A stretch of DNA of 64,000 bases from an uncultured Candidatus Melainabacteria bacterium (GTDB lineage: Bacteria > Cyanobacteriota > Vampirovibrionia > Gastranaerophilales > Gastranaerophilaceae), in contig CANARY010000002.1 of assembly GCA_947364235.1 (NCBI GenBank), positions 248,001 through 312,000 on the forward strand, read 5' to 3'. The first letter of the stretch is position 1; the number at the start of each line of letters is the position of its first letter. Made by a program: the position numbers and the translations under genes. This document shows positions 1 to 64,000 of the stretch, one piece after another. A model generated the notes under the pieces. That model was not told the DNA's origin. It worked only from the letters and a program-made list of their open reading frames with translations, and searched no databases.

Positions 1-509
1 CTTTGCATAATCAGTCTATGCTTAAGATGCTAAGAAATCAGATACGAAATGCAATGACAGCATCTATCGGCGGTGACAGTGTGTTTAAAAATTTGCATGC
101 AATCGGAGTTTCGGTATCTTCTGCTAATGCGAATAATATTTCAACTTCTAACGAAAGTATTATTAATCTGAGTTTTGACAAAGACAGTTTCTTGAAAGCT
201 TATAGTGCTGATGCTGAAGCTGTGAGAGAATTGCTTATCGGTAAAGGGCTCAAAGGTGCAGCAGGAGCAACAGAAGGTGTATTTACCAAGGTTGAAAGTA
301 TTGTTGAAAACGCACTTTCTTCTGTTATTGGATATTTTTCAATAGCTGATGAAGCTTATGCAAGAGAGATTAAGAAAATTGATAATAAGATTGTTAAAGG
401 AACGGAAGCTATAGAAAAATATCGTGCAAGACTGAATAAAAAGTTTAATTCTATGGATATGTTAATTTCTAACATGCAGAATCAGTATAGTTCGTTTTTA
501 GGTGCTTGA
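1..509 (+). CDS. fliD: Flagellar hook-associated protein 2 (FliD), C-terminal part, cut by window edge
   Basis: The reading frame is open from the first complete codon (base 3), so the gene starts left of the window and only about 168 C-terminal residues are visible. They align along their whole length with the C-terminus of the giant FliD-like protein at 53188-60633: both have an HNQS..LK.LRNQIRN stretch at the start, an FDKD.F.KA motif, and end in a long charged helix followed by NMQ.QYSSFL. This is the FliD_C region, which in known FliD packs with the N-terminal helix to form the inner D0/D1 part of the filament cap at the flagellar tip. There is no sign of disruption; the truncation is due to the window. 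No obvious terminator follows in the 62 bases before the next gene. Confidence 0.88.
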   Translation, partial: LHNQSMLKMLRNQIRNAMTASIGGDSVFKNLHAIGVSVSSANANNISTSNESIINLSFDKDSFLKAYSADAEAVRELLIGKGLKGAAGATEGVFTKVESIVENALSSVIGYFSIADEAYAREIKKIDNKIVKGTEAIEKYRARLNKKFNSMDMLISNMQNQYSSFLGA

Positions 510-571
510 TAGAGCCATCTCTGTTCAAATGTTTTAATTTATGTTAAAATAAACTCAATGAGAGAGGGTTT

Positions 572-2167
572 ATGAATAAAATTCAGATTAAAGCGGAAAT
601 TCTTGCGACTTTGACTGCGCTGATGACTTCCAGCATGCCTCAAGCATCGCTAATCACTGATTTGAAAAAGGTTGAAGATAAAAAAACTGTTTTGGATGTT
701 TTAATACGCGAGCTTGTAAATGCAAATGAGCAAAAAGCTGTTATGATTTGCTGGCTTTTGATGGAGCTTATTGATAAAGAGACTTTAAATGATGAGCTTT
801 GGAATGTGATTAAAGCGCCTGAATATAATGACCATGTTAAGATGATTGCTTTTAATATGCTCAAAGACTTAGGCAATAAAATCGACTATGAGGTAATCAG
901 CGGGTATTTTGAGCAGTTTAATGAGCTCATAAACCGTGAAACTAAGCAGCTTTTAGAAACTGCAATTATGAATCCAGAAGCTCAAATTGATTTTATGGAT
1001 TTTTTAAACGCTCTTAATGACGAAGATAAAATTACGCTTATTAAATCTCTTGAAGAAGATTATGCATTTGATGCATTGGCAAATATTCTTATTCCTGTAT
1101 TTTTATATTATATTAATTCGGAAGTTGGAGGGGTTGCTTTAGAAATCCTCGGGCGTTCAAAATCTCAGCTTGCTTATCATGCTTTAGAGACTGCTAAATC
1201 TTTTGCTCCTGATTATTTGGAGACAAAAATTAATAAATCTCTCTCAGAGCTTAAGATGGCGGGTATCAGGGTTGATAATACAGAAGAGTTTTACAAGAAT
1301 ATTCTTTCTGAGACGAGACCGTATAAGGTTTATACTTCTTATCCTGACGGGCATGGGAATATGGCGATTATTTTTTCGAGAATCAGGCCGAATAGAACTT
1401 TGCAGTTTCTTGCAATTGTTACTAATCCGAGGTTTGGTATTTTAGATTCTTTTGGGTTTAATTCAATGACTCAGAATGATTTTTATAAAATAGTTGATAA
1501 GTTTTATAATTATCAGGAAAAATATGAAATTGCTCCTGGAGTTGCAAAATATCTTCTTGAACAGGCTGAAAACAATTCGCATTCTAACGGAGAGCAAATT
1601 CCTTATGAATACATCTGCTGGCAGAGTATTCTTCTGGATATTGAAGCTCAAAAACCTGAGCTTGACCTTGAAAAAAAAGAGCTTAGCCAGAAGGATATTG
1701 ATAAGCTTTGTATGAGCGAGTATGTTCAGAACTGGTTCTTTGATGAAATTACTTCTGATGCGTTTAAAGGGTTTATTGAAAAACTTTCTTTTGAGTTTAA
1801 AAATAATAACTTTAGCGTGGATTTAGATAAGTTTATTGCAGATAATTTTAATAGTGTTTATAACGCAAAAGAGCTTGCTTATAAGCTTATTACTTTTAAT
1901 ATTTCTGCTTATTTGAGAATGCAGAAAGGTGATGAAGAGCTCGCTCTGCTATTGTACTCGCTTGGAACGAATTACAGCTTTTTAACTAATATTTTGAGAA
2001 AAAGTATTTATGAATATTATGTCGGAAAACGCTATATTTTGAAAAACCAGCGCAAAGCTTCAACAATATTTGAAAAACGTACAGCTCCGAATACGGATGA
2101 TTTTAAGCTCTTGCAGCTTGATATGATAATTTCGAGTATTGAAGCAAGGTGGGTTGAAAATGCATAA
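572..2167 (+). CDS. Conserved-looking hypothetical protein, 531 aa, mainly helical
   Basis: I do not recognise the family. The 531-residue product has no signal peptide or membrane segment and is rich in Leu, Ile, Glu and Lys. The first half (about 1-230) looks like successive short helix pairs, reminiscent of HEAT-like repeats (for example around DHVKMIAFNMLKDLG and EVGGVALEILGRS). A middle part around residues 250-300 looks more beta-like. The start is supported by a GAGAGAGGG ribosome binding site about six bases before the ATG. The stop overlaps the start of ruvX by eight bases, so it is probably translated with ruvX and the genes downstream. The function is unknown; a scaffold role is only a guess from the repeat-like helices. 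Confidence 0.75.
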   Translation: MNKIQIKAEILATLTALMTSSMPQASLITDLKKVEDKKTVLDVLIRELVNANEQKAVMICWLLMELIDKETLNDELWNVIKAPEYNDHVKMIAFNMLKDLGNKIDYEVISGYFEQFNELINRETKQLLETAIMNPEAQIDFMDFLNALNDEDKITLIKSLEEDYAFDALANILIPVFLYYINSEVGGVALEILGRSKSQLAYHALETAKSFAPDYLETKINKSLSELKMAGIRVDNTEEFYKNILSETRPYKVYTSYPDGHGNMAIIFSRIRPNRTLQFLAIVTNPRFGILDSFGFNSMTQNDFYKIVDKFYNYQEKYEIAPGVAKYLLEQAENNSHSNGEQIPYEYICWQSILLDIEAQKPELDLEKKELSQKDIDKLCMSEYVQNWFFDEITSDAFKGFIEKLSFEFKNNNFSVDLDKFIADNFNSVYNAKELAYKLITFNISAYLRMQKGDEELALLLYSLGTNYSFLTNILRKSIYEYYVGKRYILKNQRKASTIFEKRTAPNTDDFKLLQLDMIISSIEARWVENA

Positions 2168-2558
2168 AGTAATGGCGCTTGATGTTGGAACAAAAAGAAT
2201 AGGAGTTGCTTTGAGTGATTATTTACAGGTAATTGCGACTCCGTGTGTTTGTATTTCGAGAGAGCCAGAAGCAAAAGCAATCGAAGAAATTACAAAAATT
2301 GCAAAAGAAAACCGGGTTGAGAAAATTGTAGTAGGTGTTCCGGTCAATATGGACGGGAGTTTGGGCTTTCAAGCACAAAATTGTATAGATTTTTCACAAA
2401 AACTCGTTGGTTTTGATATAATAATGGAAGATGAAAGATTAACTTCTGAAGAAGCAGAAGAAAGGCTTCGTGCAAGGAAGGTTGATTTCAGAAAAAATAA
2501 GGGACTTGTAGATATAGAAAGTGCCTGTATAATATTAGAACAGTATTTAGGGAAATGA
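2160..2558 (+). CDS. ruvX: Putative pre-16S rRNA nuclease / Holliday junction resolvase-like protein RuvX (YqgF)
   Basis: This is a 132-residue YqgF/RuvX protein with an RNase H-like fold. The family takes part in maturation of the 16S rRNA 5' end; its former name points to Holliday junction resolution. Visible marks are the N-terminal ALDVGTKRIGVALSD strand-loop with the first catalytic Asp, the VGVPVNMDGS motif, the EDERLTS motif with an acidic residue, and a final DxESA(C)xIL segment. I chose the ATG at 2160 (MHKVMALDVG) over an in-frame TTG at 2139, because AAGGTGGG lies just upstream of it. It overlaps the preceding gene by 8 bases and reaches just to the next gene. The ruvX-DUF1292 order is also common in Firmicutes. 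Confidence 0.93.
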   Translation: MHKVMALDVGTKRIGVALSDYLQVIATPCVCISREPEAKAIEEITKIAKENRVEKIVVGVPVNMDGSLGFQAQNCIDFSQKLVGFDIIMEDERLTSEEAEERLRARKVDFRKNKGLVDIESACIILEQYLGK

Positions 2559-2560
2559 TT

Positions 2561-2845
2561 ATGAGTGAAGAAAATCAAGAATTGGAACAACAGTTCGTAG
2601 AAATCTACGGCGAAGACGGAAAAATTGTTAAGTGCGAAATCTATGATGTAGTAGATTTTGAAGAAAAAACTTATGCACTTTTGCTTCCAGTTGGTGAAGA
2701 CGAAGAAGATGATGATGCAGAAGTTATTGTTATGGAATACATTGAAGAAGGCGAAGACGGTTACTTCCAAAACATTGAAGATGAAGCAGAATTCCAGAGA
2801 GTTTGTGCTTACATTGAATCATTAGAAGACGAAGAGGAAGAATAA
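2561..2845 (+). CDS. DUF1292 family acidic protein
   Basis: This is a 94-residue, strongly acidic protein (runs of Glu/Asp, ending in EDEEEE) that matches the DUF1292 (YrzB-like) family in size and pattern: a short beta-rich core in which phrases such as VDFEEKTYALLLPV and AEVIVMEYIEEGEDG are recognisable. The function of the family is not known. I favour the ATG at 2561 because the AGGGA at 2549 is at good distance from it; the ATG at 2555, which overlaps the ruvX stop, is the alternative. In other phyla the gene also sits directly after ruvX, supporting a linked role in translation or RNA metabolism by association only. Confidence 0.85.
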   Translation: MSEENQELEQQFVEIYGEDGKIVKCEIYDVVDFEEKTYALLLPVGEDEEDDDAEVIVMEYIEEGEDGYFQNIEDEAEFQRVCAYIESLEDEEEE

Positions 2846-2847
2846 TT

Positions 2848-4194
2848 TTGTTTGAACGATTTACCGAAAAAGCTGTTAATGTAGTTTCAGAAGCTCAGAA
2901 CCTTGCAAAAACATCTGGGTCAGCAGAAGTTCTTCCTGAACATCTTTTGCTTGCTCTTGTTAAAGAAGCCAAAGGTGTTTCTCTGAAGATTTTTAGAATG
3001 TACAATGTTTCTTATGAGGCAATGGCCCAAGAAGCAGAGGAGTATATAAAAACTTCTTCAAAAGTTTCTGAAAATATTCCATTCAGCAACACATTCAAGG
3101 ATATTTTGAAACATACATTAGATTTAGCCGCAAAATCCGGTAATTCAAACATATTATTTGAACATATTTTTCTCACGGTGATTTCGGATAAAAGTCCGAA
3201 TATTCAAGCGCTTTTAGATAAGTTTGGGTTTGATATTTATGCTGCAAAAGATTTGCTAACAAAACTTTCACAAAGAAAAATAAAAAGACTTGAACATCCT
3301 GAAGCTGAAGAAGATGATGAAAAACATAGTTTTGAATCTGTTTATGAAGGCGAAGCTTTGTCTGATGTGTTTGACAGGGCAGTTTCGAAGCTTTCTGCTA
3401 AAGGATATGAAATTCTTGGAACAGAGCAGATTATGGCTTCTATTTTAGAAAGCGGCGACACTGAACTTGTTAATACTATTAAAAAATTTGGACTTGATTC
3501 TGAAACATTTGAGCAAAAGCTTGCTGAGCAGAGTTCAAGGCAGGCTGAATATGAAGATAAGAAAATTATTTTCACTCCAAACGCGTTTCTTATGATGAAT
3601 TCAGCTTTGCAGACTGCTAAGGAGCTCGGCTCTTCTGTAATTACTCCGGAGCATATTGTACTTAGCGTGTTAAAAACAAAACGAGGATTGGCTTATGATA
3701 TTATCAAATCTCTTGGTATCAACGATGAAAAGATGTCTGAAGATATTTTGAAGCCTATTGAGAAACAAATGCCTGAAACTTTGACAATTATGAAGCTTGC
3801 AAAGGAAGAAGCAAGGAGAATAGGCAGAAATATTGTCGGCACAGAAATGTTTCTTCTTGGAATAATTGCAGAAGGTACAAGTATTGCGTTTGAAGTTTTA
3901 AATGATTTAGAAATTACGATGAAAGATGCCAGACTTGTTGTAGAAAACCTTGTCGGATATGGTAATGAGTATTTTGATAAAGAGATTACGTTTACAAAAC
4001 GAGCAAAAAGAGTTCTTGAAAAAGCATGGCTGTCTGCTAAAAAATATAATAAGCAAAAAATTGAAGCAGTAGATTTGCTCCTTGCTTTAGTTGAAGAGCA
4101 GGATTCTCTTGCAATGAAAGCATTGGATCAGCTGGGTGTAGATGCTGTCGAAATTAAGCATGGTATTCAGACTGTCAGCAGAAAAAACAGGTAA
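2848..4194 (+). CDS. Clp N-terminal-repeat protein without an AAA+ ATPase
   Basis: The product (448 aa, TTG start preceded by GAAGAGGAAG) consists almost wholly of Clp-N repeats like those at the N-terminus of ClpC/ClpA, where they bind substrates and adaptors. I count six repeats, hence three double Clp-N domains: roughly residues 1-67, 77-137, 170-225, 240-304, 309-373 and 379-440. The fifth is the most canonical (RRIGRNIVGTEMFLLGIIAEG), and the opening MFERFTEKA is that of ClpC. There is no Walker A or B motif and no room for an ATPase domain. It may act as a substrate-binding adaptor or decoy for a Clp machine; clpP-clpX lie 3.4 kb downstream. Its N-terminal residues follow the DUF1292 gene by two bases. 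Confidence 0.85.
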   Translation: MFERFTEKAVNVVSEAQNLAKTSGSAEVLPEHLLLALVKEAKGVSLKIFRMYNVSYEAMAQEAEEYIKTSSKVSENIPFSNTFKDILKHTLDLAAKSGNSNILFEHIFLTVISDKSPNIQALLDKFGFDIYAAKDLLTKLSQRKIKRLEHPEAEEDDEKHSFESVYEGEALSDVFDRAVSKLSAKGYEILGTEQIMASILESGDTELVNTIKKFGLDSETFEQKLAEQSSRQAEYEDKKIIFTPNAFLMMNSALQTAKELGSSVITPEHIVLSVLKTKRGLAYDIIKSLGINDEKMSEDILKPIEKQMPETLTIMKLAKEEARRIGRNIVGTEMFLLGIIAEGTSIAFEVLNDLEITMKDARLVVENLVGYGNEYFDKEITFTKRAKRVLEKAWLSAKKYNKQKIEAVDLLLALVEEQDSLAMKALDQLGVDAVEIKHGIQTVSRKNR

Positions 4195-4199
4195 TCAGT

Positions 4200-5558
4200 A
4201 TGCCGGATATCGTTGATAGGGTTAGTGATTTTTTAAAAAAATATAATTTACAGGATAAAATAATCGTTGCGGGTTTTTCTGGAGGTTATGATTCAATGTG
4301 CCTTCTTGATATTCTGGCAGAATTAAAAAAATCACCGGAATTTGCAGAGATGACTATTATTGCAGCTCATTTTAACCACAACTGGCGCGGAGAAGAATCT
4401 TTAAAAGAACAAGAAGTCTGCAGGATTTTTGCTAATGCTGCAGGAGTCGAGTTTTATACGCAGACAGCTTCCGGCGATATTAAAAAAACAGAAAATGACG
4501 CGAGAGAAGCAAGGTATAAATTTTTTGAAAATACTTATGAAGAGTATGATGCAGATGCGATACTTACTGCACATAATTTTGATGATAATGCTGAGACTCT
4601 TTTATATAGAATTGTTAAAGGCACTGGAATTGTAGGTTTAAAAGGAATAGCAGAAAAACGCGGTTATTTTTACAGGCCTCTTCTTTCTGTTAAGCGTTCT
4701 GAAATTTTAGAATACTGTAACGAAAAAAATCTTTCGCCCAATAATGATTCATCAAATTCAGATACTGTATATAAAAGAAATTACCTTCGTTTGAATGTAA
4801 TACCTTCTCTAGAGAAAATTAACCCAAATGTTAAAGAATCGCTCAATACACTTTCTGCTGTAGCACGTTATGATGATGAAATTATTGAAGAATACTTAAA
4901 GCCTATAAAAGAAAAGGCATTTGGAGCAGGTACAATTGATGCTTCTATTTATAAAGGATGTTCAAAAGCTGTTAAAATGAGGCTTTTGCACGAGTTTATC
5001 CAATTGCTGCATCTGGATTATGATTATAAGAAAATTCAGGAGCTTTATGAGTTTGTAGAGAATAATATTACTCATAGAAATGGCAGTACAAAATCTCTGG
5101 CTGCTGCTAAATGGCTTTATGCAGATGAAAAAATTATTGAAGTTATCCCACGTACTGCAAATGAAGCAGACAGTACGATAGAACCTGTTATGCTGGATGG
5201 AGAGGGTGAATTTAAGTTTGGCGGAAAAAAACTTGTTATTAGAAAATATTCAAACAGCGGTTTGTTTGTGTTTCCTGCTTCTACTTCAAATTTTGTTTAT
5301 GCAGATTTAACTAATGTGAATTTTCCGCTCGTATTGCGTACCCGCAATGACGGAGATGTGATTAGTCCTTTCGGGATGAATGGTACTATGAAGCTTAAAA
5401 AATACATGAACTCTAAAGGAATTCCGCGCCATGAAAGGGATAAGCAAATTCTATTATGCTCTGGGGAAGAAGTTTTGTGGGTGCTGGGTTCAGGTATCAG
5501 CAGTAAAATTAAGGTAGGCATGAACAGCAAGCCGACTCATGTCATAGAGGTAATATAG
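4200..5558 (+). CDS. tilS: tRNA(Ile)-lysidine synthase
   Basis: TilS joins lysine to C34 of the tRNA-Ile that carries a CAU anticodon, using ATP, so that it reads AUA. The N-terminal PP-loop is plain at residues 27-32 (SGGYDS), followed by the AAHFNHNWRGEES segment, the TAHNFDDNAETLLYRI motif and RPLLSVKRSEI. A C-terminal TilS domain ends in LWVLGSGISSKIKV. At 452 residues it is of the long type with substrate-binding and C-terminal domains. The ATG lies five bases after the previous stop, and the stop directly abuts the hpt start. The tilS-hpt pairing is widespread in bacteria. Confidence 0.95.
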   Translation: MPDIVDRVSDFLKKYNLQDKIIVAGFSGGYDSMCLLDILAELKKSPEFAEMTIIAAHFNHNWRGEESLKEQEVCRIFANAAGVEFYTQTASGDIKKTENDAREARYKFFENTYEEYDADAILTAHNFDDNAETLLYRIVKGTGIVGLKGIAEKRGYFYRPLLSVKRSEILEYCNEKNLSPNNDSSNSDTVYKRNYLRLNVIPSLEKINPNVKESLNTLSAVARYDDEIIEEYLKPIKEKAFGAGTIDASIYKGCSKAVKMRLLHEFIQLLHLDYDYKKIQELYEFVENNITHRNGSTKSLAAAKWLYADEKIIEVIPRTANEADSTIEPVMLDGEGEFKFGGKKLVIRKYSNSGLFVFPASTSNFVYADLTNVNFPLVLRTRNDGDVISPFGMNGTMKLKKYMNSKGIPRHERDKQILLCSGEEVLWVLGSGISSKIKVGMNSKPTHVIEVI

Positions 5559-6083
5559 ATGATAAAAGAGAGTGATTTGAAAATACTTTTTTCAGAAAAT
5601 GAGATTCAGGAATCAATTGCAAAGCTTGGTGAAAAAATTAATGCAGATTACGGTGAAGAAGATTTACATTTGATATGCGTCTTAAAAGGAGCTGTAATGT
5701 TTATGACAGATTTATCTAAACATTTAAAGATGCCTGTAAACATGGAATTTATAAGACTTTCAAGCTATGGTTCAGGATTTGCTTCTTCAGGAAAAGTTCG
5801 TGCTGTTGATATTTCTTTGCCTGATTTGAATGGCAAAAATGTTTTGATTGTTGAAGATATTATTGATACAGGACATACAGCGAAGTTTCTGGTTGATTTT
5901 ATTAACCACAATTTTAAGGCTAAGAGCTTGAAATTCTGTTCGCTTCTCGATAAGAAGATAAAACGTGAGGTTGAAATTGACGCTGATTATCACTGCCTTG
6001 ATGTGGATGATAAATTTTTAGTAGGATATGGACTTGATTATGACGGGTTTTACAGAAATCTGCCGTATATAGGGTATATTTAG
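5559..6083 (+). CDS. hpt: Hypoxanthine phosphoribosyltransferase
   Basis: The 174-residue enzyme belongs to the type I phosphoribosyltransferases and makes IMP or GMP from hypoxanthine or guanine and PRPP in purine salvage. The PRPP-binding loop is seen at about residues 97-107 (IVEDIIDTGHT, two acidic residues then DTGxT), and the VLKGAVMFMTDL segment near residue 41 and the SSYG flexible loop near 68 also match the family. The length is typical. The ATG follows the tilS stop codon with no gap, so the two genes are translated together. Confidence 0.95.
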   Translation: MIKESDLKILFSENEIQESIAKLGEKINADYGEEDLHLICVLKGAVMFMTDLSKHLKMPVNMEFIRLSSYGSGFASSGKVRAVDISLPDLNGKNVLIVEDIIDTGHTAKFLVDFINHNFKAKSLKFCSLLDKKIKREVEIDADYHCLDVDDKFLVGYGLDYDGFYRNLPYIGYI

Positions 6084-6093
6084 GAGTATAAAA

Positions 6094-7293
6094 ATGCATA
6101 ATACAAGAAAAATTACGGATGATTTAATTTATATAGGCTGTTCAGACAGAAAGCTTGCACTTTTTGAAAGCGCATATCCTGTGCCTGAAGGAATGTCATA
6201 TAATTCTTATCTTTTAAAAGATGACAAGACTGTGCTTTTTGACACTGTTGACAAACATTGTGCAAGACAATTTTATGAAAATCTTGAATATGCTCTTGGC
6301 GGCAGAACTCTTGATTATGTTGTTATTCAGCACATGGAGCCTGACCATTGCGCTTTAATGCATGATATTATAAAAGCTTATCCGGATGCAAAAATTGTCT
6401 GCACTCCAAAAACAGTAGAGATGGTTAAACAGTTTTTTAATGTTGAAATATCACCTGTTATTGTAAAAGAAGGTGATAAACTTAATACGGGAAGACATGA
6501 GCTTCAATTCTTTATGGCTCCAATGGTTCATTGGCCTGAAGTTATGGTTACTTATGACATTACGGATAAAATTCTTTTTTCAGCTGATGCTTTTGGTTCT
6601 TTTGGGGCGATAAATGGAAATCTTTTTGACACTGAGACTAAATGTAAATGCACTTATTTTGGTGAAGCAAGAAGGTATTACGCTAATATTGTTGGAAAAT
6701 ACGGATTACAGGTACAAATGCTTCTTAAGAAAGCAGCAGGACTTGATATTCAGATGATTTGCCCGCTTCATGGATTGGTAATAAAAAACAATATTGATAA
6801 GTTTATCGAAAAATATAATCAATGGTCATCTTATATTCCTGAAGACAATGCGGTAATGATTGCTTATTCGTCTGTTTATGGGGGTACGGAGAATGCTGTG
6901 AATATTCTTGCTTCGAAACTTGCAGAAGCCGGGGTTAAAAATATTAAGATGTTTGATACTTCAATGACTCATCCGTCTTATGTTCTCTCAGAAGCGTTTA
7001 GATGTTCTCATATTGTTCTGGCTTCAACAACTTATAATATGGAAGTTTTTGAATCAATGGATGTATTTTTAAGAATACTTGCGTCTCATAATTTGCAGAA
7101 CAGAAAGTTTGTTATTATTCAAAACGGTTCTTGGGCTCCGGCATGCGGAAATAAAATGAGGGAAGTTGCAGAAAAGCTGAAGGGTTCGATAATTTTAGAT
7201 GATTCACTTGTTATTAAATCGACTTTGAAAGAAGAGCAGATTGAACAAGTAGATAATGTTGTAAATACAATAGTAAAATCTTTAGAAATGTAG
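6094..7293 (+). CDS. Flavodiiron protein (FprA-type, oxygen/NO reductase)
   Basis: This is a class A flavodiiron protein of 399 residues: an N-terminal metallo-beta-lactamase-like domain with a diiron site, then a flavodoxin domain with FMN. The iron-ligand motif HMEPDH is at residues 80-85, with later ligands in MVHWPE, SADAFG and CPLHG. The flavodoxin starts near residue 255 (IAYSSVYGGTENA, the FMN phosphate loop). Such enzymes reduce O2 to water or NO to N2O in anaerobes and take electrons from rubredoxin. A rubredoxin gene follows 27 bases downstream on the same strand, so the pair is probably an oxygen-defence unit. No fused rubredoxin or flavin reductase domain is present. Confidence 0.94.
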   Translation: MHNTRKITDDLIYIGCSDRKLALFESAYPVPEGMSYNSYLLKDDKTVLFDTVDKHCARQFYENLEYALGGRTLDYVVIQHMEPDHCALMHDIIKAYPDAKIVCTPKTVEMVKQFFNVEISPVIVKEGDKLNTGRHELQFFMAPMVHWPEVMVTYDITDKILFSADAFGSFGAINGNLFDTETKCKCTYFGEARRYYANIVGKYGLQVQMLLKKAAGLDIQMICPLHGLVIKNNIDKFIEKYNQWSSYIPEDNAVMIAYSSVYGGTENAVNILASKLAEAGVKNIKMFDTSMTHPSYVLSEAFRCSHIVLASTTYNMEVFESMDVFLRILASHNLQNRKFVIIQNGSWAPACGNKMREVAEKLKGSIILDDSLVIKSTLKEEQIEQVDNVVNTIVKSLEM

Positions 7294-7320
7294 TTTAATA
7301 AGCATAAAAGGAGGATAATT

Positions 7321-7482
7321 ATGCAAAAATATGTATGCACAGTATGTCATTATGTTTATGATCCGGCAGCAGGCGATGAAGCAAACGGAGTTGGAGCAGG
7401 AACATCTTTTGAAGAGCTTCCAGCTGATTGGACTTGCCCGTTATGTGCGGTTGGAAAAGAATTATTTGAAGCAGAAGAATAA
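7321..7482 (+). CDS. Rubredoxin
   Basis: This is a 53-residue protein with the two CxxC knuckles of rubredoxin: C6-T-V-C9 (followed by HYVYDP) and C39-P-L-C42. Between them is the usual [10 protein letters not shown]...F..LP.DW pattern. The four cysteines bind a single iron. An excellent AAGGAGG ribosome binding site precedes the ATG. It directly follows the flavodiiron protein gene and most likely hands electrons to it. A Rho-independent terminator follows at once. The gene is short and easily missed by length cut-offs. Confidence 0.96.
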
Positions 7483-7490
7483 AATTATCA

Positions 7491-7515
7491 AAAGCTCCCG
7501 AAAGGGAGTTTTTTG
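7491..7515 (+). terminator. Rho-independent terminator after rubredoxin
   Basis: The stem CTCCC-GAAA-GGGAG at 7495-7508 is capped by a GNRA-like tetraloop and followed by six T residues. It closes the flavodiiron/rubredoxin transcription unit. Confidence 0.85.
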
Positions 7516-7567
7516 TGATATAATGTTTTCAACCCAATAATATATTTAATATCATACAAAACGATTA

Positions 7568-7596
7568 TTTCTTAAATCGAAAGTGTAATGTATAAT
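7568..7596 (+). promoter_or_regulatory. Possible clpP promoter
   Basis: A perfect TATAAT lies at 7591-7596, about 43 bases before the clpP ATG and downstream of the preceding terminator. The -35 hexamer at 7568-7573 (TTTCTT, spacing 17) is weak. The placement between a terminator and a new gene makes a promoter here likely. Confidence 0.45.
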
Positions 7597-7638
7597 GTTA
7601 TTGTCTTTTATTAATAAATAAGAAAGGAAATTTTAAAG

Positions 7639-8226
7639 ATGAGTTTTGTACCTGTAGTAATTGAACAATCAAGCAGAGGAGAACGTTCTTTTGATATTTT
7701 CTCAAGATTGTTGAGAGAAAGAATTATTTTCTTAGGAACTCCTGTTGACGATATGGTTGCAAATTTAATAGTTGCGCAGCTTTTGCTTTTAGACAGCGAA
7801 AACCCTGAAAAGGATATTATGTTATATATCAACTCTCCAGGCGGTAGTGTAACAGCGGGGCTTGCAATTTATGACACTATGCAGCATATTAGAGCTGATG
7901 TTCAAACAATTTGCTTAGGTCAAGCTGCATCAATGGGCGCATTTCTTCTTTGCTCAGGAGCGAAAGGAAAGAGAATGGCGCTTCCTCATTCAAGAGTATT
8001 GATTCACCAGCCTTTAGGCGGAGCTCAAGGTCAAGCTACTGATATCGAAATCCAAGCTCAAGAAATATTGAGAATTAAAAAGACTTTGAATGAAATCATG
8101 GCTTCTAATACAGGTCAATCAATTAAAAAGATTGAAAAAGATACAGACCGTGATTATATTATGACTCCTCAAGAAGCTCTTGAATACGGTATGATTGATA
8201 AAGTGATTACAAAAGAGGGAATTTAA
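7639..8226 (+). CDS. clpP: ATP-dependent Clp protease proteolytic subunit
   Basis: ClpP is a serine peptidase that forms a double heptameric ring and degrades proteins threaded in by ClpX or ClpC. The 195-residue product shows the full catalytic triad: Ser98 in GQAASMGA, His123 in VLIHQP and Asp172 in TDRDYIM, the usual ClpP numbering. The YINSPGGSV oxyanion region is at about residues 63-71. The N-terminus starts [10 protein letters not shown] with the usual short propeptide-like segment. The start has an AGAAAGGAAA upstream. clpX follows after 22 bases, giving the common clpP-clpX operon. Confidence 0.97.
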
Positions 8227-8248
8227 GCCCTTTATAATAGGAGAAATT

Positions 8249-9586
8249 ATGTCATCTAATGAAAGGTTAAAATGTTCATTTTGCGGTAAAACGCAGGATC
8301 AGGTAAAAAAATTAATAGCAGGTCCTGATGTGTTTATATGCGATGAATGCGTGGAATTATGTAATGAGATATTAGATGAAGAGTTTTTTGAAGCAAAAGA
8401 AAAAAATATCGAAACTTCAGAGAAAGCTTCTGATAGTTCAGAAGAAAAAGCTATTCCGAAACCTCATGAAATTAAGGAATATCTTGATCAGCATATCGTT
8501 GGGCAAGATGATGCAAAAAAACTTCTCTCAGTTGCTGTTTATAATCATTACAAACGTCTAAAACATAACAAACAGGCAGATAAAGATGATGTAGAAATTC
8601 AAAAATCAAATATTCTGCTTGTAGGTCCTACCGGCAGCGGTAAGACTTTACTTGCACAGACATTAGCAAAAATGCTTGATGTTCCTTTTGCAGTAGCTGA
8701 TGCTACAACTCTTACTGAAGCCGGCTACGTAGGTGATGATGTAGAAAACATTTTGCTCAGACTTTATCAGAATGCTGATTTCGATGCAAAGAAAGCTGAA
8801 CGCGGAATTATCTATATTGATGAAATAGATAAAATTGCAAGAAAATCTGAAAATACTTCTATTACAAGAGACGTTTCAGGTGAAGGGGTTCAGCAGGCTT
8901 TATTGAAGTTAATTGAAGGTACTGTTTCTAATGTTCCTCCGCAAGGCGGAAGAAAACATCCTCAGCAGGAAATGATTCAGATTGATACAAGTAATATTCT
9001 GTTCATTGTTGGCGGTGCTTTTGTTGATTTAGATAAAATCATTGAACACAGGGTTAAAGACGGTACTTCAATCGGGTTTGGCAAATCTGCTCCGACTCAA
9101 GCTGAGAAAGAACAGGCTGCAGCAAGAATTCTTAAAAAATTACAGCCGGAAGATTTACTTAAGTTCGGTTTGATTCCTGAATTTATCGGCAGAATTCCTG
9201 TTTATGCAGTACTTGATGCTTTAAATGAAGACACGCTGAAGATGATTTTAACTGAACCTAAAAATGCAGTACTTAAACAGTATAAATGCTTGCTTGCTAT
9301 GGATGGAGTTGATTTGGAATTTGAACCGGAAGCTGTTGAGTTAATAGCTAAAAAAGCAATTAAACGCAAAACCGGAGCAAGAGCTCTGCGCTCAATTGTT
9401 GAAGAGCTGATGCTTGATGTTATGTATGACATACCTGCAAAACACGATATAGAAAAATTCGTAGTTACCAAAGAAATGGTAGAAGGGGTAAGTTCAGAGG
9501 ATAATCCTTCTGAGCAGGCAGAGTTAATTCAAATGCCAAATAAGCCGGCAGATATTTCACAAAAAACAAGAGCAGAAATTGCATAA
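8249..9586 (+). CDS. clpX: ATP-dependent Clp protease ATP-binding subunit ClpX
   Basis: ClpX is the hexameric AAA+ unfoldase that feeds ClpP. The 445-residue product has the N-terminal zinc-binding domain (C9, C12, C31, C34), Walker A GPTGSGKT at 126-133, Walker B IIYIDEID, a sensor region and the TSIGFG loop that docks on ClpP. The C-terminal [11 protein letters not shown] small-domain motif with its sensor-2 Arg is also present. It lies right behind clpP with a TAGGAGAAA ribosome binding site, and its transcript ends in a hairpin shared with the convergent gene. Confidence 0.97.
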
Positions 9587-9590
9587 ATAA

Positions 9591-9617
9591 AAAAGGATGC
9601 TAATAGCATCCTTTTTA
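9591..9617. terminator. Bidirectional terminator between clpX and the EF-hand gene
   Basis: The hairpin GGATGC-TAATA-GCATCC (9595-9611) is flanked by an A-run on the left and five T residues on the right, so it can end clpX transcripts and, on the other strand, those of the convergent EF-hand protein gene. Confidence 0.85.
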
Positions 9618-11912
9618 TTAGACTTGCTTTAAAGCATTAATTACGGCGTCAACAAGCCCTTTAAAGCTTACCATATATACGATTTTATCGCCTTTTGCTT
9701 TTATATCATCGTGTTGTTTAACAACTGTATTTGAAGGATATTGCCCGCTTTGTATTCTGCTGCTGCAAAACTCTGCTCTGCCGCCTTTGAATCTATCTTT
9801 GTGTGCTGACCAGTTGTTTGTGTAGCAGAATTGTTTTTGAACAATTTTGATGGCTGCATCAAGCCTGCTTCTGTCAATACCTTTGCTTGCCATTGCGTTT
9901 CCGATTAGATTTAATAAATCATTAATACGCGAGATTACTATTCCGGAATCTTTGAATTGATTCCAGTCGCCGTCTGTGCCACTTTTAGTATGTAATTGGA
10001 TAACGGCGTTGTTGTTATAAAGGTCAGCAAAGCTTGCGCTTGTAACTTGTGTACCATTATTTACACCAGGACAGCCGTATACTTCAAGATTACTAGAAGC
10101 TCCGCCCCAAGACTCATCTCCAATAGAGTTTACGAGTCCTGTGCCAGTAATTTCGCATTTAAGCGGTATTGTTTTTGTGCCTATTTGTACGCCGTCTGCC
10201 ATTACGGCAACTTTAACAGACATTTGTCCTTCTGCTGAACCGGCAGTGATGTTCAATTCTCCATAAATAGAACATGTTGCGCTGCAGCCTGATGCGCTTA
10301 ATAATGAATATGTTATATTAGGTGCAGCGTGTCCTTTGGTATCAACTTCAGCTGATATATTGAATTTTTGTGAATATCCCGGGTACATAACAAGATTATC
10401 TTCCGGAAGTCCGTTCCAGTTAGAAACTTCAAATTTTGTTGCATCTCCAATTTCTAGAACATTTATCTTAAGTTCTTCCATTTTATTTTCAATTTCGCCG
10501 GTTGTCATTTTGTTAATAACAGATGCATAGTTATCTCCGAATATTTCATTTACTAGTTCTGCTAGTTTTGCGCCTTTAGCAGATACAGCTTTGCAGTAAG
10601 AAACAGCTGCTTCTTTCATTTTTGCTGCATCTTGGTTTTCTTTAGCAGAAGCTGCCAGAGCATCATACATTGCGTTAAGTTCTTCTATCGGCATACCTCC
10701 AAAGCCGTTTGGATAATAATCAGCAATGTTTTTCTTGACTTCTGAAATAATCCAATTGATGAGTTTTTGTGTATCAAGCGTTCCGTTAGAGTCGAATTCT
10801 CCGAACTGAGCTTTTGACATTGCAGAGCTTACCAGCTCATCATAAGCAGGAATTTCTCCTTTCATCAATCCGCTTATTCTCACAGCAAAAGACTCTCCAA
10901 TCGCAGTATTTATTGCAGATTTTAGTTCTTCGCTGTCAAAAACTTTTTGTGTATCAATAGCTTTTAATACTCCTTTATACTGTTTAGAAGTTTTAAATTG
11001 GCTTATTGTATCTTCGTTTACTGATACAAAGTTACCGAACTTAAGTGTTTCGATATATCCTTTTGCAGCTTCGGAGAACATGCTTTTATATTCTTCAAAA
11101 TCAGTTTCTGAAGCTAAGGCTTTTTCAAGTTTTGACTGGATTATTGATTTTTGTAAGTCATTTAAAGGGCTGTTTGCAGTTGGAGTGTAGCCAAACTCTC
11201 CTAAATCTTCAGCGCTGTCTTCGTTGAGTCCTGCTGTTGCCATGTAAGCATCGATTATTCCTTGAACAGTTTGTTCAATCTCGCCATCGTCAGCTTCTGC
11301 TGGTAAATTTTGAATGTAACGATTAATCATTCCTTGAAGAGTTTTATCATCACCATAAGTGTATCCGTATTCTCTTGCAATATCTCCCATAACTTCTGCA
11401 AGATATTCTTGTGCACAATAATCAGCTGTCGCTTTAGCTTTGATTGATGCAGCTTTTTCATCAAGATAAGCCTGGAGCTGTTCCGGTTTGCCGCCGTTTT
11501 TGATATAAGGTTCAACTAAAGCGCCAAGTCCTTGCGATACTGATTTCTTCCAGTTTGCTCCATCTCCAACAACTGAAGGCGCTGTAAGAGAAGCTGTATA
11601 CTGGTTTAGAATTTCATACATCTGAATTCTATTATTCATTGCAGTAATTTCTTTTTTATCAAGAGCGTTTTTGTTCTTAAGCCTTGTCCCGCTAACTTTG
11701 CCGCTCTGGTTTGTATCAATAGTTTTCCAGAAATTATTGATAAGGTCATTTTTGCCGGCATCTGTTGTTTCACCGTCCCACTCAAAGTTTTCTTCCATAA
11801 AATCTCTGAATTCAGACTTGATGACTGTACCGTCGCCATTCTTGTCAGCTTCGTTAACCCAGTCTCCTTGTTTTGCGAGAAATGCGTATACTCTTGAGAT
11901 GTCTGTAGACAT
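9618..11912 (-). CDS. Large EF-hand protein of the predicted sigma-28 regulon, 764 aa
   Basis: I do not recognise a named family. The N-terminus has a clear calcium-binding EF-hand loop at residues 23-34 (D23, N25, D27, T29, E34) and a second, degenerate one at 66-77 whose last position is Arg instead of Glu. Residues about 90-500 are mostly helical. Around 515-600 lies a beta-rich, Ig-like stretch (YPGYSQKFNISAEV, then SVKVAVMADGVQIG), and the last 130 residues form another, mixed region with three Cys. There is no signal peptide. The promoter looks like that of the unknown gene at 43998 and matches the flagellar sigma-28 type, so it may be a flagellum-linked or flagellum-exported protein. 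The start has a strong AAGGAG. Confidence 0.8.
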   Translation of the reverse strand: MSTDISRVYAFLAKQGDWVNEADKNGDGTVIKSEFRDFMEENFEWDGETTDAGKNDLINNFWKTIDTNQSGKVSGTRLKNKNALDKKEITAMNNRIQMYEILNQYTASLTAPSVVGDGANWKKSVSQGLGALVEPYIKNGGKPEQLQAYLDEKAASIKAKATADYCAQEYLAEVMGDIAREYGYTYGDDKTLQGMINRYIQNLPAEADDGEIEQTVQGIIDAYMATAGLNEDSAEDLGEFGYTPTANSPLNDLQKSIIQSKLEKALASETDFEEYKSMFSEAAKGYIETLKFGNFVSVNEDTISQFKTSKQYKGVLKAIDTQKVFDSEELKSAINTAIGESFAVRISGLMKGEIPAYDELVSSAMSKAQFGEFDSNGTLDTQKLINWIISEVKKNIADYYPNGFGGMPIEELNAMYDALAASAKENQDAAKMKEAAVSYCKAVSAKGAKLAELVNEIFGDNYASVINKMTTGEIENKMEELKINVLEIGDATKFEVSNWNGLPEDNLVMYPGYSQKFNISAEVDTKGHAAPNITYSLLSASGCSATCSIYGELNITAGSAEGQMSVKVAVMADGVQIGTKTIPLKCEITGTGLVNSIGDESWGGASSNLEVYGCPGVNNGTQVTSASFADLYNNNAVIQLHTKSGTDGDWNQFKDSGIVISRINDLLNLIGNAMASKGIDRSRLDAAIKIVQKQFCYTNNWSAHKDRFKGGRAEFCSSRIQSGQYPSNTVVKQHDDIKAKGDKIVYMVSFKGLVDAVINALKQV

Positions 11913-11950
11913 GGTCTTCTCCTTTAGAATTTTCCCTATTTATATTATTT

Positions 11951-12001
11951 ATTACGGCATTTTTTAGGAAAACTTTAGGATAAGAAAGCAAATTGTTACA
12001 A
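11951..12001 (-). promoter_or_regulatory. Sigma-28 (FliA)-type promoter with conserved upstream element
   Basis: Read on the minus strand this contains TAAAGTTT (complement of 11970-11977), an 11-base spacer and GCCGTAAT (complement of 11951-11958), close to the sigma-28 consensus TAAAGTTT-N11-GCCGATAA. Further upstream lies TTGTAACAA (complement of 11993-12001). The region upstream of the gene at 43998 has the same three elements at the same distances. The -10 lies about 40 bases before the start of the EF-hand gene. Confidence 0.72.
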
Positions 12002-12012
12002 ATCTTTATATT

Positions 12013-13428
12013 TTATCTTTCAAGAGGAGCGCCTATTCTATGAACTCTGATGAAATTAGTTCTGCCTGTTATTAGTTTTGGGATAGAGCCAATAATTATT
12101 ATTCTTTCACCTTTTTTGAATTGTTTATTTTCAAGAATAAAATCATCGATTTTTTTGAGTAATTTATCATCCAGTACTTTGTCCCAATCTTTTTGTTCTG
12201 CTGAGATTCCCCAGTATAGGCTCAAGCGTCTGCAGGTTGATTCGAGATTGGAAATCATTATTACAGGTACATTGGGTCTTAGTTTTGACAGCAGTTTTGG
12301 TGTATAACCGGTGTGTGAGAAAGCAAGAATTGCTTTTGCCTGCAAATCTTGCGACATTTTTACGGCTGCGTTGGAGATTGCCTGAGGTGAAAGTTCATAG
12401 TTATCGTTCATTGGCAAATTTAAATTACCGGGACAGAAATTGCATTGTTCTACGCTTTTGGCAATTTCTTTCATCATTTTAACGGATTCTATAGGATATT
12501 TACCGGCTGCTGTTTCAGCAGAAAGCATTATTGCATCGGTTCCGTCTAAAATAGCGTTTGCAACGTCACTGGCTTCAGCACGAGTGGGAATCGGGTTTTC
12601 AATCATTGATTCAAGCATCTGAGTGGCAACAATACAGACTTTTCTTTCTTTCGTTATTTTGTTAATTATTTCCTTTTGTATAATGGGAACTTCTTCAGGA
12701 GACATTTCGATTCCTAAATCTCCTCGTGCAACCATTATTCCGTCAGCAATTTTCAAAATTTCATCAAGGTTTTTTACGGCTTGAGGTTTTTCGATTTTTG
12801 CTATTACAGGGATATTTCCGCCGAAATTTTTGATGTATTTTTTTGCAAGTTCCACATCTTTTGCTTCTCTGACAAATGAGAGTGCAATGTAATCTGCGTC
12901 GTATTCAACAGCAAAGCGTATAAATTCTATATCTCGGTCTGTAACAGCGCTAAGGCTTGCAGTTGAGCCTGGGATGTTGATGCCTTTTCGAGGCTTTATT
13001 ATTTCACCGTACAAGACTTTTGTACGAACTTTGTTATTTATTATTTCAACGACTTCAAGTCCGACTTTTCCGTCATCAAGTAGAATTTTATCTCCCTGTT
13101 TAACATCATTTGCAATTTCTTTGTAATCAACCGGAATAACGCAGGTTTCAGCTTCACCTTCCGGCTGGAGTATAAGTTCTTGGCCGATAGAAATTTGAAC
13201 AGGTTCAGGTAAATTTCCTACACGAATTTTAGGACCTTGCAGGTCTACAAGTACTGGTGTAAACTGACTTTCTTTGCGGATAGTTTTTATATTTTGTGCG
13301 TGTTCTTCTTCGCTTCCGTGCGAAGTGTTAAGCCTGAACATAGAAACTCCTGCACTAATGAGTTTTGATATCATATCACAGCCGGAGCAAGCTGGTCCTA
13401 ATGTTGCTACAATTTTAGTTTTAATCAT
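12013..13428 (-). CDS. pyk: Pyruvate kinase
   Basis: Pyruvate kinase transfers the phosphate of phosphoenolpyruvate to ADP in the last step of glycolysis. The 471-residue product has the opening TKIVATLGPAC, the substrate-site FRLNTSHGS, the catalytic-lysine region IPVIAKIEKPQAV, the metal-binding MVARGDLGIE and the ATQMLESMI signature, followed by a normal C-terminal allosteric-type domain. It lacks the extra PEP-utiliser domain found in some Firmicutes enzymes. No terminator is visible after its stop, only the promoter of the EF-hand gene, so some read-through into that gene is possible. In this window it is next to oxaloacetate decarboxylase genes only at a distance. Confidence 0.96.
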   Translation of the reverse strand: MIKTKIVATLGPACSGCDMISKLISAGVSMFRLNTSHGSEEEHAQNIKTIRKESQFTPVLVDLQGPKIRVGNLPEPVQISIGQELILQPEGEAETCVIPVDYKEIANDVKQGDKILLDDGKVGLEVVEIINNKVRTKVLYGEIIKPRKGINIPGSTASLSAVTDRDIEFIRFAVEYDADYIALSFVREAKDVELAKKYIKNFGGNIPVIAKIEKPQAVKNLDEILKIADGIMVARGDLGIEMSPEEVPIIQKEIINKITKERKVCIVATQMLESMIENPIPTRAEASDVANAILDGTDAIMLSAETAAGKYPIESVKMMKEIAKSVEQCNFCPGNLNLPMNDNYELSPQAISNAAVKMSQDLQAKAILAFSHTGYTPKLLSKLRPNVPVIMISNLESTCRRLSLYWGISAEQKDWDKVLDDKLLKKIDDFILENKQFKKGERIIIIGSIPKLITGRTNFIRVHRIGAPLER

Positions 13429-13450
13429 AGCATTAGTATGAAATATGGAT

Positions 13451-13487
13451 AAAAAAAAGACCAGACTCTAAGTAGTCTAGTCTTTTT
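13451..13487. terminator. Terminator hairpin between the M48-like gene and pyk
   Basis: The arms AAAGACCAGACT and AGTCTAGTCTTT form a 12-bp stem with one mismatch and a 6-base loop. Each side has an A/T run, so on the minus strand it would end the M48-like gene upstream of pyk. Confidence 0.8.
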
Positions 13488-13490
13488 GTG

Positions 13491-14321
13491 TTATCTTTCA
13501 GATGATTCTGAAAGTTGTTTCAGAACTGTATAAGAAGCATCCCATCCGCTTAGTCCGCCGGTTGCTTTATATTGAGCAATGTTCTTTGCTCTTAAAGCTT
13601 TATTTTTTGCTTGTTCTTTGTTAAACTTTTCTAATTTCTTTTTATTAGAGTTTCTATCTTTCACAATCGGGTCTGCGTAAGTTAAGAAAGCTCTGTATTC
13701 TTGGCACCCATACCCAGCTTTAACTTTAGACGGATAATTATAAGTTAAGTAATCATAAATATTCATAGCTCGTTCTGAGTTTGCAGGCTTTCCTTGAAGT
13801 ATTTCCATAGTGCTTCCCGGCATTTTTGTGACTACAACGACCATTGCAAGCGGGTTGTATCCTGCTTGTATCATCAAGTCTACGCCGGTAATGTCAGCTT
13901 CTTTACTGTCTTTTAAAGAAGCTTTATTTGCTACAAAATCGCTGTTTGCAGCTGTTGTTATGACATTATCAGAGCTAAGATTGTTGTTAATTGCGTTTTT
14001 GGCAATAGTTCTAAATCTGTCTTTTGAAGCTTTTCCGTTGATGATTTGTCCGATTTCATGAGAGATAACAGCAGCTACTTCTGTATCAGTTCCAGCGTAA
14101 GTTAAGTCAGTGCTTGAAATCTGAACAATGTTTGTCAGTGAAGTGTTGGAGTTATCAGCAGCTCCGTTTACAACTTTGAATGTTGTTTTTGCAGGAAGGT
14201 TGTTTTTTGTAATAATTGTTTTACCAACGGCTTCAACTCTGTCAGCAGCAGTCCACTTTGCTGCGTTTGCAGGCATAATCATTAGTGCAGCTGCAAAAAT
14301 CGTAAGAATAATCTTTTGCAT
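13491..14321 (-). CDS. Secreted M48-like metallopeptidase homologue with altered zinc motif (HExxQ)
   Basis: The 276-residue product begins with a clear signal peptide (MQKIILTIFAAALMIMPANA, cleavage near residue 20-21), so it is exported. The body resembles M48 family peptidases: AVISHEIGQIING at the zinc helix and KEADITGVDLM with a glutamate (E141) where the third ligand is expected, followed by QAGYNP. However, the canonical HEXXH is HEIGQ (H88, E89, Q92): the second histidine is a Gln (CAA). It may be an inactive pseudo-peptidase, possibly a chaperone-like periplasmic protein. The C-terminal 80 residues are basic and contain a single Cys. It lies ten bases after gmhA, so they are likely co-transcribed. 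Confidence 0.8.
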   Translation of the reverse strand: MQKIILTIFAAALMIMPANAAKWTAADRVEAVGKTIITKNNLPAKTTFKVVNGAADNSNTSLTNIVQISSTDLTYAGTDTEVAAVISHEIGQIINGKASKDRFRTIAKNAINNNLSSDNVITTAANSDFVANKASLKDSKEADITGVDLMIQAGYNPLAMVVVVTKMPGSTMEILQGKPANSERAMNIYDYLTYNYPSKVKAGYGCQEYRAFLTYADPIVKDRNSNKKKLEKFNKEQAKNKALRAKNIAQYKATGGLSGWDASYTVLKQLSESSER

Positions 14322-14330
14322 AAATCCTCC

Positions 14331-14903
14331 TTATTTAAATAAGCTTGTTTCTATAAGTTCGCATATAATATGACCAATTGCAATTTGCATTTCCTGAATG
14401 TTGTTTGTGATATCTGACGGAACTTTTATTACAATTGAAGCATTGTGTTTTACTGCGCCTCCATCTTTTCCTGTTAATGCAATTGTTTTGATACCCATTT
14501 CGTTTGCTCGTTCAACTGCGCGGATTACGTTTATACTTTTACCGCTTGTAGTAAGTGCAATTAAAACATCTCCTTCTTTGCCTAAGCCTTCGATTTGGCG
14601 TTCAAATATATAATCAAAAGCAAGGTCATTTGCAGCTGCTGTTAAAACTGAAGTATTTGCAGCAAGAGCTATGGCGTTTAGTGCATGGCGGTCTTTTTTG
14701 TATTTACATACAAGTTCTGCTGCCAGATGCTGCGAATCAGCTGCAGAACCGCCGTTTCCGCAGAATAAAATTTTATTTCCTCTTTTAAGTGCTTTTATAC
14801 ATTCTTCTGCTGCTTCTAAAATTATAGGTGAAAGCTCTTTTAATTTTAAAAAATTTTGTGATATTTTGTTAAATTCATTTTCAATATGTTTCTGCATAAA
14901 CAT
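14331..14903 (-). CDS. gmhA: Sedoheptulose-7-phosphate isomerase (SIS domain)
   Basis: GmhA turns sedoheptulose 7-phosphate into heptose 7-phosphate, the first step to ADP-heptose for the LPS inner core. The 190-residue SIS protein shows ILFCGNGGSAADSQHLAAEL, ALTTSGKSINVIRA (phosphosugar binding) and the C-terminal IIxELIE segment. The second Met (base 14897) is an alternative start; neither has an obvious ribosome binding site. It is the first gene of a minus-strand pair with the M48-like gene. No other heptose genes are nearby, so a role of a GmhA-like phosphosugar isomerase in another glycan is possible. Confidence 0.9.
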   Translation of the reverse strand: MFMQKHIENEFNKISQNFLKLKELSPIILEAAEECIKALKRGNKILFCGNGGSAADSQHLAAELVCKYKKDRHALNAIALAANTSVLTAAANDLAFDYIFERQIEGLGKEGDVLIALTTSGKSINVIRAVERANEMGIKTIALTGKDGGAVKHNASIVIKVPSDITNNIQEMQIAIGHIICELIETSLFK

Positions 14904-14968
14904 ATTTTAGCACAAAAAGTGTGCATTAAATCTCTGTTTAAATTATAATTACTTTAAAGGGGGCTTGT

Positions 14969-16006
14969 ATGTTAAAATACTTTTTGGGTTCGTATCTCGT
15001 AACGGCAGCCGGGCTTATTATGGCGTATTTGTGGGGTGAGCATGTACACAATGGAACAGGCTTGGCTTGTGTATTTATTGCTTTTGTACTGGCAGTTCTC
15101 GAAATAAGTTTATCATTTGATAATGCTGTTGTTAATGCTATGAAGCTTGAAGGTATGTCTGAAAAATGGCGGCATAGATTTATTACCTGGGGTATTTTAA
15201 TCGCAGTTTTTGGTATGCGTTTCTTATTCCCGCTTCTCGTTGTAGCTATTTTTGCTAAAATTAGTATACTCAAAGTTCTTAATATGGCTTTAAATGATGT
15301 AAATGAATACGCACATTACCTTCATCTGACACATGCGCCGATTGTAACGTTCGGCGGAGCATTTTTGTTAATGTTGTTTATGGATTATTTTACGGAAGAA
15401 GGCAAAAAAGTACACTGGATAAAATTTATCGAAAATAGACTGCAGCGTTTATCTAAATATCAAGGTGTTTGCACAATTGTTACTCTTGCGCTTCTAGGGC
15501 TTTTGATGCTTAAGATTGCTCCAGAAGTCAGGAATTCTGTGTTTATGTCCGGGCTTGCAGGTATTGTGACATATTTAGCGATTGACGGTTTATCAGAATG
15601 GTTAGAGAGGCGGCAAGAAGCTAAAGCAAAAGCTTGCGCTAATGCTGTAAAATGTTCCGGACTTGTCGGTTTTCTTTATCTGGAGTTAATTGATGCTTCT
15701 TTTTCTCTTGACGGTGTATTAGGGGCTTTTGCTTTGAGTAAAGATATTTTAATTATTACAATCGGGCTTTGTATCGGGGCTATGTTTGTGCGTTCCCTTA
15801 CAATTATGCTTGTTGAGAAGAAAACTTTGGACCAGTATTTATACCTTGAACACGGTGCACATTGGGCAATCGGAACTCTGGCTGTCTTGATGTTTATATC
15901 AACTTTCCACGAAGTGCCTGAAGTTGTTACAGGACTTCTCGGTTTGATATTTATCATAAGTTCATTAGTTTCATCTATTATTCATCGGAGAAAGAATGAA
16001 GGATAA
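14969..16006 (+). CDS. DUF475 (TerC-like) integral membrane protein
   Basis: The 345-residue protein has about eight or nine hydrophobic segments and matches the DUF475 family, a relative of TerC. Acidic residues are placed within membrane helices as in that family: EISLSFDNAVVNA near residue 50 and ELIDASFSLDGVLGAF near residue 235, which look like a duplicated metal-transport motif. Members are linked to metal-ion export or tellurium resistance in other bacteria; the substrate here is unknown. The start has an AAAGGGGG site. Its end overlaps the next gene by 11 bases. Confidence 0.88.
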   Translation: MLKYFLGSYLVTAAGLIMAYLWGEHVHNGTGLACVFIAFVLAVLEISLSFDNAVVNAMKLEGMSEKWRHRFITWGILIAVFGMRFLFPLLVVAIFAKISILKVLNMALNDVNEYAHYLHLTHAPIVTFGGAFLLMLFMDYFTEEGKKVHWIKFIENRLQRLSKYQGVCTIVTLALLGLLMLKIAPEVRNSVFMSGLAGIVTYLAIDGLSEWLERRQEAKAKACANAVKCSGLVGFLYLELIDASFSLDGVLGAFALSKDILIITIGLCIGAMFVRSLTIMLVEKKTLDQYLYLEHGAHWAIGTLAVLMFISTFHEVPEVVTGLLGLIFIISSLVSSIIHRRKNEG

Positions 16007-16850
16007 AAATTTATATTTTGTCGGCGGTATTGTGCGTGATGAAATCTTAGGAGCTGCGAGCTTTGATACAGATTACTGTTATGAAGGCGACGCAATTTCT
16101 TTTGCACGTTCTAAAGGATTTAATATATTAAGAGAAAACCCAGCATTTGGAACGGTAAGGATTGAAAAAGACGGAAAAGAAATTGATATTGCTTCAACAA
16201 GAGTAGAAACTTATCCTAAAAAAGGGCATCTCCCTAAAGTGGAAAAAATTGGATGTTCATTAAAAGAAGATGTGTTGAGGCGTGATTTTACAATAAATTC
16301 GCTTTACAAACGCACTACTGATGGTGAAGTTATAGATTTTACAGGTAAAGGGTTAAATGATATAAAAGAAGGACGTATAACAGTCTTGCACGATGAAAGT
16401 TTTGTTGATGACCCTACAAGAATAATAAGGGCGCTGAAATTTTCTGTTCGTTTCGGCTTTGAATTGGATGAGCGTACGAGGCAATTGCAAACTGAGTATC
16501 TTGATAACATAAATTATGATATGAGTTACCATAGGGTTAAAAAAGAGCTTGTAGAAACGTTCAATCTGAATAAATATAAAGCTTATGAACGATTTATTTC
16601 AGAAAATATTTACAAACTTTTAGGTGAAAACCAAGAATCCTGTGTATTATCAGATAAAGTGGAACAGTTTGATGTTATTTACCCTTGGCTGAAATACATG
16701 GCGTTTTTTAATCTTGAAAAATTTGAGCTTACACGTGCGGAGAAAAGGATTTTAGAATGGGCGGAAAGGCTTAAGACAGAAGCGCCGAATAACAATACTC
16801 CGGAAGAAAGTATTATTATTGATAAAATACGAAGGGAATGCAGATGTTAA
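15996..16850 (+). CDS. Nucleotidyltransferase of the CCA-adding / poly(A) polymerase family
   Basis: The 284-residue product has the class II nucleotidyltransferase head: FVGGIVRDEILG at residues 7-18, a DTDYCYEGDA stretch carrying the catalytic DxD, the VLRRDFTINSL motif and DDPTRIIRALKFSVRFGFE. This is the signature of tRNA CCA-adding enzymes and their A-adding or CC-adding relatives. It is short; there is no HD domain and the C-terminal body is reduced, so it may be the CC- or A-adding half of a split system, as known in some bacteria including cyanobacterial relatives. The tRNA-Ile in this window has no encoded CCA, so such an activity is needed. It overlaps both neighbours. Confidence 0.87.
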   Translation: MKDKNLYFVGGIVRDEILGAASFDTDYCYEGDAISFARSKGFNILRENPAFGTVRIEKDGKEIDIASTRVETYPKKGHLPKVEKIGCSLKEDVLRRDFTINSLYKRTTDGEVIDFTGKGLNDIKEGRITVLHDESFVDDPTRIIRALKFSVRFGFELDERTRQLQTEYLDNINYDMSYHRVKKELVETFNLNKYKAYERFISENIYKLLGENQESCVLSDKVEQFDVIYPWLKYMAFFNLEKFELTRAEKRILEWAERLKTEAPNNNTPEESIIIDKIRRECRC

Positions 16851-17704
16851 AAAAATTTCTTAATGCAAGATTTCATCTGCGGGCTGCGGTTAATCCTGTA
16901 ATACGATTATTGTCCTGCTGTATGAAGGATAAAAATATGCTGAAACCGATAAAGCGTGAAGTTCCAGTAATAATATCTTTAACGTCTTATGCTGAAAGGT
17001 TTTCTGAACTTGATATATCTTTATATTCCTTGTTTAATCAGAGTTTTAAGCCTGACAGGATAATTTTATGGCTTAGTGATGAATATACTTTAAGCAGATT
17101 ACCTTATTCTATATCGCGGTTTATTAAAAACGGGCTGGAAATTCGTTTTGTCAAAGATATCCGTTCTTATACAAAGATAATTTATGCACTTAAAGAGTTT
17201 AGTGAAGCTATAATTGTTACTGCAGATGATGATATTTATTATCCGAAAGACTGGTTAAAGAAGCTTTATTATTCTTATCTTGCAAATCCAGAAGATATTC
17301 AAGTTCATCGTGCTCATCGTATTGAAATTGGTAAACACTACGAGAGCTGGGAAAAGCACGTGAAAGAAGAGTCTGCAAGATTTGATAATTTTTTAACAGG
17401 AGTCGGAGGAGTGCTTTATCCTCCTAAATGTTTTTCTTCAGAAGTTTTTCGTGAAGATGTTTTTCTTAAAAATGCACCCTATGCTGATGATATATGGCTT
17501 TGGATTATGGCGTTATTGAATAGCCGCAAAATTCGGGTTGTAAAAAATCACATAAGAACGCTTACCTGTGTAAATATTTTCAGGCAGATTTTTAAAAACT
17601 CAAAATCTTTATATGAATACAACTCTGCAGGCGGTAACGATGAGCAGCTTGAGAATTTGATGAAGCTTTACGGGCGGAATGTTTTGCCTAAATTGCAAAA
17701 ATAA
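16844..17704 (+). CDS. Glycosyltransferase-like protein (GT-A type)
   Basis: The product (286 aa) has a GT-A-like pattern: VIISLTSYAERF near residue 45, the LFNQSFKPDRIILWL segment, and an ADDDIYYP motif that would bind the nucleotide-sugar metal. Near the end is YADDIWLW. It resembles LPS or capsule glycosyltransferases of uncharacterised type. I favour the ATG at 16844, since the GAAGGGA is too close to the ATG at 16838. It overlaps the CCA-family gene by 7 bases at its start and the convergent glycosyltransferase by 17 bases at its end. Confidence 0.75.
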   Translation: MLKKFLNARFHLRAAVNPVIRLLSCCMKDKNMLKPIKREVPVIISLTSYAERFSELDISLYSLFNQSFKPDRIILWLSDEYTLSRLPYSISRFIKNGLEIRFVKDIRSYTKIIYALKEFSEAIIVTADDDIYYPKDWLKKLYYSYLANPEDIQVHRAHRIEIGKHYESWEKHVKEESARFDNFLTGVGGVLYPPKCFSSEVFREDVFLKNAPYADDIWLWIMALLNSRKIRVVKNHIRTLTCVNIFRQIFKNSKSLYEYNSAGGNDEQLENLMKLYGRNVLPKLQK

Positions 17705-18545
17705 GCTGATTATTAAATAAACTTATTTTTAACCGGCCATTATTTAAACTTACGTATATAATTTTTCGTCTAATCCAATTTGCTAAGATAAAAAATTGAG
17801 CAAATGCATTTTTATCTTTAATTGTTTCTTTATAAATTGAGATAGAAAATAAAAATTTTATCAGCCAGCTGTTCTTATCTCTGTTTAAATAGCTGTCGCT
17901 GTGCAGCCTCCAGCGTGTTAGTTCTTCATGAATATAGTAGAATTTATTAAAGCAGAGCTGCGCCTGAAGATAATAATCCAATGCGGACTTGCATAAAGGA
18001 TTGAACTTACATTCTTGTAAAAGCTCTTTTCGAACCATAAGAACGGAAAACGTCGGAATAATATTTGTTTTATAAACGATGTTTTTAAAGTTTGGAATAA
18101 ATTTTGATTTATTTAGCTTAACGATATATTGGTTAATGCTTTCAACATGTTTTTTATATTTTTCGATTTTGTATTTATCTTGAAAACATTCTACCGCAGT
18201 AAATATTACGTCTGCTCCATTTTTGGCAGCTTCGATTTTCTTTTCAAGAGACGAAGGATAAAACATATCATCGCTTTCTAAAAACGCAATCCATTTTCCT
18301 TCTGCAAATTCGATTCCTTTTTTCATAGTGCCTGCCAGTCCGAGGTTTTTGTCGTTAATTATAAGTTTAATTCTTGTATCATGTAAGTATTCTTCAATTA
18401 TATCAAGCGAATGGTCGGTAGAAGCGTCATCGATTATTATAAGCTCCCAGTTGGTGTAAGTTTGATTAATAACACTTCTGATAGCTTCGCGAATGTATTT
18501 TGCATAGTTATAGCTTGGCATTATAATGCTTATTTTGTCATCCAT
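17688..18545 (-). CDS. Family 2 glycosyltransferase
   Basis: This is a 285-residue GT2 protein with the opening ISIIMPSYNYAKYIREAI, the IIIDDASTD nucleotide-sugar site and the ESDDMF DxD-type motif. A membrane anchor is not apparent. Residues 185-285 form the acceptor region with no recognisable signature. It overlaps the preceding minus-strand glycosyltransferase by 16 bases, so the two are translated together and likely add successive sugars to the same surface glycan (LPS O-chain, capsule or protein glycan). Confidence 0.9.
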   Translation of the reverse strand: MDDKISIIMPSYNYAKYIREAIRSVINQTYTNWELIIIDDASTDHSLDIIEEYLHDTRIKLIINDKNLGLAGTMKKGIEFAEGKWIAFLESDDMFYPSSLEKKIEAAKNGADVIFTAVECFQDKYKIEKYKKHVESINQYIVKLNKSKFIPNFKNIVYKTNIIPTFSVLMVRKELLQECKFNPLCKSALDYYLQAQLCFNKFYYIHEELTRWRLHSDSYLNRDKNSWLIKFLFSISIYKETIKDKNAFAQFFILANWIRRKIIYVSLNNGRLKISLFNNQLIFAI

Positions 18546-19552
18546 TTTAATAATCTCTTTTTCATACGCAAATAGTTGTTTGTTAATAAAGGAAAACGTT
18601 CTTTAAGAAATCGTTTTATATTATATGATAAAAAGAATTTAATTTCTTTATCTGCAATAACTTTTTCAGTAAGTTTATGTGTGTATGCATTTTGTATAAA
18701 GCTTGTATCAATATAATTAATGAAAATTTCCTGCATTTTTTTGAATGGCAAAACTTTAAAATAGTATGAGTCAAGACAGTTATGTATCAATAGTTCATAA
18801 ATGTAGTTTAAAATCTCGGCTCTAACATTTTCTGGAAGCGCTTCTGCTATTTGATTTGCCCATTTAGTGTCTTTAACAATATTGTCAATGTAATGTGCTT
18901 TCTTAGTTAAAAGCGACCCTTTTCTATTAGCTCTGTAGCAGAGAAGTGAATCTTCAATGAATATTAAATTCTTTGCTTTTAGCGCAGCCCGCATTGCGTA
19001 TTCAATATCTTCAAGGCACCTGTAATCATTATAAAACAGATTGTTTTCCAGAATAAAGTCTTTTCTTAAAATCTTAATCCATGCGCTTGAGTTCCATATT
19101 CGAAAACACTCCGGCGTATTATAGATATTTACTTTTTTATATAAAAATTCGTATCTAAAGTAACTTGCAGCTTCTGATTTCCCTGTTGTTTCATCAAAAG
19201 AAGTATTAGTAAATCTGATTCCATCTATAGTATCGTCTAGATATTTTGAGAGTATTTCGTAAGCATTAAGCTCCATCCAATCATCAGAGTCGAGGCAATG
19301 TATAAATTCTCCGTTTGCAATTTTAATTCCTTCGTTGCGGCTGAGTCCTAAGCCAAGATTTTTCGGATTTTTGATGATTGTAATTTTATCTGCGTATTCT
19401 TTTAATATTTCTGGCGAAGAATCTGTTGAGCAGTCATTAACACAAATAATTTCAATGTTTTTATAAGTTTGATTTATAACCGAGTCAAGGCACTGCCTCA
19501 GGTATTTTTCGACATTATAAACAGGAATAACTACGCTGATTAATGGTTTCAT
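18530..19552 (-). CDS. Family 2 glycosyltransferase
   Basis: The 340-residue protein begins LISVVIPVYNVEKYLRQCL and has the ICVNDCSTDSSPEIL site and the HCLDSDDWME motif with the metal-binding DxD. It is of the long WcaA/EpsJ-like type with a basic C-terminus and is first in a two-gene minus-strand unit. The start lies in a divergent intergenic region that carries a long inverted repeat. Donor and acceptor sugars cannot be told from the sequence. Confidence 0.9.
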   Translation of the reverse strand: MKPLISVVIPVYNVEKYLRQCLDSVINQTYKNIEIICVNDCSTDSSPEILKEYADKITIIKNPKNLGLGLSRNEGIKIANGEFIHCLDSDDWMELNAYEILSKYLDDTIDGIRFTNTSFDETTGKSEAASYFRYEFLYKKVNIYNTPECFRIWNSSAWIKILRKDFILENNLFYNDYRCLEDIEYAMRAALKAKNLIFIEDSLLCYRANRKGSLLTKKAHYIDNIVKDTKWANQIAEALPENVRAEILNYIYELLIHNCLDSYYFKVLPFKKMQEIFINYIDTSFIQNAYTHKLTEKVIADKEIKFFLSYNIKRFLKERFPLLTNNYLRMKKRLLKWMTK

Positions 19553-19580
19553 AGGTTTATAATATCACGAATTCCTTGCC

Positions 19581-19661
19581 TTTCCCAGTACATTATTTTC
19601 TCAAAAAAAACGCTTCCGCTTCCGGCTTTTGCTAAAATTTTGAAAACAATGTACTGGGAAA
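19581..19661. repeat. 20-bp inverted repeat around a 41-bp spacer, between divergent glycosyltransferase genes
   Basis: The left arm 19581-19600 begins TTTCCCAGTACATT, and the right arm 19642-19661 ends AATGTACTGGGAAA. They are inverted copies with one mismatch in 20 bases. With a two-base bulge the pairing continues inward by TCAAAA/TTTTGA. The spacer contains CTTCCGCTTCCGG and TAAAAT. It occupies most of the 137-base region between two divergently transcribed glycosyltransferase genes. It could be an operator, a strong mRNA hairpin, a small mobile remnant or an invertible switch. Confidence 0.85.
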
Positions 19662-19689
19662 TCCGGTGTTTTTAAGGTAAAATTGCGTT

Positions 19690-20511
19690 ATGAAACTTAG
19701 TATTATAACACTTACGTATAACAAACTGGATTATACAAAGAACTTTATTGAGAGCCTTTACAAGTATACAAAAGATTTTGAACTTATTATTGTAGACAAC
19801 GGCTCTACAGATGGTACAGTAGAATATTTAAAGACAAAACCTGAGATAAAGCTTATTTTGAATAAAGAAAATCAAGGATTTTCAAAAGGAAACAATCAGG
19901 GGATTGAGGCTGCTGAAGGTGAATACATAGGGTTTTTAAATAATGATATTCTTTTGTATCCGAATTGGTTTGAAGCTTGCGAAAAAGTTTTTCAAACGGA
20001 AAGAGCTGGGTTTGTTTCTCCAAGGCATATAAATCCGCATTATGATAATACTAATGAGAAAAAATATATCAAATATTTTCAGGAGTTTAAATATAAAACT
20101 CCATATGAAAAAAGTTTTGATGAGTGTGTTTTTTCCTGTGTGATAACAAAACGCCAAGTTTTGGATGAAATCGGAGTTTTTGATGAGGCTTTCTTCCCTG
20201 CATTTTTTGAAGATAATGATTTGAAATATAGAGCGGTAGAAGCAGGATACGGAATTTATGTCACAAACGAAGCAGGATTTTTTCATTTTGGCTCGGTAAC
20301 TTCTGTAAAACATTCGCATAATATGGAAAAAAATAGAGCGTATTATTATTCAAAACATCCGTTTGCGGAGTATCTGTCGATTTCAGGAGCAGAAAAATTT
20401 CAGCTTCAAAGGATGGCTAAACAGTTTAAAATATTTCCTCTAAATAAGATTTACGCTTTTCATCTTTTAGTGATTAAGCTTATTAATCGTTTGAAAAAGG
20501 GTTTAAGATGA
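19690..20511 (+). CDS. Family 2 glycosyltransferase (rhamnosyltransferase-like)
   Basis: The 273-residue product has the pattern of WbbL/RfbF-type GT2 enzymes: SIITLTYNKLDYTKNFIESL, LIIVDNGSTDGT, NQGFSKGNNQGI, then the FLNNDILLYPNWFE DxD region and the FFPAFFEDNDLKYRA motif. Such proteins often add rhamnose or related sugars to lipid-linked glycans. The weak AAGG site lies 12 bases upstream. The stop overlaps the start of the next gene (ATGA), so the two are translationally coupled. Confidence 0.9.
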   Translation: MKLSIITLTYNKLDYTKNFIESLYKYTKDFELIIVDNGSTDGTVEYLKTKPEIKLILNKENQGFSKGNNQGIEAAEGEYIGFLNNDILLYPNWFEACEKVFQTERAGFVSPRHINPHYDNTNEKKYIKYFQEFKYKTPYEKSFDECVFSCVITKRQVLDEIGVFDEAFFPAFFEDNDLKYRAVEAGYGIYVTNEAGFFHFGSVTSVKHSHNMEKNRAYYYSKHPFAEYLSISGAEKFQLQRMAKQFKIFPLNKIYAFHLLVIKLINRLKKGLR

Positions 20512-21713
20512 AAATATTGTTTGATTGTACCGAGCTTTCTTATTTTTACGATACAAACGGACATAGAGCCGGAGTTTTTTATGTTGCGCTGAACCTGTTG
20601 AAAGAACTTCAAAAACGCGGATGTGATATTACGTTCTATTGTGATTTTAGACGCATAAAGTTTATGAAAAATATAAAAGAATTTTCAGAGGTAAACATAC
20701 TGGATGAATGTTCTTTTCTAAATAGAATAGTCTCTAATATTCTTTATATGACAAAAAATACACCTTATGTGATAAAGACTGCGGTAAATATTATTGCAAG
20801 ATTTTATGATAAATATCTGTATGTAAAAAGCAAAAAAGCCATCAAAAAAATAGAAGAGTTTGATGTTTACTTATCACCTTTTACTCCTCCTTCTGCTGAT
20901 ATACAGAGTGCAAACATTCAAAAATTTAGGATGCTTCATGATATTATTCCTATCTTAGAAAAAGGTATGCCGAAGAATACAAAAGACTGGCATTATAAAG
21001 TCTATAATACGATTAATGACAGAGATTTTTATTTTGCTAACTCTGAATGTACAAGAGATGATGTGCTAAAATATTTTCCGTTCATAAAACCTGAAAACAT
21101 TAAAACAACTTTACTTGGTGTAAATGACAATTTTTATCCTTGTAAAACCGACGAAAGTAAGAAATACGTTTTTTCTTTGTGTACTCTTGGAAAACGAAAG
21201 AATGTTATTTTTGCCATACGAAATTTTATCAGGTTTATTGAGAAAAACAAAATTAACGACCTTAAGCTGATACTTGGAGGCAGTAATTGGAAAACTTTTG
21301 AGGCTGAGCTTGATAAGACGCTTAAACAGTATGACAAATCTAAAATTCTTTTGACGGGGTATGTTAAAGATGAAGATTTACCCAAATTGTATTCAAACGC
21401 TTTAATGTTTGTTTATCCTTCTTTGTATGAAGGTTTCGGGCTTCCTGTTTTAGAAGCTATGAAGTGCGGATGTCCAGTTATAACTTCTAATGTTTCTTCA
21501 CTGCCGGAAGTTATCGGGCAGGCTGGTATCCAAATTAATCCAAATAATGATGATGAGATGGTAAAAGCGTACGAAAAATTTTATTATGATAATTTCTTTA
21601 GAGAACTTTGTGCAGAACGCGGTATGATTAGAGCAAGGGAATTTTCATGGTCAAAATGCTGTGAAGAAATTTTAGAGTTTATAAAAGAAAAATTAAATCA
21701 ACTTAATAAATGA
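20508..21713 (+). CDS. Family 4 glycosyltransferase
   Basis: The 401-residue protein has a GT-B fold pattern. The C-terminal half carries FSLCTLGKRKNV, ILTGYVKDEDLPKLYSNA and the retaining-transferase E-x7-E motif in YEGFGLPVLEAMKCGCPVI, followed by SSLPEV. The N-terminal half, with a GHRAGVFYVALNLL segment, is the acceptor domain. It is similar to mannosyltransferases of lipid-linked glycans. The ATGA overlap with the previous GT2 puts both in one unit. Confidence 0.92.
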   Translation: MKILFDCTELSYFYDTNGHRAGVFYVALNLLKELQKRGCDITFYCDFRRIKFMKNIKEFSEVNILDECSFLNRIVSNILYMTKNTPYVIKTAVNIIARFYDKYLYVKSKKAIKKIEEFDVYLSPFTPPSADIQSANIQKFRMLHDIIPILEKGMPKNTKDWHYKVYNTINDRDFYFANSECTRDDVLKYFPFIKPENIKTTLLGVNDNFYPCKTDESKKYVFSLCTLGKRKNVIFAIRNFIRFIEKNKINDLKLILGGSNWKTFEAELDKTLKQYDKSKILLTGYVKDEDLPKLYSNALMFVYPSLYEGFGLPVLEAMKCGCPVITSNVSSLPEVIGQAGIQINPNNDDEMVKAYEKFYYDNFFRELCAERGMIRAREFSWSKCCEEILEFIKEKLNQLNK

Positions 21714-21762
21714 TAACAAAAACCTTTTTCTACTTTAATATAAAATAGGAAAGAGGGTTCTA

Positions 21763-21954
21763 ATGGTAATAAGAGTTTTGTTTTTATTCTTATCATTAAT
21801 TGTTTTAGTGAATTTGTGTGTTATAACTTTGTGCTATATTACGGGCGAAAACTTGTATAAGAAGTATGGAAAACAAATGTTAATCACATTTGGTGCGTTC
21901 GTTTTTGTAGTAGCGGCTCTTTATGTTACTTTAGCACTTATAGCTCTGAATTAA
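21763..21954 (+). CDS. Small membrane protein, two transmembrane segments
   Basis: The 63-residue product is almost wholly hydrophobic: one helix at about 3-27, a short polar loop with GENLYKKYGKQ, and a second helix at about 38-62. An AAAGAGGG ribosome binding site precedes the ATG. It lies 15 bases before the SPFH protein gene on the same strand and is probably co-transcribed with it. I cannot assign a family. It may be a partner of the SPFH protein. Confidence 0.7.
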   Translation: MVIRVLFLFLSLIVLVNLCVITLCYITGENLYKKYGKQMLITFGAFVFVVAALYVTLALIALN

Positions 21955-21969
21955 TAAGAAAGGAATAGG

Positions 21970-22761
21970 ATGGACAAGAAATTTTTTGGTATGCCGGTAC
22001 TTGTTTTGTGCCTGCTGGTATGTTTTCTCATTATGTGTAATCCATTTGTAATGGTTGGTCCAGGTGAAAGAGGAATTAAGATTAGGTTAGGAGAAGTTGA
22101 ACCTCAATGTTATGGAGAAGGTTTGCATTTAATTTTTCCGTTTATTCAAAAATTTAGAACAATGGATGTCAGGACTCAGAAAAATACATTAACTACCGCC
22201 GTTTACACAAAAGATATTCAACAAGCAAGAATTACTTATGTAATTAACTACAATGTCCAGCCGGATAAAGTAAATAAATTGTTTCAAGAAGTCGGGATGG
22301 ACTATGTTTCAACTATTTTGACTCCTGTTGTTGAAGGTACTATCAAAGATATTATTGGAAAATGGAATGCTCAAGATTTGATTGCAAACAGGGAAAGAGC
22401 TACCGGAGATATATTGATGAAGCTTCAAAATCAGCTAAAAGACAATTATATTAATGTAACAGATTTTCAGATGACAGAGATAAATTATTCAGATGTGTTT
22501 GAACGTGCAATTGAAAGCAAAGTTACAGCTGAGCAGGAAGCGTTGAAAGCAAAAAATAAGACTGTTCAGGTTCAGGAAGAAGCTAAACAAAAAGTTATTG
22601 CAGCTGAAGCTGAAGCACGCTCTATGTCAATTAGAGCACAAGCTTTAAGCCAGAATAAATCTCTTGTACAGTATGAAGCAGTTCAAAAATGGGATGGCAA
22701 AATGCCTCAATATATGATGGGAAATTCGGTACCGTTTATAAACGTTAGTCCGTCAAGGTAA
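21970..22761 (+). CDS. SPFH/prohibitin family membrane protein (HflC-like)
   Basis: The product (263 aa) starts with a transmembrane helix (residues about 8-29), followed by GPGERGIKIRLGEVEP, the PFIQKFRTMDVRTQ segment and an SPFH domain up to about 180, then an alanine- and glutamate-rich coiled coil (KVTAEQEALKAKNK ... AEAEARSM). This is the plan of prohibitins, HflC and HflK, which form ring-like scaffolds in the inner membrane and affect FtsH or lipid domains. There is no HflK partner nearby. Its end overlaps the convergent GNAT gene by 17 bases. Confidence 0.9.
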   Translation: MDKKFFGMPVLVLCLLVCFLIMCNPFVMVGPGERGIKIRLGEVEPQCYGEGLHLIFPFIQKFRTMDVRTQKNTLTTAVYTKDIQQARITYVINYNVQPDKVNKLFQEVGMDYVSTILTPVVEGTIKDIIGKWNAQDLIANRERATGDILMKLQNQLKDNYINVTDFQMTEINYSDVFERAIESKVTAEQEALKAKNKTVQVQEEAKQKVIAAEAEARSMSIRAQALSQNKSLVQYEAVQKWDGKMPQYMMGNSVPFINVSPSR

Positions 22762-23227
22762 ATTCCATAATATAATCATCCATAACAAAGCCGTTACCGA
22801 TATCTGTGACGGCTTTGTCTATTATTTTAAAACCGTATTTTAAATAAGCATCAATAGTATTTTTATTATATTTGTTTACTGTCAGCTGAATTCTATTAAA
22901 TCCCAGCTTTTTAATCTCTTCAAAAGCTTTTTTGCCTAATTCCTTATGGCGAAATTCTTTTTTTATATAGAGTTTTGATAAGAATAAATAATCTTTGTAG
23001 TCTGAAACTCCAGTGTAGCCTGCGGTCTTTTCGTCAACTTTAAGAAAATAATATGTATAGTTTTCATTTTCTATCTGGTTAATTATCGCGTTTTCAGACT
23101 GAAACTTATCAACCATATAATCAATTTGTTCAGAAGTTAAAATGCAAGGCCAGTACTCGTGCCAGATTTCTGATGCAAGTAAAGCAAGTTCTTTAATATC
23201 TTTCTTTTCAACTCTTTCTAATTTCAT
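22745..23227 (-). CDS. GNAT family N-acetyltransferase
   Basis: The 160-residue product shows the GNAT order: MKLERVEKKDIKELALLASEIW at the start, a central strand with TAGYTGVSDYKDYLFLSKLYI, the acetyl-CoA loop in FRHKELGKKAFEEI, and the C-terminal NKYNKNTIDAYLKYGFK. The donor is acetyl-CoA; the acceptor is unknown. There is no operon partner. It ends inside the end of the SPFH gene on the opposite strand. Confidence 0.9.
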   Translation of the reverse strand: MKLERVEKKDIKELALLASEIWHEYWPCILTSEQIDYMVDKFQSENAIINQIENENYTYYFLKVDEKTAGYTGVSDYKDYLFLSKLYIKKEFRHKELGKKAFEEIKKLGFNRIQLTVNKYNKNTIDAYLKYGFKIIDKAVTDIGNGFVMDDYIMEFTLTD

Positions 23228-23275
23228 ATGTTTATTTTATAATAAAATGGTAATTATGTAAAAGGAGTGTGTATC

Positions 23276-24964
23276 ATGTTATCACCTGTAAATCAGGCTG
23301 ATAGCTGGACGTTTCGCGGTGCGCGAATAAATATACTGGCTACAGCAGACAACCACGGTAATATTATGAAAATGCCTATCTGGCTAAAGACTGTGGAAAA
23401 TAATGCAAAAGATATTTTTGCACGTTCAAACGAAGAAAGTACTAAAAATTTCTTTGCAATAGTTGGCGATTGGTTTATTAATCCATCAAAACGCGGTTAT
23501 TTAACAAAAACCAAATTATCAAACGGGGAGCTTCAAAACTTAGCAATGCTAAAGACAATCAGCATGCTCAGAATGATGGTTACTCACGCTGCTCACGGTG
23601 CTGCTTATTTTGAAACTTTGTTTACAGCTGGAAACCACTGTCTTGACGGCGGTGATGGATTTCTTTTGAATGTTATGAAGAAAAATCCGATGACTTCGCT
23701 TGTAACAAATGTTGATTTAGAGAAATCACCGGCAGTTAATCGCGCAATGATTCAAAACAATAGAATTGTGCAGTCGGCAGTTTATTCAATACCTGATGAT
23801 AAAAATCCAGATTTCTTCCATAAAGTTCTTTTCTTGGGAGTTACAATTCCGAGTATGGATTTTTATAATCCGGGGCTTTTGAAAGGAATGACGTTCTTTG
23901 ATAACTGTAATAAAAAAGATGCTAACTTAAAAGAAGAAGATTTAGGCGGTACTATTGAGTCTGTAAGAAAACATGTGGATGCATTCAAAGCTGAAAATAC
24001 AAAAGGTGCTGTTATTCTTTTATCCCATACAGGCGGAAGAATTTCAGAAATTATCTGTAAAAATGTTCCGCAAATTAACCTTGTTTTGAATGGTCATGAT
24101 CATAAAAATATCCAGACAAATGTGGGTAAAACAAGTGTAAACTCGCTCGGAAAAGATAATGAGATGATTAAAGCTTTAAACTTGGAATTTGATGACGAAG
24201 GGAATATCATAAAGACAACTATGACACCTTATTTTACCGGTGTTACTGTTGCAGATGGTATCGAAAATCATCAATTTAACAAATTCTTAGAAGAATTTTT
24301 AGCTCAAGATTTAGAGCCTGTATTATCTATGGAAGATGAACTTAAATACGGTAATGAGCTTAGATATTCTAACAGCTATTTGATGAATTATTTAACAACT
24401 GCTGTGAAAAAACAGCTTAATGAAAAAATCTCACCGGGGGTTTTCACAACTGCAATTCAGTCGTCAATTGTAAGAGGTGGATTAAAAGACGGGGCTAATA
24501 ATCTAGATATTATGAAAGTTTTTGACGGTGTAAGTGAAGATTTGTCTAACTTAAGAATGGGGACTTTGACTGGTGAAGAACTTTCAGGGCTTATTATAGA
24601 AAATGTTATTCAAAACCTAAAGGCTCCAACAAGAAATACAATTATCCACTGGTCAGATGTTCAAATTAATCGTTCTATGATATCTGAAATTACAGCAGGT
24701 AATTCCCAAAATAAATTGATAGATGCTATTAAAGTTAGAAATCAAGAAACTCAAGAATTTGAACCTATTGATTTGAAGAAAGAATACAGCATGATTATTA
24801 ATGATAAATTTCTTATAAAAGATGATATTGAATGGCCGCCAAAAATAAGAGACAGATTTGTTTCTCTTGATAAAACGTATGATGAGTTATTTAGAGAACA
24901 TCTAGAAAGTATTAAATACAAACCAGAGATAACGTCTAATACAAAAGAACAAAGAATAATCTAA
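23276..24964 (+). CDS. Metallophosphoesterase / 5'-nucleotidase-like protein
   Basis: This is a 562-residue protein with the calcineurin-like phosphoesterase motifs in order: D25-N-H27 in LATADNHGN, GDW near 63, GNHC at 120, LLSHTGG and GHDH in the VLNGHDHKN segment. A C-terminal 5'-nucleotidase-like domain follows at about 350-540 (for example TLTGEELSGLIIEN). There is no signal peptide, so unlike the typical UshA type it would be cytoplasmic unless exported otherwise. I chose the ATG at 23276 because the AAAGGAG is eight bases away; the GTG at 23267 touches that site. Confidence 0.85.
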   Translation: MLSPVNQADSWTFRGARINILATADNHGNIMKMPIWLKTVENNAKDIFARSNEESTKNFFAIVGDWFINPSKRGYLTKTKLSNGELQNLAMLKTISMLRMMVTHAAHGAAYFETLFTAGNHCLDGGDGFLLNVMKKNPMTSLVTNVDLEKSPAVNRAMIQNNRIVQSAVYSIPDDKNPDFFHKVLFLGVTIPSMDFYNPGLLKGMTFFDNCNKKDANLKEEDLGGTIESVRKHVDAFKAENTKGAVILLSHTGGRISEIICKNVPQINLVLNGHDHKNIQTNVGKTSVNSLGKDNEMIKALNLEFDDEGNIIKTTMTPYFTGVTVADGIENHQFNKFLEEFLAQDLEPVLSMEDELKYGNELRYSNSYLMNYLTTAVKKQLNEKISPGVFTTAIQSSIVRGGLKDGANNLDIMKVFDGVSEDLSNLRMGTLTGEELSGLIIENVIQNLKAPTRNTIIHWSDVQINRSMISEITAGNSQNKLIDAIKVRNQETQEFEPIDLKKEYSMIINDKFLIKDDIEWPPKIRDRFVSLDKTYDELFREHLESIKYKPEITSNTKEQRII

Positions 24965-24999
24965 AAAAAAATACACCGCATCTGCGGTGTATTTTTTTG
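24965..24999. terminator. Bidirectional terminator between convergent metallophosphoesterase and oadB
   Basis: A perfect 10-bp stem, ATACACCGCA/TGCGGTGTAT (24971-24992) with a 2-base loop (TC), is flanked by A and T runs on both sides. Confidence 0.93.
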
Positions 25000-25014
25000 T
25001 TTATCTTATTATTC

Positions 25015-26187
25015 CTAATGACAAAGTGCAAGTAATACGCCTGCTGCAACAGCAGAACCGATTACACCTGCTACGTTAGGACCCATTGCGTGCATCAAAA
25101 GGAAGTTTTGAGGGTTAGCTTCTAAACCTACTTTGTTAGCAACACGAGCTGCCATCGGAACAGCTGAAACACCTGCTGCACCAATAAGCGGGTTGATTTT
25201 TGTCTTAGAGAATAAATTCATAATATGTGCCATTATTACACCAGCTGCAGTTGCTACAGAGAATGCAATAATACCAAGTAATAATATGAACAATGTTTGA
25301 ACTGTTAAGAATTGGTCTGCTGAAAGTTTTGAACCTACAGATAAGCCTAAGAATATAGTAACAATATTGATTAAAGCATTCTGCATAGTGTCAGATAATC
25401 TATCAACAACTCCGCATTCTTTACATAAGTTACCAAATGTCAAAGCTCCAAGAAGAGGGCATGCATCAGGTAAGAAGATTGCACAGAGGATAAGTATAAC
25501 AAGAGGGAATACGATTTTTTCTCTCTTTGATACTTCTCTCAACTGAGTCATCTGGATTTCTCTTTGCTTTTTAGTTGTCAAAAGCTTCATGATAGGCGGC
25601 TGAATAACCGGAACAAGCGCCATATATGAATAAGCTGCAACAGCGATTGCTCCTAATAATTCAGGAGCGAGCTTTGAAGTTACAAAGATAGATGTCGGAC
25701 CGTCAGCACCGCCGATGATACCGATTGCACCTGATTGCGGAAGTGTAAATCCGAATATACATAGAGCCATTAATAAAGCACCAAATATACCGAATTGAGC
25801 AGCTCCGCCTAAAAGGGCAGTTTTAGGGTTAGCAATCAACGGACCGAAGTCTGTCATTGCACCAACACCCATGAAGATAATCAATGGGAATAAGCCTTGA
25901 TGAATACCTGCTTCATAGATAATTCCTAAGAAACCATGAGGTCCTGCTATATCGCAGACCGGAATGTTTGACAATAATCCGCCGAATGCGATAGGTACAA
26001 GAAGCAACGGTTCAAACTGCTTTTTGATACCTAACCAAAGTAAGAATAAGCAGATTAAAATCATCATCCATTGCCCATGCATGTGCAATACTTGTTCAAA
26101 ACCGCTTAGATTAGGGTCCGCAGGGAGAACAAAGTTCACAATACCTGTTGAATTCCATAGGTTCATTAAACCTTCTTGAATATTCAT
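25015..26187 (-). CDS. oadB: Oxaloacetate decarboxylase, sodium pump beta subunit
   Basis: OadB is the membrane subunit that couples carboxybiotin decarboxylation to sodium export. The product has 390 residues with about nine to eleven hydrophobic segments. It has the family features: [27 protein letters not shown] (the conserved D of the GADGPT motif), [14 protein letters not shown] and [16 protein letters not shown] near the end. It lies ten bases after oadA with a GGGGG ribosome binding site and ends at a strong terminator, so it is the last gene of the oad operon. The same fold serves methylmalonyl-CoA and glutaconyl-CoA decarboxylases; the alpha subunit points to oxaloacetate. Confidence 0.95.
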
Positions 26188-26197
26188 TCTTTACCCC

Positions 26198-28003
26198 CTA
26201 TCCTAATGTTACCAATGCTTGACCGGTAACAACTTTATCACCTTGTGAAACAAGAACGCTTGATACAGTGCCGGCTTTTGGAGCTTTGATTTCAGTTTCC
26301 ATCTTCATCGCTTCAACAACTAATAATACGTCACCTTCTTCTACTGAATCACCTTCAGAAACTTCTACGCGAAGCACGTTGCCAGGAAGCCCGGCTTTAA
26401 CTTCTTCGCCTGCGCCTGATGAAGCTGCTGATTTAGTCTCTATGCCTGCTTTAACATTAACGTCGTAAGCTTTTCCGTTAACAGTTGCTTTGTCGCCTTC
26501 CAATTTAACAGCATAGTTTTTGCCGTTAACTTTAACAGTGTATTCTCCTGTAGAAGAAGCTGCTGGAGCTGCGGCAGGTGCATCTGCTGATTTTTTATTT
26601 ACTGATACAGTTCCTTTACCAAGTAAGAAGTCGATACCTTTATCAACGTTTCCATCTTTACAAGCTGCTGCGATGAATAAGTTTTCGTCAGTTACAGGAA
26701 GTCCTGCAGCTTTAAGTCTTTCTTCAGCTGCTTTAAGTCCTTTTTCAGGGTCTTTTTCGTTGATATCAACAACTTTTTCAGTAGTTGGAGCCATATTCAT
26801 TTTTTCTTCAGCCCATTTAACCAATTCAGGATCCGGTTCGCAAGGTGTTTTACCAAAGTAGCCAAGAATCATTTTAGCGTAACCAGGGTTAGCCATTTTC
26901 CAATCGCCTTGAGTAGCGTTTAAGAATGCCTGCTGTGCGTAGAATTGAGAAACAGGAGTAACAGAAGTACCGAAACCGCCTCTTTCAACACATTCTTTCA
27001 TAGACTTGATAAGAGCAGGGAATTTATCGAGCATGCCCATATCTTTAAGCTGGTTAACAGTTGTAGCTGTTGCACCGCCTGGAAGTGGAGCTTGAATAAG
27101 AATAGGGTTTACAGCTAATGAAATTGGAGAAATCGGATAATCTTTCATGCATTCTTTGAAGATTTCTTCTGTTTCCATAATTTTAGCAATATCTAAGCCT
27201 AAATCGTATTCAGTACCTTTCAATGCGTGCCACATAGAAATAATATCAGGCTGGCCTGTACCGCCTGAAACAGGCTTCATAGCAAGGTCAATTCCATCAG
27301 CACCGCCGTCAAGAGCAGCTAAGTAAGCAGCCAAACCTGTACCTGCTGTTTCGTGAGAATGGAAGCGGATATGAGCATCTTGACCTAACAATTCACGAGC
27401 CATTTTAACAGTTTCGTAAACTTTTCTAGGATTTGAAGTACCTGAAGCGTCTTTAAATGCTAAGCTGTCAAACGGTAATCCTGAATCAAGAATATTTCTT
27501 AAAACTTTTTCATAGAAAGCAACATCGTGAGCACCTTCGCATCCAAATGGAAGTTCCATCATTGTGATTGTTACTTCGTGCTGCATACCGTGTTTTTTGA
27601 TTGAGTTTGCTGAATCAACAAGGTTATTAACGTCATTTAAAGCATCAAAGTTTCTTACAACGTTAACTCCGTGTTTTGCAAACATTTTTGCGTGTAAATC
27701 AATAACGTCGCGAGGTTGAGAGTTAAGACCAACAACGTTAACCCCGCGGGCAAGTGATTGTAATTTAATGTCAGGGCCTACTGCTGCTCTGATTTTATCC
27801 ATTGTTTCAAAAGCGTTTTCGTTACAGAAGAAAATCGGAGCTTGGAATCTTGCACCGCCTGCCGTTTCGAAATGTTTAATACCTGCGCCTACTGCTGCTT
27901 GAAGAGCAGGAATAAAGTCTTCTACTAGAACCTTAGCGCCATAGATAGATTGGAAACCGTCTCTAAATGACGTATCCATAACTTTAATAAGTTTCTTTGC
28001 CAT
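26198..28003 (-). CDS. oadA: Oxaloacetate decarboxylase alpha subunit with biotin carrier domain
   Basis: OadA transfers the carboxyl group of oxaloacetate to biotin. The 601-residue protein has an N-terminal HMGL-like TIM barrel (about 1-290) with DTSFRDGFQS, FDALNDVNN and RFHSHETAG, a middle PYC/OadA domain (about 290-460), an Ala-rich linker, and a biotinyl domain ending with EAMKME; the biotin attachment site is K567. The N-terminal motif is DGFQS rather than the more common DAHQS, so the substrate call rests on the whole operon. The start has an AAAGAAAGG site after a 66-base gap from oadG. Pyruvate carboxylase subunit B is a homologous alternative. Confidence 0.93.
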   Translation of the reverse strand: MAKKLIKVMDTSFRDGFQSIYGAKVLVEDFIPALQAAVGAGIKHFETAGGARFQAPIFFCNENAFETMDKIRAAVGPDIKLQSLARGVNVVGLNSQPRDVIDLHAKMFAKHGVNVVRNFDALNDVNNLVDSANSIKKHGMQHEVTITMMELPFGCEGAHDVAFYEKVLRNILDSGLPFDSLAFKDASGTSNPRKVYETVKMARELLGQDAHIRFHSHETAGTGLAAYLAALDGGADGIDLAMKPVSGGTGQPDIISMWHALKGTEYDLGLDIAKIMETEEIFKECMKDYPISPISLAVNPILIQAPLPGGATATTVNQLKDMGMLDKFPALIKSMKECVERGGFGTSVTPVSQFYAQQAFLNATQGDWKMANPGYAKMILGYFGKTPCEPDPELVKWAEEKMNMAPTTEKVVDINEKDPEKGLKAAEERLKAAGLPVTDENLFIAAACKDGNVDKGIDFLLGKGTVSVNKKSADAPAAAPAASSTGEYTVKVNGKNYAVKLEGDKATVNGKAYDVNVKAGIETKSAASSGAGEEVKAGLPGNVLRVEVSEGDSVEEGDVLLVVEAMKMETEIKAPKAGTVSSVLVSQGDKVVTGQALVTLG

Positions 28004-28069
28004 TGTTTATACCTTTCTTTAACTAATTTGTGAAATTCTTTAGGTTTGTAGGAATGAAATCAATTCCTA

Positions 28070-28306
28070 TTATTTACCTCTGAACATTGCCGCAACGATT
28101 GCAGCTGCTATTTCTGCATCGTCAGAAATTGTTTTTCTAATTTTTCCGCCTGCTGCTTGAGGAACAACTTCAGGGAAAATTTGGTTTAGTTTGCCAACGA
28201 CATTTGACATAACAAACATTGAACAGATTGTGATGCACAAAAATGCAAGCACAGTTCCCATGCCAATGCACATTACGGAAATGCCTTGAACTAGTGTTTC
28301 ATTCAT
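28070..28306 (-). CDS. oadG: Oxaloacetate decarboxylase gamma subunit
   Basis: This is a 78-residue protein with one N-terminal membrane helix (about 7-33) and the gamma-subunit pattern MCIGMGTVLAFLCITI, then a short linker and a polar C-terminus ending DAEIAAAIVAAMFRGK. OadG assembles the alpha and beta subunits and binds zinc in studied examples. Its start overlaps the birA stop by four bases. The gene order birA-oadG-oadA-oadB supports the assignment. Confidence 0.9.
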   Translation of the reverse strand: MNETLVQGISVMCIGMGTVLAFLCITICSMFVMSNVVGKLNQIFPEVVPQAAGGKIRKTISDDAEIAAAIVAAMFRGK

Positions 28307-29022
28307 AAAATATCTCCTATTAAAAGTACGTGTTCTTGATTATTTTTATCAATTAATTTTAAAGCTCCGTTTTTAGTAATATCTGCTGCTATTCCTGAGA
28401 TTTCTTTATCAAATATTTTTACGGTCGCTTCTTTATTGAGAAAGTTTGCTCTTCTTATGTAATCTTTTCTTATTAATTGAAAACCTTCTTCAATAAAATT
28501 ATCATACCTCAAACAAAACTTATCTGAAAGTTTTTTTAAGAAAATTTTCTTATCTATTTCTCTCCCGGTTTCAATATTTAAAGATGTTGCGGGCTGGTCG
28601 ATTTTGGATAATATTTCTATCTTTGTGTTTAAATTTATTCCAAAACCAAGAACTAAACCTTGTAATTTTCCATTATTTATACAGCCTTCTGCCAGTATTC
28701 CTGAAATTTTTTTATTATTAATTTTTATATCATTCGGCCATTTTATATTTGCTGAAACTCCGTATTCTTCAAACATTTCACATAAAATAACGCATAAATA
28801 CTGCGTTAAATTTGAATAAACTTCTTTCATTTCAGTAGAAGGTTTAAGGATAATTGAAGCATAAATATTATCTTCTCCTGTGAAACTCCATTTTCTGTTT
28901 AATCTTCCTCTTCCATTGGTTTGGTTATAAGTATAAACGATTGTCTTATCATCAAGTTTATCAATATTATCTTTAGCATATTGATTAGTTGAGCTGACTT
29001 CTTCTAAATAAAATAAATTCAT
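28303..29022 (-). CDS. birA: Biotin-[carboxylase] ligase
   Basis: BirA attaches biotin through biotinyl-AMP to a carrier lysine. The 239-residue product has the catalytic core only, without the HTH repressor domain: SSTNQYAKDN at 10-19, GRGRLNRKWSF (the glycine-rich biotin loop), ASIILKP, KWPNDI and KKISGIL. It is fused in expression to oadG by an ATGA overlap, and its client is almost surely the OadA biotin domain two genes on. Only about 23 bases separate its start from the upstream terminator, so the operon promoter must overlap that hairpin or depend on read-through. Confidence 0.95.
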   Translation of the reverse strand: MNLFYLEEVSSTNQYAKDNIDKLDDKTIVYTYNQTNGRGRLNRKWSFTGEDNIYASIILKPSTEMKEVYSNLTQYLCVILCEMFEEYGVSANIKWPNDIKINNKKISGILAEGCINNGKLQGLVLGFGINLNTKIEILSKIDQPATSLNIETGREIDKKIFLKKLSDKFCLRYDNFIEEGFQLIRKDYIRRANFLNKEATVKIFDKEISGIAADITKNGALKLIDKNNQEHVLLIGDIL

Positions 29023-29040
29023 TCTTTTATTTTAATATAA

Positions 29041-29077
29041 AAAAACTGCTCCGAAAAATTTTCGGAACAGCTTTTTT
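29041..29077. terminator. Terminator between the VSFKG gene and birA
   Basis: The arms CTGCTCCGAAAA and TTTTCGGAACAG (29046-29070) pair over 12 bases with one mismatch, flanked by an A-run and a T-run. It ends the minus-strand gene at 29100 and lies directly in front of birA. Confidence 0.85.
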
Positions 29078-29099
29078 AGTATGTACACGTAAGGTTTGT

Positions 29100-29798
29100 T
29101 TATGCAGCTGCTCGGGTTTGTTCAGGTTTAAGTTCTGCTGTTTTTACTTGTTTTTCGGCATTTCTGTTGTTCCACCAGTCACCGATTTTATTTGCAATAG
29201 GCGTAATCAAAACAGGTGTTGCGTAACGGTAAATTGTTGTAAATGTTGCAAGTCCCATTAAAGCGCCGAAGCATTTTAGTTTTGTGCCGAGTGATTTTTC
29301 TAATGCAGCGCATTTTTCCGGTGAAAGTTTTCCAAGAGCCATTTGCTGGCGTTTCAAACCTGAATATCTATATTCCATATTTTTGTTAAATGTACGTAAA
29401 CCGTGGTCAACTCCGTAAGCACATCCAGTTGGAACGATGAAACATCCTATTTGGTTAATGCCAAGAGTATTTCTTTTTTCTGGTTCTAAGTCTTTATTTG
29501 TAACAGTTCTGTAGAAATAAACAGCACTTGTTAAGAACGAACCTAATGTAGCCATATGCTGTGTCATTAATTTTGAAACTGAGGCAAGTTTTGCAGAAAG
29601 TTTATGCATCCAAGGTTTATCAATCATCTTTTGAGCATATTTTTCTCCGAACAACTTACCAACTTTGTCTCCGAAGCCGCCTTTAAATGAAACTTCGTTT
29701 GGTTTTGTTTGAATTGTTTGTGGTTCTGCAGCTCTTACACTTGTTTTGTTATAATATCTATTTTGATATTGTATATTATTTAATGAGTTTATGTTCAT
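29100..29798 (-). CDS. Hypothetical protein with N-terminal VSFKG motif
   Basis: The 232-residue product has a polar, probably disordered N-terminus rich in Asn and Gln, then VSFKGGFGDKVG at 36-47. The rest is helical, with hydrophobic stretches around 83-97 (HMATLGSFLTSAVYF), 115-128 and 175-190, which could be weak membrane segments. I do not recognise the family. It starts at TAATG, overlapping by one codon part the preceding minus-strand gene, which shares the VSFKG motif, so the two form a unit. The motif and position recall many Gastranaerophilales proteins of unknown function (my recollection, unchecked). Confidence 0.7.
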   Translation of the reverse strand: MNINSLNNIQYQNRYYNKTSVRAAEPQTIQTKPNEVSFKGGFGDKVGKLFGEKYAQKMIDKPWMHKLSAKLASVSKLMTQHMATLGSFLTSAVYFYRTVTNKDLEPEKRNTLGINQIGCFIVPTGCAYGVDHGLRTFNKNMEYRYSGLKRQQMALGKLSPEKCAALEKSLGTKLKCFGALMGLATFTTIYRYATPVLITPIANKIGDWWNNRNAEKQVKTAELKPEQTRAAA

Positions 29799-31204
29799 TA
29801 TGCAGCCGCCTTTCTTACAGCTTCATCTTTGTCTTTTGCAGTATTAACTTGATTATTTTGCTCTGCAATTACTTGTTCTGGTTTCTTTTTCTTTTCAAGA
29901 TGGAATACTCGTTTTAAGACAAATGGTATCAAGGCAATTGTTGAAGCTGCGACTACCGGTCTTGTTACGATATCTGGAAGCCAGCCGAGTAATTTGTAAA
30001 GTACTGTATTTGTATCATCAGCGTCCAGCATTTCCTGGCTGATTTTTGTACCAAGTTTATCAGGAACTTTTTTTGCATCGTAATCTTTTGTATTTTTCTG
30101 ATAAGCGCAGTATTTTGTTTCTTTCTTTCCTCTTGTTTCAGTTCTTTTTAAGCCTGAATAAAGCGGAGTTGCTTCAAATGTTTCTTTCCAAGATGAAACA
30201 AAGACATTATCTAATAGATCTGGCATAAATTGTGAGCCGTCTTTATTTTTCCATTCAAGAGGGTTAATTCTTTTACCTTCTTTTTCGATTGTATTTATAT
30301 CAAGCTTTTCAAATGTTTCAGCGAGGAAGTTTTTATCAGCAAGTCCAAGAGAGAAGTAGTTTGTACCCATACCCTCTTCTTTGATTTGAACAAACATATC
30401 TTGCGGTCTGAAGTTAAGTTTTTTGCCGTCTCGGGTCACCCATTCACTTACAGGTTTTCCAGCCATAGCTTTCAAATCAACATCTGCGCCAAGTTCTTTT
30501 AAAGTGCTTTCTGAAACTACTTGAATTGGTCTAGGTTTTGCAGCCATCATTACGTCTTTTGTGTCAGCTGCAAATTTGTTGCCGAATTTGTCAAGCCATT
30601 CGCCTATTGGTTTTCTTGTGCCGTCAGCGTTAGCAATTGATTTTATATCAACTTGAGGGAACATTTTCTTGATATGTTCTTCTTTAAGTTTGTGCAGCAG
30701 ATTCTTTTGTGCATATTTTACACCTTTAGAGAAAGGTACTGAGATTAATAATGAACTTATAACTCCGACAAACCCTGATGAAATAGAGTGTGCTGAAGCA
30801 TATTTGTTATTGTCTTTGTCTTTTGCAGGCAGCGCCATGATTGTAACAGGTCTTAATAAACAGCAAATGACTGCTGAAATAGCTGCTTGTACAAAAACTT
30901 CATGGCTCATTAAATCCAGCATTTTATCAAAAACACCGCTGGTGAGAAATTTATCATAATTTTTCTTCTCTTTACCCGCGGTGTTTTTGATTTTTTCTGC
31001 TGCAGCTTGAGCTGCCTTAAGAAACTCTTTCTTTCCTTTAAAAGATACATGACTCTCATAAGTATCATTTAAAGATGACGACTTAAGCTTTCGCATCTGT
31101 TCCGAATAATTTAATCTAATCTCTTCGTTAGGGATATTAGCAGTGTTGGTTGATTGCATTCTCCCTAAGGAGTTTAGATTTTGCGTTGTATGAATCTTCA
31201 TCAT
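29798..31204 (-). CDS. Hypothetical protein with VSFKG motif, membrane segments
   Basis: I do not recognise the 468-residue product. It has a polar N-terminus ending in SHVSFKGKKEF at 51-61, a hydrophobic segment near 105-125 (FVQAAISAVICCLLRPVTIMAL), another near 150-160, a long soluble middle and a last hydrophobic segment near 415-435 (PVVAASTIALIPFVLK) before a basic, Gln-rich tail. The ATG pair at 31204/31201 is favoured over an in-frame TTG at 31213, with GGAAA upstream. The stop and the next start share the A of TAATG. The two proteins probably act together, perhaps at the membrane. Confidence 0.7.
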   Translation of the reverse strand: MMKIHTTQNLNSLGRMQSTNTANIPNEEIRLNYSEQMRKLKSSSLNDTYESHVSFKGKKEFLKAAQAAAEKIKNTAGKEKKNYDKFLTSGVFDKMLDLMSHEVFVQAAISAVICCLLRPVTIMALPAKDKDNNKYASAHSISSGFVGVISSLLISVPFSKGVKYAQKNLLHKLKEEHIKKMFPQVDIKSIANADGTRKPIGEWLDKFGNKFAADTKDVMMAAKPRPIQVVSESTLKELGADVDLKAMAGKPVSEWVTRDGKKLNFRPQDMFVQIKEEGMGTNYFSLGLADKNFLAETFEKLDINTIEKEGKRINPLEWKNKDGSQFMPDLLDNVFVSSWKETFEATPLYSGLKRTETRGKKETKYCAYQKNTKDYDAKKVPDKLGTKISQEMLDADDTNTVLYKLLGWLPDIVTRPVVAASTIALIPFVLKRVFHLEKKKKPEQVIAEQNNQVNTAKDKDEAVRKAAA

Positions 31205-31324
31205 AGTTTCCAATCTAAATTAACTGTCTACACATTTATCATAAAACAAATCAAAAATTTTTTTGCTAGTTCGTTAAAAATTTGTTACAATTGGAGAGTA
31301 AATATATATAGACTGGATTTTGAC

Positions 31325-32155
31325 GTGAAAAAAATTTATTTGATGATAGGATTTTTTATATTTTTTACAAATCTCCATGCCGGAGCTTTTGATTTGGATA
31401 TGACTGTAGATGATGATATCAGAAAGAACTATGATTCTTCAAAGCTGCAAAAAGATATGAACGTTGAAGATACTTTGCCGAGTCTTCCTGAAATTTCAGG
31501 TAAAGATGATGTAAAAGTTCAAAATCCAGTAATTAAAGAAGAAAAACAGTCTATTCCTCAGTATAATATTTCTGCTGGGAATTTGAAAATTCCTGACGGA
31601 ACTTCTTTTGATGTAGTAAGTTCAACAAAACTGAATGATTGGATGCCTAAAGGCAGTTCTGTTAAGTTCTATAACCGTACACCTATTGTAAAAAAGAAAT
31701 TTACAATTCCTGCAAATACTGTTTTTTACGGAGAAATTATAGAAGTACATCAGCCGCAAATTACATGTAACGGCGGGCTTGTTGTTGTAAGAATTAACAG
31801 TATGAATTATAAAGGTCAAATTGTGCCGATAAGAGGATATGTAACTCGTGCTGATGATAAAATGATTTTCTTGAATAATATTAAAGGCGAGCGTACGTAT
31901 TTAAAAACTATGTGGAAAAAAGGAAACTGGGGCAGAAATCTTTTTAATAAAATGATGACAATGACAATAAGCCTTGGAGGTGAAGGTTCTACAATTTTGC
32001 TTTCTCCGTTTCCTTTTGCTTATGGAACAATTTGTCTGGGCTTAAACACATTGACTTCACCGCTCACAGCTTTCTTTTCAAAAGGAGGACATGTTTCAAT
32101 TCCTGCTGGAAGCAGGTTTAGAATTAAGCTTTTAGATGACGCATTTATTAATTAG
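31325..32155 (+). CDS. Secreted hypothetical protein
   Basis: The likely start is the GTG at 31325, which gives a signal peptide (KKIYLMIGFFIFFTNLHAG, cleavage near residue 20) and a 276-residue product; longer versions from upstream codons would bury it. The mature part starts FDLDMTVDDD, has a Pro- and Lys-rich linker, and then beta-rich segments (GNLKIPDGTSFDVVSS, PANTVFYGEIIEVHQP, IPAGSRFRIKLL) that resemble the beta-barrel pieces seen in conjugation or secretion TrbI/VirB10-like and SLBB-type envelope proteins. A family assignment would be a guess. It overlaps the convergent glycosyltransferase by four bases. Confidence 0.7.
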   Translation: MKKIYLMIGFFIFFTNLHAGAFDLDMTVDDDIRKNYDSSKLQKDMNVEDTLPSLPEISGKDDVKVQNPVIKEEKQSIPQYNISAGNLKIPDGTSFDVVSSTKLNDWMPKGSSVKFYNRTPIVKKKFTIPANTVFYGEIIEVHQPQITCNGGLVVVRINSMNYKGQIVPIRGYVTRADDKMIFLNNIKGERTYLKTMWKKGNWGRNLFNKMMTMTISLGGEGSTILLSPFPFAYGTICLGLNTLTSPLTAFFSKGGHVSIPAGSRFRIKLLDDAFIN

Positions 32156-33660
32156 AAAAGTCTTACAACATTATGTTCTTCAAAACGTGGGCAGGTATTC
32201 CAAGCAAGAGTTGGAATGATATCTCCTTCAACTCTGCCTTCGAACTGACAGCTGCAGCATCCTTTTACCATATTAGTAGAGCCGTCGATTAATGGACGGA
32301 AGTATTTACAGCATTGACATACTTTTAATGATAACCCGTAATCAGCAAGCTTATCTGAAAGTTCACGGATAGCATCTATCATGCGAAGGTGGTTGTTTTT
32401 TGTTAAATATGTTTTTCCTTTGTTGATAAATTTAACTCTTGCAAGTCCGTTATCAGAAATAAGTTCAAGCTGGCATTGAAAATCTTTTTTACCGTCTGTA
32501 ACGATGATATTTGTAACCATTTTTTCGATGTTGTGTTTTCTGGTTGCTTTGTAGAATAAATTTCTAACAAACCTGACAGGAGGAAGGTTTTTCAATATGT
32601 GTGCAATTGAATATACAGGATATGCAAAAAGATATAAATGCTCTTTGCCGTAAAGCTTTGCGTATATAAGGCTTGCGCAGAAAGCAAGGACTAAAATAAT
32701 TGAAGTGATTAATATTGTAGTGTATCCAGCCCAGAATGGGAATTTGTAAGAATGGCTTAAGAGAATTGCATAAATTAAAACGCATGCCAGCCAGTTAGGC
32801 TGAATTAAAGAACAAACGTACTCTTGAGTCAAAAAGTTTGGCGAGTGGGTAAAATTGTTCCAGAATATATTTATGCGTTTTGATAAAGAAGGTATTCTTG
32901 AGTCGTAATTTGAGATTCCTGTATACACTTTTAAATCGTCAATGTATGCCGGACAAATACCTTCAGTTGTCAGCTTGACTGTATAAAGAATTTCAGCGGT
33001 TTTGTCCTGAAACTCAAAAGAACCGATTTTGTTAAGTACATCTTTTTTAATCACAAATGCATTTGTATTTACAAGGTTTGCAAGTTTTAATTTTGTTCTT
33101 GATGTAAATAAAAATTTAGCGCAATATCTGGCATAAGTTGCTTTAATATTTTCAAGCAGTGTAAAGTCTTTATTTTCCTGAATATAATTAACCATAGGCA
33201 TAAAAACATCATGCTTTGTTAAGTAGTAATTAACATTTGCAAGAAAATCCGAGTCTACGTAATTGTTTGAATCAAGAAAAACATAAGCATCAAGATTTTT
33301 TGCTTCTGAAAGCCTTTCTGCAAGTATTGAATAAGCTTGGCTTTTACCTATTGGCTCCATGTTATTGATATTGATAACATTTACATCTAAATCACTTTGA
33401 AGAGTTACGTCATCTGCTTTTTCACATCTGTCAAGAATTGCGTAAATTGTATAACGCTGTTTTAGGTATGTTTGTGATTTAAGCTGTTTAATTAAGTTAT
33501 CAAGAGTCGCAGCTTCTCCAGCTGCGTAAACAACAACGCAAATGTTTGCATCTTTTGATGTGAATTTATCTCTAACTTTGCGTGAAGGTTTTATATTAGC
33601 GCAAGCCAGAATGATGTAGTAAAGCGTGAAAATTGTTATATAAATGTATAATATTGACAT
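32152..33660 (-). CDS. Membrane family 2 glycosyltransferase with C-terminal cysteine cluster
   Basis: The 502-residue product begins with a membrane helix, then a GT2 domain (ICVVVYAAGEAATLDNLI, YAILDRCEK, DAYVFLDSNNYVDSDFL). Two or three membrane helices follow at about 280-350, as in processive synthases of exopolysaccharide. The last 100 residues are different: a beta-rich stretch and a cysteine-rich end (CQCCKYF then GCCSCQFEG and WNTCP), eight Cys in about 45 residues, which may bind zinc or iron-sulfur. The D-x-D is DSN rather than the usual DAD. Nearest relatives may be found in cyanobacteria. Confidence 0.8.
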   Translation of the reverse strand: MSILYIYITIFTLYYIILACANIKPSRKVRDKFTSKDANICVVVYAAGEAATLDNLIKQLKSQTYLKQRYTIYAILDRCEKADDVTLQSDLDVNVININNMEPIGKSQAYSILAERLSEAKNLDAYVFLDSNNYVDSDFLANVNYYLTKHDVFMPMVNYIQENKDFTLLENIKATYARYCAKFLFTSRTKLKLANLVNTNAFVIKKDVLNKIGSFEFQDKTAEILYTVKLTTEGICPAYIDDLKVYTGISNYDSRIPSLSKRINIFWNNFTHSPNFLTQEYVCSLIQPNWLACVLIYAILLSHSYKFPFWAGYTTILITSIILVLAFCASLIYAKLYGKEHLYLFAYPVYSIAHILKNLPPVRFVRNLFYKATRKHNIEKMVTNIIVTDGKKDFQCQLELISDNGLARVKFINKGKTYLTKNNHLRMIDAIRELSDKLADYGLSLKVCQCCKYFRPLIDGSTNMVKGCCSCQFEGRVEGDIIPTLAWNTCPRFEEHNVVRLF

Positions 33661-33710
33661 AATTTTATCCTCAAGAAAAGTTTACTCTAAAAAAAACAAT
33701 TTCTCAAATA

Positions 33711-33743
33711 AAAAAGACGATAATTTAAGTTATCGTCTTTTTT
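33711..33743. terminator. Terminator after tRNA-Ile
   Basis: The stem AAAAGACGATAA/TTATCGTCTTTT (12 bp, 6-base loop) has flanking A and T runs; on the minus strand it closes the tRNA transcript. Confidence 0.88.
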
Positions 33744-33746
33744 ATC

Positions 33747-33820
<74 letters not shown>

Positions 33821-33871
33821 ATATTTAATTTTCATACCGAATGTATCAGCTATTTACCCTTGGCAAAATCT

Positions 33872-33900
33872 AATTTAGCATAGACATTTTTTAAAATCAA
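33872..33900 (-). promoter_or_regulatory. Promoter of tRNA-Ile
   Basis: On the minus strand TTGATT (complement of 33895-33900) and TAAATT (complement of 33872-33877) are separated by exactly 17 bases. Transcription would start near 33865, about 45 bases before the tRNA. Confidence 0.6.
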
Positions 33901-33911
33901 GTGTTTTATTT

Positions 33912-33940
33912 AAAAAAGCCGGAAAAATTTTTCCGGCTTA
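33912..33940 (-). terminator. Terminator after trxA
   Basis: AAGCCGGAAAA and TTTTCCGGCTT form an 11-bp stem right behind the thioredoxin stop codon, with a T-run on the minus strand. Confidence 0.88.
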
Positions 33941-33943
33941 GTT

Positions 33944-34261
33944 TTATAAATGTTTTTCAATGTTTGTAATAATGGAACTTTTAGGCATCAAACCTACCAT
34001 TCTTTCTACAACTTCACCATTTTTGAATACAAGAAGTGTAGGAAGTCCGCTTACTTGATATTCTTTAGCAGCATCAATATTATCGTCTGTATCGATTTTT
34101 GCAAAACATGCTCTGTCTCCAAGTTCAGTTTCGACTTCTTCTAATATAGGTCCGAGTTTTCTGCAAGGACCGCACCAGGTTGCAAAAAAGTCAACAACAG
34201 TAACTTTGTTTGAGTTAAGAACTTCTTCATTAAAATTATCAACATTAATTTCTTTTACCAT
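33944..34261 (-). CDS. trxA: Thioredoxin
   Basis: This is a 105-residue thioredoxin with the active site W29-C30-G-P-C33, the buried Asp of VVDFFATW, the cis-proline loop SGLPTLLVFKNG and the usual C-terminal helix. It reduces disulfides in the cytoplasm. It is monocistronic, with AGAGGAG upstream and a terminator directly after it. No thioredoxin reductase gene is nearby in this window. Confidence 0.97.
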   Translation of the reverse strand: MVKEINVDNFNEEVLNSNKVTVVDFFATWCGPCRKLGPILEEVETELGDRACFAKIDTDDNIDAAKEYQVSGLPTLLVFKNGEVVERMVGLMPKSSIITNIEKHL

Positions 34262-34367
34262 ATTTTAAACTCCTCTTAAAATTATAAACTTATATTACCA
34301 TATATAAAATATTCATGCTATCATTCATGTAGGGAGGAGGAGTACCTCAAACAAAAAGGGATGTAAT

Positions 34368-35288
34368 ATGCCAAGAAAAAAAGAAATTGAAATTGTTTTA
34401 GATACAGAAACCACAGGTTTAGATTACACTAGAGAAAGAATTATTGAATTTGCAGCTGTTCGTCTTGAAAACGGCAAAATAAAAGATGAGTTTCAAACTT
34501 TGATTAACCCTCATCAGCATATAAGAAAATCAAGTCAGGCTGTTCACGGGATTTCTCAGGAAATGGTCGAAGATGCTCCATCTGAAGAAGAAGCTCTGCC
34601 TAAGATACTTGAATTTATTGGTGATTATCCGATTGTTGCTCATAATGTAATTTTTGACTATTCGTTTCTAAATGAAGCTAAGCTTAGAGTTTTTGGTGAA
34701 AAACTTGAAAATCCAAGAATAGATTCGCAGGTTATGTTTAAAGAAATTGCTCCTGATTTAGAATCTCACGGGCTTGAAGCTTTAACAAACAGATTTAATG
34801 TGGAGCTGAATAATCATCACAGAGCAATGGCTGATACAATGGGGCTTGCGCTTGCTTATCCGAAGCTTAAAAAACTTTATCTTCAGCGGCTTGACTGGCA
34901 GAAAAAGCAGCTTGCTAATGTAGATTATCTTTTTGACAGGTATTTAAGAATTCAGCAAAGTATCGCAACGATGCAGGCTGAGCTGCAAGACTTGAAATCA
35001 GTATTCAAGCTTCATTTTGAACTTGGAGGCGAACCTTTGCAGGCAGAAACCGGCGAGACTATGGTTTACCAGTCAAAACAATCGTTTGGCTACGATTTTG
35101 CAGATATCAAAGACGTACTGGAAAATGTTGGAGCGCTTGAAAAAGCTGTTAAAGTAAACAACGGTTTTATTGACAGGCTCTGTAATGGTCTAAGTCTTTC
35201 TGATGAGTACAAAGAAATTATACGAGATGCTCGTCAGGAAATCTCAGAAACAAGGAATATACAAATAATTAAACCATGCAAACAATAA
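34368..35288 (+). CDS. DEDDh exonuclease, DnaQ-like (polymerase III epsilon family)
   Basis: The 306-residue protein has the three exonuclease motifs: LDTETTG (D12, E14), AHNVIFDYSFL, and HHRAMADT with the H and D of motif III. This is the 3'-5' exonuclease fold of DnaQ, PolC and RNase T. A C-terminal part (about 185-306) is helical and not typical of plain epsilon subunits. It could be a proofreading subunit or a stand-alone exonuclease. The start has AGGGATG shortly upstream. Its last 13 bases overlap the RlmD-type methyltransferase gene. Confidence 0.88.
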   Translation: MPRKKEIEIVLDTETTGLDYTRERIIEFAAVRLENGKIKDEFQTLINPHQHIRKSSQAVHGISQEMVEDAPSEEEALPKILEFIGDYPIVAHNVIFDYSFLNEAKLRVFGEKLENPRIDSQVMFKEIAPDLESHGLEALTNRFNVELNNHHRAMADTMGLALAYPKLKKLYLQRLDWQKKQLANVDYLFDRYLRIQQSIATMQAELQDLKSVFKLHFELGGEPLQAETGETMVYQSKQSFGYDFADIKDVLENVGALEKAVKVNNGFIDRLCNGLSLSDEYKEIIRDARQEISETRNIQIIKPCKQ

Positions 35289-36658
35289 ATAAAAAAAATA
35301 TTCCGGAAGAACTTGTTGTGAAAGTTGAAAAACTTTCTAATCTTGGTTTTGGAATTGCAAAGTACGAAGCTTATGTGCTCTTTGTAGAAGGAGCTTGTCC
35401 TGGCGACACGGTAAAAATCAAAGTTGGTAAAAAGAATAAAACTTATGCTAATGCTAGAGTTATTGAAATCATTGAACCTTCTGAATATCGTGTTGAACCG
35501 TTTTGTCCGATGCAGAAAGTATGCGGTTCCTGCCAGCTTCAATTTATAGATTATCAGTATCAGCTGAAGCTTAAAAAAGATATTGTAAAAGATGCAATTC
35601 GTTCAATATGCGGACATGAAATTGAAGTCAGAGACGTTATTGAAAGTCCTAAAGTACGCGAGTACAGGCATAAAATTCAGTATCCGGTAAGTGAAACGCA
35701 GAACTCAAAACGAATAATTGCTGGATATTATAAAACAGGCTCGCATGAGCTTGTAAATATTAAATATTGTCCAATTCAGCCAGAATATTGTGATAAAATT
35801 ATAGATTTTATCAGGAATGCAGCTCAAGAACTTGGAATTTCCGGATACAATGAGAAAAAGCATGTCGGAGATTTAAGGCATGTTGTGATTAGAAGTTCAA
35901 ATTACAACAGTAAAAATCTTGTAATTCTTGTTATGAACTCAACAAAAGTTTTTGATAAACTTAAAAAACTTGCTTCAAAATTATACAATGAACTTGATAA
36001 TGTTTCAGGAGTAGGTGTAAATTTCAATTCTAAAAAGACAAATTTAATCTTGGGTGAAAATACTGAAATTCTTGAAGGTGAGGCTTTTATTGAAGAAAAG
36101 CTCTGTGATAAAGTTTTTAAGGTCGGGGCTAAGACTTTCTTTCAAGTAAATCCAGAGAGTGCTAATAATATTTTTGAGTATGTTAAAAAATATATTTCTG
36201 ATAACTTTGAAAAACCCATGATTCTTGATGCTTATGCAGGGATAACAGCTTTTGGTATATGTTTATCTGATATTGCTCGCAAAGTTGTGAGTGTTGAAGA
36301 AGTTAAAGAATCTGTTGATTTAGCAGATAAAGTTATCAAAGAAAACGGAATTAAGAATGTCGAGCTGCATAATATGGATGCAAGCAAATTTTTTGAGAAA
36401 GAATTGAATACAAAGGGACGGCAATTTGACGTAGCAGTTCTCGATCCGCCAAGAAAAGGATGTTCTCAAGAAAGTCTTGATTATGCTTTGAAATTGACAA
36501 AAGGTAAGATTATTTATGTAAGCTGTAATCCTGCAACACTTGCAAGAGATTTGAAATATTTGATAGAAAAAGGATGTAAAGTCGACTTTATTCAGCCGTT
36601 TGACATGTTTCCGCATACTTATCATGTTGAAGATGTTGCTGTGATAACGATTGTATAA
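35276..36658 (+). CDS. rlmD: 23S rRNA (uracil-5-)-methyltransferase RlmD family
   Basis: The 460-residue protein has an N-terminal TRAM domain (about 12-70), the iron-sulfur cysteines C77, C83 and C86 with a fourth in the KYCPIQ stretch, and a C-terminal SAM domain with the ILDAYAGITAFG glycine loop, LDPPRKGCSQ and YVSCNPATLARDL carrying the catalytic Cys, ending in a HVEDVAVI signature. It matches the TrmA/RumA family, which makes m5U in rRNA or tRNA using SAM; RlmD and RlmCD cannot be told apart here. Its last 71 bases overlap the convergent lipoate ligase-like gene. Confidence 0.93.
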   Translation: MQTINKKNIPEELVVKVEKLSNLGFGIAKYEAYVLFVEGACPGDTVKIKVGKKNKTYANARVIEIIEPSEYRVEPFCPMQKVCGSCQLQFIDYQYQLKLKKDIVKDAIRSICGHEIEVRDVIESPKVREYRHKIQYPVSETQNSKRIIAGYYKTGSHELVNIKYCPIQPEYCDKIIDFIRNAAQELGISGYNEKKHVGDLRHVVIRSSNYNSKNLVILVMNSTKVFDKLKKLASKLYNELDNVSGVGVNFNSKKTNLILGENTEILEGEAFIEEKLCDKVFKVGAKTFFQVNPESANNIFEYVKKYISDNFEKPMILDAYAGITAFGICLSDIARKVVSVEEVKESVDLADKVIKENGIKNVELHNMDASKFFEKELNTKGRQFDVAVLDPPRKGCSQESLDYALKLTKGKIIYVSCNPATLARDLKYLIEKGCKVDFIQPFDMFPHTYHVEDVAVITIV

Positions 36659-37271
36659 ACTTTTCTAATGAAACTAGAAACTTTTCTTTTGTCATATCCG
36701 GCAAAATTTCTTTAATACAGGTAATTCCTTTCACTTCTTCGTGAAACAGGCTTTCAAGAAATTCTTTATCATAATCAAAAAGTATTGAGCCGTGCTGGAG
36801 TATGTAACCGTTTTTGCGGCACTGTGCAGAGCCGATTAGTTTGCTGCCTTGATGGCAAACATCTGCTCCGGTAGAGAGGAGCATGCAGTAATCGAAGCTG
36901 GTAGAAATATTTTTTTGTCCTCCTATGTTAAGGTCAACTTTGAGTGTTTTGAAAAAATCTATCAAGATTCCTGATATTTTTTTGTAAGACTCAATTATGC
37001 TTTCACCTTCAACAGCAGGAGCAACGTAGCTATACGTTACTTCATTATCGTGCAAAAGTGCTCTTCCTCCAGTTAAGCGCCTAACGCAGTCAAGTCCGTC
37101 AGGAATGGGAAATTCTTTTTGGTTTCTTCCTAATGACACGCACATCGGAGACCAGCCGTAAAGACGAAAGATAGGTTCTTCTGCATGAGTACGGATAGCT
37201 TCATCAAGCAGGTCAGAGTCAATCTGCATATTTGTTTTGCCATCAAAAGTATCAAACTTGATGAATTTCAT
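36588..37271 (-). CDS. Lipoate-protein ligase A / octanoyltransferase family protein
   Basis: The product (227 aa from the ATG at 37271) has the BPL/LPL fold motifs of LplA and LipM: SLGRNQ, RRLTGGRALLHDNEVTYS, the LSTGADVCHQGSKLIGSAQCRK segment with its catalytic Lys, and ILQHGSIL. It attaches octanoyl or lipoyl groups to carrier proteins. The choice between LplA and LipM cannot be settled by eye. I prefer MKFIKFDTF as the start to the ATG at 37316 because the latter lies well inside dgt. The stop lies 71 bases within the end of the RlmD-type gene on the other strand. Confidence 0.88.
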   Translation of the reverse strand: MKFIKFDTFDGKTNMQIDSDLLDEAIRTHAEEPIFRLYGWSPMCVSLGRNQKEFPIPDGLDCVRRLTGGRALLHDNEVTYSYVAPAVEGESIIESYKKISGILIDFFKTLKVDLNIGGQKNISTSFDYCMLLSTGADVCHQGSKLIGSAQCRKNGYILQHGSILFDYDKEFLESLFHEEVKGITCIKEILPDMTKEKFLVSLEKFIQSLSQQHLQHDKYAETCQTAE

Positions 37272-38292
37272 CTTGAATCTTTCTGAATAAAGCTTCGTCG
37301 TTAGAACTTTCTGCAAGAGGTTTTGGGATAAACAAATCTAGATATCTTCTTATTGCGTATTGGTCTGACATGCCGGAAATGTAGTCAGTTACAATTGTTG
37401 GAATTTCTGATTTATTACAATATGCTTCAAGCTTTTCTGTATAATATTCAAACAGCGATTTTATAATGTTTTTGGCTTTTTTTTCTTCTGCTTTAGCAAT
37501 TGGATCCAAATAAACATTATCAAACATCCATGTTCTAAGCTTTGTGACATAGAACCATCCTTCTTCTGACATTGTAACTTTAGGTTTATCCATGGAGCTT
37601 GTAATTACATCTGTAATCATTTTTCCCAGCCTTGCTGATTGGTTTGAAGAAAAGTATTTAACACAATCTTGCGGTAAATCATCTTCTGAAATTATACCTG
37701 CACGAATAGAATCTTCGATATCGTGGTTGATATATGCTATTTTATCAGCGTATTGAACAACTTGAGCTTCCGGTGTTTTTGGCTTGTAACCCCATGTGTG
37801 GGTTAAAATACCATCTACAGTTTCTTTGCAGAGGTTCATATCCTCTAAAACTTCAACAACTCTGACGCTCTGGAGGTTGTGATGAAAACCGTTTGGCAAA
37901 AGTTCGTCAAGGGTTCCTTCTCCGCAGTGTCCGAAGGCAGTATGACCTAAATCATGACCTAAGGCGATTGCTTCAACTAAATCTTCGTTTAATCTTAGCG
38001 CACGAGCCATTGTTCTTCCGATTTGCGAAACTTCAAGAGTGTGTGTAAGCCTTGTACGGAAGTGGTCGTTGTATGGTGACAAGAATACTTGAGTTTTATG
38101 TTTTAAACGCCTGAAAGATTTTGAATGCAGGATTTTATCTCTGTCTCTTTGAAATTCTGTTCGTATTTCAAATTGTTCTTCCCTTTTGCGTTTTCTGCCT
38201 TTTGAGTCTTTGCATTTTGTAGCATAAGGGCTCAAAATCTCGTATTCGCGTTCTTCTAATTGTTCTTTTACAGTTTTACATTCTGTGTTCAT
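37252..38292 (-). CDS. Deoxyguanosinetriphosphate triphosphohydrolase-like HD protein
   Basis: This 346-residue product is a dGTPase family HD protein. It has SFRRLKHKTQVF, RTRLTHTLEVSQIGR with the first His, and ALGHDLGHTAFGHCGE with the HD metal ligands, followed by YADKIAYINHDIED. In known cases it hydrolyses dNTPs to the nucleoside and triphosphate, thus balancing pools. The first 30 residues are basic. It overlaps the lipoate ligase-like gene, with which it is probably co-transcribed. A putative -10 (TATAAT on the minus strand, complement of 38299-38304) lies just upstream. Confidence 0.92.
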   Translation of the reverse strand: MNTECKTVKEQLEEREYEILSPYATKCKDSKGRKRKREEQFEIRTEFQRDRDKILHSKSFRRLKHKTQVFLSPYNDHFRTRLTHTLEVSQIGRTMARALRLNEDLVEAIALGHDLGHTAFGHCGEGTLDELLPNGFHHNLQSVRVVEVLEDMNLCKETVDGILTHTWGYKPKTPEAQVVQYADKIAYINHDIEDSIRAGIISEDDLPQDCVKYFSSNQSARLGKMITDVITSSMDKPKVTMSEEGWFYVTKLRTWMFDNVYLDPIAKAEEKKAKNIIKSLFEYYTEKLEAYCNKSEIPTIVTDYISGMSDQYAIRRYLDLFIPKPLAESSNDEALFRKIQDEIHQV

Positions 38293-38376
38293 ACGATTAT
38301 TATACCTAAAACCGGCATTTTTGACTAGCTTTTTTAGCGGGATTAGTGTATTATAAACTTACAGGGGAGAGATTTA

Positions 38377-39096
38377 ATGGAAAGTTTTTTTAATGTGGAA
38401 TGTTTAATACGTCTTTTTCTTGCTCTTGCAATGGGTTTTTCTCTCGGGCTTGAAAGAGAGCTTACAAATAAGTATGCAGGCTTGAGGACTCATATTCTTG
38501 TCTGTTTAGGGGCTTGTATTTTTACTCTTCTTTCTATATACGGTTTTCCTACATTTGCAGATGGTGATAATGTCGTAATTAATAATGCAACAGGGATAAG
38601 AGATACTTCAAGGGTGGCTGCGCAAATAGTTACCGGTATTGGTTTTATCGGGGCAGGTACTGTATTAAGAAACGGACCTATGGTATTTGGACTTACAACT
38701 GCTGCTACTCTTTGGATTGCTGCAAGTATCGGCATGGCTTGCGGAGCCGGAATGTATGATGTCGCGCTTATTGCTACTTTAATGAGTGTTGCTGTGCTTA
38801 CTCTTATCAGGGTTTTTGAAAGGCAGATTCTGCCTTCAAGCGGCAAGCAAATTAGAAGGTATAAAGTCGTAATTTATCTTAATGGTGCTGATGTTGAAAA
38901 AGTTTATGAATTTCTTACCAGAAATGTTGATAACATTGCGGATTTCTCTTCTAAAAAACTTCTTGAAAATCCGGAAAAATCAAAGCTTTCTTCTACGTTT
39001 GAACTTGCGAATAAGAAGATGATGAATGAGATTTACAATAAATTGAGCAGTATTGCGGAGCTTGATTCTATAACTTTACAGGAATTGAATGGTTAA
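38377..39096 (+). CDS. MgtC/SapB family membrane protein
   Basis: The 239-residue product has the MgtC domain: RLFLALAMGFSLGLERE, a Leu-rich THILVCLGACIFTLL, then GIGFIGAGTVLRNG and LTTAATLWIAASIGMACGAGMY, with four to five membrane helices in the first 140 residues. A C-terminal soluble ACT-like domain (about 155-239) follows. Family members are linked with Mg2+ homeostasis and virulence in some bacteria, but transport itself has not been shown in general. It overlaps the TPR gene by 8 bases. Confidence 0.92.
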   Translation: MESFFNVECLIRLFLALAMGFSLGLERELTNKYAGLRTHILVCLGACIFTLLSIYGFPTFADGDNVVINNATGIRDTSRVAAQIVTGIGFIGAGTVLRNGPMVFGLTTAATLWIAASIGMACGAGMYDVALIATLMSVAVLTLIRVFERQILPSSGKQIRRYKVVIYLNGADVEKVYEFLTRNVDNIADFSSKKLLENPEKSKLSSTFELANKKMMNEIYNKLSSIAELDSITLQELNG

Positions 39097-40444
39097 GGAA
39101 ACTAATAGAAATCATTTTAGTCATAAAGATATTATTCAAATTGTGTTTGAATATTCGAGAACCGTGCTGATTTCTTTTATTGCTGCTTTGATTTTTACGA
39201 TTTTACTTTCTTTTCATGCAAGAAGTGAAATGATAAAAAACCTATATTTAAATAATTCTGAGCATCATCAAATGAATGAACAGCTTGCAAGGCAGCTCAT
39301 TATGCAGTCAGATTTTATGAAGGATCTTCGTAAAAAAAGATGTTCAATATGTGTTCAAGTCGGGAATTTATATGAATCTGCGCACGATTATGCAAATGCT
39401 CAGCTTGCTTATGAACTTGCTCTTGAGAAATCACAATATAAAAATTATAAAATATACTATAAGCTTTCAAAAGTTTTGATTGCTCAAGGGAAAGTTGATG
39501 AAGCAAAAGATTTAATATCTTCTGTGAGAGATTTGAGCAATAAAGGTTTGATTAAGTTCAAAGCCCGTGCTTACATTGAAATGGGGGATAAATATTATTC
39601 AGCAGGCAAGTTTTTGAGTGCAGCAAAAAGTTATGAAAAAGCTAAATTTTATTATGATAAATTCTCAAAAAAAGATAAGGTCATTGAAAAATCTATTAAA
39701 GACCGGATAGTAAATGCTTATATTGAGACTGCAGATATCATGGTAAAAAGCGGGATGAATACTGATGCTGTTCGTTTTTTAGCGAAAGCTGAAAAATATG
39801 CTCCAAATAATTTTGAAATCAAGTATAAGCTTGCAATAATTTATTCTGATTTAGACCCAGTAAAATCTGTAAAATATTTTGAGCCTCTTATGAATAAGAT
39901 ACCTCAGAATGTTGATTATGGAGTTTATTCAAAAGCATTAATGAAATCTGCTAATATTTCCGAGCTGGAAGGCAATCCGGCTCGTGCGAAATATTTCAGG
40001 TATAAGATACATTCAGTTGATATTTTTGTTGATAAAAAAGTTGTTTATAAGAACGATTTTGAAGTTTACCTTGATAAGTTTTTTGTGAGAAAGTTCTGGC
40101 TGGCTTATAGATTAAATGCAGTGTATAGAATTAAAAATATTTCTCATAAGAATATTACAAATCTTTCGGCTTCTTTTGTTCTCCGTCAGGGTGATAATGT
40201 GCTTGAGACCGTTACTATAAAATGTGCGGGTAAAAATAAGCCTTTATTTTTTAATAACGGGGTGACTGATGAAATTAAAGTGTCATTTAAGAAAAATATA
40301 TTTACGAAAAATGAGCTGGGGCAATATTTAATTGATATTTATCTTTTTAAAGATGAAGAGTATAAAACTCTTATCAATACTATGAAAGTGCCTTTAAAAA
40401 CAATTAATACAGAAGAGAAGGAGCTGAGTTTAATAAAGTTTTAG
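39089..40444 (+). CDS. Membrane-anchored TPR repeat protein
   Basis: The 451-residue protein has one transmembrane segment at about 25-47 (VLISFIAALIFTILLSF), placing the rest probably outside the inner membrane, then TPR-like helix pairs at about 85-270 (for example LYESAHDYANAQLAYELALEKS and KFLSAAKSYEKAKFYY). The final third (about 300-450) is beta-like. Function unknown, likely a periplasmic scaffold. It is translationally coupled to MgtC. The 3' end overlaps the convergent ABC gene by 41 bases. Confidence 0.85.
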   Translation: MVKETNRNHFSHKDIIQIVFEYSRTVLISFIAALIFTILLSFHARSEMIKNLYLNNSEHHQMNEQLARQLIMQSDFMKDLRKKRCSICVQVGNLYESAHDYANAQLAYELALEKSQYKNYKIYYKLSKVLIAQGKVDEAKDLISSVRDLSNKGLIKFKARAYIEMGDKYYSAGKFLSAAKSYEKAKFYYDKFSKKDKVIEKSIKDRIVNAYIETADIMVKSGMNTDAVRFLAKAEKYAPNNFEIKYKLAIIYSDLDPVKSVKYFEPLMNKIPQNVDYGVYSKALMKSANISELEGNPARAKYFRYKIHSVDIFVDKKVVYKNDFEVYLDKFFVRKFWLAYRLNAVYRIKNISHKNITNLSASFVLRQGDNVLETVTIKCAGKNKPLFFNNGVTDEIKVSFKKNIFTKNELGQYLIDIYLFKDEEYKTLINTMKVPLKTINTEEKELSLIKF

Positions 40445-41189
40445 TATAGTTTTCTTTAGGACAGTTGAAAATTTTGTCTGTTGTATTTTCTTCAATCAAT
40501 TCCCCGAAATACATTATTCCGACTCTGTCTGCAATATATCTTATTACGTTTAAATCGTGTGAGATAAATAAAATTGTTAAATCTCTTTGTTGTTTTAAGT
40601 TTTTTAAAAGATTAATTATTTGAGCTTGAATACTTGCATCAAGAGCGCTTATAGGCTCATCTGCGATTATTAGTTTGGGGTTTAAAATTAAAGCTCTTGC
40701 GATTGCAATTCTCTGCCTTTGTCCTCCCGAAAACTCATGCGGGTAAAGGTCTAAACAGCTGGCTTGTAAGCCTACATCATTTAAAACGTCTTTGATAATA
40801 GCGTTTTTTCTGTTTTTAGAATAGTTTGTGTTTATATCTAAAGGCTCACGGAGAGTTTCTCCAATTTTCATTTTAGGGTTTAAACTTGAATACGGATTTT
40901 GAAATACCATTTGAACAAGTTTTGGATAATCTTTTTTTTCAGATGAGTTGTGTTTTAATATGCTTTTGCATTCGAATAAAATGTCGCCGCTTTTTGGTTT
41001 AACAAGTTTTGTTATCGATTTAGCTATTGTAGATTTGCCGCATCCGGATTCTCCTGCAAGCGCATAAATCTCTCCGGGTTTTATCTCTAGAGAAACATTT
41101 TTAACTGCCACAAGAGAATTTTCTTTCTTGTTTTTCAAGCTGGTATATTCGACAATCAGGTTTTTAATTTCAAGTAAATTATTATCCAC
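40404..41189 (-). CDS. Orphan peptide/nickel-type ABC transporter ATP-binding protein
   Basis: This 261-residue ATPase has Walker A GESGCGKST, the Q-loop QMVFQNPYSSLNP, signature SGGQRQR and Walker B LIIADEP, with the H-loop ISHDLNV. It is of the OppF/DppF type, whose C-terminal end carries the NCPKENYTKTLLNSAP stretch. No permease, binding protein or partner ATPase is found on either side, so it must serve a transporter encoded elsewhere. It overlaps the TPR gene end on the other strand. Confidence 0.9.
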   Translation of the reverse strand: MDNNLLEIKNLIVEYTSLKNKKENSLVAVKNVSLEIKPGEIYALAGESGCGKSTIAKSITKLVKPKSGDILFECKSILKHNSSEKKDYPKLVQMVFQNPYSSLNPKMKIGETLREPLDINTNYSKNRKNAIIKDVLNDVGLQASCLDLYPHEFSGGQRQRIAIARALILNPKLIIADEPISALDASIQAQIINLLKNLKQQRDLTILFISHDLNVIRYIADRVGIMYFGELIEENTTDKIFNCPKENYTKTLLNSAPSLLY

Positions 41190-41250
41190 ATATACATATT
41201 AACATAACCTCTTTTATGATAAAATCGTCTAAGAGGTTAAGGAGTTTTTA

Positions 41251-42276
41251 ATGTTAGATGTTTTTGTTAAAAAATTTGTAACAGTTAAAAATATTATATT
41301 TTTTGTAATTGCTTTACTCTTTATAATTTTTTTAACGAAAGTCAAAGATATTGCGATATTGTTTTTTGCATCTTATGTAGTCGCTTGCTCGCTGGCTCCT
41401 CTTGTTGATAAAATGTCAAAAAAAATTAATCGTTCTTTGGCTTCAACAATTGTTTTGGGCGGAGTTTTGACAGTTTCTTCATTATTTTTGTTTCCGCTTT
41501 TTTCGGTTGGAGCTGCACAAATAAAATCTTTTTTGAATATGCTGCCAGAGCATATTTTAGCTGTTAAAACTTTTTTGCTTAATACTCCGTTAATTAGTAA
41601 ATCAACTATAGCACAGCTCGATTTAGGCGGGCTTTTGACTACAGCTTCAGGATTTACTACAAAATTTCTAAATGAATCTATAAACTTTAGTATGGAATTT
41701 GCATCTGCAATTGTTTACTTCTTTGCTGCTTGTATTATAGTTTACTATTTTCTTGTAGATAAAGATAAAGTGAAACAAGCATATTGCAGTTTGTTTCCTG
41801 CACAAATGAAACCTAGAGCAGGTGAAATTCTTGATACAATATCTCATAAAATCGGCGGATATATGACAGCGCTGCTTGTCACAATTGGAAGCGTTGGAGT
41901 TATAACAACAATCGGGCTTATGTTTCTGGGAGTTGATTATGCTATTTTGCTCGGGGTTTTAAACGCAGTTCTTGATATAATTCCTATTGTAGGTCCTGTG
42001 CTGGGGCTTATTGTTACTATGCTCGTTGCTTATAAAATGGGAGCTGTAACCCTTGTTTTAATAGTTCTGCTCTTTATTTTTGCTCAGTGGGCGGAAAATA
42101 ATCTTGTAAGACCATATATTTTTGGAAGATTTCTTGATATTCATCCGCTTATTATTTACTTTTTTCTTTTTGTGACAGCTCAGTATCTTGGAGTTGTAGG
42201 AGTTATTTTTGCACCTGCTATTGCTGCTACTGTCTGCGTTTTGTTTGATGAACTTTATATAAAGAATGTGAATTGA
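41251..42276 (+). CDS. AI-2E family transporter (PerM/YhhT-like)
   Basis: The 341-residue protein has about eight membrane helices and the AI-2E family pattern: an N-terminal helix pair, the ARxxxxIL loop and DYAILLGVLNAVLDIIPIVGPVLGLIV in the conserved C-terminal core, followed by NNLVRPYIFGRFLDIHPL. Family members are exporters, or in some cases have been linked to autoinducer-2 or sodium/proton exchange; the substrate here cannot be assigned. The ATG has an AAGGAG. It overlaps the radical SAM gene by one base (TGATG). Confidence 0.9.
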   Translation: MLDVFVKKFVTVKNIIFFVIALLFIIFLTKVKDIAILFFASYVVACSLAPLVDKMSKKINRSLASTIVLGGVLTVSSLFLFPLFSVGAAQIKSFLNMLPEHILAVKTFLLNTPLISKSTIAQLDLGGLLTTASGFTTKFLNESINFSMEFASAIVYFFAACIIVYYFLVDKDKVKQAYCSLFPAQMKPRAGEILDTISHKIGGYMTALLVTIGSVGVITTIGLMFLGVDYAILLGVLNAVLDIIPIVGPVLGLIVTMLVAYKMGAVTLVLIVLLFIFAQWAENNLVRPYIFGRFLDIHPLIIYFFLFVTAQYLGVVGVIFAPAIAATVCVLFDELYIKNVN

Positions 42277-43769
42277 TGGAAAGATTTTTATACAACTCAA
42301 ATAAAGGTGAATATACTCTCTTAATGGCTTATCCTGCTGTTGAAGAGTTTGCGCTTGCTTCGCTTGGATATCTGTGGCTTTATAAAATTGCTGATATGAC
42401 AGAAGGAATAAATGCTGTAAGATGTTCGACTGACAATATTGATAAATTTAAACGACCGCAGGCAGCTGCTTTTTCAATGTCTTTCGATTTTGATTTTATG
42501 GGAGTTTTTGAAATTTTAGAAAAACTTGGAATCCCGTTCTATGCAAAAGATAGAGATGATGACCAGCCTTTAATATTTGCCGGCGGTCCGGTTATTACTA
42601 CAAATCCGCGTCCTTATGAAGCATTTTTTGATTTTATGATGATTGGTGATGGTGAAGAAAGTTTTAAAAAAGTTCTCGATATATTAAAAAATAATTGCAA
42701 GAAAGATGCGATAACGCTTTTAGCAGATGTTGAAGGAATCTATATTCCTAATATGCCCGTCAAAAAATCAACAGTTCTTTTAGATGAAGTTATTTATACT
42801 CCTATTTTAAGTGATAATAGCTATTTTAAAGATACTTTTATAATTGAAGTTTCACGCGGATGTATGAATCGATGTGCATTTTGTACAGCATCATATATTA
42901 ATTTGCCGTTTCGCAGTTATTCTTATGAAAAAATAATTGAAGCAATTGAGCTTGGGCTTAAGTATACTAATAAAATAGCACTTCTGGGCGCTCAGATAAG
43001 TGCTCACCCTCGGTTTGGCGATATTATGAAGTATTTAAACGATAAAATGGAGAACGGAATTGATATTGAGCTCGGCATATCTTCTTTAAGAACAGATTCT
43101 GTTACTCCCCAAATGGTGCAGACGCTTGTAAAAGGAGGGCAAAAACATTCTACAATTGCGATTGAAGCAGCAAGTGAAAAGCTTCGGAAATTTATTAATA
43201 AGAATTTGAAAGAAGAACAAATTCTTAATGCCGTTAAAACTGCAAGAGAAAATGGGTTAAAAGGACTGAAAATATACTCAATGATTGGTATTCCCGATGA
43301 AACACAGGAAGATATTGATGAATTTTTAAGACTCGGAAAACTGCTTAAAGATGAAAATAAAGGCTTTAATATCGAATTTTCGTTTTCTACTTTTGTGCCA
43401 AAACCGCATACTCCATTCCAATGGGCTCTAAGAGAAGATACAAAGTCTCTTGAAAAAAAACAAAAATACTTGGAAAAAGAGTTGGCAAAACTTGGTATAG
43501 CTTCAAAATTTTCAAGTGCAAAATGGGATTACTGGCAAAGCGTTCTTTCACGCGGAGGTGTGGAACTCGCACCGCTTCTAACAGAAGTTTATAAAAATGG
43601 GGGCAAAATCGGAGCTTATAAATCTGCAGTTAAATCCTTAAGTTTATCTATAAAAGAAAGTTTTGAGATGAATGAAGCGCTTCCTTGGGATATAATAGAA
43701 TTTGAACCAAGAAAAGAATTATTAAAAAATGAATATAAACGGCTTTGCATAAAAAAAACTTCTCTTTGA
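42276..43769 (+). CDS. B12-binding-type radical SAM protein
   Basis: The 497-residue enzyme has an N-terminal cobalamin-binding-like domain (residues about 1-150) and a radical SAM core with the cluster motif C196-x3-C200-x2-C203, followed by an SAM-binding region around RTDSV and the GLKIYSMIGIPDET signature. It resembles the YgiQ/TIGR03960 type of uncharacterised or MiaB-like enzymes. The substrate is unknown. I use the second start (ATG at 42276), overlapping the AI-2E stop by one base, instead of the TTG at 42273. Confidence 0.85.
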   Translation: MERFLYNSNKGEYTLLMAYPAVEEFALASLGYLWLYKIADMTEGINAVRCSTDNIDKFKRPQAAAFSMSFDFDFMGVFEILEKLGIPFYAKDRDDDQPLIFAGGPVITTNPRPYEAFFDFMMIGDGEESFKKVLDILKNNCKKDAITLLADVEGIYIPNMPVKKSTVLLDEVIYTPILSDNSYFKDTFIIEVSRGCMNRCAFCTASYINLPFRSYSYEKIIEAIELGLKYTNKIALLGAQISAHPRFGDIMKYLNDKMENGIDIELGISSLRTDSVTPQMVQTLVKGGQKHSTIAIEAASEKLRKFINKNLKEEQILNAVKTARENGLKGLKIYSMIGIPDETQEDIDEFLRLGKLLKDENKGFNIEFSFSTFVPKPHTPFQWALREDTKSLEKKQKYLEKELAKLGIASKFSSAKWDYWQSVLSRGGVELAPLLTEVYKNGGKIGAYKSAVKSLSLSIKESFEMNEALPWDIIEFEPRKELLKNEYKRLCIKKTSL

Positions 43770-43880
43770 GACGAGAAGCTGGGAAATTAGTTAGGAAGGG
43801 ATTTAGGGTTTAAATTCTTATTTTCATCTTACATATATATAAAATATATAATCTTTTGCTAATTTCAAAGTTTAGAAAAG

Positions 43881-43960
43881 TTGTTACAAATTGTAAAATT
43901 ATTAACTTTTGTAACAATATAAGCAAAAATCCTAAAGTTTTAGCCAATTGTGCCGTAATA
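43881..43960 (+). promoter_or_regulatory. Sigma-28 (FliA)-type promoter with upstream palindromic elements
   Basis: TAAAGTTT at 43933-43940 and GCCGTAAT at 43952-43959 are separated by 11 bases, as in sigma-28 promoters (TAAAGTTT-N11-GCCGATAA). TTTTGTAACAAT at 43907-43918 lies eleven bases before ATCC-TAAAGTTTT, and TTGTTACAAA at 43881-43890 is an inverted copy of it. Exactly the same -35, -10 and upstream element spacing occurs before the EF-hand gene at 11912. Confidence 0.75.
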
Positions 43961-43997
43961 CTTAGTACAGGGAAAAAACAAAAGGATAAATACCGCA

Positions 43998-45185
43998 ATG
44001 GGAATGGCAGCATCACAAGCTACATTATTAATGATAACTTCCAGGTTGCACGATGTTGAGTACAAGGCACAAAATATCGAAAACCAGAAGATTGCGCTTG
44101 CGACTCAAAAAGACGAGTTGTACCAAAACTATTGTGATGCTTTAGATGCTAAGAAGATTCAGGTTGCGTTTAATAATGGGGATGGTACAAGGAATTTTAT
44201 TGATGCCACATTCTCTACTATGTGTGCATACAATCCTGATAGATTTAAGCAATATTCTTTAAAAGATGCTAGTACTGGTAAGATTATTGTAGATTCTAAC
44301 ACTTTTGAGAATTATAAAGATTTCAACTCTGATAAATATGCATTTGCTTATGCAATGCTTGGTATGGATGCTGATTTTGGCTGGCCTGTGGAGAATGACC
44401 ATGGCAGATATACAATGGGTATGGAAGTTGGCATTGGTATTTCTAATGAAGATTATGGAGATGGAAATGCTGCGAATGGAAGCTTTAACTTATTTATGAC
44501 AGATGTTGAAAGAAAAGTTTTTGAAAATCATAGAAATGATGAAAAATTGACAAAGCCTTGGGATTTATTACAAGAAGCTTGCAATTCAGACTCAGCAACT
44601 GATGCTGACAAACAGGATGCTTTAGATAATTTTAGAAATGCTTTATATGAGAACTTTGGCTCTGAAATATATAAATATATGCGTTTGAATAAAAATGAAG
44701 TTTCAAACACTGATCCTGATGCTGCTAATGCAGAATTTAATGAAGAATATCCGGAAGAGTTTCCAAAAGGCGAGTTTAATTATTACGTCCATCTTTTTGA
44801 AGAGATTCAAGCTGCTGGTGGATGTCAGGAAATTGATCCGCAGTATGAGGCCGGTTCAGAAGGTAATGAATGGCTGAATAATATGGTTAACTCTGGTAAA
44901 GTTATTATTGATGTATATGATGAGAATAAAAAAGAATGGTCTGAAACTAGTGTTGCAACTAGTACTAACCAAAATTACCTTCAAGAAGTCCAAGACGAAG
45001 CTGACTTAAAGAAAGCTGAAGCTAAATATGAACATGAGCTTGGGATTATAAATCAAAAAGATACAAAGTTTGATAGAGATTTGAGTAAGCTTGAAACAGA
45101 GCGTAATGCAATGAAAACAGAAATGGATGCTATTAAAACTGTAAGAAATGATAATATAGAAAGAACTTTTGGTATATTTAGTTAA
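43998..45185 (+). CDS. Unknown 395-aa protein with long terminal helices, predicted sigma-28 regulon
   Basis: The product opens with MGMAASQATLLMITSRLHD, followed by a long amphipathic helix with a heptad-like pattern (to about residue 50). It ends in a coiled coil (about 325-395: EAKYEHELGIINQKDT and ERNAMKTEMDAIKTVR) and the tail ERTFGIF. The middle is acidic, with many Asn and Asp. There is no signal peptide. Helical termini and a variable middle are the plan of flagellar axial or type III exported proteins. The sigma-28-type promoter supports co-regulation with flagella. I do not recognise a named family. An AAAGGA lies 11 bases upstream. Confidence 0.75.
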   Translation: MGMAASQATLLMITSRLHDVEYKAQNIENQKIALATQKDELYQNYCDALDAKKIQVAFNNGDGTRNFIDATFSTMCAYNPDRFKQYSLKDASTGKIIVDSNTFENYKDFNSDKYAFAYAMLGMDADFGWPVENDHGRYTMGMEVGIGISNEDYGDGNAANGSFNLFMTDVERKVFENHRNDEKLTKPWDLLQEACNSDSATDADKQDALDNFRNALYENFGSEIYKYMRLNKNEVSNTDPDAANAEFNEEYPEEFPKGEFNYYVHLFEEIQAAGGCQEIDPQYEAGSEGNEWLNNMVNSGKVIIDVYDENKKEWSETSVATSTNQNYLQEVQDEADLKKAEAKYEHELGIINQKDTKFDRDLSKLETERNAMKTEMDAIKTVRNDNIERTFGIFS

Positions 45186-45262
45186 TTAAGTTTTATTTTA
45201 ATTTTTTTTGCGTTTTAAAATGACTAAAATTATTTACTCATTCCCTTTTTCCTTTTTCCCTT

Positions 45263-45289
45263 ACCGCTGCTTTGACCGGCGGTTTTTTA
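45263..45289 (+). terminator. Terminator after the 395-aa gene
   Basis: ACCGC (45263-45267) pairs with GCGGT (45279-45283) around an 11-base loop, followed by TTTTTT. Confidence 0.7.
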
Positions 45290-45295
45290 TTCTTT

Positions 45296-46270
45296 CTAAG
45301 CTTTGAGGTCTGATGCTCCGTTTTTTTCATTTATTCCTAGTTCGAGTTTTTTTATTCTGGTTTGAATATCTTCCATAAGCTTTCGGTTGATTGTAAGCAG
45401 GTCTCCGATTATAGCGATAATTCCCAGCTGTAGTGCTGCAATAAGAAATACAGCTGCAAATATTAATGATTGAACATGCCCGTTGCCGTCTCCAAGATAG
45501 AAAAAATATAAGAATCTTATAACAAGAGCAAAGCCGGCAAATCCTGCAATTCCTGCAAGGGTTATAAAAAATCTAAAAGGTCTGTAGACGATGAACATTC
45601 TGACTGCAGTTTTCATTGATTTATACATGTAATCAAAAATGTTTTTCATAAGTTTTGATTCTCTAAGCTTAGGATTTACCCTGATTGGAACAGAAACGAT
45701 TTTTAAACCTTTTGCGTTAGCTTGAATCAAAGTTTCCATTGTATAAGTATAGTTGTCAAAAACATTCAATCTTAAAGCAGCATGTTTTGAGAATGCTCGA
45801 AAACCGCTTGGAGCATCTTCTACTTTTGTGGATGATAGAAGTCTTAATACTGCAGAGCCTAGCTTTTGAAAGAATTTTTTTATTGGAGAAAATTCTTTAA
45901 TAGAAAGAATATCACGTGCTCCGATGGCAATGTCTGCTTCTCCCATTAAAATTGGTTTAACAAGTTTTTCAATATCGTCTGCGCAATACTGATTATCAGC
46001 ATCTGTATTAACAATTATATCAGCTCCGCGTTTTAAGCACTCGCTAAGTCCATTTCTAAAAGCGTTTGCCAGTCCTTTGTTAGGTTTTATTTCAAGAACA
46101 GAAGCTCCCCAATTTTTTACAATTTCTGCGGAATTGTCAGAAGAGCCGTCATTAATTACAAGAACTTCAATTTCATTTATGCCTTCAACATTTTTAGGTA
46201 ATGCATTCAGCGTAGTTAGAATTGTTTCAGCTTCATTGTAACAAGGTATTTGAATAATCAGCTTGGTCAT
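45296..46270 (-). CDS. Dolichol-phosphate mannosyltransferase-like family 2 glycosyltransferase
   Basis: The product (324 aa from the ATG at 46270, MTKLIIQIPCYNEAE) is a GT2 enzyme like DPM1/ArnC: EVLVINDGSSDNS, GADIIVNTDADNQYCADDI, the VEDAPSGFRAFSKHAA segment and two C-terminal membrane helices near 240-300. It would charge an isoprenoid phosphate with a sugar. The neighbour across the divergent promoter is a PMT-type glycosyltransferase, a typical user of such lipid-linked sugars. Longer versions starting upstream would extend into that gene and add no conserved sequence. Confidence 0.9.
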   Translation of the reverse strand: MTKLIIQIPCYNEAETILTTLNALPKNVEGINEIEVLVINDGSSDNSAEIVKNWGASVLEIKPNKGLANAFRNGLSECLKRGADIIVNTDADNQYCADDIEKLVKPILMGEADIAIGARDILSIKEFSPIKKFFQKLGSAVLRLLSSTKVEDAPSGFRAFSKHAALRLNVFDNYTYTMETLIQANAKGLKIVSVPIRVNPKLRESKLMKNIFDYMYKSMKTAVRMFIVYRPFRFFITLAGIAGFAGFALVIRFLYFFYLGDGNGHVQSLIFAAVFLIAALQLGIIAIIGDLLTINRKLMEDIQTRIKKLELGINEKNGASDLKA

Positions 46271-46307
46271 GTAAAATATTATATATAAATGAGAGGATGG
46301 CCGCAAG

Positions 46308-47735
46308 TTGTTTTTTATAATTTTGCTTGGTTTTTTGTTACGGATAAGCTGTATTGTTAAGCCCGAAGGAATGTGGAATGATGAGTATGTAAGCTGGTAT
46401 ATTGCTTCGACGCCTATTTTTGATGGTTTCTGGCATGAAATCTTAAAGCAATGCCACATGCCTCTTTATTATATTTATTTAAAACCTTTTGCTCATTTTT
46501 CTGATACGATTCTTAGATTAACATCTGTTCTTCCGGGAGTTATCTCAATTCCGGTGATGTATATTGCAGGAAAAGAGTATTCAAAAAAAGCAGGATATTT
46601 TGCTGCTTTAATAACTTCTGTACTTTCGTTTCTGGTGTATTATTCACAAGAAGTAAGATTTTATTCTTTGTTGTTTTTGTTTTCTGCTCTCGCTCTATTA
46701 TTTACAATTAAGTATTTAAAAGTAGATAGTAAATTAAATCTGGCAGGATATTTAGTTTCTTTGGGACTTATTTTATTTACTCATATTATTGGTGTAATCT
46801 ATGTGTTTTTATCACTTTTATATGTTTCTTATAAAAAGAAGAAACTTCCAGTATTTATTGTCTCAGTACTTATAATTATTATCTTTTTATCCCCTGTATT
46901 AAATAACGTGCTTAGAATGCTTCCAGCTTCTCAATGGTGGGGGCAGTTTTCGTATACAAATATATTATTTTTGTTTAGTGATTATTTTTCGCCTATTTTA
47001 ACAAATAATGTCACAGCACCTCCTGTATTTTTTTATGATAAGTCGCTTGTTCTCTGGCTTGTTGTACCGTCATTAATCGGACTTGCCGGCATGATTGGCG
47101 GTTTAAAAAAAGGACTTTTCTTTGTTTTTGCAGGGACGGCAGGAGTTATGTTAATACTGGCTGCTTTTGGCAAGCTTGTATTTATTACAAAGTATTCCAT
47201 TGAAATTCTTCCGATTTTAATTTTATTTACTGCTCTTGGATTTGTTCGTTTCAAAAAAACAGGTATTGTTCTCCTTGCTATGTTTGTTAGTTTTCATCTT
47301 GCGTCAGTTTTGACTCCAAACTATGTTACTAAACTTAAACGTAATGAAGGGCATAAAATAGTTGGAGATATTCTGAATGCCAGAAATCCTCAGAATATTG
47401 TTTTTACCTATTATGAACCGGATAGATTTTTAAGATATACAAATGCTGCGGGTAAGAACCTGCTTTATATAAGCAAAAGCAACCGCCATCTTTATAAAGA
47501 TAATCCAGCTGAAATTTTAGCAGAAATTCCTTCTGGAGAAAGTGTTTCAGTGGTTTTTCTGGATAGTGTCAGCTTTTTTGATGAAATTCCAGAAGGAGTG
47601 AATGTTCCGGAGATGTTTGTAACATTTTCTAATGTAAAAAAATCTTTAATTAAAGCACTGGATAGTGATTTTAAAGATTTTAAGGTCGATAAAGCCGGAT
47701 ATTGGACTGTTATTTCTGGTGTAAAGTATAAATAA
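46308..47735 (+). CDS. PMT/ArnT-like membrane glycosyltransferase (family 39 type)
   Basis: This 475-residue protein has 10 or more membrane helices and the family start: an N-terminal helix, then GMWNDEYVSWYIAS near 25 where the acidic catalytic residues of GT39/PMT_2 proteins lie. Around 100-180 come two Tyr-rich membrane helices. The C-terminal 100 residues are soluble. It uses sugars bound to a polyprenol phosphate. The start is a TTG at 46308 with GAGGA about nine bases upstream, and the N-terminus may be a few residues different. The divergent GT2 gene likely makes its donor. Confidence 0.8.
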   Translation: MFFIILLGFLLRISCIVKPEGMWNDEYVSWYIASTPIFDGFWHEILKQCHMPLYYIYLKPFAHFSDTILRLTSVLPGVISIPVMYIAGKEYSKKAGYFAALITSVLSFLVYYSQEVRFYSLLFLFSALALLFTIKYLKVDSKLNLAGYLVSLGLILFTHIIGVIYVFLSLLYVSYKKKKLPVFIVSVLIIIIFLSPVLNNVLRMLPASQWWGQFSYTNILFLFSDYFSPILTNNVTAPPVFFYDKSLVLWLVVPSLIGLAGMIGGLKKGLFFVFAGTAGVMLILAAFGKLVFITKYSIEILPILILFTALGFVRFKKTGIVLLAMFVSFHLASVLTPNYVTKLKRNEGHKIVGDILNARNPQNIVFTYYEPDRFLRYTNAAGKNLLYISKSNRHLYKDNPAEILAEIPSGESVSVVFLDSVSFFDEIPEGVNVPEMFVTFSNVKKSLIKALDSDFKDFKVDKAGYWTVISGVKYK

Positions 47736-47748
47736 CTTAACAAAACTC

Positions 47749-47777
47749 TTGACATAAAAATATGCTTTTGTTAAATT
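47749..47777 (+). promoter_or_regulatory. Promoter of rplJ-rplL
   Basis: TTGACA at 47749-47754 and TAAATT at 47772-47777 are 17 bases apart. Transcription would begin near 47785, leaving a leader of about 270 bases before rplJ. Confidence 0.75.
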
Positions 47778-47784
47778 ACTTAGT

Positions 47785-48050
47785 ATAGTCGCAGACAGTT
47801 AGTATCCTTATGTAGGATTTAATCAAAAAAGGCTAACCGAGATTATCCGAAAACAAAATAAATAGCTAAATATTTAAAGATGTGTTGGATTTTGCGATTA
47901 ACTAGAAAGGTTGCAAAATCTTTTTAGTATGAAAACGGTCGATAAAACTCTCTTAATGAGTAGTAAAAGCCATTTGTAATAATGGTGAAAAGCCAAAATA
48001 CAGTTTAGTATTTTTAAAACAAACTGGTAAGAATGGTAAAAAAAAGGAGC
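47785..48050 (+). promoter_or_regulatory. Structured leader of rplJ (L10 leader type), with possible attenuator
   Basis: The 270-base untranslated stretch contains no reading frame but does have a hairpin GATTTTGC/GCAAAATC (47888-47920) followed by TTTTT, which looks like an intrinsic terminator. An L10 leader in other bacteria binds the L10(L12)4 complex and folds back to reduce rplJ expression. This arrangement supports autoregulation, possibly by attenuation. Which structure forms cannot be worked out by eye. Confidence 0.55.
47888..47925 (+). terminator. Possible attenuator in the rplJ leader
   Basis: An 8-bp stem (47888-47895 with 47913-47920) with a 17-base loop precedes five T residues, between the promoter and the rplJ start. 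Confidence 0.45.
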
Positions 48051-48055
48051 AAAAA

Positions 48056-48577
48056 ATGTCAACAAAAGCTTTCAAAAATGATAAGGTAGCTCTTATCAAA
48101 GAAAAAATTGATAAAGCTCAAGTTGCAATTGTCAGCGAATACCAAGGGTTGTCTGTTGAAGAAATCACAAAATTAAGACGTGAAATTCAAAAAGACGGCG
48201 GTGACTACATGGTTACTAAAAATACTCTTGCAAAAATCGCTATCAAAGGCACTCCTTACGAAGTGTTGGCTGAAACTTTAAAAGGACCAATTGCTATTGC
48301 TTTTGGTTTTAACGATCAGGTAGCACCGGCTAAGGCTTTATCTAAATTTATCAAAGATACTAAAAAAGGTGAAATCATTGCTGCAGCTATGGATGGTAAA
48401 TTACTTTCTGCTGCTGAAGCAAAAGCTCTTGCAAATCTTCCTTCAAAAGAAGAACTTTATGCAAAAATGCTTGGATGTATCAACTCACCTGCATCTGGTA
48501 TCGCAAACTCTGTCAATGCAGTTATGTCATCTCTTGTTAGAGCAGTTGCAGCTGTACGTGACCAGAAACAAGCGTAG
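48056..48577 (+). CDS. rplJ: 50S ribosomal protein L10
   Basis: L10 anchors L7/L12 dimers to the ribosome stalk. The 173-residue product has the N-terminal half with VSEYQGLSVEEITKLRREI and the MVTKNTLAKIAIKGTPYE segment typical of L10, and a C-terminal helix for the L12 dimers. An AAAAAAAAGGAG precedes the ATG. The order is rplJ-rplL. The rplK-rplA pair that normally precedes them is not upstream in this window, and rpoB does not follow. Confidence 0.96.
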   Translation: MSTKAFKNDKVALIKEKIDKAQVAIVSEYQGLSVEEITKLRREIQKDGGDYMVTKNTLAKIAIKGTPYEVLAETLKGPIAIAFGFNDQVAPAKALSKFIKDTKKGEIIAAAMDGKLLSAAEAKALANLPSKEELYAKMLGCINSPASGIANSVNAVMSSLVRAVAAVRDQKQA

Positions 48578-48685
48578 GGTAAATGCCTTTGGCTGGTAAG
48601 TAATGCTCCGGCTAAAAGTTTATTCACACCCTGGAAGAACAAAACAAATTAAAAAGAAAGATTAAAGAAAAAAGGAGAAAATAAA

Positions 48686-49060
48686 ATGAGTATTGAAGCA
48701 ATCTTAGAATCAATTGAAAAATTAACTTTATTAGAAGCTGCTGAATTAGTAAAAGCTATGGAAGAAAAATTCGGCGTATCTGCAGCTGCTCCTGTAGCTG
48801 TTGCTGCTGCTCCTGCTGCAGCTGCTGCACCTGCTGAAGATGCTGATGCTGAAGTAAACGTAATCTTAGCTTCTGTTCCAGCTGATAAGAAAATCGCTGT
48901 TCTTAAAGAAGTAAGAGGCATTACTGGTCTTGGCTTGAAAGAAGCTAAAGATTTAGTTGACGGTGCTCCTAAAGCTGTTAAAGAAGGCGTTAAAAAAGAT
49001 GAAGCTGAAGCTATCAAGAAACAGCTTGAAGCAGCTGGCGCTACTGTTGAAATCAAGTAG
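48686..49060 (+). CDS. rplL: 50S ribosomal protein L7/L12
   Basis: The 124-residue product has the L7/L12 features: an N-terminal dimerisation helix ([20 protein letters not shown]), an Ala-rich hinge with [12 protein letters not shown], and the C-terminal domain with [32 protein letters not shown] and AAGATVEIK, which binds translation factors. It follows rplJ after 108 bases with an AAAAAAGGAG site, and a strong terminator follows. No rpoB is found after it. Confidence 0.98.
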
Positions 49061-49082
49061 TTTGACATTTATTTGTAGAAAT

Positions 49083-49120
49083 AAAAAAGCGGTTTTGGAA
49101 TTTTCCAAAACCGCTTTTTT
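49083..49120. terminator. Bidirectional terminator after rplL
   Basis: AAAAAAGCGGTTTTGGAA and TTCCAAAACCGCTTTTTT form a perfect stem of about 18 bp with a two-base loop (TT). It serves rplL and the convergent NAGPA-type gene. Confidence 0.95.
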
Positions 49121-49124
49121 TATA

Positions 49125-49937
49125 TTACCCTTTAATAATCATAAAAGATTTCAATGCTCTTCCCGTATCTCCTGATTCTTGGGTAGAAATAACATGAATT
49201 TTTTTGTAATCTAAAGAAGTCGAGCTTCCGCCATCGAACGCCATTGCGCTGTCAAGTCCATAGCTGGCACACAAATCACGTGCTTCATAAATATCCATAG
49301 GATGTTCATTTGTTACTATAAAAATATGCACTTCTTGAGCGCCTTTTTCCAAGGTTTTTAAACCAATCAAAGTTCTTGGGGTTTTGTGAAGAACTGATGC
49401 AGATTCTCTTATAACGTTACCTTCTTTATCTTTTACAATAAAAAACTCTTCTTCTAGGCGCAGGTTAGGTAAAAGCTGAGGTCCGCCTTGTGCAGAATGT
49501 TTTACAGAGCACAAGAAATCAACTTTAGAATCATGCTGAGCTATTTCATATTTTAATTTGCTGTCGCAATCAAGTATTCTAAATTCAGTTCTATTTAAAA
49601 TCTTTTTTAGATTTTGTCTAAGCACAGGATTATTCATTAATCCTTCATTAAAAATGGGATCTTCTATTGTTTGTGTGTCATTGACTATGTATGACATTGT
49701 TTTCTGATTTTTAGGGTCAAAATATCCTGTATTAATAGTAAGCAAAGATGACGATTTATTGTGCGCTTCTTTGTTTGTAATTAATGAAGGGGAAGAAATA
49801 AATTGAATTTGTTTTTTTATTTTATCGCCGCTCAAAATAATATGATAAATTCCATCATCAAAAGTTACGTCAATTGGAGCTGCATATGCAGAGCCGGCGG
49901 ATAAAAAAATTCCTAAAAGTAATAATAATTTTTTCAT
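49125..49937 (-). CDS. Secreted phosphodiester glycosidase (NAGPA/DUF2233 family)
   Basis: The protein of 270 residues starts MKKLLLLLGIFLSAGSAYA, a clear signal peptide cleaved near residue 19. The body has INTGYFDPKN at about 75, SAQGGPQLLPN, RTLIGLK and AMAFDGGSSTSL, the signatures of the NAGPA (phosphodiester alpha-N-acetylglucosaminidase) domain. Members act on cell-surface glycans. I take the ATG at 49937, since an upstream ATG at 49988 would lie inside the LptG-type gene. It directly follows that permease in the lpt unit, consistent with an envelope role. Confidence 0.88.
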   Translation of the reverse strand: MKKLLLLLGIFLSAGSAYAAPIDVTFDDGIYHIILSGDKIKKQIQFISSPSLITNKEAHNKSSSLLTINTGYFDPKNQKTMSYIVNDTQTIEDPIFNEGLMNNPVLRQNLKKILNRTEFRILDCDSKLKYEIAQHDSKVDFLCSVKHSAQGGPQLLPNLRLEEEFFIVKDKEGNVIRESASVLHKTPRTLIGLKTLEKGAQEVHIFIVTNEHPMDIYEARDLCASYGLDSAMAFDGGSSTSLDYKKIHVISTQESGDTGRALKSFMIIKG

Positions 49938-49938
49938 A

Positions 49939-51063
49939 TTATAGATCCTTAGATTTGTAAAAAGCGATAATAGCGCATAAAAATGCAATAGGAGGAAAAG
50001 CTGCTGTTACAAGCGGCGGTAAAACTCCTTTTTCTGCCAGAAGGTCAAAAAATGGCAGGGTAATATAATAAACAAATATGCATCCGATTGCAATTGTAAA
50101 TCCGATTAATCTTTGTTCTCTTGGTTTACTGAATCCAAGCAGGCATCCCATAATTGCAAGCAATACACATACAAATGGATGGAAAAATCTTTGCAGATAT
50201 TTGTTATACATAAGCCTGTAATCTTCATCAAGGTTTTCTTTCTTTAAAAGATTTACATAATGCTTTAGGTCTTTATTATTTATATCTCTATCTCTTTTTG
50301 TGGAGTTGAGCATAATTGTGTAAGCATTTTCTGCATCTTCGCCATTAAGAATATATTCTTGTGATTTTTTATTTATTTTATTAAATATACCTTCTTCAGT
50401 AACTTCGTAAGATGTAATATCGTTTAATACCCAGCTTGGCTTGCCTTCCAAGTCCACACCTTTATATCCGGTTTCAGCAACAAGAATGTTGGTAAGCCCA
50501 TGCAAATCATTAAAAACTTGTTTCGAAAAGTTTAAAACAATTACATTTGTCATTTCATGATTAAAGAACCTAGAAACAATTACAGCTTGTTCTGGATGGT
50601 TGTTTTCATCTTTTTTTGTATAAATATACTGTGTTAATGTTCCTCCGCCTTTTATTTCTTGTAATTTCTGACAAGAATACGGAATCCATTTATCATAAGT
50701 TAAGAAACAAAAATATGTGATGATAAGGCTTAAAACTAAAAGCGGCTGCAGTATTCTCCAGAACGACATGCCTACTGCTCTAAAAATAGTAAGCTCAGAG
50801 TCTTTGCTAAGCTTGTCAAATGTAAATAAAGAGCCTAATAAGAGCCCTACAGGGAACGCTTTTCCAAGGATTTTAGGCAGCTCATATATTAAAACCATTA
50901 CACCTGTTCTTACTGTATATTCATGCGCAAGGATTTTTTTTATGGTATTCAAAAGCATTTCAGGCGCAATCCAGACAATTGTAAAAAGAAGAATTGCAAC
51001 AATTGTTGTTATAAGAACTTGAGTAAAAATATATCTGTCATAAACAGTGAAAAGTTTTTTCAT
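49939..51063 (-). CDS. LptF/LptG family lipopolysaccharide export permease
   Basis: The 374-residue protein is of the YjgP/YjgQ family: two membrane helices at about 15-35 and 55-80, a periplasmic beta-jellyroll domain (about 120-270) and four helices at about 278-370. LptF and LptG form the inner membrane channel with LptB2 that lifts LPS. Only one of the pair is present here; a homodimer or a partner elsewhere is possible, so I leave F or G open. It lies one base after lptB (51065) on the minus strand and ends two bases before the NAGPA gene. Confidence 0.9.
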   Translation of the reverse strand: MKKLFTVYDRYIFTQVLITTIVAILLFTIVWIAPEMLLNTIKKILAHEYTVRTGVMVLIYELPKILGKAFPVGLLLGSLFTFDKLSKDSELTIFRAVGMSFWRILQPLLVLSLIITYFCFLTYDKWIPYSCQKLQEIKGGGTLTQYIYTKKDENNHPEQAVIVSRFFNHEMTNVIVLNFSKQVFNDLHGLTNILVAETGYKGVDLEGKPSWVLNDITSYEVTEEGIFNKINKKSQEYILNGEDAENAYTIMLNSTKRDRDINNKDLKHYVNLLKKENLDEDYRLMYNKYLQRFFHPFVCVLLAIMGCLLGFSKPREQRLIGFTIAIGCIFVYYITLPFFDLLAEKGVLPPLVTAAFPPIAFLCAIIAFYKSKDL

Positions 51064-51064
51064 C

Positions 51065-51790
51065 CTAGAGCTTGAAGTCCTTTCCTAAGTAAAATTCTTT
51101 TGCAACAGGGTCATTAGCAACATCAATGCTTTTGCCCTGAATCTTAATTTTTCCGTCAAAAATAACATAAGCTCTATCTGTAATGGAAAGAGTTGCTTTT
51201 GGGTTGTGGTCTGTTATAAGTACTCCTAAACCTTTTTCTTCAGAAATTTTTCTAATATTGTCTTTAATTTCACCGATAGCAATCGGGTCAATTCCGGCAA
51301 AAGGTTCGTCTAAGAGCATAAAATCAGGACTTGCAGCTAAAGCTCTGGCAATTTCAACACGCCTTCTTTCTCCTCCCGACAAAGCAACAGCAGGTGACTT
51401 TCTAAGTTTTAATACCCCGAATTCTGTAAGAAGCTCTTCAAGTTTTGCTTTTTTTTCATTAACTGTAAGCTTATCATTCATTTCAAGAACAAGCTGAATA
51501 TTTTCTTCTACAGTAAGTTTTCTGAAAATAGAATTTTCCTGCGGAAGGTAGCCTATTCCCGCTTTTGCTCTTAAGTTCATAGGCCATGCAGTGATTTCTT
51601 TATTATCAATAAAAACTTGACCAGTGTTAGGTTTTACAAGCCCGACAATCATATAAAAAGTTGTTGTTTTTCCTGCCCCATTTGGTCCTAATAAACATAC
51701 AACTTCACCTTTATCCATGTAGAAAGAAATGTCGTTAACAACGCTCCTATCTCCGTAAATTTTAACAAGATTTTTAGCTTCTATTCTCAT
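51065..51790 (-). CDS. lptB: Lipopolysaccharide export ABC ATPase LptB
   Basis: This 241-residue ATPase has the LptB features: Walker A GPNGAGKTT, Q-loop YLPQENSIF, signature ALSGGERRRVE, Walker B FMLLDEP and FAGIDPIAIGEI, then TDHN. It powers LPS transport from the inner membrane with LptF, LptG and LptC. I place the start at the ATG at 51790 (MRIEAKNL) with GGGGAGC five bases upstream, rather than the ATG at 51805. It is the first gene of lptB, LptG-type permease and NAGPA enzyme. Confidence 0.93.
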   Translation of the reverse strand: MRIEAKNLVKIYGDRSVVNDISFYMDKGEVVCLLGPNGAGKTTTFYMIVGLVKPNTGQVFIDNKEITAWPMNLRAKAGIGYLPQENSIFRKLTVEENIQLVLEMNDKLTVNEKKAKLEELLTEFGVLKLRKSPAVALSGGERRRVEIARALAASPDFMLLDEPFAGIDPIAIGEIKDNIRKISEEKGLGVLITDHNPKATLSITDRAYVIFDGKIKIQGKSIDVANDPVAKEFYLGKDFKL

Positions 51791-51973
51791 TTCTGCTCCC
51801 CGCACTACCTATTTTATTATGATACAACAAAATTGGGCGATATTAAATCATTAAGTTTTGTAACGAAACATTAAAAAAATATCAATTTTCCTAAGCATAA
51901 TTACTTTATTTATATGTAAGGTTAAATCAGGTTAATTTTAAATCAACTAAATTTTATTTAGTAGGAGGTCATT

Positions 51974-52978
51974 ATGTCTTTGGGCATATCAGGAATAGGT
52001 GCATACAATCCATATATGAGCGGTCTTGGAGCATTAGGGCTCGGAGCTGGCGGTTCATTTGCTTCATACGCAGACCCTTCAATGATGGGCATGGGCGGTA
52101 TGATGGGATTCCCTGGCGGAATGGGTATGATGGGGATGTACAATCCTTCATTTATGGCTCAGATGAATCAGGTTTATCAAGACATGGAAAAATCACAGCT
52201 CAGACATTCAAGTGCGATGCATGAAATTATGATGCAGAATAAAACTGATGCTTACAAAGCAGAGGACATGGCTTTGTTTAGAAAAGCTATGGAAGATGCA
52301 AGTCTTAATACTGCAGTTGTAAACCTTGCTGAAAAAATCAGAGAAGGTGATGCTGATGGTATCTGCGAAGAATTTGACAGAATGAAGATTGCGCTTTATC
52401 AGAAGTATAACTCATATTTAAAAGAAAACAGTGACAGGCTGGATCCTAAAGAAAGTGTTAATAATATCATTGAGATGATGTACTCTGAAATCATTTCGAA
52501 GAAAACAGGAGAGCAGGTAAGCTTAAGAAATGATATTAAACGCTATGGTGAGACTGCATTCAATCATGGGTTTAACGAAAAATTCTTTGGAAAAAGCGAT
52601 TATCACAAAAAATATACCGAAGAAACTTTGAGCTATTTATTTGGAACAAGAATAGATAACAAAGGCGGCAAAGACAGAATGGAAAAAATCGGCGGCGGAT
52701 TTGGAAGAGCTGCTGAAGCTGGTACAGCAGCTGCTGCAGGTTATGGAGCCGGATTGGGACTGGCTGGTATTGCTTCAATTGTATCACCTGGTATACGTAA
52801 ATCTTTGAGTACAGCGGTTGTCAAAGATGAAGCCGGAAAAATTGTCAAAGATGCAGCTGGGAAAGCAGTTAAAGAAAGCAATATTGGAAACTGGTTAAAT
52901 AAAGCGGGTAAATTTGGTAAGTGGGCTGCGATTGCAGTATTAGCCGGCGATATTATCTGGCAGTGTTCAAGAGATTAG
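51974..52978 (+). CDS. Unknown 334-aa protein with Gly/Met-rich N-terminus and C-terminal membrane segments
   Basis: I do not recognise the family. Residues 1-60 are rich in Gly, Met and Pro with MMGMGG-type repeats. A helical, charged middle (about 65-215) follows with ALYQKYNSYLKENSD and YSEIISKKTGEQ. The C-terminal part (about 235-334) has small-residue helices (AAAAGYGAGLGLAGIASIVSPG and FGKWAAIAVLAGDII), with a KDEAGK/KDAAGK repeat near 280. No signal peptide is present. The start has an AGGAGG. The motif TTTTGTAAC lies about 120 bases upstream. A strong terminator follows. Confidence 0.72.
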   Translation: MSLGISGIGAYNPYMSGLGALGLGAGGSFASYADPSMMGMGGMMGFPGGMGMMGMYNPSFMAQMNQVYQDMEKSQLRHSSAMHEIMMQNKTDAYKAEDMALFRKAMEDASLNTAVVNLAEKIREGDADGICEEFDRMKIALYQKYNSYLKENSDRLDPKESVNNIIEMMYSEIISKKTGEQVSLRNDIKRYGETAFNHGFNEKFFGKSDYHKKYTEETLSYLFGTRIDNKGGKDRMEKIGGGFGRAAEAGTAAAAGYGAGLGLAGIASIVSPGIRKSLSTAVVKDEAGKIVKDAAGKAVKESNIGNWLNKAGKFGKWAAIAVLAGDIIWQCSRD

Positions 52979-52988
52979 TTATATATAA

Positions 52989-53015
52989 GGTTCGTTAAAA
53001 AACGAACCTTTTTTG
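52989..53015 (+). terminator. Terminator after the 334-aa gene
   Basis: GGTTCGTT-AAAA-AACGAACC (52989-53008), followed by six T residues. Confidence 0.9.
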
Positions 53016-53035
53016 TATTTTTTATCTTTTCCCTC

Positions 53036-53063
53036 TTGACATTTTGTATTGATATCATATTAT
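53036..53063 (+). promoter_or_regulatory. Promoter of tRNA-Gln
   Basis: TTGACA at 53036-53041 and TATTAT at 53058-53063, 16 bases apart, lie immediately before the tRNA gene, which starts at 53075. Confidence 0.75.
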
Positions 53064-53074
53064 AGTAAATGCGA

Positions 53075-53150
53075 TGGGACGTCGCCAAGTGGTAAGGCAG
53101 CTGGTTTTGGTCCAGCCATCTCGGAGGTTCGAATCCTTCCGTCCCAGCCA
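53075..53150 (+). tRNA. tRNA-Gln (UUG)
   Basis: The stretch folds into a cloverleaf with acceptor TGGGACG/CGTCCCA, a D arm with GCCAAGTGGTAAGGC, anticodon loop TTTTGGT giving UUG, and T arm GGTTCGAATCC. The discriminator is G. CCA (53148-53150) is encoded, unlike in the tRNA-Ile here. Confidence 0.97.
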
Positions 53151-53156
53151 AATAAA

Positions 53157-53187
53157 CAAAAGACCTGAATTTTCAGGTCTTTTGTTT
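53157..53187. terminator. Bidirectional terminator between tRNA-Gln and the giant fliD-like gene
   Basis: AAAAGACCTGAA...TTCAGGTCTTTT (53158-53183) is a near-perfect stem with A and T runs on its sides, serving the tRNA on one strand and the FliD-like gene on the other. Confidence 0.9.
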
Positions 53188-56100
53188 TTATGTAGTTAAG
53201 AAGCTTGAATACTGCTGCTGCATGTTTGCAATAAGAATATCCATAGATGCGAATTTTGCTTCGAGTTGTGCTCTGTATCTTTCAAGCGCTTTTTTCTGCC
53301 TTTCGATTTTGTTTTCGATTTTGTTGACCTGTTTTTGATATGAATTTTCTGCTGTATCGAAAAATCCAGTTACAGATTTTAGCGAAGATTCAACCAAATC
53401 TTCAATTTTGGTCAAGACTCCTGTGTTATTATTGCTTCCAATGAGCAGGGCTTTCAAAGCATCTTCATCCGCTTCAAATGCTTTTATAAACTTATCTTTG
53501 TCAAAAGTTAATGTCGTTATTCCTGCAGTAGAAATATTGTTTGCTTTGGCTGCTTCTGCACAAATTCCAATTGCATCAAGGTTTCTAAAAACAGTAGTTC
53601 CTGCATCAGAACTTGTCATTAAATTTCGAATCTGATTTCTTAAAATTTTTAAAACAGACTGGTTGTGAAGCTTGCCGTCTTTTGCAATCGCTTCATCAAC
53701 ATTTTTTATTAACTCATTATACGAATCAACGATTTCCGAAACAGCATTCGCGAGGGTTTCTTTATCTCTTTCAACTGTTAAAGTTACAGCAGAACCATCA
53801 GTTAAGCCTTTTAAGTTAATTGTTAATCCTTTGATTCTGGAAATGTCGCTTGTAATGTTGTTAGAATTCGAAGTGTATGTAGTACCGTTAATTGAGAATT
53901 TAGCATTATTGCCAATATGTTGTACAGATATATTCATTTTAGTAGTATCTACTGAACCGTCAGCGTTTCTATCTGTGTTCGTAAATCCCATGATATCAGT
54001 GAAATTGCTTGTACCAGCTTCAATGTTAATTAATGCAGAGCCTGTGGTTCTTGATTTAATCACAAGGCTGCCGTCTATAGAATCCCAGTAAGCTGTTGCG
54101 TTGGCTTCATCAGATGCATTAATTTGTGCAATTAAGTCTGCCATTCTGGTGTTATTTGAAATGTTGAAAGTCGCATTCCCGACTATAAAAGAGCCTTCTG
54201 TAACGTCACCTTTTCTAAATAGTCCTGAGTTTGTGATTATGGAGTCGGAGTTAACGCAGAAAAGTTCACGTGCGCTTTTTACAGCTCCGCTGCCGTCGTT
54301 TATGAGTCCGCAAATGGCAGAAATATTTGAAGTATCGGTAGTTGCTCCGACTTCTATAGAGTCGCCTTCTGTTTTTGAGAAGAATTTCAGATATCCATTT
54401 TCAAAAGTAATATCAACATCAGAGAAAGCAGCTGAGATTCTTGCTCTAAGGTCTCCGAAAGTTTCATCTTTTTTTACTTGTATTGTAGCTTTTTGTCCGT
54501 TTTTGTAAATGGAAAGCGAACCATCAGATATATTTAGCAGTCCCATTTTAGTATCAAGAGCTGCGTAGTTTGCTACTGAGAAAGTTTTTTCTTCAATAAG
54601 TGTTGTTGTTGCTTTAGTTGTATCTGAGCTTGCTGCAAATCCTCCTAAATCTTGCTTATATGTTAGTCCGATAGTTGCTAAGAGGCTTGAAGTTGTGCCG
54701 TCGGTATTTATTGTAAATGTATTATATCCGCTTTGAATCATTATTTCTCCGTCAGAGGAAATAGCTGCTTCCAGCCCGAGTGCTTTGAACTTATCCAGAA
54801 GCGAGCCGAAAGTTTCATCTTGTGTGATTTCGATTTTAGCATTTTCACCGTTTATATTAACAGACAAAGTACCTTCTGCTTTTAATGTATCTGCTCCCCA
54901 AGGCTTGTTGAAATAGCTAAGAAGCGTTTCTTCTGTAGCGGCAGAGAATGTTGTAACGATTTCAGAAGTTTGTTCAAGTCCTGTGTATTTGTAGCTTGAA
55001 GAGTGGTCGGTGTTACCAAAAAGTTTTTCAACTACATTGGATGAGTCAGTGGTGCTTGTAGATTTTGTAATATATGAGTCACCTGCGCCTATAATTGTTA
55101 ATACAGATTTATCTCCGTTTGTAACTAGGGATGTTTCTATTCCGAAAGATTTGAGCGTATCAAGTAAAGAGCCTAAAGTTTCGCCGGTGGAGATGTAAGC
55201 AGTGTATTTAACTCCATTATTGTAAATGAAGTATTCACCTGTAGTTACTCCCAGAAGAGAGAGCTCTGTGTCGCGAGTTGCTGAGGCATCAATAGTTGAA
55301 GTTTTGATAACATCAAGAGGTTTGCCTTCGTAAGTATTAGTTTGAATCCAGTTATTAAGGTCAATTCCGAGGATTTCGAGAGCGTTAGAAGCTCCTGTTC
55401 CTGCGTAATTTTGAAGCAGGCTGTTACCAGTATTTTTGAGGATGAGCTGTCCTTTTTCATTGATAACTGATTCAAACCCGTATAAAGAAAGTGTGTCCAT
55501 TAACGTTCCAATCGTATCATCTTCGGTTAAAGTTATATTAGTTTGAATACCGTCTTTTACAACTGTTATGAGTCCTTCTTTGTAAATACCTTCGTTAATG
55601 TCTTTTAGTTTTGTATCTCGGTTGACTGCAACAATTTTGTCTTCCGGAATTTCTAAGTTATTTGAAGTGTATATGTTGACGAAATTCCATTCACTAAAGA
55701 GTGTAGATACGATGTTGGAGTTAGCGCCTGCAGCTGCAGAGGCTGCTAAGTATGAGTTGTGGTGAGCTCCAATTGAAATTGAGCCGTCTTCACTGATATC
55801 GGCAACGAGTCCGTTTTTAGCAAGCATTGCCATTAAATCGTTAACAGTCATGTCAGCTGTAATTGTTTCAGTTGTTCTGACTCCTTTGTTGTATACATAA
55901 AATGCGCCTTCAGAGATACCGAGGTTGTTTCCGTCTTTGTCTTGTAGTTCTGACAGTTTGGTTTCTCCGCTGATTTTGTTATTGTTATTTACTGTATATT
56001 TGAGGTTATTGCTGGTTGAGTCGTATCTTGTATTCCAGTTGCCATCAACGTTAAGTTTTTGCAGTATATTAGAAGCTCCTGAGGTGAGTCCTTGTGTAGT

Positions 56101-59100
56101 CATGTAAGAATTATTGTTTCCGTCGAAGTATATTTTACCGTCGGAAGCAAGGTTCATTGTAATTCCGTACTGAGCGAGTTTGGAACTTAGCGTTTGGAGC
56201 GTATCATCGTTATTGATGTTAACAAGATAGCGGGTACCGTCTTGGTATACGTAGATGCTGCCTGAAGTGATACCTAAGGAAGTACCATTGGAAGATGTGA
56301 GTTGGTTTAGTTTTGTTGAAAGAGTTGCACTATTGGTGATTGTTCTATCTTGCGTACCAGAGTTTGTGTTAAATCCTTCAACTGTAGTTGAAGTTTTTGT
56401 TGTGTAAGCACTTTTTGCTCCAAGCATTGCTGCCGAACCGGTTGTATTGGTGATATATCCTGAGCTGGTGCCTTTGAATGTCATTGAACCGTTTGAAACG
56501 GAAGTTTCTATTCCATACGCAGCAAGTTGTGCAGCAAATCCGTCAATTGTTGTCATGTTATTAATGGTAACAGTAAATGCTTCGCCGTTATAAACCCCGC
56601 TTACGGTGCCGGCATTCATACCGATATCACGAAGCTGCGTGTTTCCATTCAGTTCATAACCTGTCGAATACTCATTGTGGTCTGTTGAAGATTTGTTGGC
56701 GGTTACTGTTCTTGTTGAAGTTACATCAACAGTAATGGTTTGGTGAGCTGTAACCGTCACTGTTTGGGATATATTAACTGTGCCGGTGGTATTGACCCGT
56801 TCCGTGCTTGTCGTATTTATTGTTAAGGTCTGTTTGACATTAACAGTGACAGAACCTGTAGTGTCAACTTTTTCCGTGCTTGTTGCGGAAATAGTGAGGG
56901 TTTGTTTTATGTTTATAGTATTAGTACCTGAGGTTGAAACCGTAATCGTTTGCGTGGCGTCTATGGCGAGTGTTTGTTTTATATTAACAGTTGTCGTTCC
57001 CGATGTGGTTACACTTACTGTTTGTGTATCGGATACTGTATAAGTCCGTGTGACGTCCACTGTAACACTGCCAGTGGTGTCTAAGGCAACAGTGAATGTG
57101 TCGACAATTGTTTTAGTAACAGCTACGCTGACTGTGCTTGTTGTACTTATTGTAGAAGTTTTGTTAACAACAGTAGTAACATCTCTAGTTGTGTAAAAAC
57201 CTGAGCTGCTGACACCTGCGTAAACACCTGAACTTCCATATTGTGTATATATTTTTAATTTCGATGCAGAGCTGGAATCAAGCCCCCAGCGCATAGAGTT
57301 TTCGTAGTTTGCATAAACATAAAAGGAGCCATTTGTTTCATCAAAGTCAAATATTACACCAATTTCGTTGTTATTTAACTTCCTTATCATTGTTTCAATG
57401 GAGTCGGAAGATGAGATGGAAATAGTCTGTGTGAATGTCTTTCCATCGGAGTGTTTTCCGTTTATAATATAATTTCCGCTAACTCCTATAGAACCTGCGG
57501 TTGTGCTTTTTGATGCAAATGTATAAGACGAAAGAGTTTCTGTAGCAGCAGATGTAGTCGTAATAGTAGTTGTTAGCGTTTGTGCAACTGTCATTGTGAC
57601 CACAGTTGAATTTGTTATGACAGTTGAACCGCTTCCGTTTGCACTAATTGTTTGCGAAATTTTAACAGTTGCAGTATCTGATACGGTAACTGTTGTGGTT
57701 CCAGTAGAAGTAACTGTTAATGTTTTAGTTACATCTACTGTTATTGTTTCTTTTGCGTGTATCGTTACAACTCCGCTTGAGCTTGTATTTACCGTTCGTG
57801 TAACATCAACAACAATAGTATCTTTTGCTGTAACTGTGACGTATCCGCTTGTATTAACAGATGAAACTGTTGTAATATCAACCACTACAGTATCACTAGA
57901 GCTGACTGTTACAAAACCGGAAGAAGTAATTGTTCTGGTCTGGTCAATCGTAAACGTATCAGTTGCTGAAATTGTATTTGTACCTGTTCCGTGCACGCTC
58001 ATAGTGTAATTGTAAGTTGTAAGTCCGAGCGCATCTGCAGCTGTTCCTGTAACATAATAACCTTGAGGTGAAGATATTGTTACAAATCCGCCGTCAATAC
58101 TTCCAGAAAAACCATACTGCCCAAGAATATTTAAGAACTCTCCGATTGTTGTGTTGTCTGCAAAGCTTCCAGAAGCAATTTCTGTTCCGGTTTGACCGTT
58201 CATAATCCGCCATGACTTATTTCCGCCGGAACCTATTTGTGCGAAAGTTGTGGAACCTGTTGCATCTTGAGTAGTTGTATAATGAAAAGCAGAACCGCTT
58301 GAGCTTGTACCTACAGTTGTGGTTACTGTAATTGTTGTTAAAACGCTTGACATTCCAAGTTCTTTGAGAATATCTCCAGTAACATAAGAACCGTTGTTTG
58401 ATGTGAATGTCACAACTCCATTGCTAATTGAACCTTGTACTCCATGGTTGCCAAGTGCTTTGAAAAGTTCATCAAATGTCATTGTTGAGCTTACTGATAC
58501 AGTGGCTTTATTTGTTCCGATTTCATCATGAATAACAAGAGTTTTACTTGCAGGAAGCGTAATAAAATCGCTGATTCGGCTGTCATTATCTGCAACTTCC
58601 CTGACTCTTGCGTAAAGAATATTTGAACTTGTGTATTTGCCTGAAACAGTTGTTGAAAGATTTAGAATAGATGCAAGATTAGAGCTTCCGCCGTTAATAA
58701 CGGCATTTTCTATAGTTAATCTTGAACTATCTGCGTCCCAAATAGAGGATATTCCTACATTTTGAAGAGCTGTCATTAATCCATCAATACTCATTGATTT
58801 TGTTACATTTATAGTTCTGTTTTCACCTCTGACGTTAAAAACTACTGTTCCTTCTTGATTAAGGCTCAGGTTTCCAAGAGTTGTGGTGGTTGAAGCGTTG
58901 ATAGTATTAACAACAGAATAAGTAAGAGCTCTCGATTTTGAATAAGTAGAAGCTACTGAGATTTGGTCAGTAGAAATTACAGGAGAACCGTATAAACAGG
59001 TTAAAATATCTGTACCTTGTTTATAACGATCATCAGTTTCTCGAATAGTGCCGTTGTTAATTAATTCTTTTACTCTGTCGTCAGAAAGTGTTGCAAAAGC

Positions 59101-60633
59101 TCCGCCAGTGATTTCTAATACGCTGTCTTCACGAAGTTTTGTGTAAATGCCTAGATTCCCCATATCAGACATAAAGTCAGCTAAAGTTTGACCGTGGTAA
59201 ATTTTTTCATAAAACTTTTGCCCGTTGGAGTCAGTAACTTCAATATAGCCTGCTCTTACTTTCAAATCATCAACAAGCTTTGTATCCAGTGTTACTGCTT
59301 CAAACGTTTCTACTGTTTCTGTGAGCGGTTTACCAGTAGTCATTGCAGTAAAAGGTTCGGATGTCAACTTCAAAGCATTGATTACATCAAAAGTACCGCC
59401 TGTAATTGTACCTCCAGAAATCTCAACCTTTCCTTCAGAGTTCAGCTCAGCGTAAATGCCTGTGTTTGTAATATCAGAAAGCAGTTTTCCTACTGTCGTG
59501 CCAGTTCCGACTGTTATTGTACTGTATTCATTATTTGAGTTTTTAAGTATAACTGTCTGCCCATTAGTTATATTTATTCCTTCTCCTAAATCTTTTAGCA
59601 GAGTGTTTGAAGTGACTTCTGTACTTGTAATTACGATAGATTTATGACTGAGCTCACCTGAAATCTGAGTGTTTGAATAAATGTCAGAGTCAAGTCCGAG
59701 GGCATCTAAAATATTTGTTGTGCCTTCGTTTGTTATTCTTGCGTCTGAAATAGTTAATACACCGTTGTTATCAAGCCGTGCATCAATATTATTGCTTTTT
59801 AAATCATTAATGAAGCTGCCTAAAGTAGTTGTGTCGTTTATTGTAATTTGGTAATCTGCATCATTGGCGTGAACTTGGATAATTCCGTTTTTTGCACCAA
59901 GTTCAGACATTAGAGTTGAAGCTGTAGCAGCTGAGTAAATGGTGTCAGTCTGTGAAGTTTGAAGAGAATCTGATGTATAACCTTCATTAACCCCTTCAAG
60001 GTGGAGAGCTGTAACAATTCCTGTATTATCAATGTCATTAATTGCATCTTTGTCAATATCAATACAGAAAACACCAGTATTTTCGTTAAAGCTTGATTTT
60101 ACGCCAATTTCTTCGAGCTTGTCTCTAAAAGTTTTTATCGTGTCGTTTTCGGAAATTGTAATATTGCGTTCTATTCCATTTACTGTAACACCTATATTGC
60201 CGGCTTTGACGCCAAGATGAGTGAGTTTTGAATCGTAAGTTGCTGTTGTAGTCTGCACAATTGTTGTCATGTAGGCATAAGTGCTGTTTGCTTCTGTATT
60301 GGTTGCAAGCTGGTTTACAAGAACATCGTATTTTCCTTGTTCTGCTTCAGTTGTAGCAGAAGCGGTCAGTATATCTAGATTAGATGATACAGCTAAGTTT
60401 TGAGCAAAGAGATCCATTGCCGGAATGCCAAATTTTGAGTCAGTAACTTTTTCAATAACTGAACGGAAGGAAGAGAAAAACGACTTAATATTATCCAATG
60501 TTTCTTTGGATAATATAACTTTTTCTTTTTCTTCTTCAAGAGTGTCAATTTTTGCTTGTTTTAGTTTTACAAGCGATTCAACCCAAGAAGACGTATCTAG
60601 TCCGGATGCCAATCCGCTGAATGATATTGTCAT
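53188..60633 (-). CDS. Giant FliD-like flagellar cap protein, 2,481 aa, with hook-IN-like repeats and Thr/Val tandem repeats
   Basis: The ends are FliD: an N-terminal FliD_N motif (FSGLASGLDTSSWVESLVKL and the KIDTLEEEK helix) and a FliD_C end from about residue 2260 (LKGLTDGSAVTL, YNELIKNVDEAI, FLTT tail). Known FliDs are often 400-900 residues. The centre has about sixteen units of 65-110 residues, each with G-I/V-x-V, T-I/L, and L...GI....NG.L.I patterns like the flagellin hook-IN motif. Between units 7 and 9 lie two blocks rich in Thr, Val and Ser (about residues 880-1030 and 1150-1320). The second has five units of about 24 residues such as TTGSVTVNVKQTL. There is no signal peptide, in line with flagellar export. 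The start has an AGGA. Confidence 0.88.
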   Translation of the reverse strand: MTISFSGLASGLDTSSWVESLVKLKQAKIDTLEEEKEKVILSKETLDNIKSFFSSFRSVIEKVTDSKFGIPAMDLFAQNLAVSSNLDILTASATTEAEQGKYDVLVNQLATNTEANSTYAYMTTIVQTTTATYDSKLTHLGVKAGNIGVTVNGIERNITISENDTIKTFRDKLEEIGVKSSFNENTGVFCIDIDKDAINDIDNTGIVTALHLEGVNEGYTSDSLQTSQTDTIYSAATASTLMSELGAKNGIIQVHANDADYQITINDTTTLGSFINDLKSNNIDARLDNNGVLTISDARITNEGTTNILDALGLDSDIYSNTQISGELSHKSIVITSTEVTSNTLLKDLGEGINITNGQTVILKNSNNEYSTITVGTGTTVGKLLSDITNTGIYAELNSEGKVEISGGTITGGTFDVINALKLTSEPFTAMTTGKPLTETVETFEAVTLDTKLVDDLKVRAGYIEVTDSNGQKFYEKIYHGQTLADFMSDMGNLGIYTKLREDSVLEITGGAFATLSDDRVKELINNGTIRETDDRYKQGTDILTCLYGSPVISTDQISVASTYSKSRALTYSVVNTINASTTTTLGNLSLNQEGTVVFNVRGENRTINVTKSMSIDGLMTALQNVGISSIWDADSSRLTIENAVINGGSSNLASILNLSTTVSGKYTSSNILYARVREVADNDSRISDFITLPASKTLVIHDEIGTNKATVSVSSTMTFDELFKALGNHGVQGSISNGVVTFTSNNGSYVTGDILKELGMSSVLTTITVTTTVGTSSSGSAFHYTTTQDATGSTTFAQIGSGGNKSWRIMNGQTGTEIASGSFADNTTIGEFLNILGQYGFSGSIDGGFVTISSPQGYYVTGTAADALGLTTYNYTMSVHGTGTNTISATDTFTIDQTRTITSSGFVTVSSSDTVVVDITTVSSVNTSGYVTVTAKDTIVVDVTRTVNTSSSGVVTIHAKETITVDVTKTLTVTSTGTTTVTVSDTATVKISQTISANGSGSTVITNSTVVTMTVAQTLTTTITTTSAATETLSSYTFASKSTTAGSIGVSGNYIINGKHSDGKTFTQTISISSSDSIETMIRKLNNNEIGVIFDFDETNGSFYVYANYENSMRWGLDSSSASKLKIYTQYGSSGVYAGVSSSGFYTTRDVTTVVNKTSTISTTSTVSVAVTKTIVDTFTVALDTTGSVTVDVTRTYTVSDTQTVSVTTSGTTTVNIKQTLAIDATQTITVSTSGTNTINIKQTLTISATSTEKVDTTGSVTVNVKQTLTINTTSTERVNTTGTVNISQTVTVTAHQTITVDVTSTRTVTANKSSTDHNEYSTGYELNGNTQLRDIGMNAGTVSGVYNGEAFTVTINNMTTIDGFAAQLAAYGIETSVSNGSMTFKGTSSGYITNTTGSAAMLGAKSAYTTKTSTTVEGFNTNSGTQDRTITNSATLSTKLNQLTSSNGTSLGITSGSIYVYQDGTRYLVNINNDDTLQTLSSKLAQYGITMNLASDGKIYFDGNNNSYMTTQGLTSGASNILQKLNVDGNWNTRYDSTSNNLKYTVNNNNKISGETKLSELQDKDGNNLGISEGAFYVYNKGVRTTETITADMTVNDLMAMLAKNGLVADISEDGSISIGAHHNSYLAASAAAGANSNIVSTLFSEWNFVNIYTSNNLEIPEDKIVAVNRDTKLKDINEGIYKEGLITVVKDGIQTNITLTEDDTIGTLMDTLSLYGFESVINEKGQLILKNTGNSLLQNYAGTGASNALEILGIDLNNWIQTNTYEGKPLDVIKTSTIDASATRDTELSLLGVTTGEYFIYNNGVKYTAYISTGETLGSLLDTLKSFGIETSLVTNGDKSVLTIIGAGDSYITKSTSTTDSSNVVEKLFGNTDHSSSYKYTGLEQTSEIVTTFSAATEETLLSYFNKPWGADTLKAEGTLSVNINGENAKIEITQDETFGSLLDKFKALGLEAAISSDGEIMIQSGYNTFTINTDGTTSSLLATIGLTYKQDLGGFAASSDTTKATTTLIEEKTFSVANYAALDTKMGLLNISDGSLSIYKNGQKATIQVKKDETFGDLRARISAAFSDVDITFENGYLKFFSKTEGDSIEVGATTDTSNISAICGLINDGSGAVKSARELFCVNSDSIITNSGLFRKGDVTEGSFIVGNATFNISNNTRMADLIAQINASDEANATAYWDSIDGSLVIKSRTTGSALINIEAGTSNFTDIMGFTNTDRNADGSVDTTKMNISVQHIGNNAKFSINGTTYTSNSNNITSDISRIKGLTINLKGLTDGSAVTLTVERDKETLANAVSEIVDSYNELIKNVDEAIAKDGKLHNQSVLKILRNQIRNLMTSSDAGTTVFRNLDAIGICAEAAKANNISTAGITTLTFDKDKFIKAFEADEDALKALLIGSNNNTGVLTKIEDLVESSLKSVTGFFDTAENSYQKQVNKIENKIERQKKALERYRAQLEAKFASMDILIANMQQQYSSFLTT
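56680..57130 (-). repeat. Tandem repeats of about 72 bp coding Thr/Val-rich units in the giant FliD-like gene
   Basis: Five successive units of about 24 codons encode variants of DTTGSVTVNVKQTLTINTTS (residues about 1168-1290). The last is slightly shorter, with an altered NISQT motif. A further, more diverged set lies at about 57540-57990. Confidence 0.8.
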
Positions 60634-60645
60634 TTTTTGTTCCTG

Positions 60646-60876
60646 TTATACGCTCAAAAGGGGTAAAGAAGATAAATTTAAAGAAAAGATATCAGCTGCT
60701 TTGCATGAGCAAGCGCTGATACCTACTCCAATTAACATTTTTAAAGTAACGAATGTAATATTTATTTTTGGAGTTTTTAAATTTATGCTCTTTCTACGCA
60801 AATTAGCAGTATCTACAGCGCATATTTCAATATGCATCGCTCTTCTTAATAAACTTGTGCTAGTTAAGATATCCAT
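60646..60876 (-). CDS. Possible small protein directly upstream of the giant fliD-like gene
   Basis: A 76-codon frame starts with ATGGATATC and has AGAAG and AGGAAA upstream. Its stop is 12 bases before the FliD-like ATG, whose AGGA ribosome binding site lies in the gap. It has no recognised domain. It contains two Cys near residue 55 and starts MDILTSTSLLRRAMHIE. It lies inside a long transcript leader, so it may equally be chance in structured RNA. Conservation upstream of fliD elsewhere would decide. Confidence 0.35.
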   Translation of the reverse strand: MDILTSTSLLRRAMHIEICAVDTANLRRKSINLKTPKINITFVTLKMLIGVGISACSCKAADIFSLNLSSLPLLSV

Positions 60877-60992
60877 TCTTCTTGCTTTCCTAATTTGCAT
60901 AAAATTATTGATTTGCAGTCTAAAATCCGCTTGTGAACTGAGCTCATAACATTTTATACAAAATGTTATGGTAGTAACACATTAATAATTCA

Positions 60993-61021
60993 ATTATAGC
61001 ATATCTTTTAGCCAATGTGAA
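60993..61021 (-). promoter_or_regulatory. Sigma-70-type promoter for the giant fliD-like gene
   Basis: On the minus strand TTCACA (complement of 61016-61021) and TATAAT (complement of 60993-60998) are exactly 17 bases apart. It would start near 60985, giving a leader of about 350 bases with the palindrome at +16 to +41. Confidence 0.65.
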
Positions 61022-61149
61022 CCCCTTGCATTTTAACCGCTTATAAAATTTTTTCATTGCTTAAATATCCTAGAACGCTGTCAAATCGGCTATTGTTTCA
61101 TATGGGCAGTATAACATTTTGTATAATTTGTATTCAACCTTGTATAGAA

Positions 61150-61182
61150 AAGCTTCATACATTTGTACGAAGCTTATTTTTT
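61150..61182. terminator. Hairpin behind the homocitrate-synthase-like gene
   Basis: AAGCTTCATACA and TGTACGAAGCTT (61150-61175) pair in a 12-bp stem with one wobble and have TTTT or ATTTTTTT on the two sides. Confidence 0.7.
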
Positions 61183-61190
61183 TATGAATT

Positions 61191-62495
61191 TTAGATAATT
61201 TGATTTGGCATTGCGAAGCTGCCTTGTTCTAAACGCTTTTGCAGTTCTCCGGCTGGTTCATAGTACGGCGAAACAGTCATTATTCTAGATGCAATATCAG
61301 GATAATGATAGATAAATTTCAGTTCGCTTTCTGTCAAAGGTTTTTGAGTATGAACGTTGGCATAACGGGCAAGCTCAAGAATATTTCTTGCTTCGTTTTC
61401 ATCTTTAAACTCTATTTCAAGCTTATCGTAAACGTTTCTAAAACCTTTGATGCCTCCGTATTCTCCGGTAGTAATCATTCTTCCTGTTTCAATGATTTCA
61501 GGCTCGCCCCTTCCGAGTTCTTCAAAATCATAAAGTTCGTAATTTCTTCTGTCTTTCAATGCTCCATCTGCGTGGATGCCTGATTCATGTGCGAAAGCAT
61601 TGTCTCCTACTGCAGGCTGATTCATAGGAATAGGAAGTCCGAAAGCATAAGCTGTGTATTTCGCAAGTTTCCAAGCTTTAGATAAATCAATTTGCTCATC
61701 AACTTCGTATTTGCCTCTGAAACCGGAAGATTTGAGAACTGCTAGTAAGCAAGAAACCAAATCTGCATTACCTGCTCTTTCGCCCATTCCATTGATTGCA
61801 GTATTTATATAAGCGTCAACTCCTGCATCAACTGCTGCGCGTGCTCCCATTACAGAGCAAGCAACTGCCATGCCCAGGTCGTTGTGATAATGCATTTCAA
61901 TTGGCATTTGTGTTTCTTTTGCTAAGCGGTAAATTCTGTCGTAAGTTGTCTGCGGGTCTTCGTAACCTAATGTGTCGCAATATCTGAAGCGATATGCACC
62001 GCGTTTTTTAACTTCTTTTGCAAGCTTGATTAAATAATCTAAATCACTTCTGGAGGCGTCTTCTGCGTTTACTCCAATAATTTTGGCTCCTTTAGAAACT
62101 GCGCATTCAACAGCTTCTGATGTCATTTTAATAATATCATCAGGAGTTTTTTTGCCAAGATATTTACCATAAATCATTTGTTCTGATGTTGATTGAGAAA
62201 GGTTGCAATTCTCTAAAAGCGGGCAGTTTGCAAATGATTGTTCAACGTCAGAAGCAATTGCTCTCATCCAGCCGGACAGTTTTGTTTTTCTTATAACACC
62301 GCGTTTTACCAGCTCTAAATTTGCGTTTAGATAGTTCAGCTCGTGCATTGTAGTAGGAAAACCAAATTCTGATTGGGTGATACCCATATCATCAAGCATT
62401 AAATTTATGAGTGTTTTCTGAAGTTTTGCTAAACCCAGTCTTGAAGTTTGCACTCCGTCTCTGTTTGTCACATCTACAAAATAAATTTTTGGCAT
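61191..62495 (-). CDS. Homocitrate synthase / 2-isopropylmalate synthase family enzyme
   Basis: The 434-residue product is a DRE-TIM metallolyase: VDVTNRDGVQTSR at 7-19 (metal and acetyl-CoA site), EFGFP near residue 42, MHYHNDLGMAVA with the HxH metal ligands, and GMGERAGN near 240. There is no LeuA-type allosteric domain, so a homocitrate synthase (NifV- or LysS-like) or methylthioalkylmalate-type activity is possible; the substrate cannot be told from sequence. The gene stands alone, with AAGGAG upstream. Lysine and leucine genes are not nearby. Confidence 0.87.
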   Translation of the reverse strand: MPKIYFVDVTNRDGVQTSRLGLAKLQKTLINLMLDDMGITQSEFGFPTTMHELNYLNANLELVKRGVIRKTKLSGWMRAIASDVEQSFANCPLLENCNLSQSTSEQMIYGKYLGKKTPDDIIKMTSEAVECAVSKGAKIIGVNAEDASRSDLDYLIKLAKEVKKRGAYRFRYCDTLGYEDPQTTYDRIYRLAKETQMPIEMHYHNDLGMAVACSVMGARAAVDAGVDAYINTAINGMGERAGNADLVSCLLAVLKSSGFRGKYEVDEQIDLSKAWKLAKYTAYAFGLPIPMNQPAVGDNAFAHESGIHADGALKDRRNYELYDFEELGRGEPEIIETGRMITTGEYGGIKGFRNVYDKLEIEFKDENEARNILELARYANVHTQKPLTESELKFIYHYPDIASRIMTVSPYYEPAGELQKRLEQGSFAMPNQII

Positions 62496-62535
62496 TATTT
62501 TCTCCTTTATTGAGGTGCATTACAATATTTGCCCC

Positions 62536-64000
62536 TTATAAATATTTGACAAATTTTTTCCCTACATTATATTTTTCACTATACCGCTTAAGTTCTTTGA
62601 TTACAACTCCTGATAACATAAATACTGCAATCAGATTAGGTACAGCAAGAAACAGAGTTACTGCATCAGATAGATTAATTATTGACTGGAAATTCATTGC
62701 TGAACCTGCGATTATGCATAAACAATAAATTGCTTGAAAAGTTCTTGTTTTAGCTTTTCCTTCTCCAAATAAAAATCCCCAAGCTTTTAGCCCGTAATAA
62801 GAACCGCAAAGCATTGTAGATAAGACAAAGCAGCTTGCCATGATTGTTAATAAAATCGGGTATGCCGGACAAATAGTTGCGAAAGCTTTTGATGTCAGCT
62901 CAATACCTGCAATACCGTCAACGGTTAGATAAGCTTTAGAAACTACTATTACAAACGCTGTAGCTACGCCGACTATTACTGTATCAACAAACGGCTGCAG
63001 CATAGAAATGAATGCTTGAGCAGCAGGTTTATTTGTGTTAACTGCAGAAAATGCGATTGGAGCTGTGCCTAAGCCTGATTCGTTTGCAAACATTGCTCTT
63101 CTGAATCCCCATAATAAACAAGCGAAAGCTCCCCCAGTCATAGCTCTTGGAGAAAAAGCTTCTTTTATAATAAGTAAGACTGTTTCTGGCAGATGGTGAA
63201 TGTTTACAAGGCAGACTAAAAATGCGCTTGCAACGTAAAGCGTGCACATTACAGGTGTTACTTTTGACGTAAATTTTCCGATAGCTTTAATACCGCCAAT
63301 AATTGTGAACCATGTTATTATTGCAACAATTGTACCTAAAACCCAGCCGTTATTTGCAAAAATACTGTTATCTCCGCCTGTGACTTCGGTATATTGTGCA
63401 GTCATAGCGTTAATTTGGAATAAGTTCCATCCGCCAATCATTGCAAAAATACAGCAGACAGCATAGGTTTTTGCTAAAATTTTACCAACAGCTTCTCCCT
63501 TGCCTCTAAAAGCAATAGGAATATAGTACATAGGACCTCCAGATACACTTCCATCCGGATTAGTTTGACGGAATTTAACGCCGAGGAGAACTTCTGAAAA
63601 TTTTAAAGCCATTGAAAACAGTCCCGCAATAATCATCCAGAAGATGACTCCTGGTCCGCCGATAGAAACTGCAGCTGCTGAACCGGCAACATTGCCTATT
63701 CCTGCGGAAGCAGAAATTGTTGCGCTTAAAGCCTGAAAAGAAGAAAGCTCGCCTTTCTTTTTGCGCTGGTAACCGTTTGAGTTATCATGTTTATATTTGT
63801 TTGTGATTAGTTTTAATGCATGTTTAAAACCCCAGAAACCAATAAAACCTGTTCTAAAAGTGAAAAATAAAGCTGCTGAAATGAGCAGAGCCACAAGAAA
63901 TTCAATCTTTACTCCGCCTATTGTGACATAAGAAAAGATTAATCCTGATACTTTATCTGCTATTGGTGCAAGTGCACTATCTATTACGGCATCTAAATTC
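62536..64000 (-). CDS. Sodium:alanine symporter family protein (AGCS/AlsT), 5' end outside the window
   Basis: The frame stays open to the window edge: reading upstream of the GTG at 63894 the protein runs NLDAVIDSALAPIADKVSG..., which is a proper N-terminus of this family, so the start lies right of the window. About 487 residues are visible, with some 11 membrane helices and the family signatures SASAGIGNVAG, GGPMYYIP and FRRAMFANESGLGTAP. It imports alanine or glycine with Na+. With the Oad sodium pump this fits a sodium-based membrane energetics. It precedes the homocitrate-synthase-like gene by 40 bases on the same strand. Confidence 0.92.
   Translation of the reverse strand, partial: NLDAVIDSALAPIADKVSGLIFSYVTIGGVKIEFLVALLISAALFFTFRTGFIGFWGFKHALKLITNKYKHDNSNGYQRKKKGELSSFQALSATISASAGIGNVAGSAAAVSIGGPGVIFWMIIAGLFSMALKFSEVLLGVKFRQTNPDGSVSGGPMYYIPIAFRGKGEAVGKILAKTYAVCCIFAMIGGWNLFQINAMTAQYTEVTGGDNSIFANNGWVLGTIVAIITWFTIIGGIKAIGKFTSKVTPVMCTLYVASAFLVCLVNIHHLPETVLLIIKEAFSPRAMTGGAFACLLWGFRRAMFANESGLGTAPIAFSAVNTNKPAAQAFISMLQPFVDTVIVGVATAFVIVVSKAYLTVDGIAGIELTSKAFATICPAYPILLTIMASCFVLSTMLCGSYYGLKAWGFLFGEGKAKTRTFQAIYCLCIIAGSAMNFQSIINLSDAVTLFLAVPNLIAVFMLSGVVIKELKRYSEKYNVGKKFVKYL

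What the first reader, a model, noticed from the sequence alone, without database searches (positions are those of the whole stretch)
11951..12001. Two unlinked genes share a sigma-28-like promoter plus an extra upstream element at identical spacing
The promoters before the EF-hand gene (minus strand, 11951-12001) and the 395-aa gene (43907-43960) both read TTGTAACAA-N11-ATCCTAAAGTTTT-N10-GCCGTAATA. The core agrees with the known sigma-28 consensus TAAAGTTT-N11-GCCGATAA. The upstream TTTGTAACAA is not part of any sigma-28 promoter I know and may be a site for an additional activator. This links two unknown, signal-peptide-less proteins to flagellar gene control, and perhaps to flagellar export.
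Basis: partly seen in the sequence, partly recalled or inferred. Interest (0 to 1): 0.78.

Follow-up and report, generated by a model that had tools for sequence, protein, structure and literature searches.

The report
RpaB boxes on sigma-28 promoters
In dark-living gut relatives of cyanobacteria, the DNA box that photosynthetic cyanobacteria use to control photosynthesis genes sits at a fixed place in front of flagellar-type promoters of proteins of unknown function, which suggests what this old light-stress regulator may do in organisms without photosynthesis.

Summary
Both sites are present letter for letter, and the composite recurs: 16 copies in this Gastranaerophilales genome against 0 for the reversed pattern, 454 against 6 in 192 genomes of the order. 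The upstream TTGTAACAA is not a lone element but the promoter-proximal half of a tandem repeat, WWTGTAAM-N2-WWTGTAAM. Read on the other strand this is the cyanobacterial HLR1 box, KTTACAWW-N2-KTTACAWW, bound by the response regulator RpaB. The genome has an RpaB and a FliA above their NCBIfam cut-offs. In 60 loci of the genus (own copies of the two genes plus 58 homologues), 59 have the sigma-28-like core upstream and 57 of these have the box at the expected spacing. Best reading: RpaB activates a FliA-type promoter class. HLR1-type repeats are in excess in 191 of 192 genomes, but dense coupling to sigma-28 cores is confined to a few genera. Binding, activation and transcription starts are inferred, and RpaA is a live rival. 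Only 1 of 5 flagellin genes examined has the core and none has the composite, so the flagellar link is partial.

The parts
11951..11977 (-). sigma-28-like core TAAAGTTT-N11-GCCGTAAT before the 764-aa gene
11995..12012 (-). HLR1-like (RpaB-type) box: proximal half 12002-11995 TTTGTAAC, spacer 12004-12003, degenerate distal half 12012-12005 AATATAAA
   Evidence: sequence; consensus; spacing
9618..11912 (-). 764-aa protein gene, signal-peptide-less, EF-hand-like loop below Pfam cut-off
43933..43959 (+). sigma-28-like core TAAAGTTT-N11-GCCGTAAT before the 395-aa gene
43898..43915 (+). HLR1-like (RpaB-type) box: degenerate distal half 43898-43905 ATTATTAA, spacer 43906-43907, proximal half 43908-43915 TTTGTAAC; a further single half-site TTGTAAA at 43891-43897
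   Evidence: sequence
43998..45185 (+). 395-aa MGMAASQ-type protein gene; no Pfam or NCBIfam match; predicted terminal helices 2-50 and 334-394
43835..43889 (-). second, divergent promoter-like element: half-site TTGTAAC, then TGAAATT and TATATTTTATATATATG at the spacing of the second promoter type
43751..43833 (-). conserved small-RNA-like unit: C/U-rich stretch plus terminator-like hairpin and T run
   Evidence: no covariation, no Rfam match

Best explanation
The two promoters belong to a class found in this genus of Gastranaerophilales (a non-photosynthetic sister lineage of cyanobacteria). FliA-type RNA polymerase recognises TAAAGTTT-N11-GCCG(ATAA/ATAT/TAAT), and the cyanobacterial-type response regulator RpaB binds an HLR1 box (WWTGTAAM-N2-WWTGTAAM) just upstream of the -35 at a fixed spacing and activates. 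Shown by computation: the composite, its spacing, its recurrence, its conservation before orthologous genes, and an RpaB equivalog and a FliA in the genome. Inferred: that RpaB rather than its paralogue RpaA occupies the box, that it activates, the transcription start, and the signal. The genes so marked are mostly proteins of unknown function without a signal peptide by eye; flagellar-type export of them is a guess.
For: Box matches HLR1 in both halves and in the 2-nt spacer; the distal half was not used to select the promoters and still reads WWT(G77)T(A68)AA in 57 promoters (the proximal half was selected for). HLR1 definition from passages of PMC9241938 and PMC13421787. RpaB: NF045944 354.4 bits, cut-off 330; the two other OmpR-type regulators 214 and 201. 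Recognition-helix region DTRVVDVHISRLRSKLE identical in this genome and a Synechococcus MAG. FliA: TIGR02479 231.9 bits, cut-off 189.6. Spacing 24/23 in 16 of 20 own cores. Homologue promoters: 59 of 60 loci with core, 57 with box at 23-25 nt. 454 composites against 6 reversed in 192 genomes. With a start assumed 6 nt after the -10, the box lies at about -67 to -50; upstream boxes at about -66 to -45 activate in cyanobacteria.
Against: No binding or expression data. Box and core do not always go together: 3 of 20 cores lack the box and 33 of 48 boxes lack a core within 90 nt. Flagellins do not carry the composite. Many flagellated genera have almost no composites (g14: 12 genomes, mean 1.4), and genus g21 has 8 and 5 without a flagellin match. 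RpaA could use the same sites; in cyanobacteria the two compete at shared promoters.
Confidence: 0.72

Rival explanations
1. The box is bound by the RpaA orthologue, or by RpaA and RpaB in competition.
For: The genome has an RpaA orthologue (263 bits to RpaA chain 9dvt_R, next best 148), encoded just before a flagellin gene (C2:183794). A review says RpaA and RpaB compete for shared promoters in Synechococcus (passage).
Against: The repeat matches the published RpaB box in each half and in spacing. No RpaA motif was available to test.
Confidence: 0.17
2. The box is bound by the third OmpR-type regulator (L112) and its neighbouring kinase, or by a regulator of another family, and only resembles HLR1.
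For: OmpR-type regulators often bind short direct repeats (recalled); a third regulator with an adjacent kinase exists.
Against: The match to HLR1 is specific: period 10 bp, A/C at the end of each half, T or A at the start.
Confidence: 0.07
3. The upstream element is only an A+T-rich promoter feature (UP-like element) without a regulator.
For: The region is A+T-rich (GC 35% in the stretches held).
Against: Fixed G in the proximal half, G or A in the distal half, fixed spacing, excess of 4231 against 536 over reversed patterns of the same composition, and the same box before other promoter types.
Confidence: 0.03
4. The core is read by another FliA-related sigma factor, not by FliA.
For: Eight further weaker TIGR02479 matches; flagellins mostly lack the core; composites exist in two genomes without a flagellin match.
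Against: The core matches the known sigma-28 consensus (recalled) and one match alone passes the FliA/WhiG cut-off.
Confidence: 0.15

Closest known systems
HLR1 box and RpaB regulon of photosynthetic cyanobacteria (Synechocystis PCC 6803, Synechococcus PCC 7942)
   Same: 18-bp direct repeat KTTACAWW-N2-KTTACAWW; an RpaB equivalog; placement upstream of the promoter
   Different: Here no photosynthesis targets; the box is joined at fixed spacing to a sigma-28-type core; RpaB has Thr where the cyanobacterial rows have Cys (Cys59) in most Gastranaerophilales rows
sigma-28 (FliA) promoters of flagellated bacteria
   Same: TAAAGTTT-N11-GCCG core; a FliA in the genome
   Different: Frequent -10 variant GCCGTAAT; a response-regulator box at fixed spacing; most targets are not known flagellar parts
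RpaB-PsrR1 circuit of Synechocystis (RpaB box driving a small RNA)
   Same: An RpaB-type box before a small-RNA-like unit
   Different: Other sequence, other promoter type, other genes nearby; likeness in circuit only, expression not shown

Membership tests
HLR1 / RpaB box | 18-bp direct repeat KTTACAWW-N2-KTTACAWW | tested here: met
   Consensus of 57 promoters, distal half not used for selection. The window copies alone have a perfect proximal and a degenerate distal half (1 and 2 mismatches).
HLR1 / RpaB box | RpaB in the genome | tested here: met
   NF045944 354.4 bits, cut-off 330
HLR1 / RpaB box | position about -45 to -66 when activating | tested here: inconclusive
   About -67 to -50 with an assumed start; no mapped start
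HLR1 / RpaB box | bound by RpaB | not testable with these tools
   needs a binding assay
sigma-28 (FliA) promoter | TAAAGTTT-N11-GCCGATAA core | tested here: met
   Core recurs genome-wide, 19 against 1 reversed for TAAAGTTT-N11-GCCGWWA; the two window sites have the variant GCCGTAAT
sigma-28 (FliA) promoter | FliA in the genome | tested here: met
   TIGR02479 231.9 bits, cut-off 189.6
sigma-28 (FliA) promoter | precedes flagellin and late flagellar genes | tested here: inconclusive
   1 of 5 flagellin starts examined has the core; other late genes were not located
flagellar axial / exported protein (395-aa protein) | match to a known axial family or fold | tested here: inconclusive
   No Pfam or NCBIfam match; terminal helices; fold searches without significant match
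EF-hand protein (764-aa protein) | Pfam EF-hand match over the gathering score | tested here: not met
   22.9 against 25 bits at best margin; all four below

The most novel reading that the evidence does not exclude
RpaB and its HLR1 box served motility, surface or secretion genes in this phylum apart from, and perhaps before, photosynthesis. In Gastranaerophilales the same box drives three outputs: sigma-28-type promoters, a second promoter type (TGAAAT...TACTTTATATATATA), and a conserved small RNA, so that the RpaB-plus-small-RNA circuit known from photosystem control has a counterpart without any photosystem.
Probability: 0.4. Interest if true: 0.85.

Novelty: new variant of a known kind. 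Interest (0 to 1): 0.72.

Why it matters
Di Rienzi et al. 2013 (PMC3787301, passages) reported RpaA, RpaB and NblS in Melainabacteria, which have no photosynthesis, and left their role open ('may have another function'). A genome-wide, conserved RpaB-type box gives RpaB a concrete candidate regulon there and makes the question testable with one purified protein. It also bears on what the regulator did apart from oxygenic photosynthesis. Searches for prior reports: Melainabacteria + RpaB, 4 papers; passages of 3 read, PMC9025218 not opened; RpaB + flagell, 25 papers, 15 listed, titles and abstract starts only; listings only. None seen describes this; the library holds open-licence papers only.

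Tried and rejected
A lone palindrome TTGTNACAA as the element: rejected, since the conserved unit is a direct repeat. TTGTNACAA has 8 matches in the window, reached by 1 of 100 shuffles, but only those at the two sites and at 43881 were tied to a promoter-like context; the others were not examined further. Rfam for the small-RNA unit: two chance-level matches far below gathering scores. Covariation for its hairpin: none, 4 of 7 pairs never vary. Its model found 3 clear matches in 91 sources given, one being the window itself, a training sequence; weaker ones (E 0.04-0.85) are probably chance. Filing the 764-aa protein under a known family: EF-hand matches below cut-off, and a weak NCBIfam XopAW match (19.9 against 120 bits). 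NblS: the kinase next to the third OmpR-type regulator is below every NCBIfam cut-off shown; no NblS search was made. Flagellar context of fliA: its neighbours are not flagellar. The first Cys59 script found nothing because of a wrong expression; corrected, which read 33 of 35 loci (Thr 29, Cys 4; two Gastranaerophilales and both cyanobacterial rows have Cys). The first small-RNA alignment used coordinates that cut off the 3' end; redone. Rows dropped before counts: one search used the best 30 loci per protein, out of 47 and 57 genomes with a match; alignment A5 used 24 of 29 full reading frames. Flagellin starts: one search saw 5; one search counts 11 Flagellin_N matches in this genome, so 6 were not examined.

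Full report
WHAT IS THERE. The window lies at C2:248001-312000 of a 1.93-Mb genome in 12 contigs. Its RpaB is 78-94% identical to those of records titled Candidatus Gastranaerophilales, and genome G094 of the same genus has a contig of the same length, 172,036 bases, as the record behind locus L114, 'Candidatus Gastranaerophilales bacterium isolate BRZ_DG__bin80'. Both promoter-like sites are present as described.

MORE THAN CHANCE. The core pattern with up to 3 mismatches occurs twice in the window (shuffle mean 0.02) and 20 times in the genome against 2 for the pattern read backwards. TAAAGTTT-N11-GCCGWWA occurs 19 times against 1. In the stretches held there are 20 sites with TAAAGTTT-N11-GCCG. 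WTGTAAM begins 24 nt before TAAAG in 15 of them and 23 nt before in one; a second copy begins 10 nt further up, at 33-34, in 9. One more site (C2:11404) has the repeat 11 bp further upstream. Three lack it: C2:112948 (before a flagellin), C1:126456 (GAF/HD protein) and C3:119614 (57-aa frame). The stretches were fetched round hits of core searches and of box searches; the core searches did not use the box.

THE BOX IS A DIRECT REPEAT. WTGTAAM-NN-WWTGTAAM occurs 48 times in the genome against 4 reversed. The aligned promoters of homologues give WWTGTAAM-N2-WWTGTAAM. The proximal half was used to select the 57 of 59 promoters shown, so its invariance is partly by construction; the distal half was not, and reads T 100, G 77 (else A), T 100, A 68 (else T), A 100, A 98 percent. 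Read on the other strand the unit is KTTACAWW-N2-KTTACAWW, the HLR1 box of the cyanobacterial response regulator RpaB (passages of PMC9241938, and PMC13421787). The two window copies have a perfect proximal and a degenerate distal half.

CONSERVATION BEFORE THE SAME GENES. Homologues of the 764-aa protein were found in 47 of 58 genomes of the genus and of the 395-aa protein in 57 of 58, own genome included. For the best 30 loci of each, own copy included, the core is upstream in 30 of 30 and 29 of 30; the remaining one has the box and TAAAGTTTT but GACG at the -10. The box lies at 23-25 nt in 28 of 30 and 29 of 29; the other two have a strict repeat elsewhere in the upstream stretch. Protein identities to the window's proteins run from 28% to 74% by that script, so the promoter is kept while the coding sequence has changed a great deal.

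DISTRIBUTION. In 192 genomes of the order, HLR1-type repeats number 4231 against 536 reversed, in excess in 191 and equal in 1. The composite (up to 1 mismatch) numbers 454 against 6, in 101 of 192 genomes: 239 in the 12 genomes of this genus and 66 in the 4 of genus g15, few elsewhere. Flagellin_N matches 74 of 192 genomes. Both dense genera have flagellin, but many flagellated genera have almost no composites (g14: 12 genomes, mean 1.4), and genus g21 has 8 and 5 composites in two genomes without a flagellin match. The box looks old in the order, and its dense coupling to sigma-28 cores more restricted.

THE PLAYERS. The genome has three OmpR-type DNA-binding regulators. One is RpaB by NCBIfam (354.4 bits, cut-off 330); its recognition-helix region is identical to that of a Synechococcus MAG. 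One is RpaA by its match to 9dvt_R. FliA is present above cut-off. The cyanobacterial Cys59 (numbering from PMC4361706, passages) is Thr in 29 of the 33 loci read. Di Rienzi et al. and Soo et al. reported RpaA, RpaB and NblS in this group; Di Rienzi et al. left the function open.

MECHANISM. Most likely RpaB, when phosphorylated, sits on the box at about -67 to -50 (start assumed 6 nt after the -10) and helps FliA-containing polymerase. Upstream placement activates in cyanobacteria. The signal is unknown. Every step from 'sits' onward is inference.

TARGETS. In this genome the marked genes include the two in the window, an EF-hand protein over one Pfam cut-off (C3:116125, EF-hand_1 26.7 against 25.4), a LysM protein (C3:162440), two more MGMAASQ proteins (C2:192397, C2:206914), and several small or long proteins without family. 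Two with the box and variant cores start with a signal-peptide-like stretch by eye (C1:287337, C2:56394). The MGMAASQ proteins share their first 44-61 and last 79-157 residues. The 395-aa protein is predicted as two long terminal helices round a globular middle (mean pLDDT 88.5); fold searches do not place it. The 764-aa protein's model (mean pLDDT 85.6, pTM 0.50) was not searched.

OTHER USES OF THE BOX. Of 48 boxes, 15 have a core within 90 nt, 9 are followed by a second promoter-like type with ACTTTATA or ATTTTATA, and 24 by neither by these expressions. An instance of the second type lies divergent from site 2 in the window and precedes an 83-nt unit with a C/U-rich stretch and a terminator-like hairpin, found again beside homologues of the two genes in 13 further loci, plus two by model search. 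It has no covariation support. [quoted passage not shown] the likeness is in the circuit only.

VERDICT. Naming the site as an RpaB/HLR1-type box is the step that makes it interesting.

Noticed in passing
window 43751-43833 (-); loci L323, L338-L340, L343, L347, L350, L352, L353, L355-L358, L346, L361: A conserved 79-91-nt small-RNA-like unit with CCCTAAATCCCTTCCTAACTAATTT, a GCTTCTC/GAGAAG hairpin and a T run, behind an RpaB-type box and a TGAAAT...TACTTTATATATATGTAAG promoter-like element. No Rfam match, no covariation.
   Followed up: partly
G000 C5:83778-, C5:162032+, C6:75204+, C7:138314+, C7:165482+, C9:10298+: A second promoter-like type behind HLR1 repeats: TGAAAT about 32-33 nt after the box start, then TACTTTATATATATA. 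The sigma factor is unknown.
   Followed up: partly
G000 C5:137106+, C6:75204+, C7:18879+: HLR1 repeats followed within about 140-155 nt by terminator-like hairpins and no evident gene between: further small-RNA candidates.
   Followed up: no
L113 (G000 C2:182.8-184 kb): The RpaA orthologue is encoded directly before a flagellin gene.
   Followed up: no
L111, L114-L147: RpaB Cys59, the thioredoxin-reactive residue of cyanobacterial RpaB, is Thr in 29 of 33 loci read.
   Followed up: partly
G107 and G163 (genus g21): 8 and 5 box-plus-core composites in genomes without a Flagellin_N match, so the promoter class may outlive the filament.
   Followed up: no
G174 (genus g23): 19 Flagellin_N matches in one genome, many in short frames of 160-191 aa.
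   Followed up: no
G000 C5:19-50 (-) and C5:208639-208670 (+): The same box-like sequence in opposite orientation at both ends of contig C5, which suggests an inverted repeat at the assembly break.
   Followed up: no

What the first reader, a model, noticed from the sequence alone, without database searches (positions are those of the whole stretch)
53188..60633. Giant FliD-like protein (2,481 aa) with about sixteen hook-IN-like repeats and Thr/Val tandem repeats
The N- and C-terminal parts are clear FliD, but between them is a vast array of repeated beta-rich units with pattern G-x-[IV]-x-V ... T[IL] ... L...GI....NG.L.I, and two Thr/Val/Ser-rich blocks with 24-residue units. A filament cap is usually five FliD subunits of a few hundred residues; here the central part would make a large surface-exposed head. 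I infer an adhesin or glycan-binding cap that changes the flagellar tip into an attachment organ. The tandem units may vary in number between strains.
Basis: partly seen in the sequence, partly recalled or inferred. Interest (0 to 1): 0.85.

Follow-up and report, generated by a model that had tools for sequence, protein, structure and literature searches.

The report
Giant, variable flagellar-tip cap protein
A gut relative of cyanobacteria carries, beside an ordinary flagellum tip-cap gene, extra cap genes whose head has been stretched into a long chain of small domains with a rapidly changing outer end, which probably turns the tip of the swimming organ into a grasping or recognition device.

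Summary
ORF 53188-60633 (minus strand, 2,481 aa, about 264 kDa) has intact FliD_N and FliD_C ends, exactly 16 hook-IN (Flagellin_IN, beta-grasp) units, and two Thr/Val blocks of 24-residue units. It is no artefact. The same genome has a normal 577-aa FliD (2 units) and a second giant (2,731 aa), whose 3' end is window 1-509. Giants of 1,295-6,589 aa (8-35 units) occur in three genera of one family of Ca. Gastranaerophilales (herbivore rumen/gut MAGs). They form one clade (100/99), sister to those genera's normal FliDs. Conservation is U-shaped: ends and flanking unit 'arms' are conserved under purifying selection, but the centre is hypervariable and has been swapped outright between close relatives. 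The central module is Thr/Val repeats here and GLUG beta-helices in several relatives; the same genome's large flagellins also carry GLUG. Best reading: an alternative filament cap whose D2/D3 head has become a flexible out-and-back arm presenting a variable, probably adhesive, tip. Cap descent is well supported; localisation and adhesion are inferred. Unit number varies between species; no DNA-level tandem repeats were found in the array.

The parts
53188..60633 (-). giant fliD paralogue, 2,481 aa, MW about 264 kDa, pI 4.65, 5 Cys, 9 Pro
60298..60606 (-). FliD_N (aa 10-112): D0/D1 N-terminal half
   Evidence: Pfam PF02465 2.7e-15
58018..60231 (-). N-arm: hook-IN units 1-7 (aa 135-872)
   Evidence: unit profile hits; conserved with the ortholog L078 over aa 1-894
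57505..58017 (-). Thr/Val block 1 (aa 873-1043), 24-residue units
   Evidence: lag-24 identity 0.34 vs shuffle maximum 0.27; weak Gp5_trimer_C hit E 0.22
57247..57504 (-). hook-IN unit 8 (aa 1044-1129) between the two blocks
56641..57246 (-). Thr/Val block 2 (aa 1130-1331), 24-residue units made of three octads
   Evidence: lag-24 identity 0.43 vs shuffle maximum 0.28; Gp5_trimer_C 1.2e-4, under the curated cut-off
53980..56640 (-). C-arm: hook-IN units 9-16 (aa 1332-2218); the last units match FliD/flagellin D2-D3 folds
53215..53913 (-). FliD_C (aa 2241-2473): D1/D0 C-terminal half
   Evidence: Pfam PF07195 3.2e-35
60660..60667 (-). TTTACCCC element 34-27 bp before the start codon; TTACCCC is found within 120 bp of the start in 18 of 43 giants and 0 of 27 normal fliD genes
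1..509 (+). 3' end of the second giant fliD of the same genome (2,731 aa; G000:C2:240314-248509)
   Evidence: L004:8314-16509; ORF 3..509

Best explanation
It is one of a clade of extra filament-cap (FliD) paralogues. The D0-D1 parts that plug the filament tip are kept. The D2/D3 head, two hook-IN beta-grasp domains in a normal FliD, has been multiplied into a string of beta-grasp domains. The chain leaves the cap as an N-arm (7 units), turns at a variable central module (two Thr/Val beta-strand blocks round one unit) and returns as a C-arm (8 units), so the least conserved part lies farthest from the filament. Secreted unfolded by the flagellar export machine, a few such subunits would form a tip with several flexible arms, each ending in a variable head. 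The head most likely binds surfaces (host mucus, plant fibre, other cells), and the rest of the array is a spacer. Shown: homology, unit count, single origin, arm/centre conservation, cassette exchange, purifying selection. Inferred: export through the flagellum, place at the tip, out-and-back geometry, adhesion.
For: FliD_N and FliD_C ends. 16 units vs 2 in normal FliDs and 8-35 in giants; length and unit number correlate at r = 0.92. Unit consensus = Flagellin_IN. Model units reach pLDDT 80-94 and are separated by low-confidence linkers (29-47); the model's best PDB matches are FliD and flagellin D2/D3. Giants of genera g1, g15, g28 are one clade (100/99) beside the same genera's normal FliDs. 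Window vs L078: aa 1-894 and 1332-2481 colinear, centre unrelated, 16 vs 35 units, same upstream neighbours. L055/L058: ends 95-100% identical, middle 17-36%, no DNA similarity there, while the two genomes' normal FliDs are 95% identical. dN/dS 0.015-0.05 at the ends. GLUG modules in relatives' giants and in five flagellins of this genome. Flagellar export genes, FlgK/FlgL and 11 flagellin-type hits. In P. aeruginosa, D1 is FliD's only functionally important domain and larger foreign heads are tolerated (PMC8533109); a beta-helical adhesin, EtpA, binds flagellar tips in ETEC (PMC10284417, abstract).
Against: No binding or localisation data. This protein has no GLUG or other recognised adhesin domain; its Thr/Val blocks are private to this genome among 58 of the genus and could not be modelled (pLDDT 40). 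A normal FliD is present, so the giant may not cap filaments at all. Export of a 264 kDa (in relatives far larger) chain through the flagellar channel is without precedent that I know of. Hypervariability also fits evasion of phages, predators or antibodies.
Confidence: 0.6

Rival explanations
1. Variable shield or decoy: the long head is there mainly to change its surface and escape host antibodies, predatory protists or flagellum-binding phages; binding is secondary.
For: Hypervariable centre with cassette replacement between close relatives and raised or saturated divergence there (dN/dS 0.15-0.45 where it can be computed, against 0.015-0.08 elsewhere).
Against: The arms are conserved, and only a few cap copies exist per filament, so a cap would shield little against thousands of flagellin copies. 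GLUG modules are an odd choice for a pure decoy. (Inference.)
Confidence: 0.15
2. Assembly cap for bulky filaments: the giant head makes room for, or chaperones, large GLUG-bearing flagellins.
For: The same genome has five GLUG flagellins, and two g14 genomes with GLUG ORFs of flagellin size also have a giant FliD-like gene.
Against: G103, G125, G185 and G219 have giants but no GLUG hit at threshold (divergent modules can be missed). The genome also keeps a normal FliD. In P. aeruginosa the FliD head is swappable for assembly (PMC8533109). A hypervariable centre is not expected for a scaffold.
Confidence: 0.1
3. Not a cap: FliD ends are kept only as a flagellar export signal, and the protein is shed or sits on the cell surface.
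For: A normal FliD is kept in this and most related genomes. Giants mostly lack the sigma-70-like promoter of normal fliD (3 of 43 vs 15 of 27) and often carry their own TTACCCC element.
Against: Both D0-D1 halves and the C-terminal coil end (MQQ.YSSFL) are kept under strong purifying selection; an export signal alone would need only a short N-terminus.
Confidence: 0.12
4. Assembly artefact or decaying gene.
For: One relative (G385) has a giant split into two frames of about 2,000 and 1,005 aa.
Against: Intact long frames in dozens of assemblies, synteny, dN/dS far below 1.
Confidence: 0.02

Closest known systems
FliD (HAP2) filament cap, e.g. Salmonella, E. coli and Campylobacter FliD
   Same: FliD_N and FliD_C domains, C-terminal coil, hook-IN beta-grasp head domains; Foldseek matches to cap structures 9m67, 9gnz, 5h5v at E 2e-8 to 6e-8
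   Different: 8-35 head units instead of 2; 1,295-6,589 aa against about 580; inserted GLUG or Thr/Val modules; exists beside a normal FliD
FliDs with extra head domains (H. pylori D2-D5, C. jejuni D4)
   Same: extra domains in the D2/D3 region, showing that the head tolerates growth (PMC8533109, PMC12221982)
   Different: one or two added domains, not a long array with a hypervariable end
Flagellinolysins and giant flagellins
   Same: a functional or bulky domain inserted in the variable surface region of a flagellar axial protein (PMC5595980, PMC7643111; titles and abstracts)
   Different: those are filament subunits in thousands of copies; here it is the cap, in a few copies, with the fold of its own head multiplied
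EtpA of enterotoxigenic E. coli
   Same: beta-helical adhesin acting at the flagellar tip (PMC10284417; abstract)
   Different: EtpA is a separate two-partner-secreted protein; here the head is part of the cap chain
T4 gp5 C-terminal triple-stranded beta-helix / VgrG spike
   Same: octad repeat pattern; Gp5_trimer_C hit to Thr/Val block 2 (1.2e-4), none in six shuffles
   Different: under the curated cut-off and in another context; at best the same kind of repeat

Membership tests
FliD filament cap family | FliD_N and FliD_C domains at the two ends | tested here: met
   Pfam over cut-off, 57.2 vs 24.8 and 122.1 vs 25.4 bits
FliD filament cap family | groups with FliDs in a tree | tested here: met
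   giants are one clade sister to the normal FliDs of the same genera
FliD filament cap family | head of hook-IN (beta-grasp) D2/D3 domains | tested here: met
   16 units; consensus over the PF07196 cut-off; Foldseek to FliD/FliC D2-D3
FliD filament cap family | full-length NCBIfam FliD equivalog cut-off | tested here: inconclusive
   79.5 vs 469 bits; but the genome's normal FliD also fails (130.5 vs 469), so these models do not fit this order and the test does not discriminate
FliD filament cap family | forms a tetra- to hexameric cap at the filament tip | not testable with these tools
   needs cryo-ET or biochemistry
GLUG-bearing surface proteins | GLUG motifs PF07581 | tested here: not met
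   none in the window protein; met in several relatives' giants
T4 gp5-like triple-stranded beta-helix | Gp5_trimer_C over the curated cut-off | tested here: inconclusive
   22.7 vs 30.9 bits; six shuffles give no hit
flagellar adhesin | binds host or surface ligands | not testable with these tools
   inference from position, hypervariability and GLUG modules in relatives

The most novel reading that the evidence does not exclude
The flagellar tip in this lineage is a dedicated recognition organ: alternative caps carry arms of up to 35 beta-grasp beads that present exchangeable heads (GLUG beta-helices, Thr/Val beta-repeats) replaced as cassettes between related bacteria. Caps of several hundred kDa are exported through the flagellar channel and compete with a normal cap, so that a cell can switch between swimming and holding filaments.
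Probability: 0.35. Interest if true: 0.85.

Novelty: new variant of a known kind. Interest (0 to 1): 0.72.

Why it matters
FliD is normally a protein of a few hundred residues. A clade of caps two to eleven times that size, kept beside the normal cap by selection while the outer end is swapped, would show that the flagellum tip can be specialised for recognition by expansion of its head, in abundant but uncultured gut bacteria whose attachment is little known. It also sets a sharp test of how long a chain the flagellar export channel can pass, and offers a modular display scaffold. I found no report of such caps in the papers searched; the library is partial, and genomes outside the order were not surveyed for giant FliDs.

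Tried and rejected
Sigma-28 promoter upstream: strict consensus in 0 of 42 giants and 1 of 27 normals, so no support. DNA-level tandem repeats: TRF finds none in the array, so slippage of repeat DNA is not an evident source of size variation. Sequence search of the PDB with P0001: nothing meaningful. Structure of the Thr/Val blocks: single-sequence model at pLDDT 40, discarded. Profile search for the Thr/Val unit in all fetched loci and a genus search: only the window protein. GLUG in the window protein: none. The idea that bulky flagellins need a giant cap was weakened by giants in genomes without GLUG hits. Caution: the TTACCCC enrichment rests on related sequences and mononucleotide shuffles, so the excess is a lead, not proof of a regulator.

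Full report
Observation. The ORF lies on the minus strand at 53188-60633 and encodes 2,481 aa. Its ends are Pfam FliD_N (aa 10-112, 2.7e-15) and FliD_C (aa 2241-2473, 3.2e-35). A profile seeded with repeats of the window protein, the second giant and the genome's normal FliD, and iterated over 70 FliDs, finds 16 units in it (aa 135-213 to 2138-2218), exactly 2 in every normal FliD examined (27, all from this order), and 8-35 in complete giants. The unit consensus is a Flagellin_IN (hook IN motif) domain by Pfam (35.1 bits, cut-off 22.7). Weak hits to ubiquitin-like families in the same scans fit the published assignment of FliD/FlgL/FlgK domains to the beta-grasp fold (PMC1949818). Both Thr/Val blocks have a clear 24-residue period with an 8-residue sub-period. 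TRF finds no DNA tandem repeat in the array, so the units are old and diverged.

Context in the genome. The unnamed 1.93 Mb, 12-contig genome (99% complete) holds three FliD_N genes: a normal one (577 aa), the window gene and a second giant of 2,731 aa. The second giant ends at window position 509, so the two giants are about 53 kb apart, the window's on the minus and the other on the plus strand. None of the three has flagellar genes next to it in the ORF lists read; the window gene is flanked by a tRNA and a homocitrate/isopropylmalate-synthase-like gene (my reading of the ORF). The genome has fliP-fliQ-fliR-flhB-flhA, flgK-flgL and rod/ring genes (read) and 11 Flagellin_N hits, one of them FlgL. 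Relatives found by the N-terminal profile are nearly all Candidatus Gastranaerophilales MAGs; hosts named in record titles include yak, sheep, goat, horse and rumen samples. Flagella in this order have been reported from genomes (PMC5877343).

A family of giants. In the same genus, 36 of 58 genomes have at least one FliD_N frame over 700 aa (my count; fragmented assemblies make this a lower bound). Giants also occur in genera g15 and g28. They come as single genes, tandem pairs (G330, G219) or a divergent pair (G385). A maximum-likelihood tree of the D0-D1 ends places all giants of the three genera in one clade (100/99) next to the normal FliDs of those genera, so one duplication most likely preceded the split of these genera. 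Genus g14 has a further, very divergent FliD-like giant of 5,924-6,511 aa with 25 units, marginal FliD_N (25.0 vs 24.8 bits) and no FliD_C hit; it falls outside the clade on a long branch and may be an independent expansion.

Arms and a variable end. Window and its syntenic ortholog L078 (5,283 aa, 35 units; same upstream neighbours) align over aa 1-894 (58.5%) and 1332-2481 (69.6%), but the centre, 437 aa here and about 3,240 aa there, is unrelated. Pairs of long giants show high identity at the ends and low identity in the middle (the short pair L048/L053 is nearly even). In L055/L058 the first 200 and the last 430 residues are 95-100% identical, with DNA at 92-96%; the middle of about 1,300 residues has next to no DNA similarity; and the two genomes' normal FliDs are 95% identical: the middle was replaced. 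dN/dS is 0.015-0.05 at the ends of that pair and at most 0.08 over the arms of other pairs where dS is not saturated. In 30 of 38 complete giants one or more non-unit inserts sit between an N-arm (3-17 units) and a C-arm (2-17 units). Of eight inserts of relatives that were scanned, five hit GLUG well over the cut-off (to 4e-37), one at the cut-off and two below it. In the window's genome every GLUG hit at threshold lies in a flagellin gene, between Flagellin_N and Flagellin_C. Thus flagellins and caps of this lineage draw on one module type.

Structure. An AlphaFold2 model of aa 1777-2481 on 18 sequences has confident unit cores (pLDDT 80-94) and uncertain linkers (29-47), pTM 0.36, i.e. beads on a string; relative orientations should not be read from it. 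Foldseek's leading PDB hits are all flagellar caps, then FliC D2/D3. VIA-align places single units on FliD, flagellin and hook proteins at moderate Z of 6-7.6. The Thr/Val blocks could not be modelled. Their octads recall the gp5/VgrG beta-helix (Gp5_trimer_C 1.2e-4, absent from six shuffles; PHROG baseplate assembly protein 7e-4), but under the curated threshold.

Regulation. TTACCCC occurs within 120 bp of the start in 18 of 43 giants and 0 of 27 normal genes, whereas 15 of 27 normal genes and 3 of 43 giants have a sigma-70-like promoter. The element also precedes one large GLUG flagellin of this genome, at C2:183.8 kb. The run of C varies (4 in the window gene, 9 in the second giant's longer run as printed). 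This suggests that normal and giant caps are expressed differently; it is a lead only.

Mechanism. Established knowledge: FliD oligomers (4-6 chains) cap the filament, D0-D1 plug the tip and D2-D3 form the outer plate; heads can be exchanged, also for larger ones, without loss of function in P. aeruginosa (PMC8533109, PMC12221982). Given this, an expanded head is compatible with capping, and its middle, being farthest along the chain from both anchored ends, is the likely distal end. Shown here: descent, unit multiplication, conservation pattern and cassette exchange. Inferred: flagellar export, tip location, adhesion. I put the cap-with-arms reading at about 0.75 and the whole statement, with adhesion, at about 0.6.

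Novelty. No paper found describes giant FliDs or FliD/GLUG fusions, within a partial library; no survey outside the order was possible. It is a new variant of a known kind.

Noticed in passing
G000:C5:146.6k, C5:106k, C12, C7, C2:183.8k (L160-L164): Five large flagellins of this genome (524-818 aa) carry GLUG beta-helix motifs between Flagellin_N and Flagellin_C.
   Followed up: partly
G000:C6:51752-53728 (L172) and C11:10758-11810 (L173): Two further FlhA-family (PF00771) hits beside the flagellar FlhA: one full-length (703 aa) and one matching only the C-terminal half; possibly another type III export system.
   Followed up: partly
G076:C1 (L187) and G108:C9 (L185): In genus g14 a very divergent FliD-like giant of 5,924-6,511 aa with 25 hook-IN units and GLUG motifs; perhaps an independent giant cap.
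   Followed up: partly
window 60660-60667 and upstream of other giants: TTACCCC element before giant fliD genes, absent from normal fliD; the C run differs in length, which would allow phase variation.
   Followed up: partly
L160, upstream of the 626-aa flagellin (C2:183.8k): A run of G bases plus TTTACCCC lie upstream of a large flagellin.
   Followed up: no
G385:C66 (L081, L097): A giant fliD split into frames of about 2,000 and 1,005 aa, either decay or an assembly error.
   Followed up: no
G324:C40:11937-12344: A flagellin frame of 1,393 aa in genus g28.
   Followed up: no
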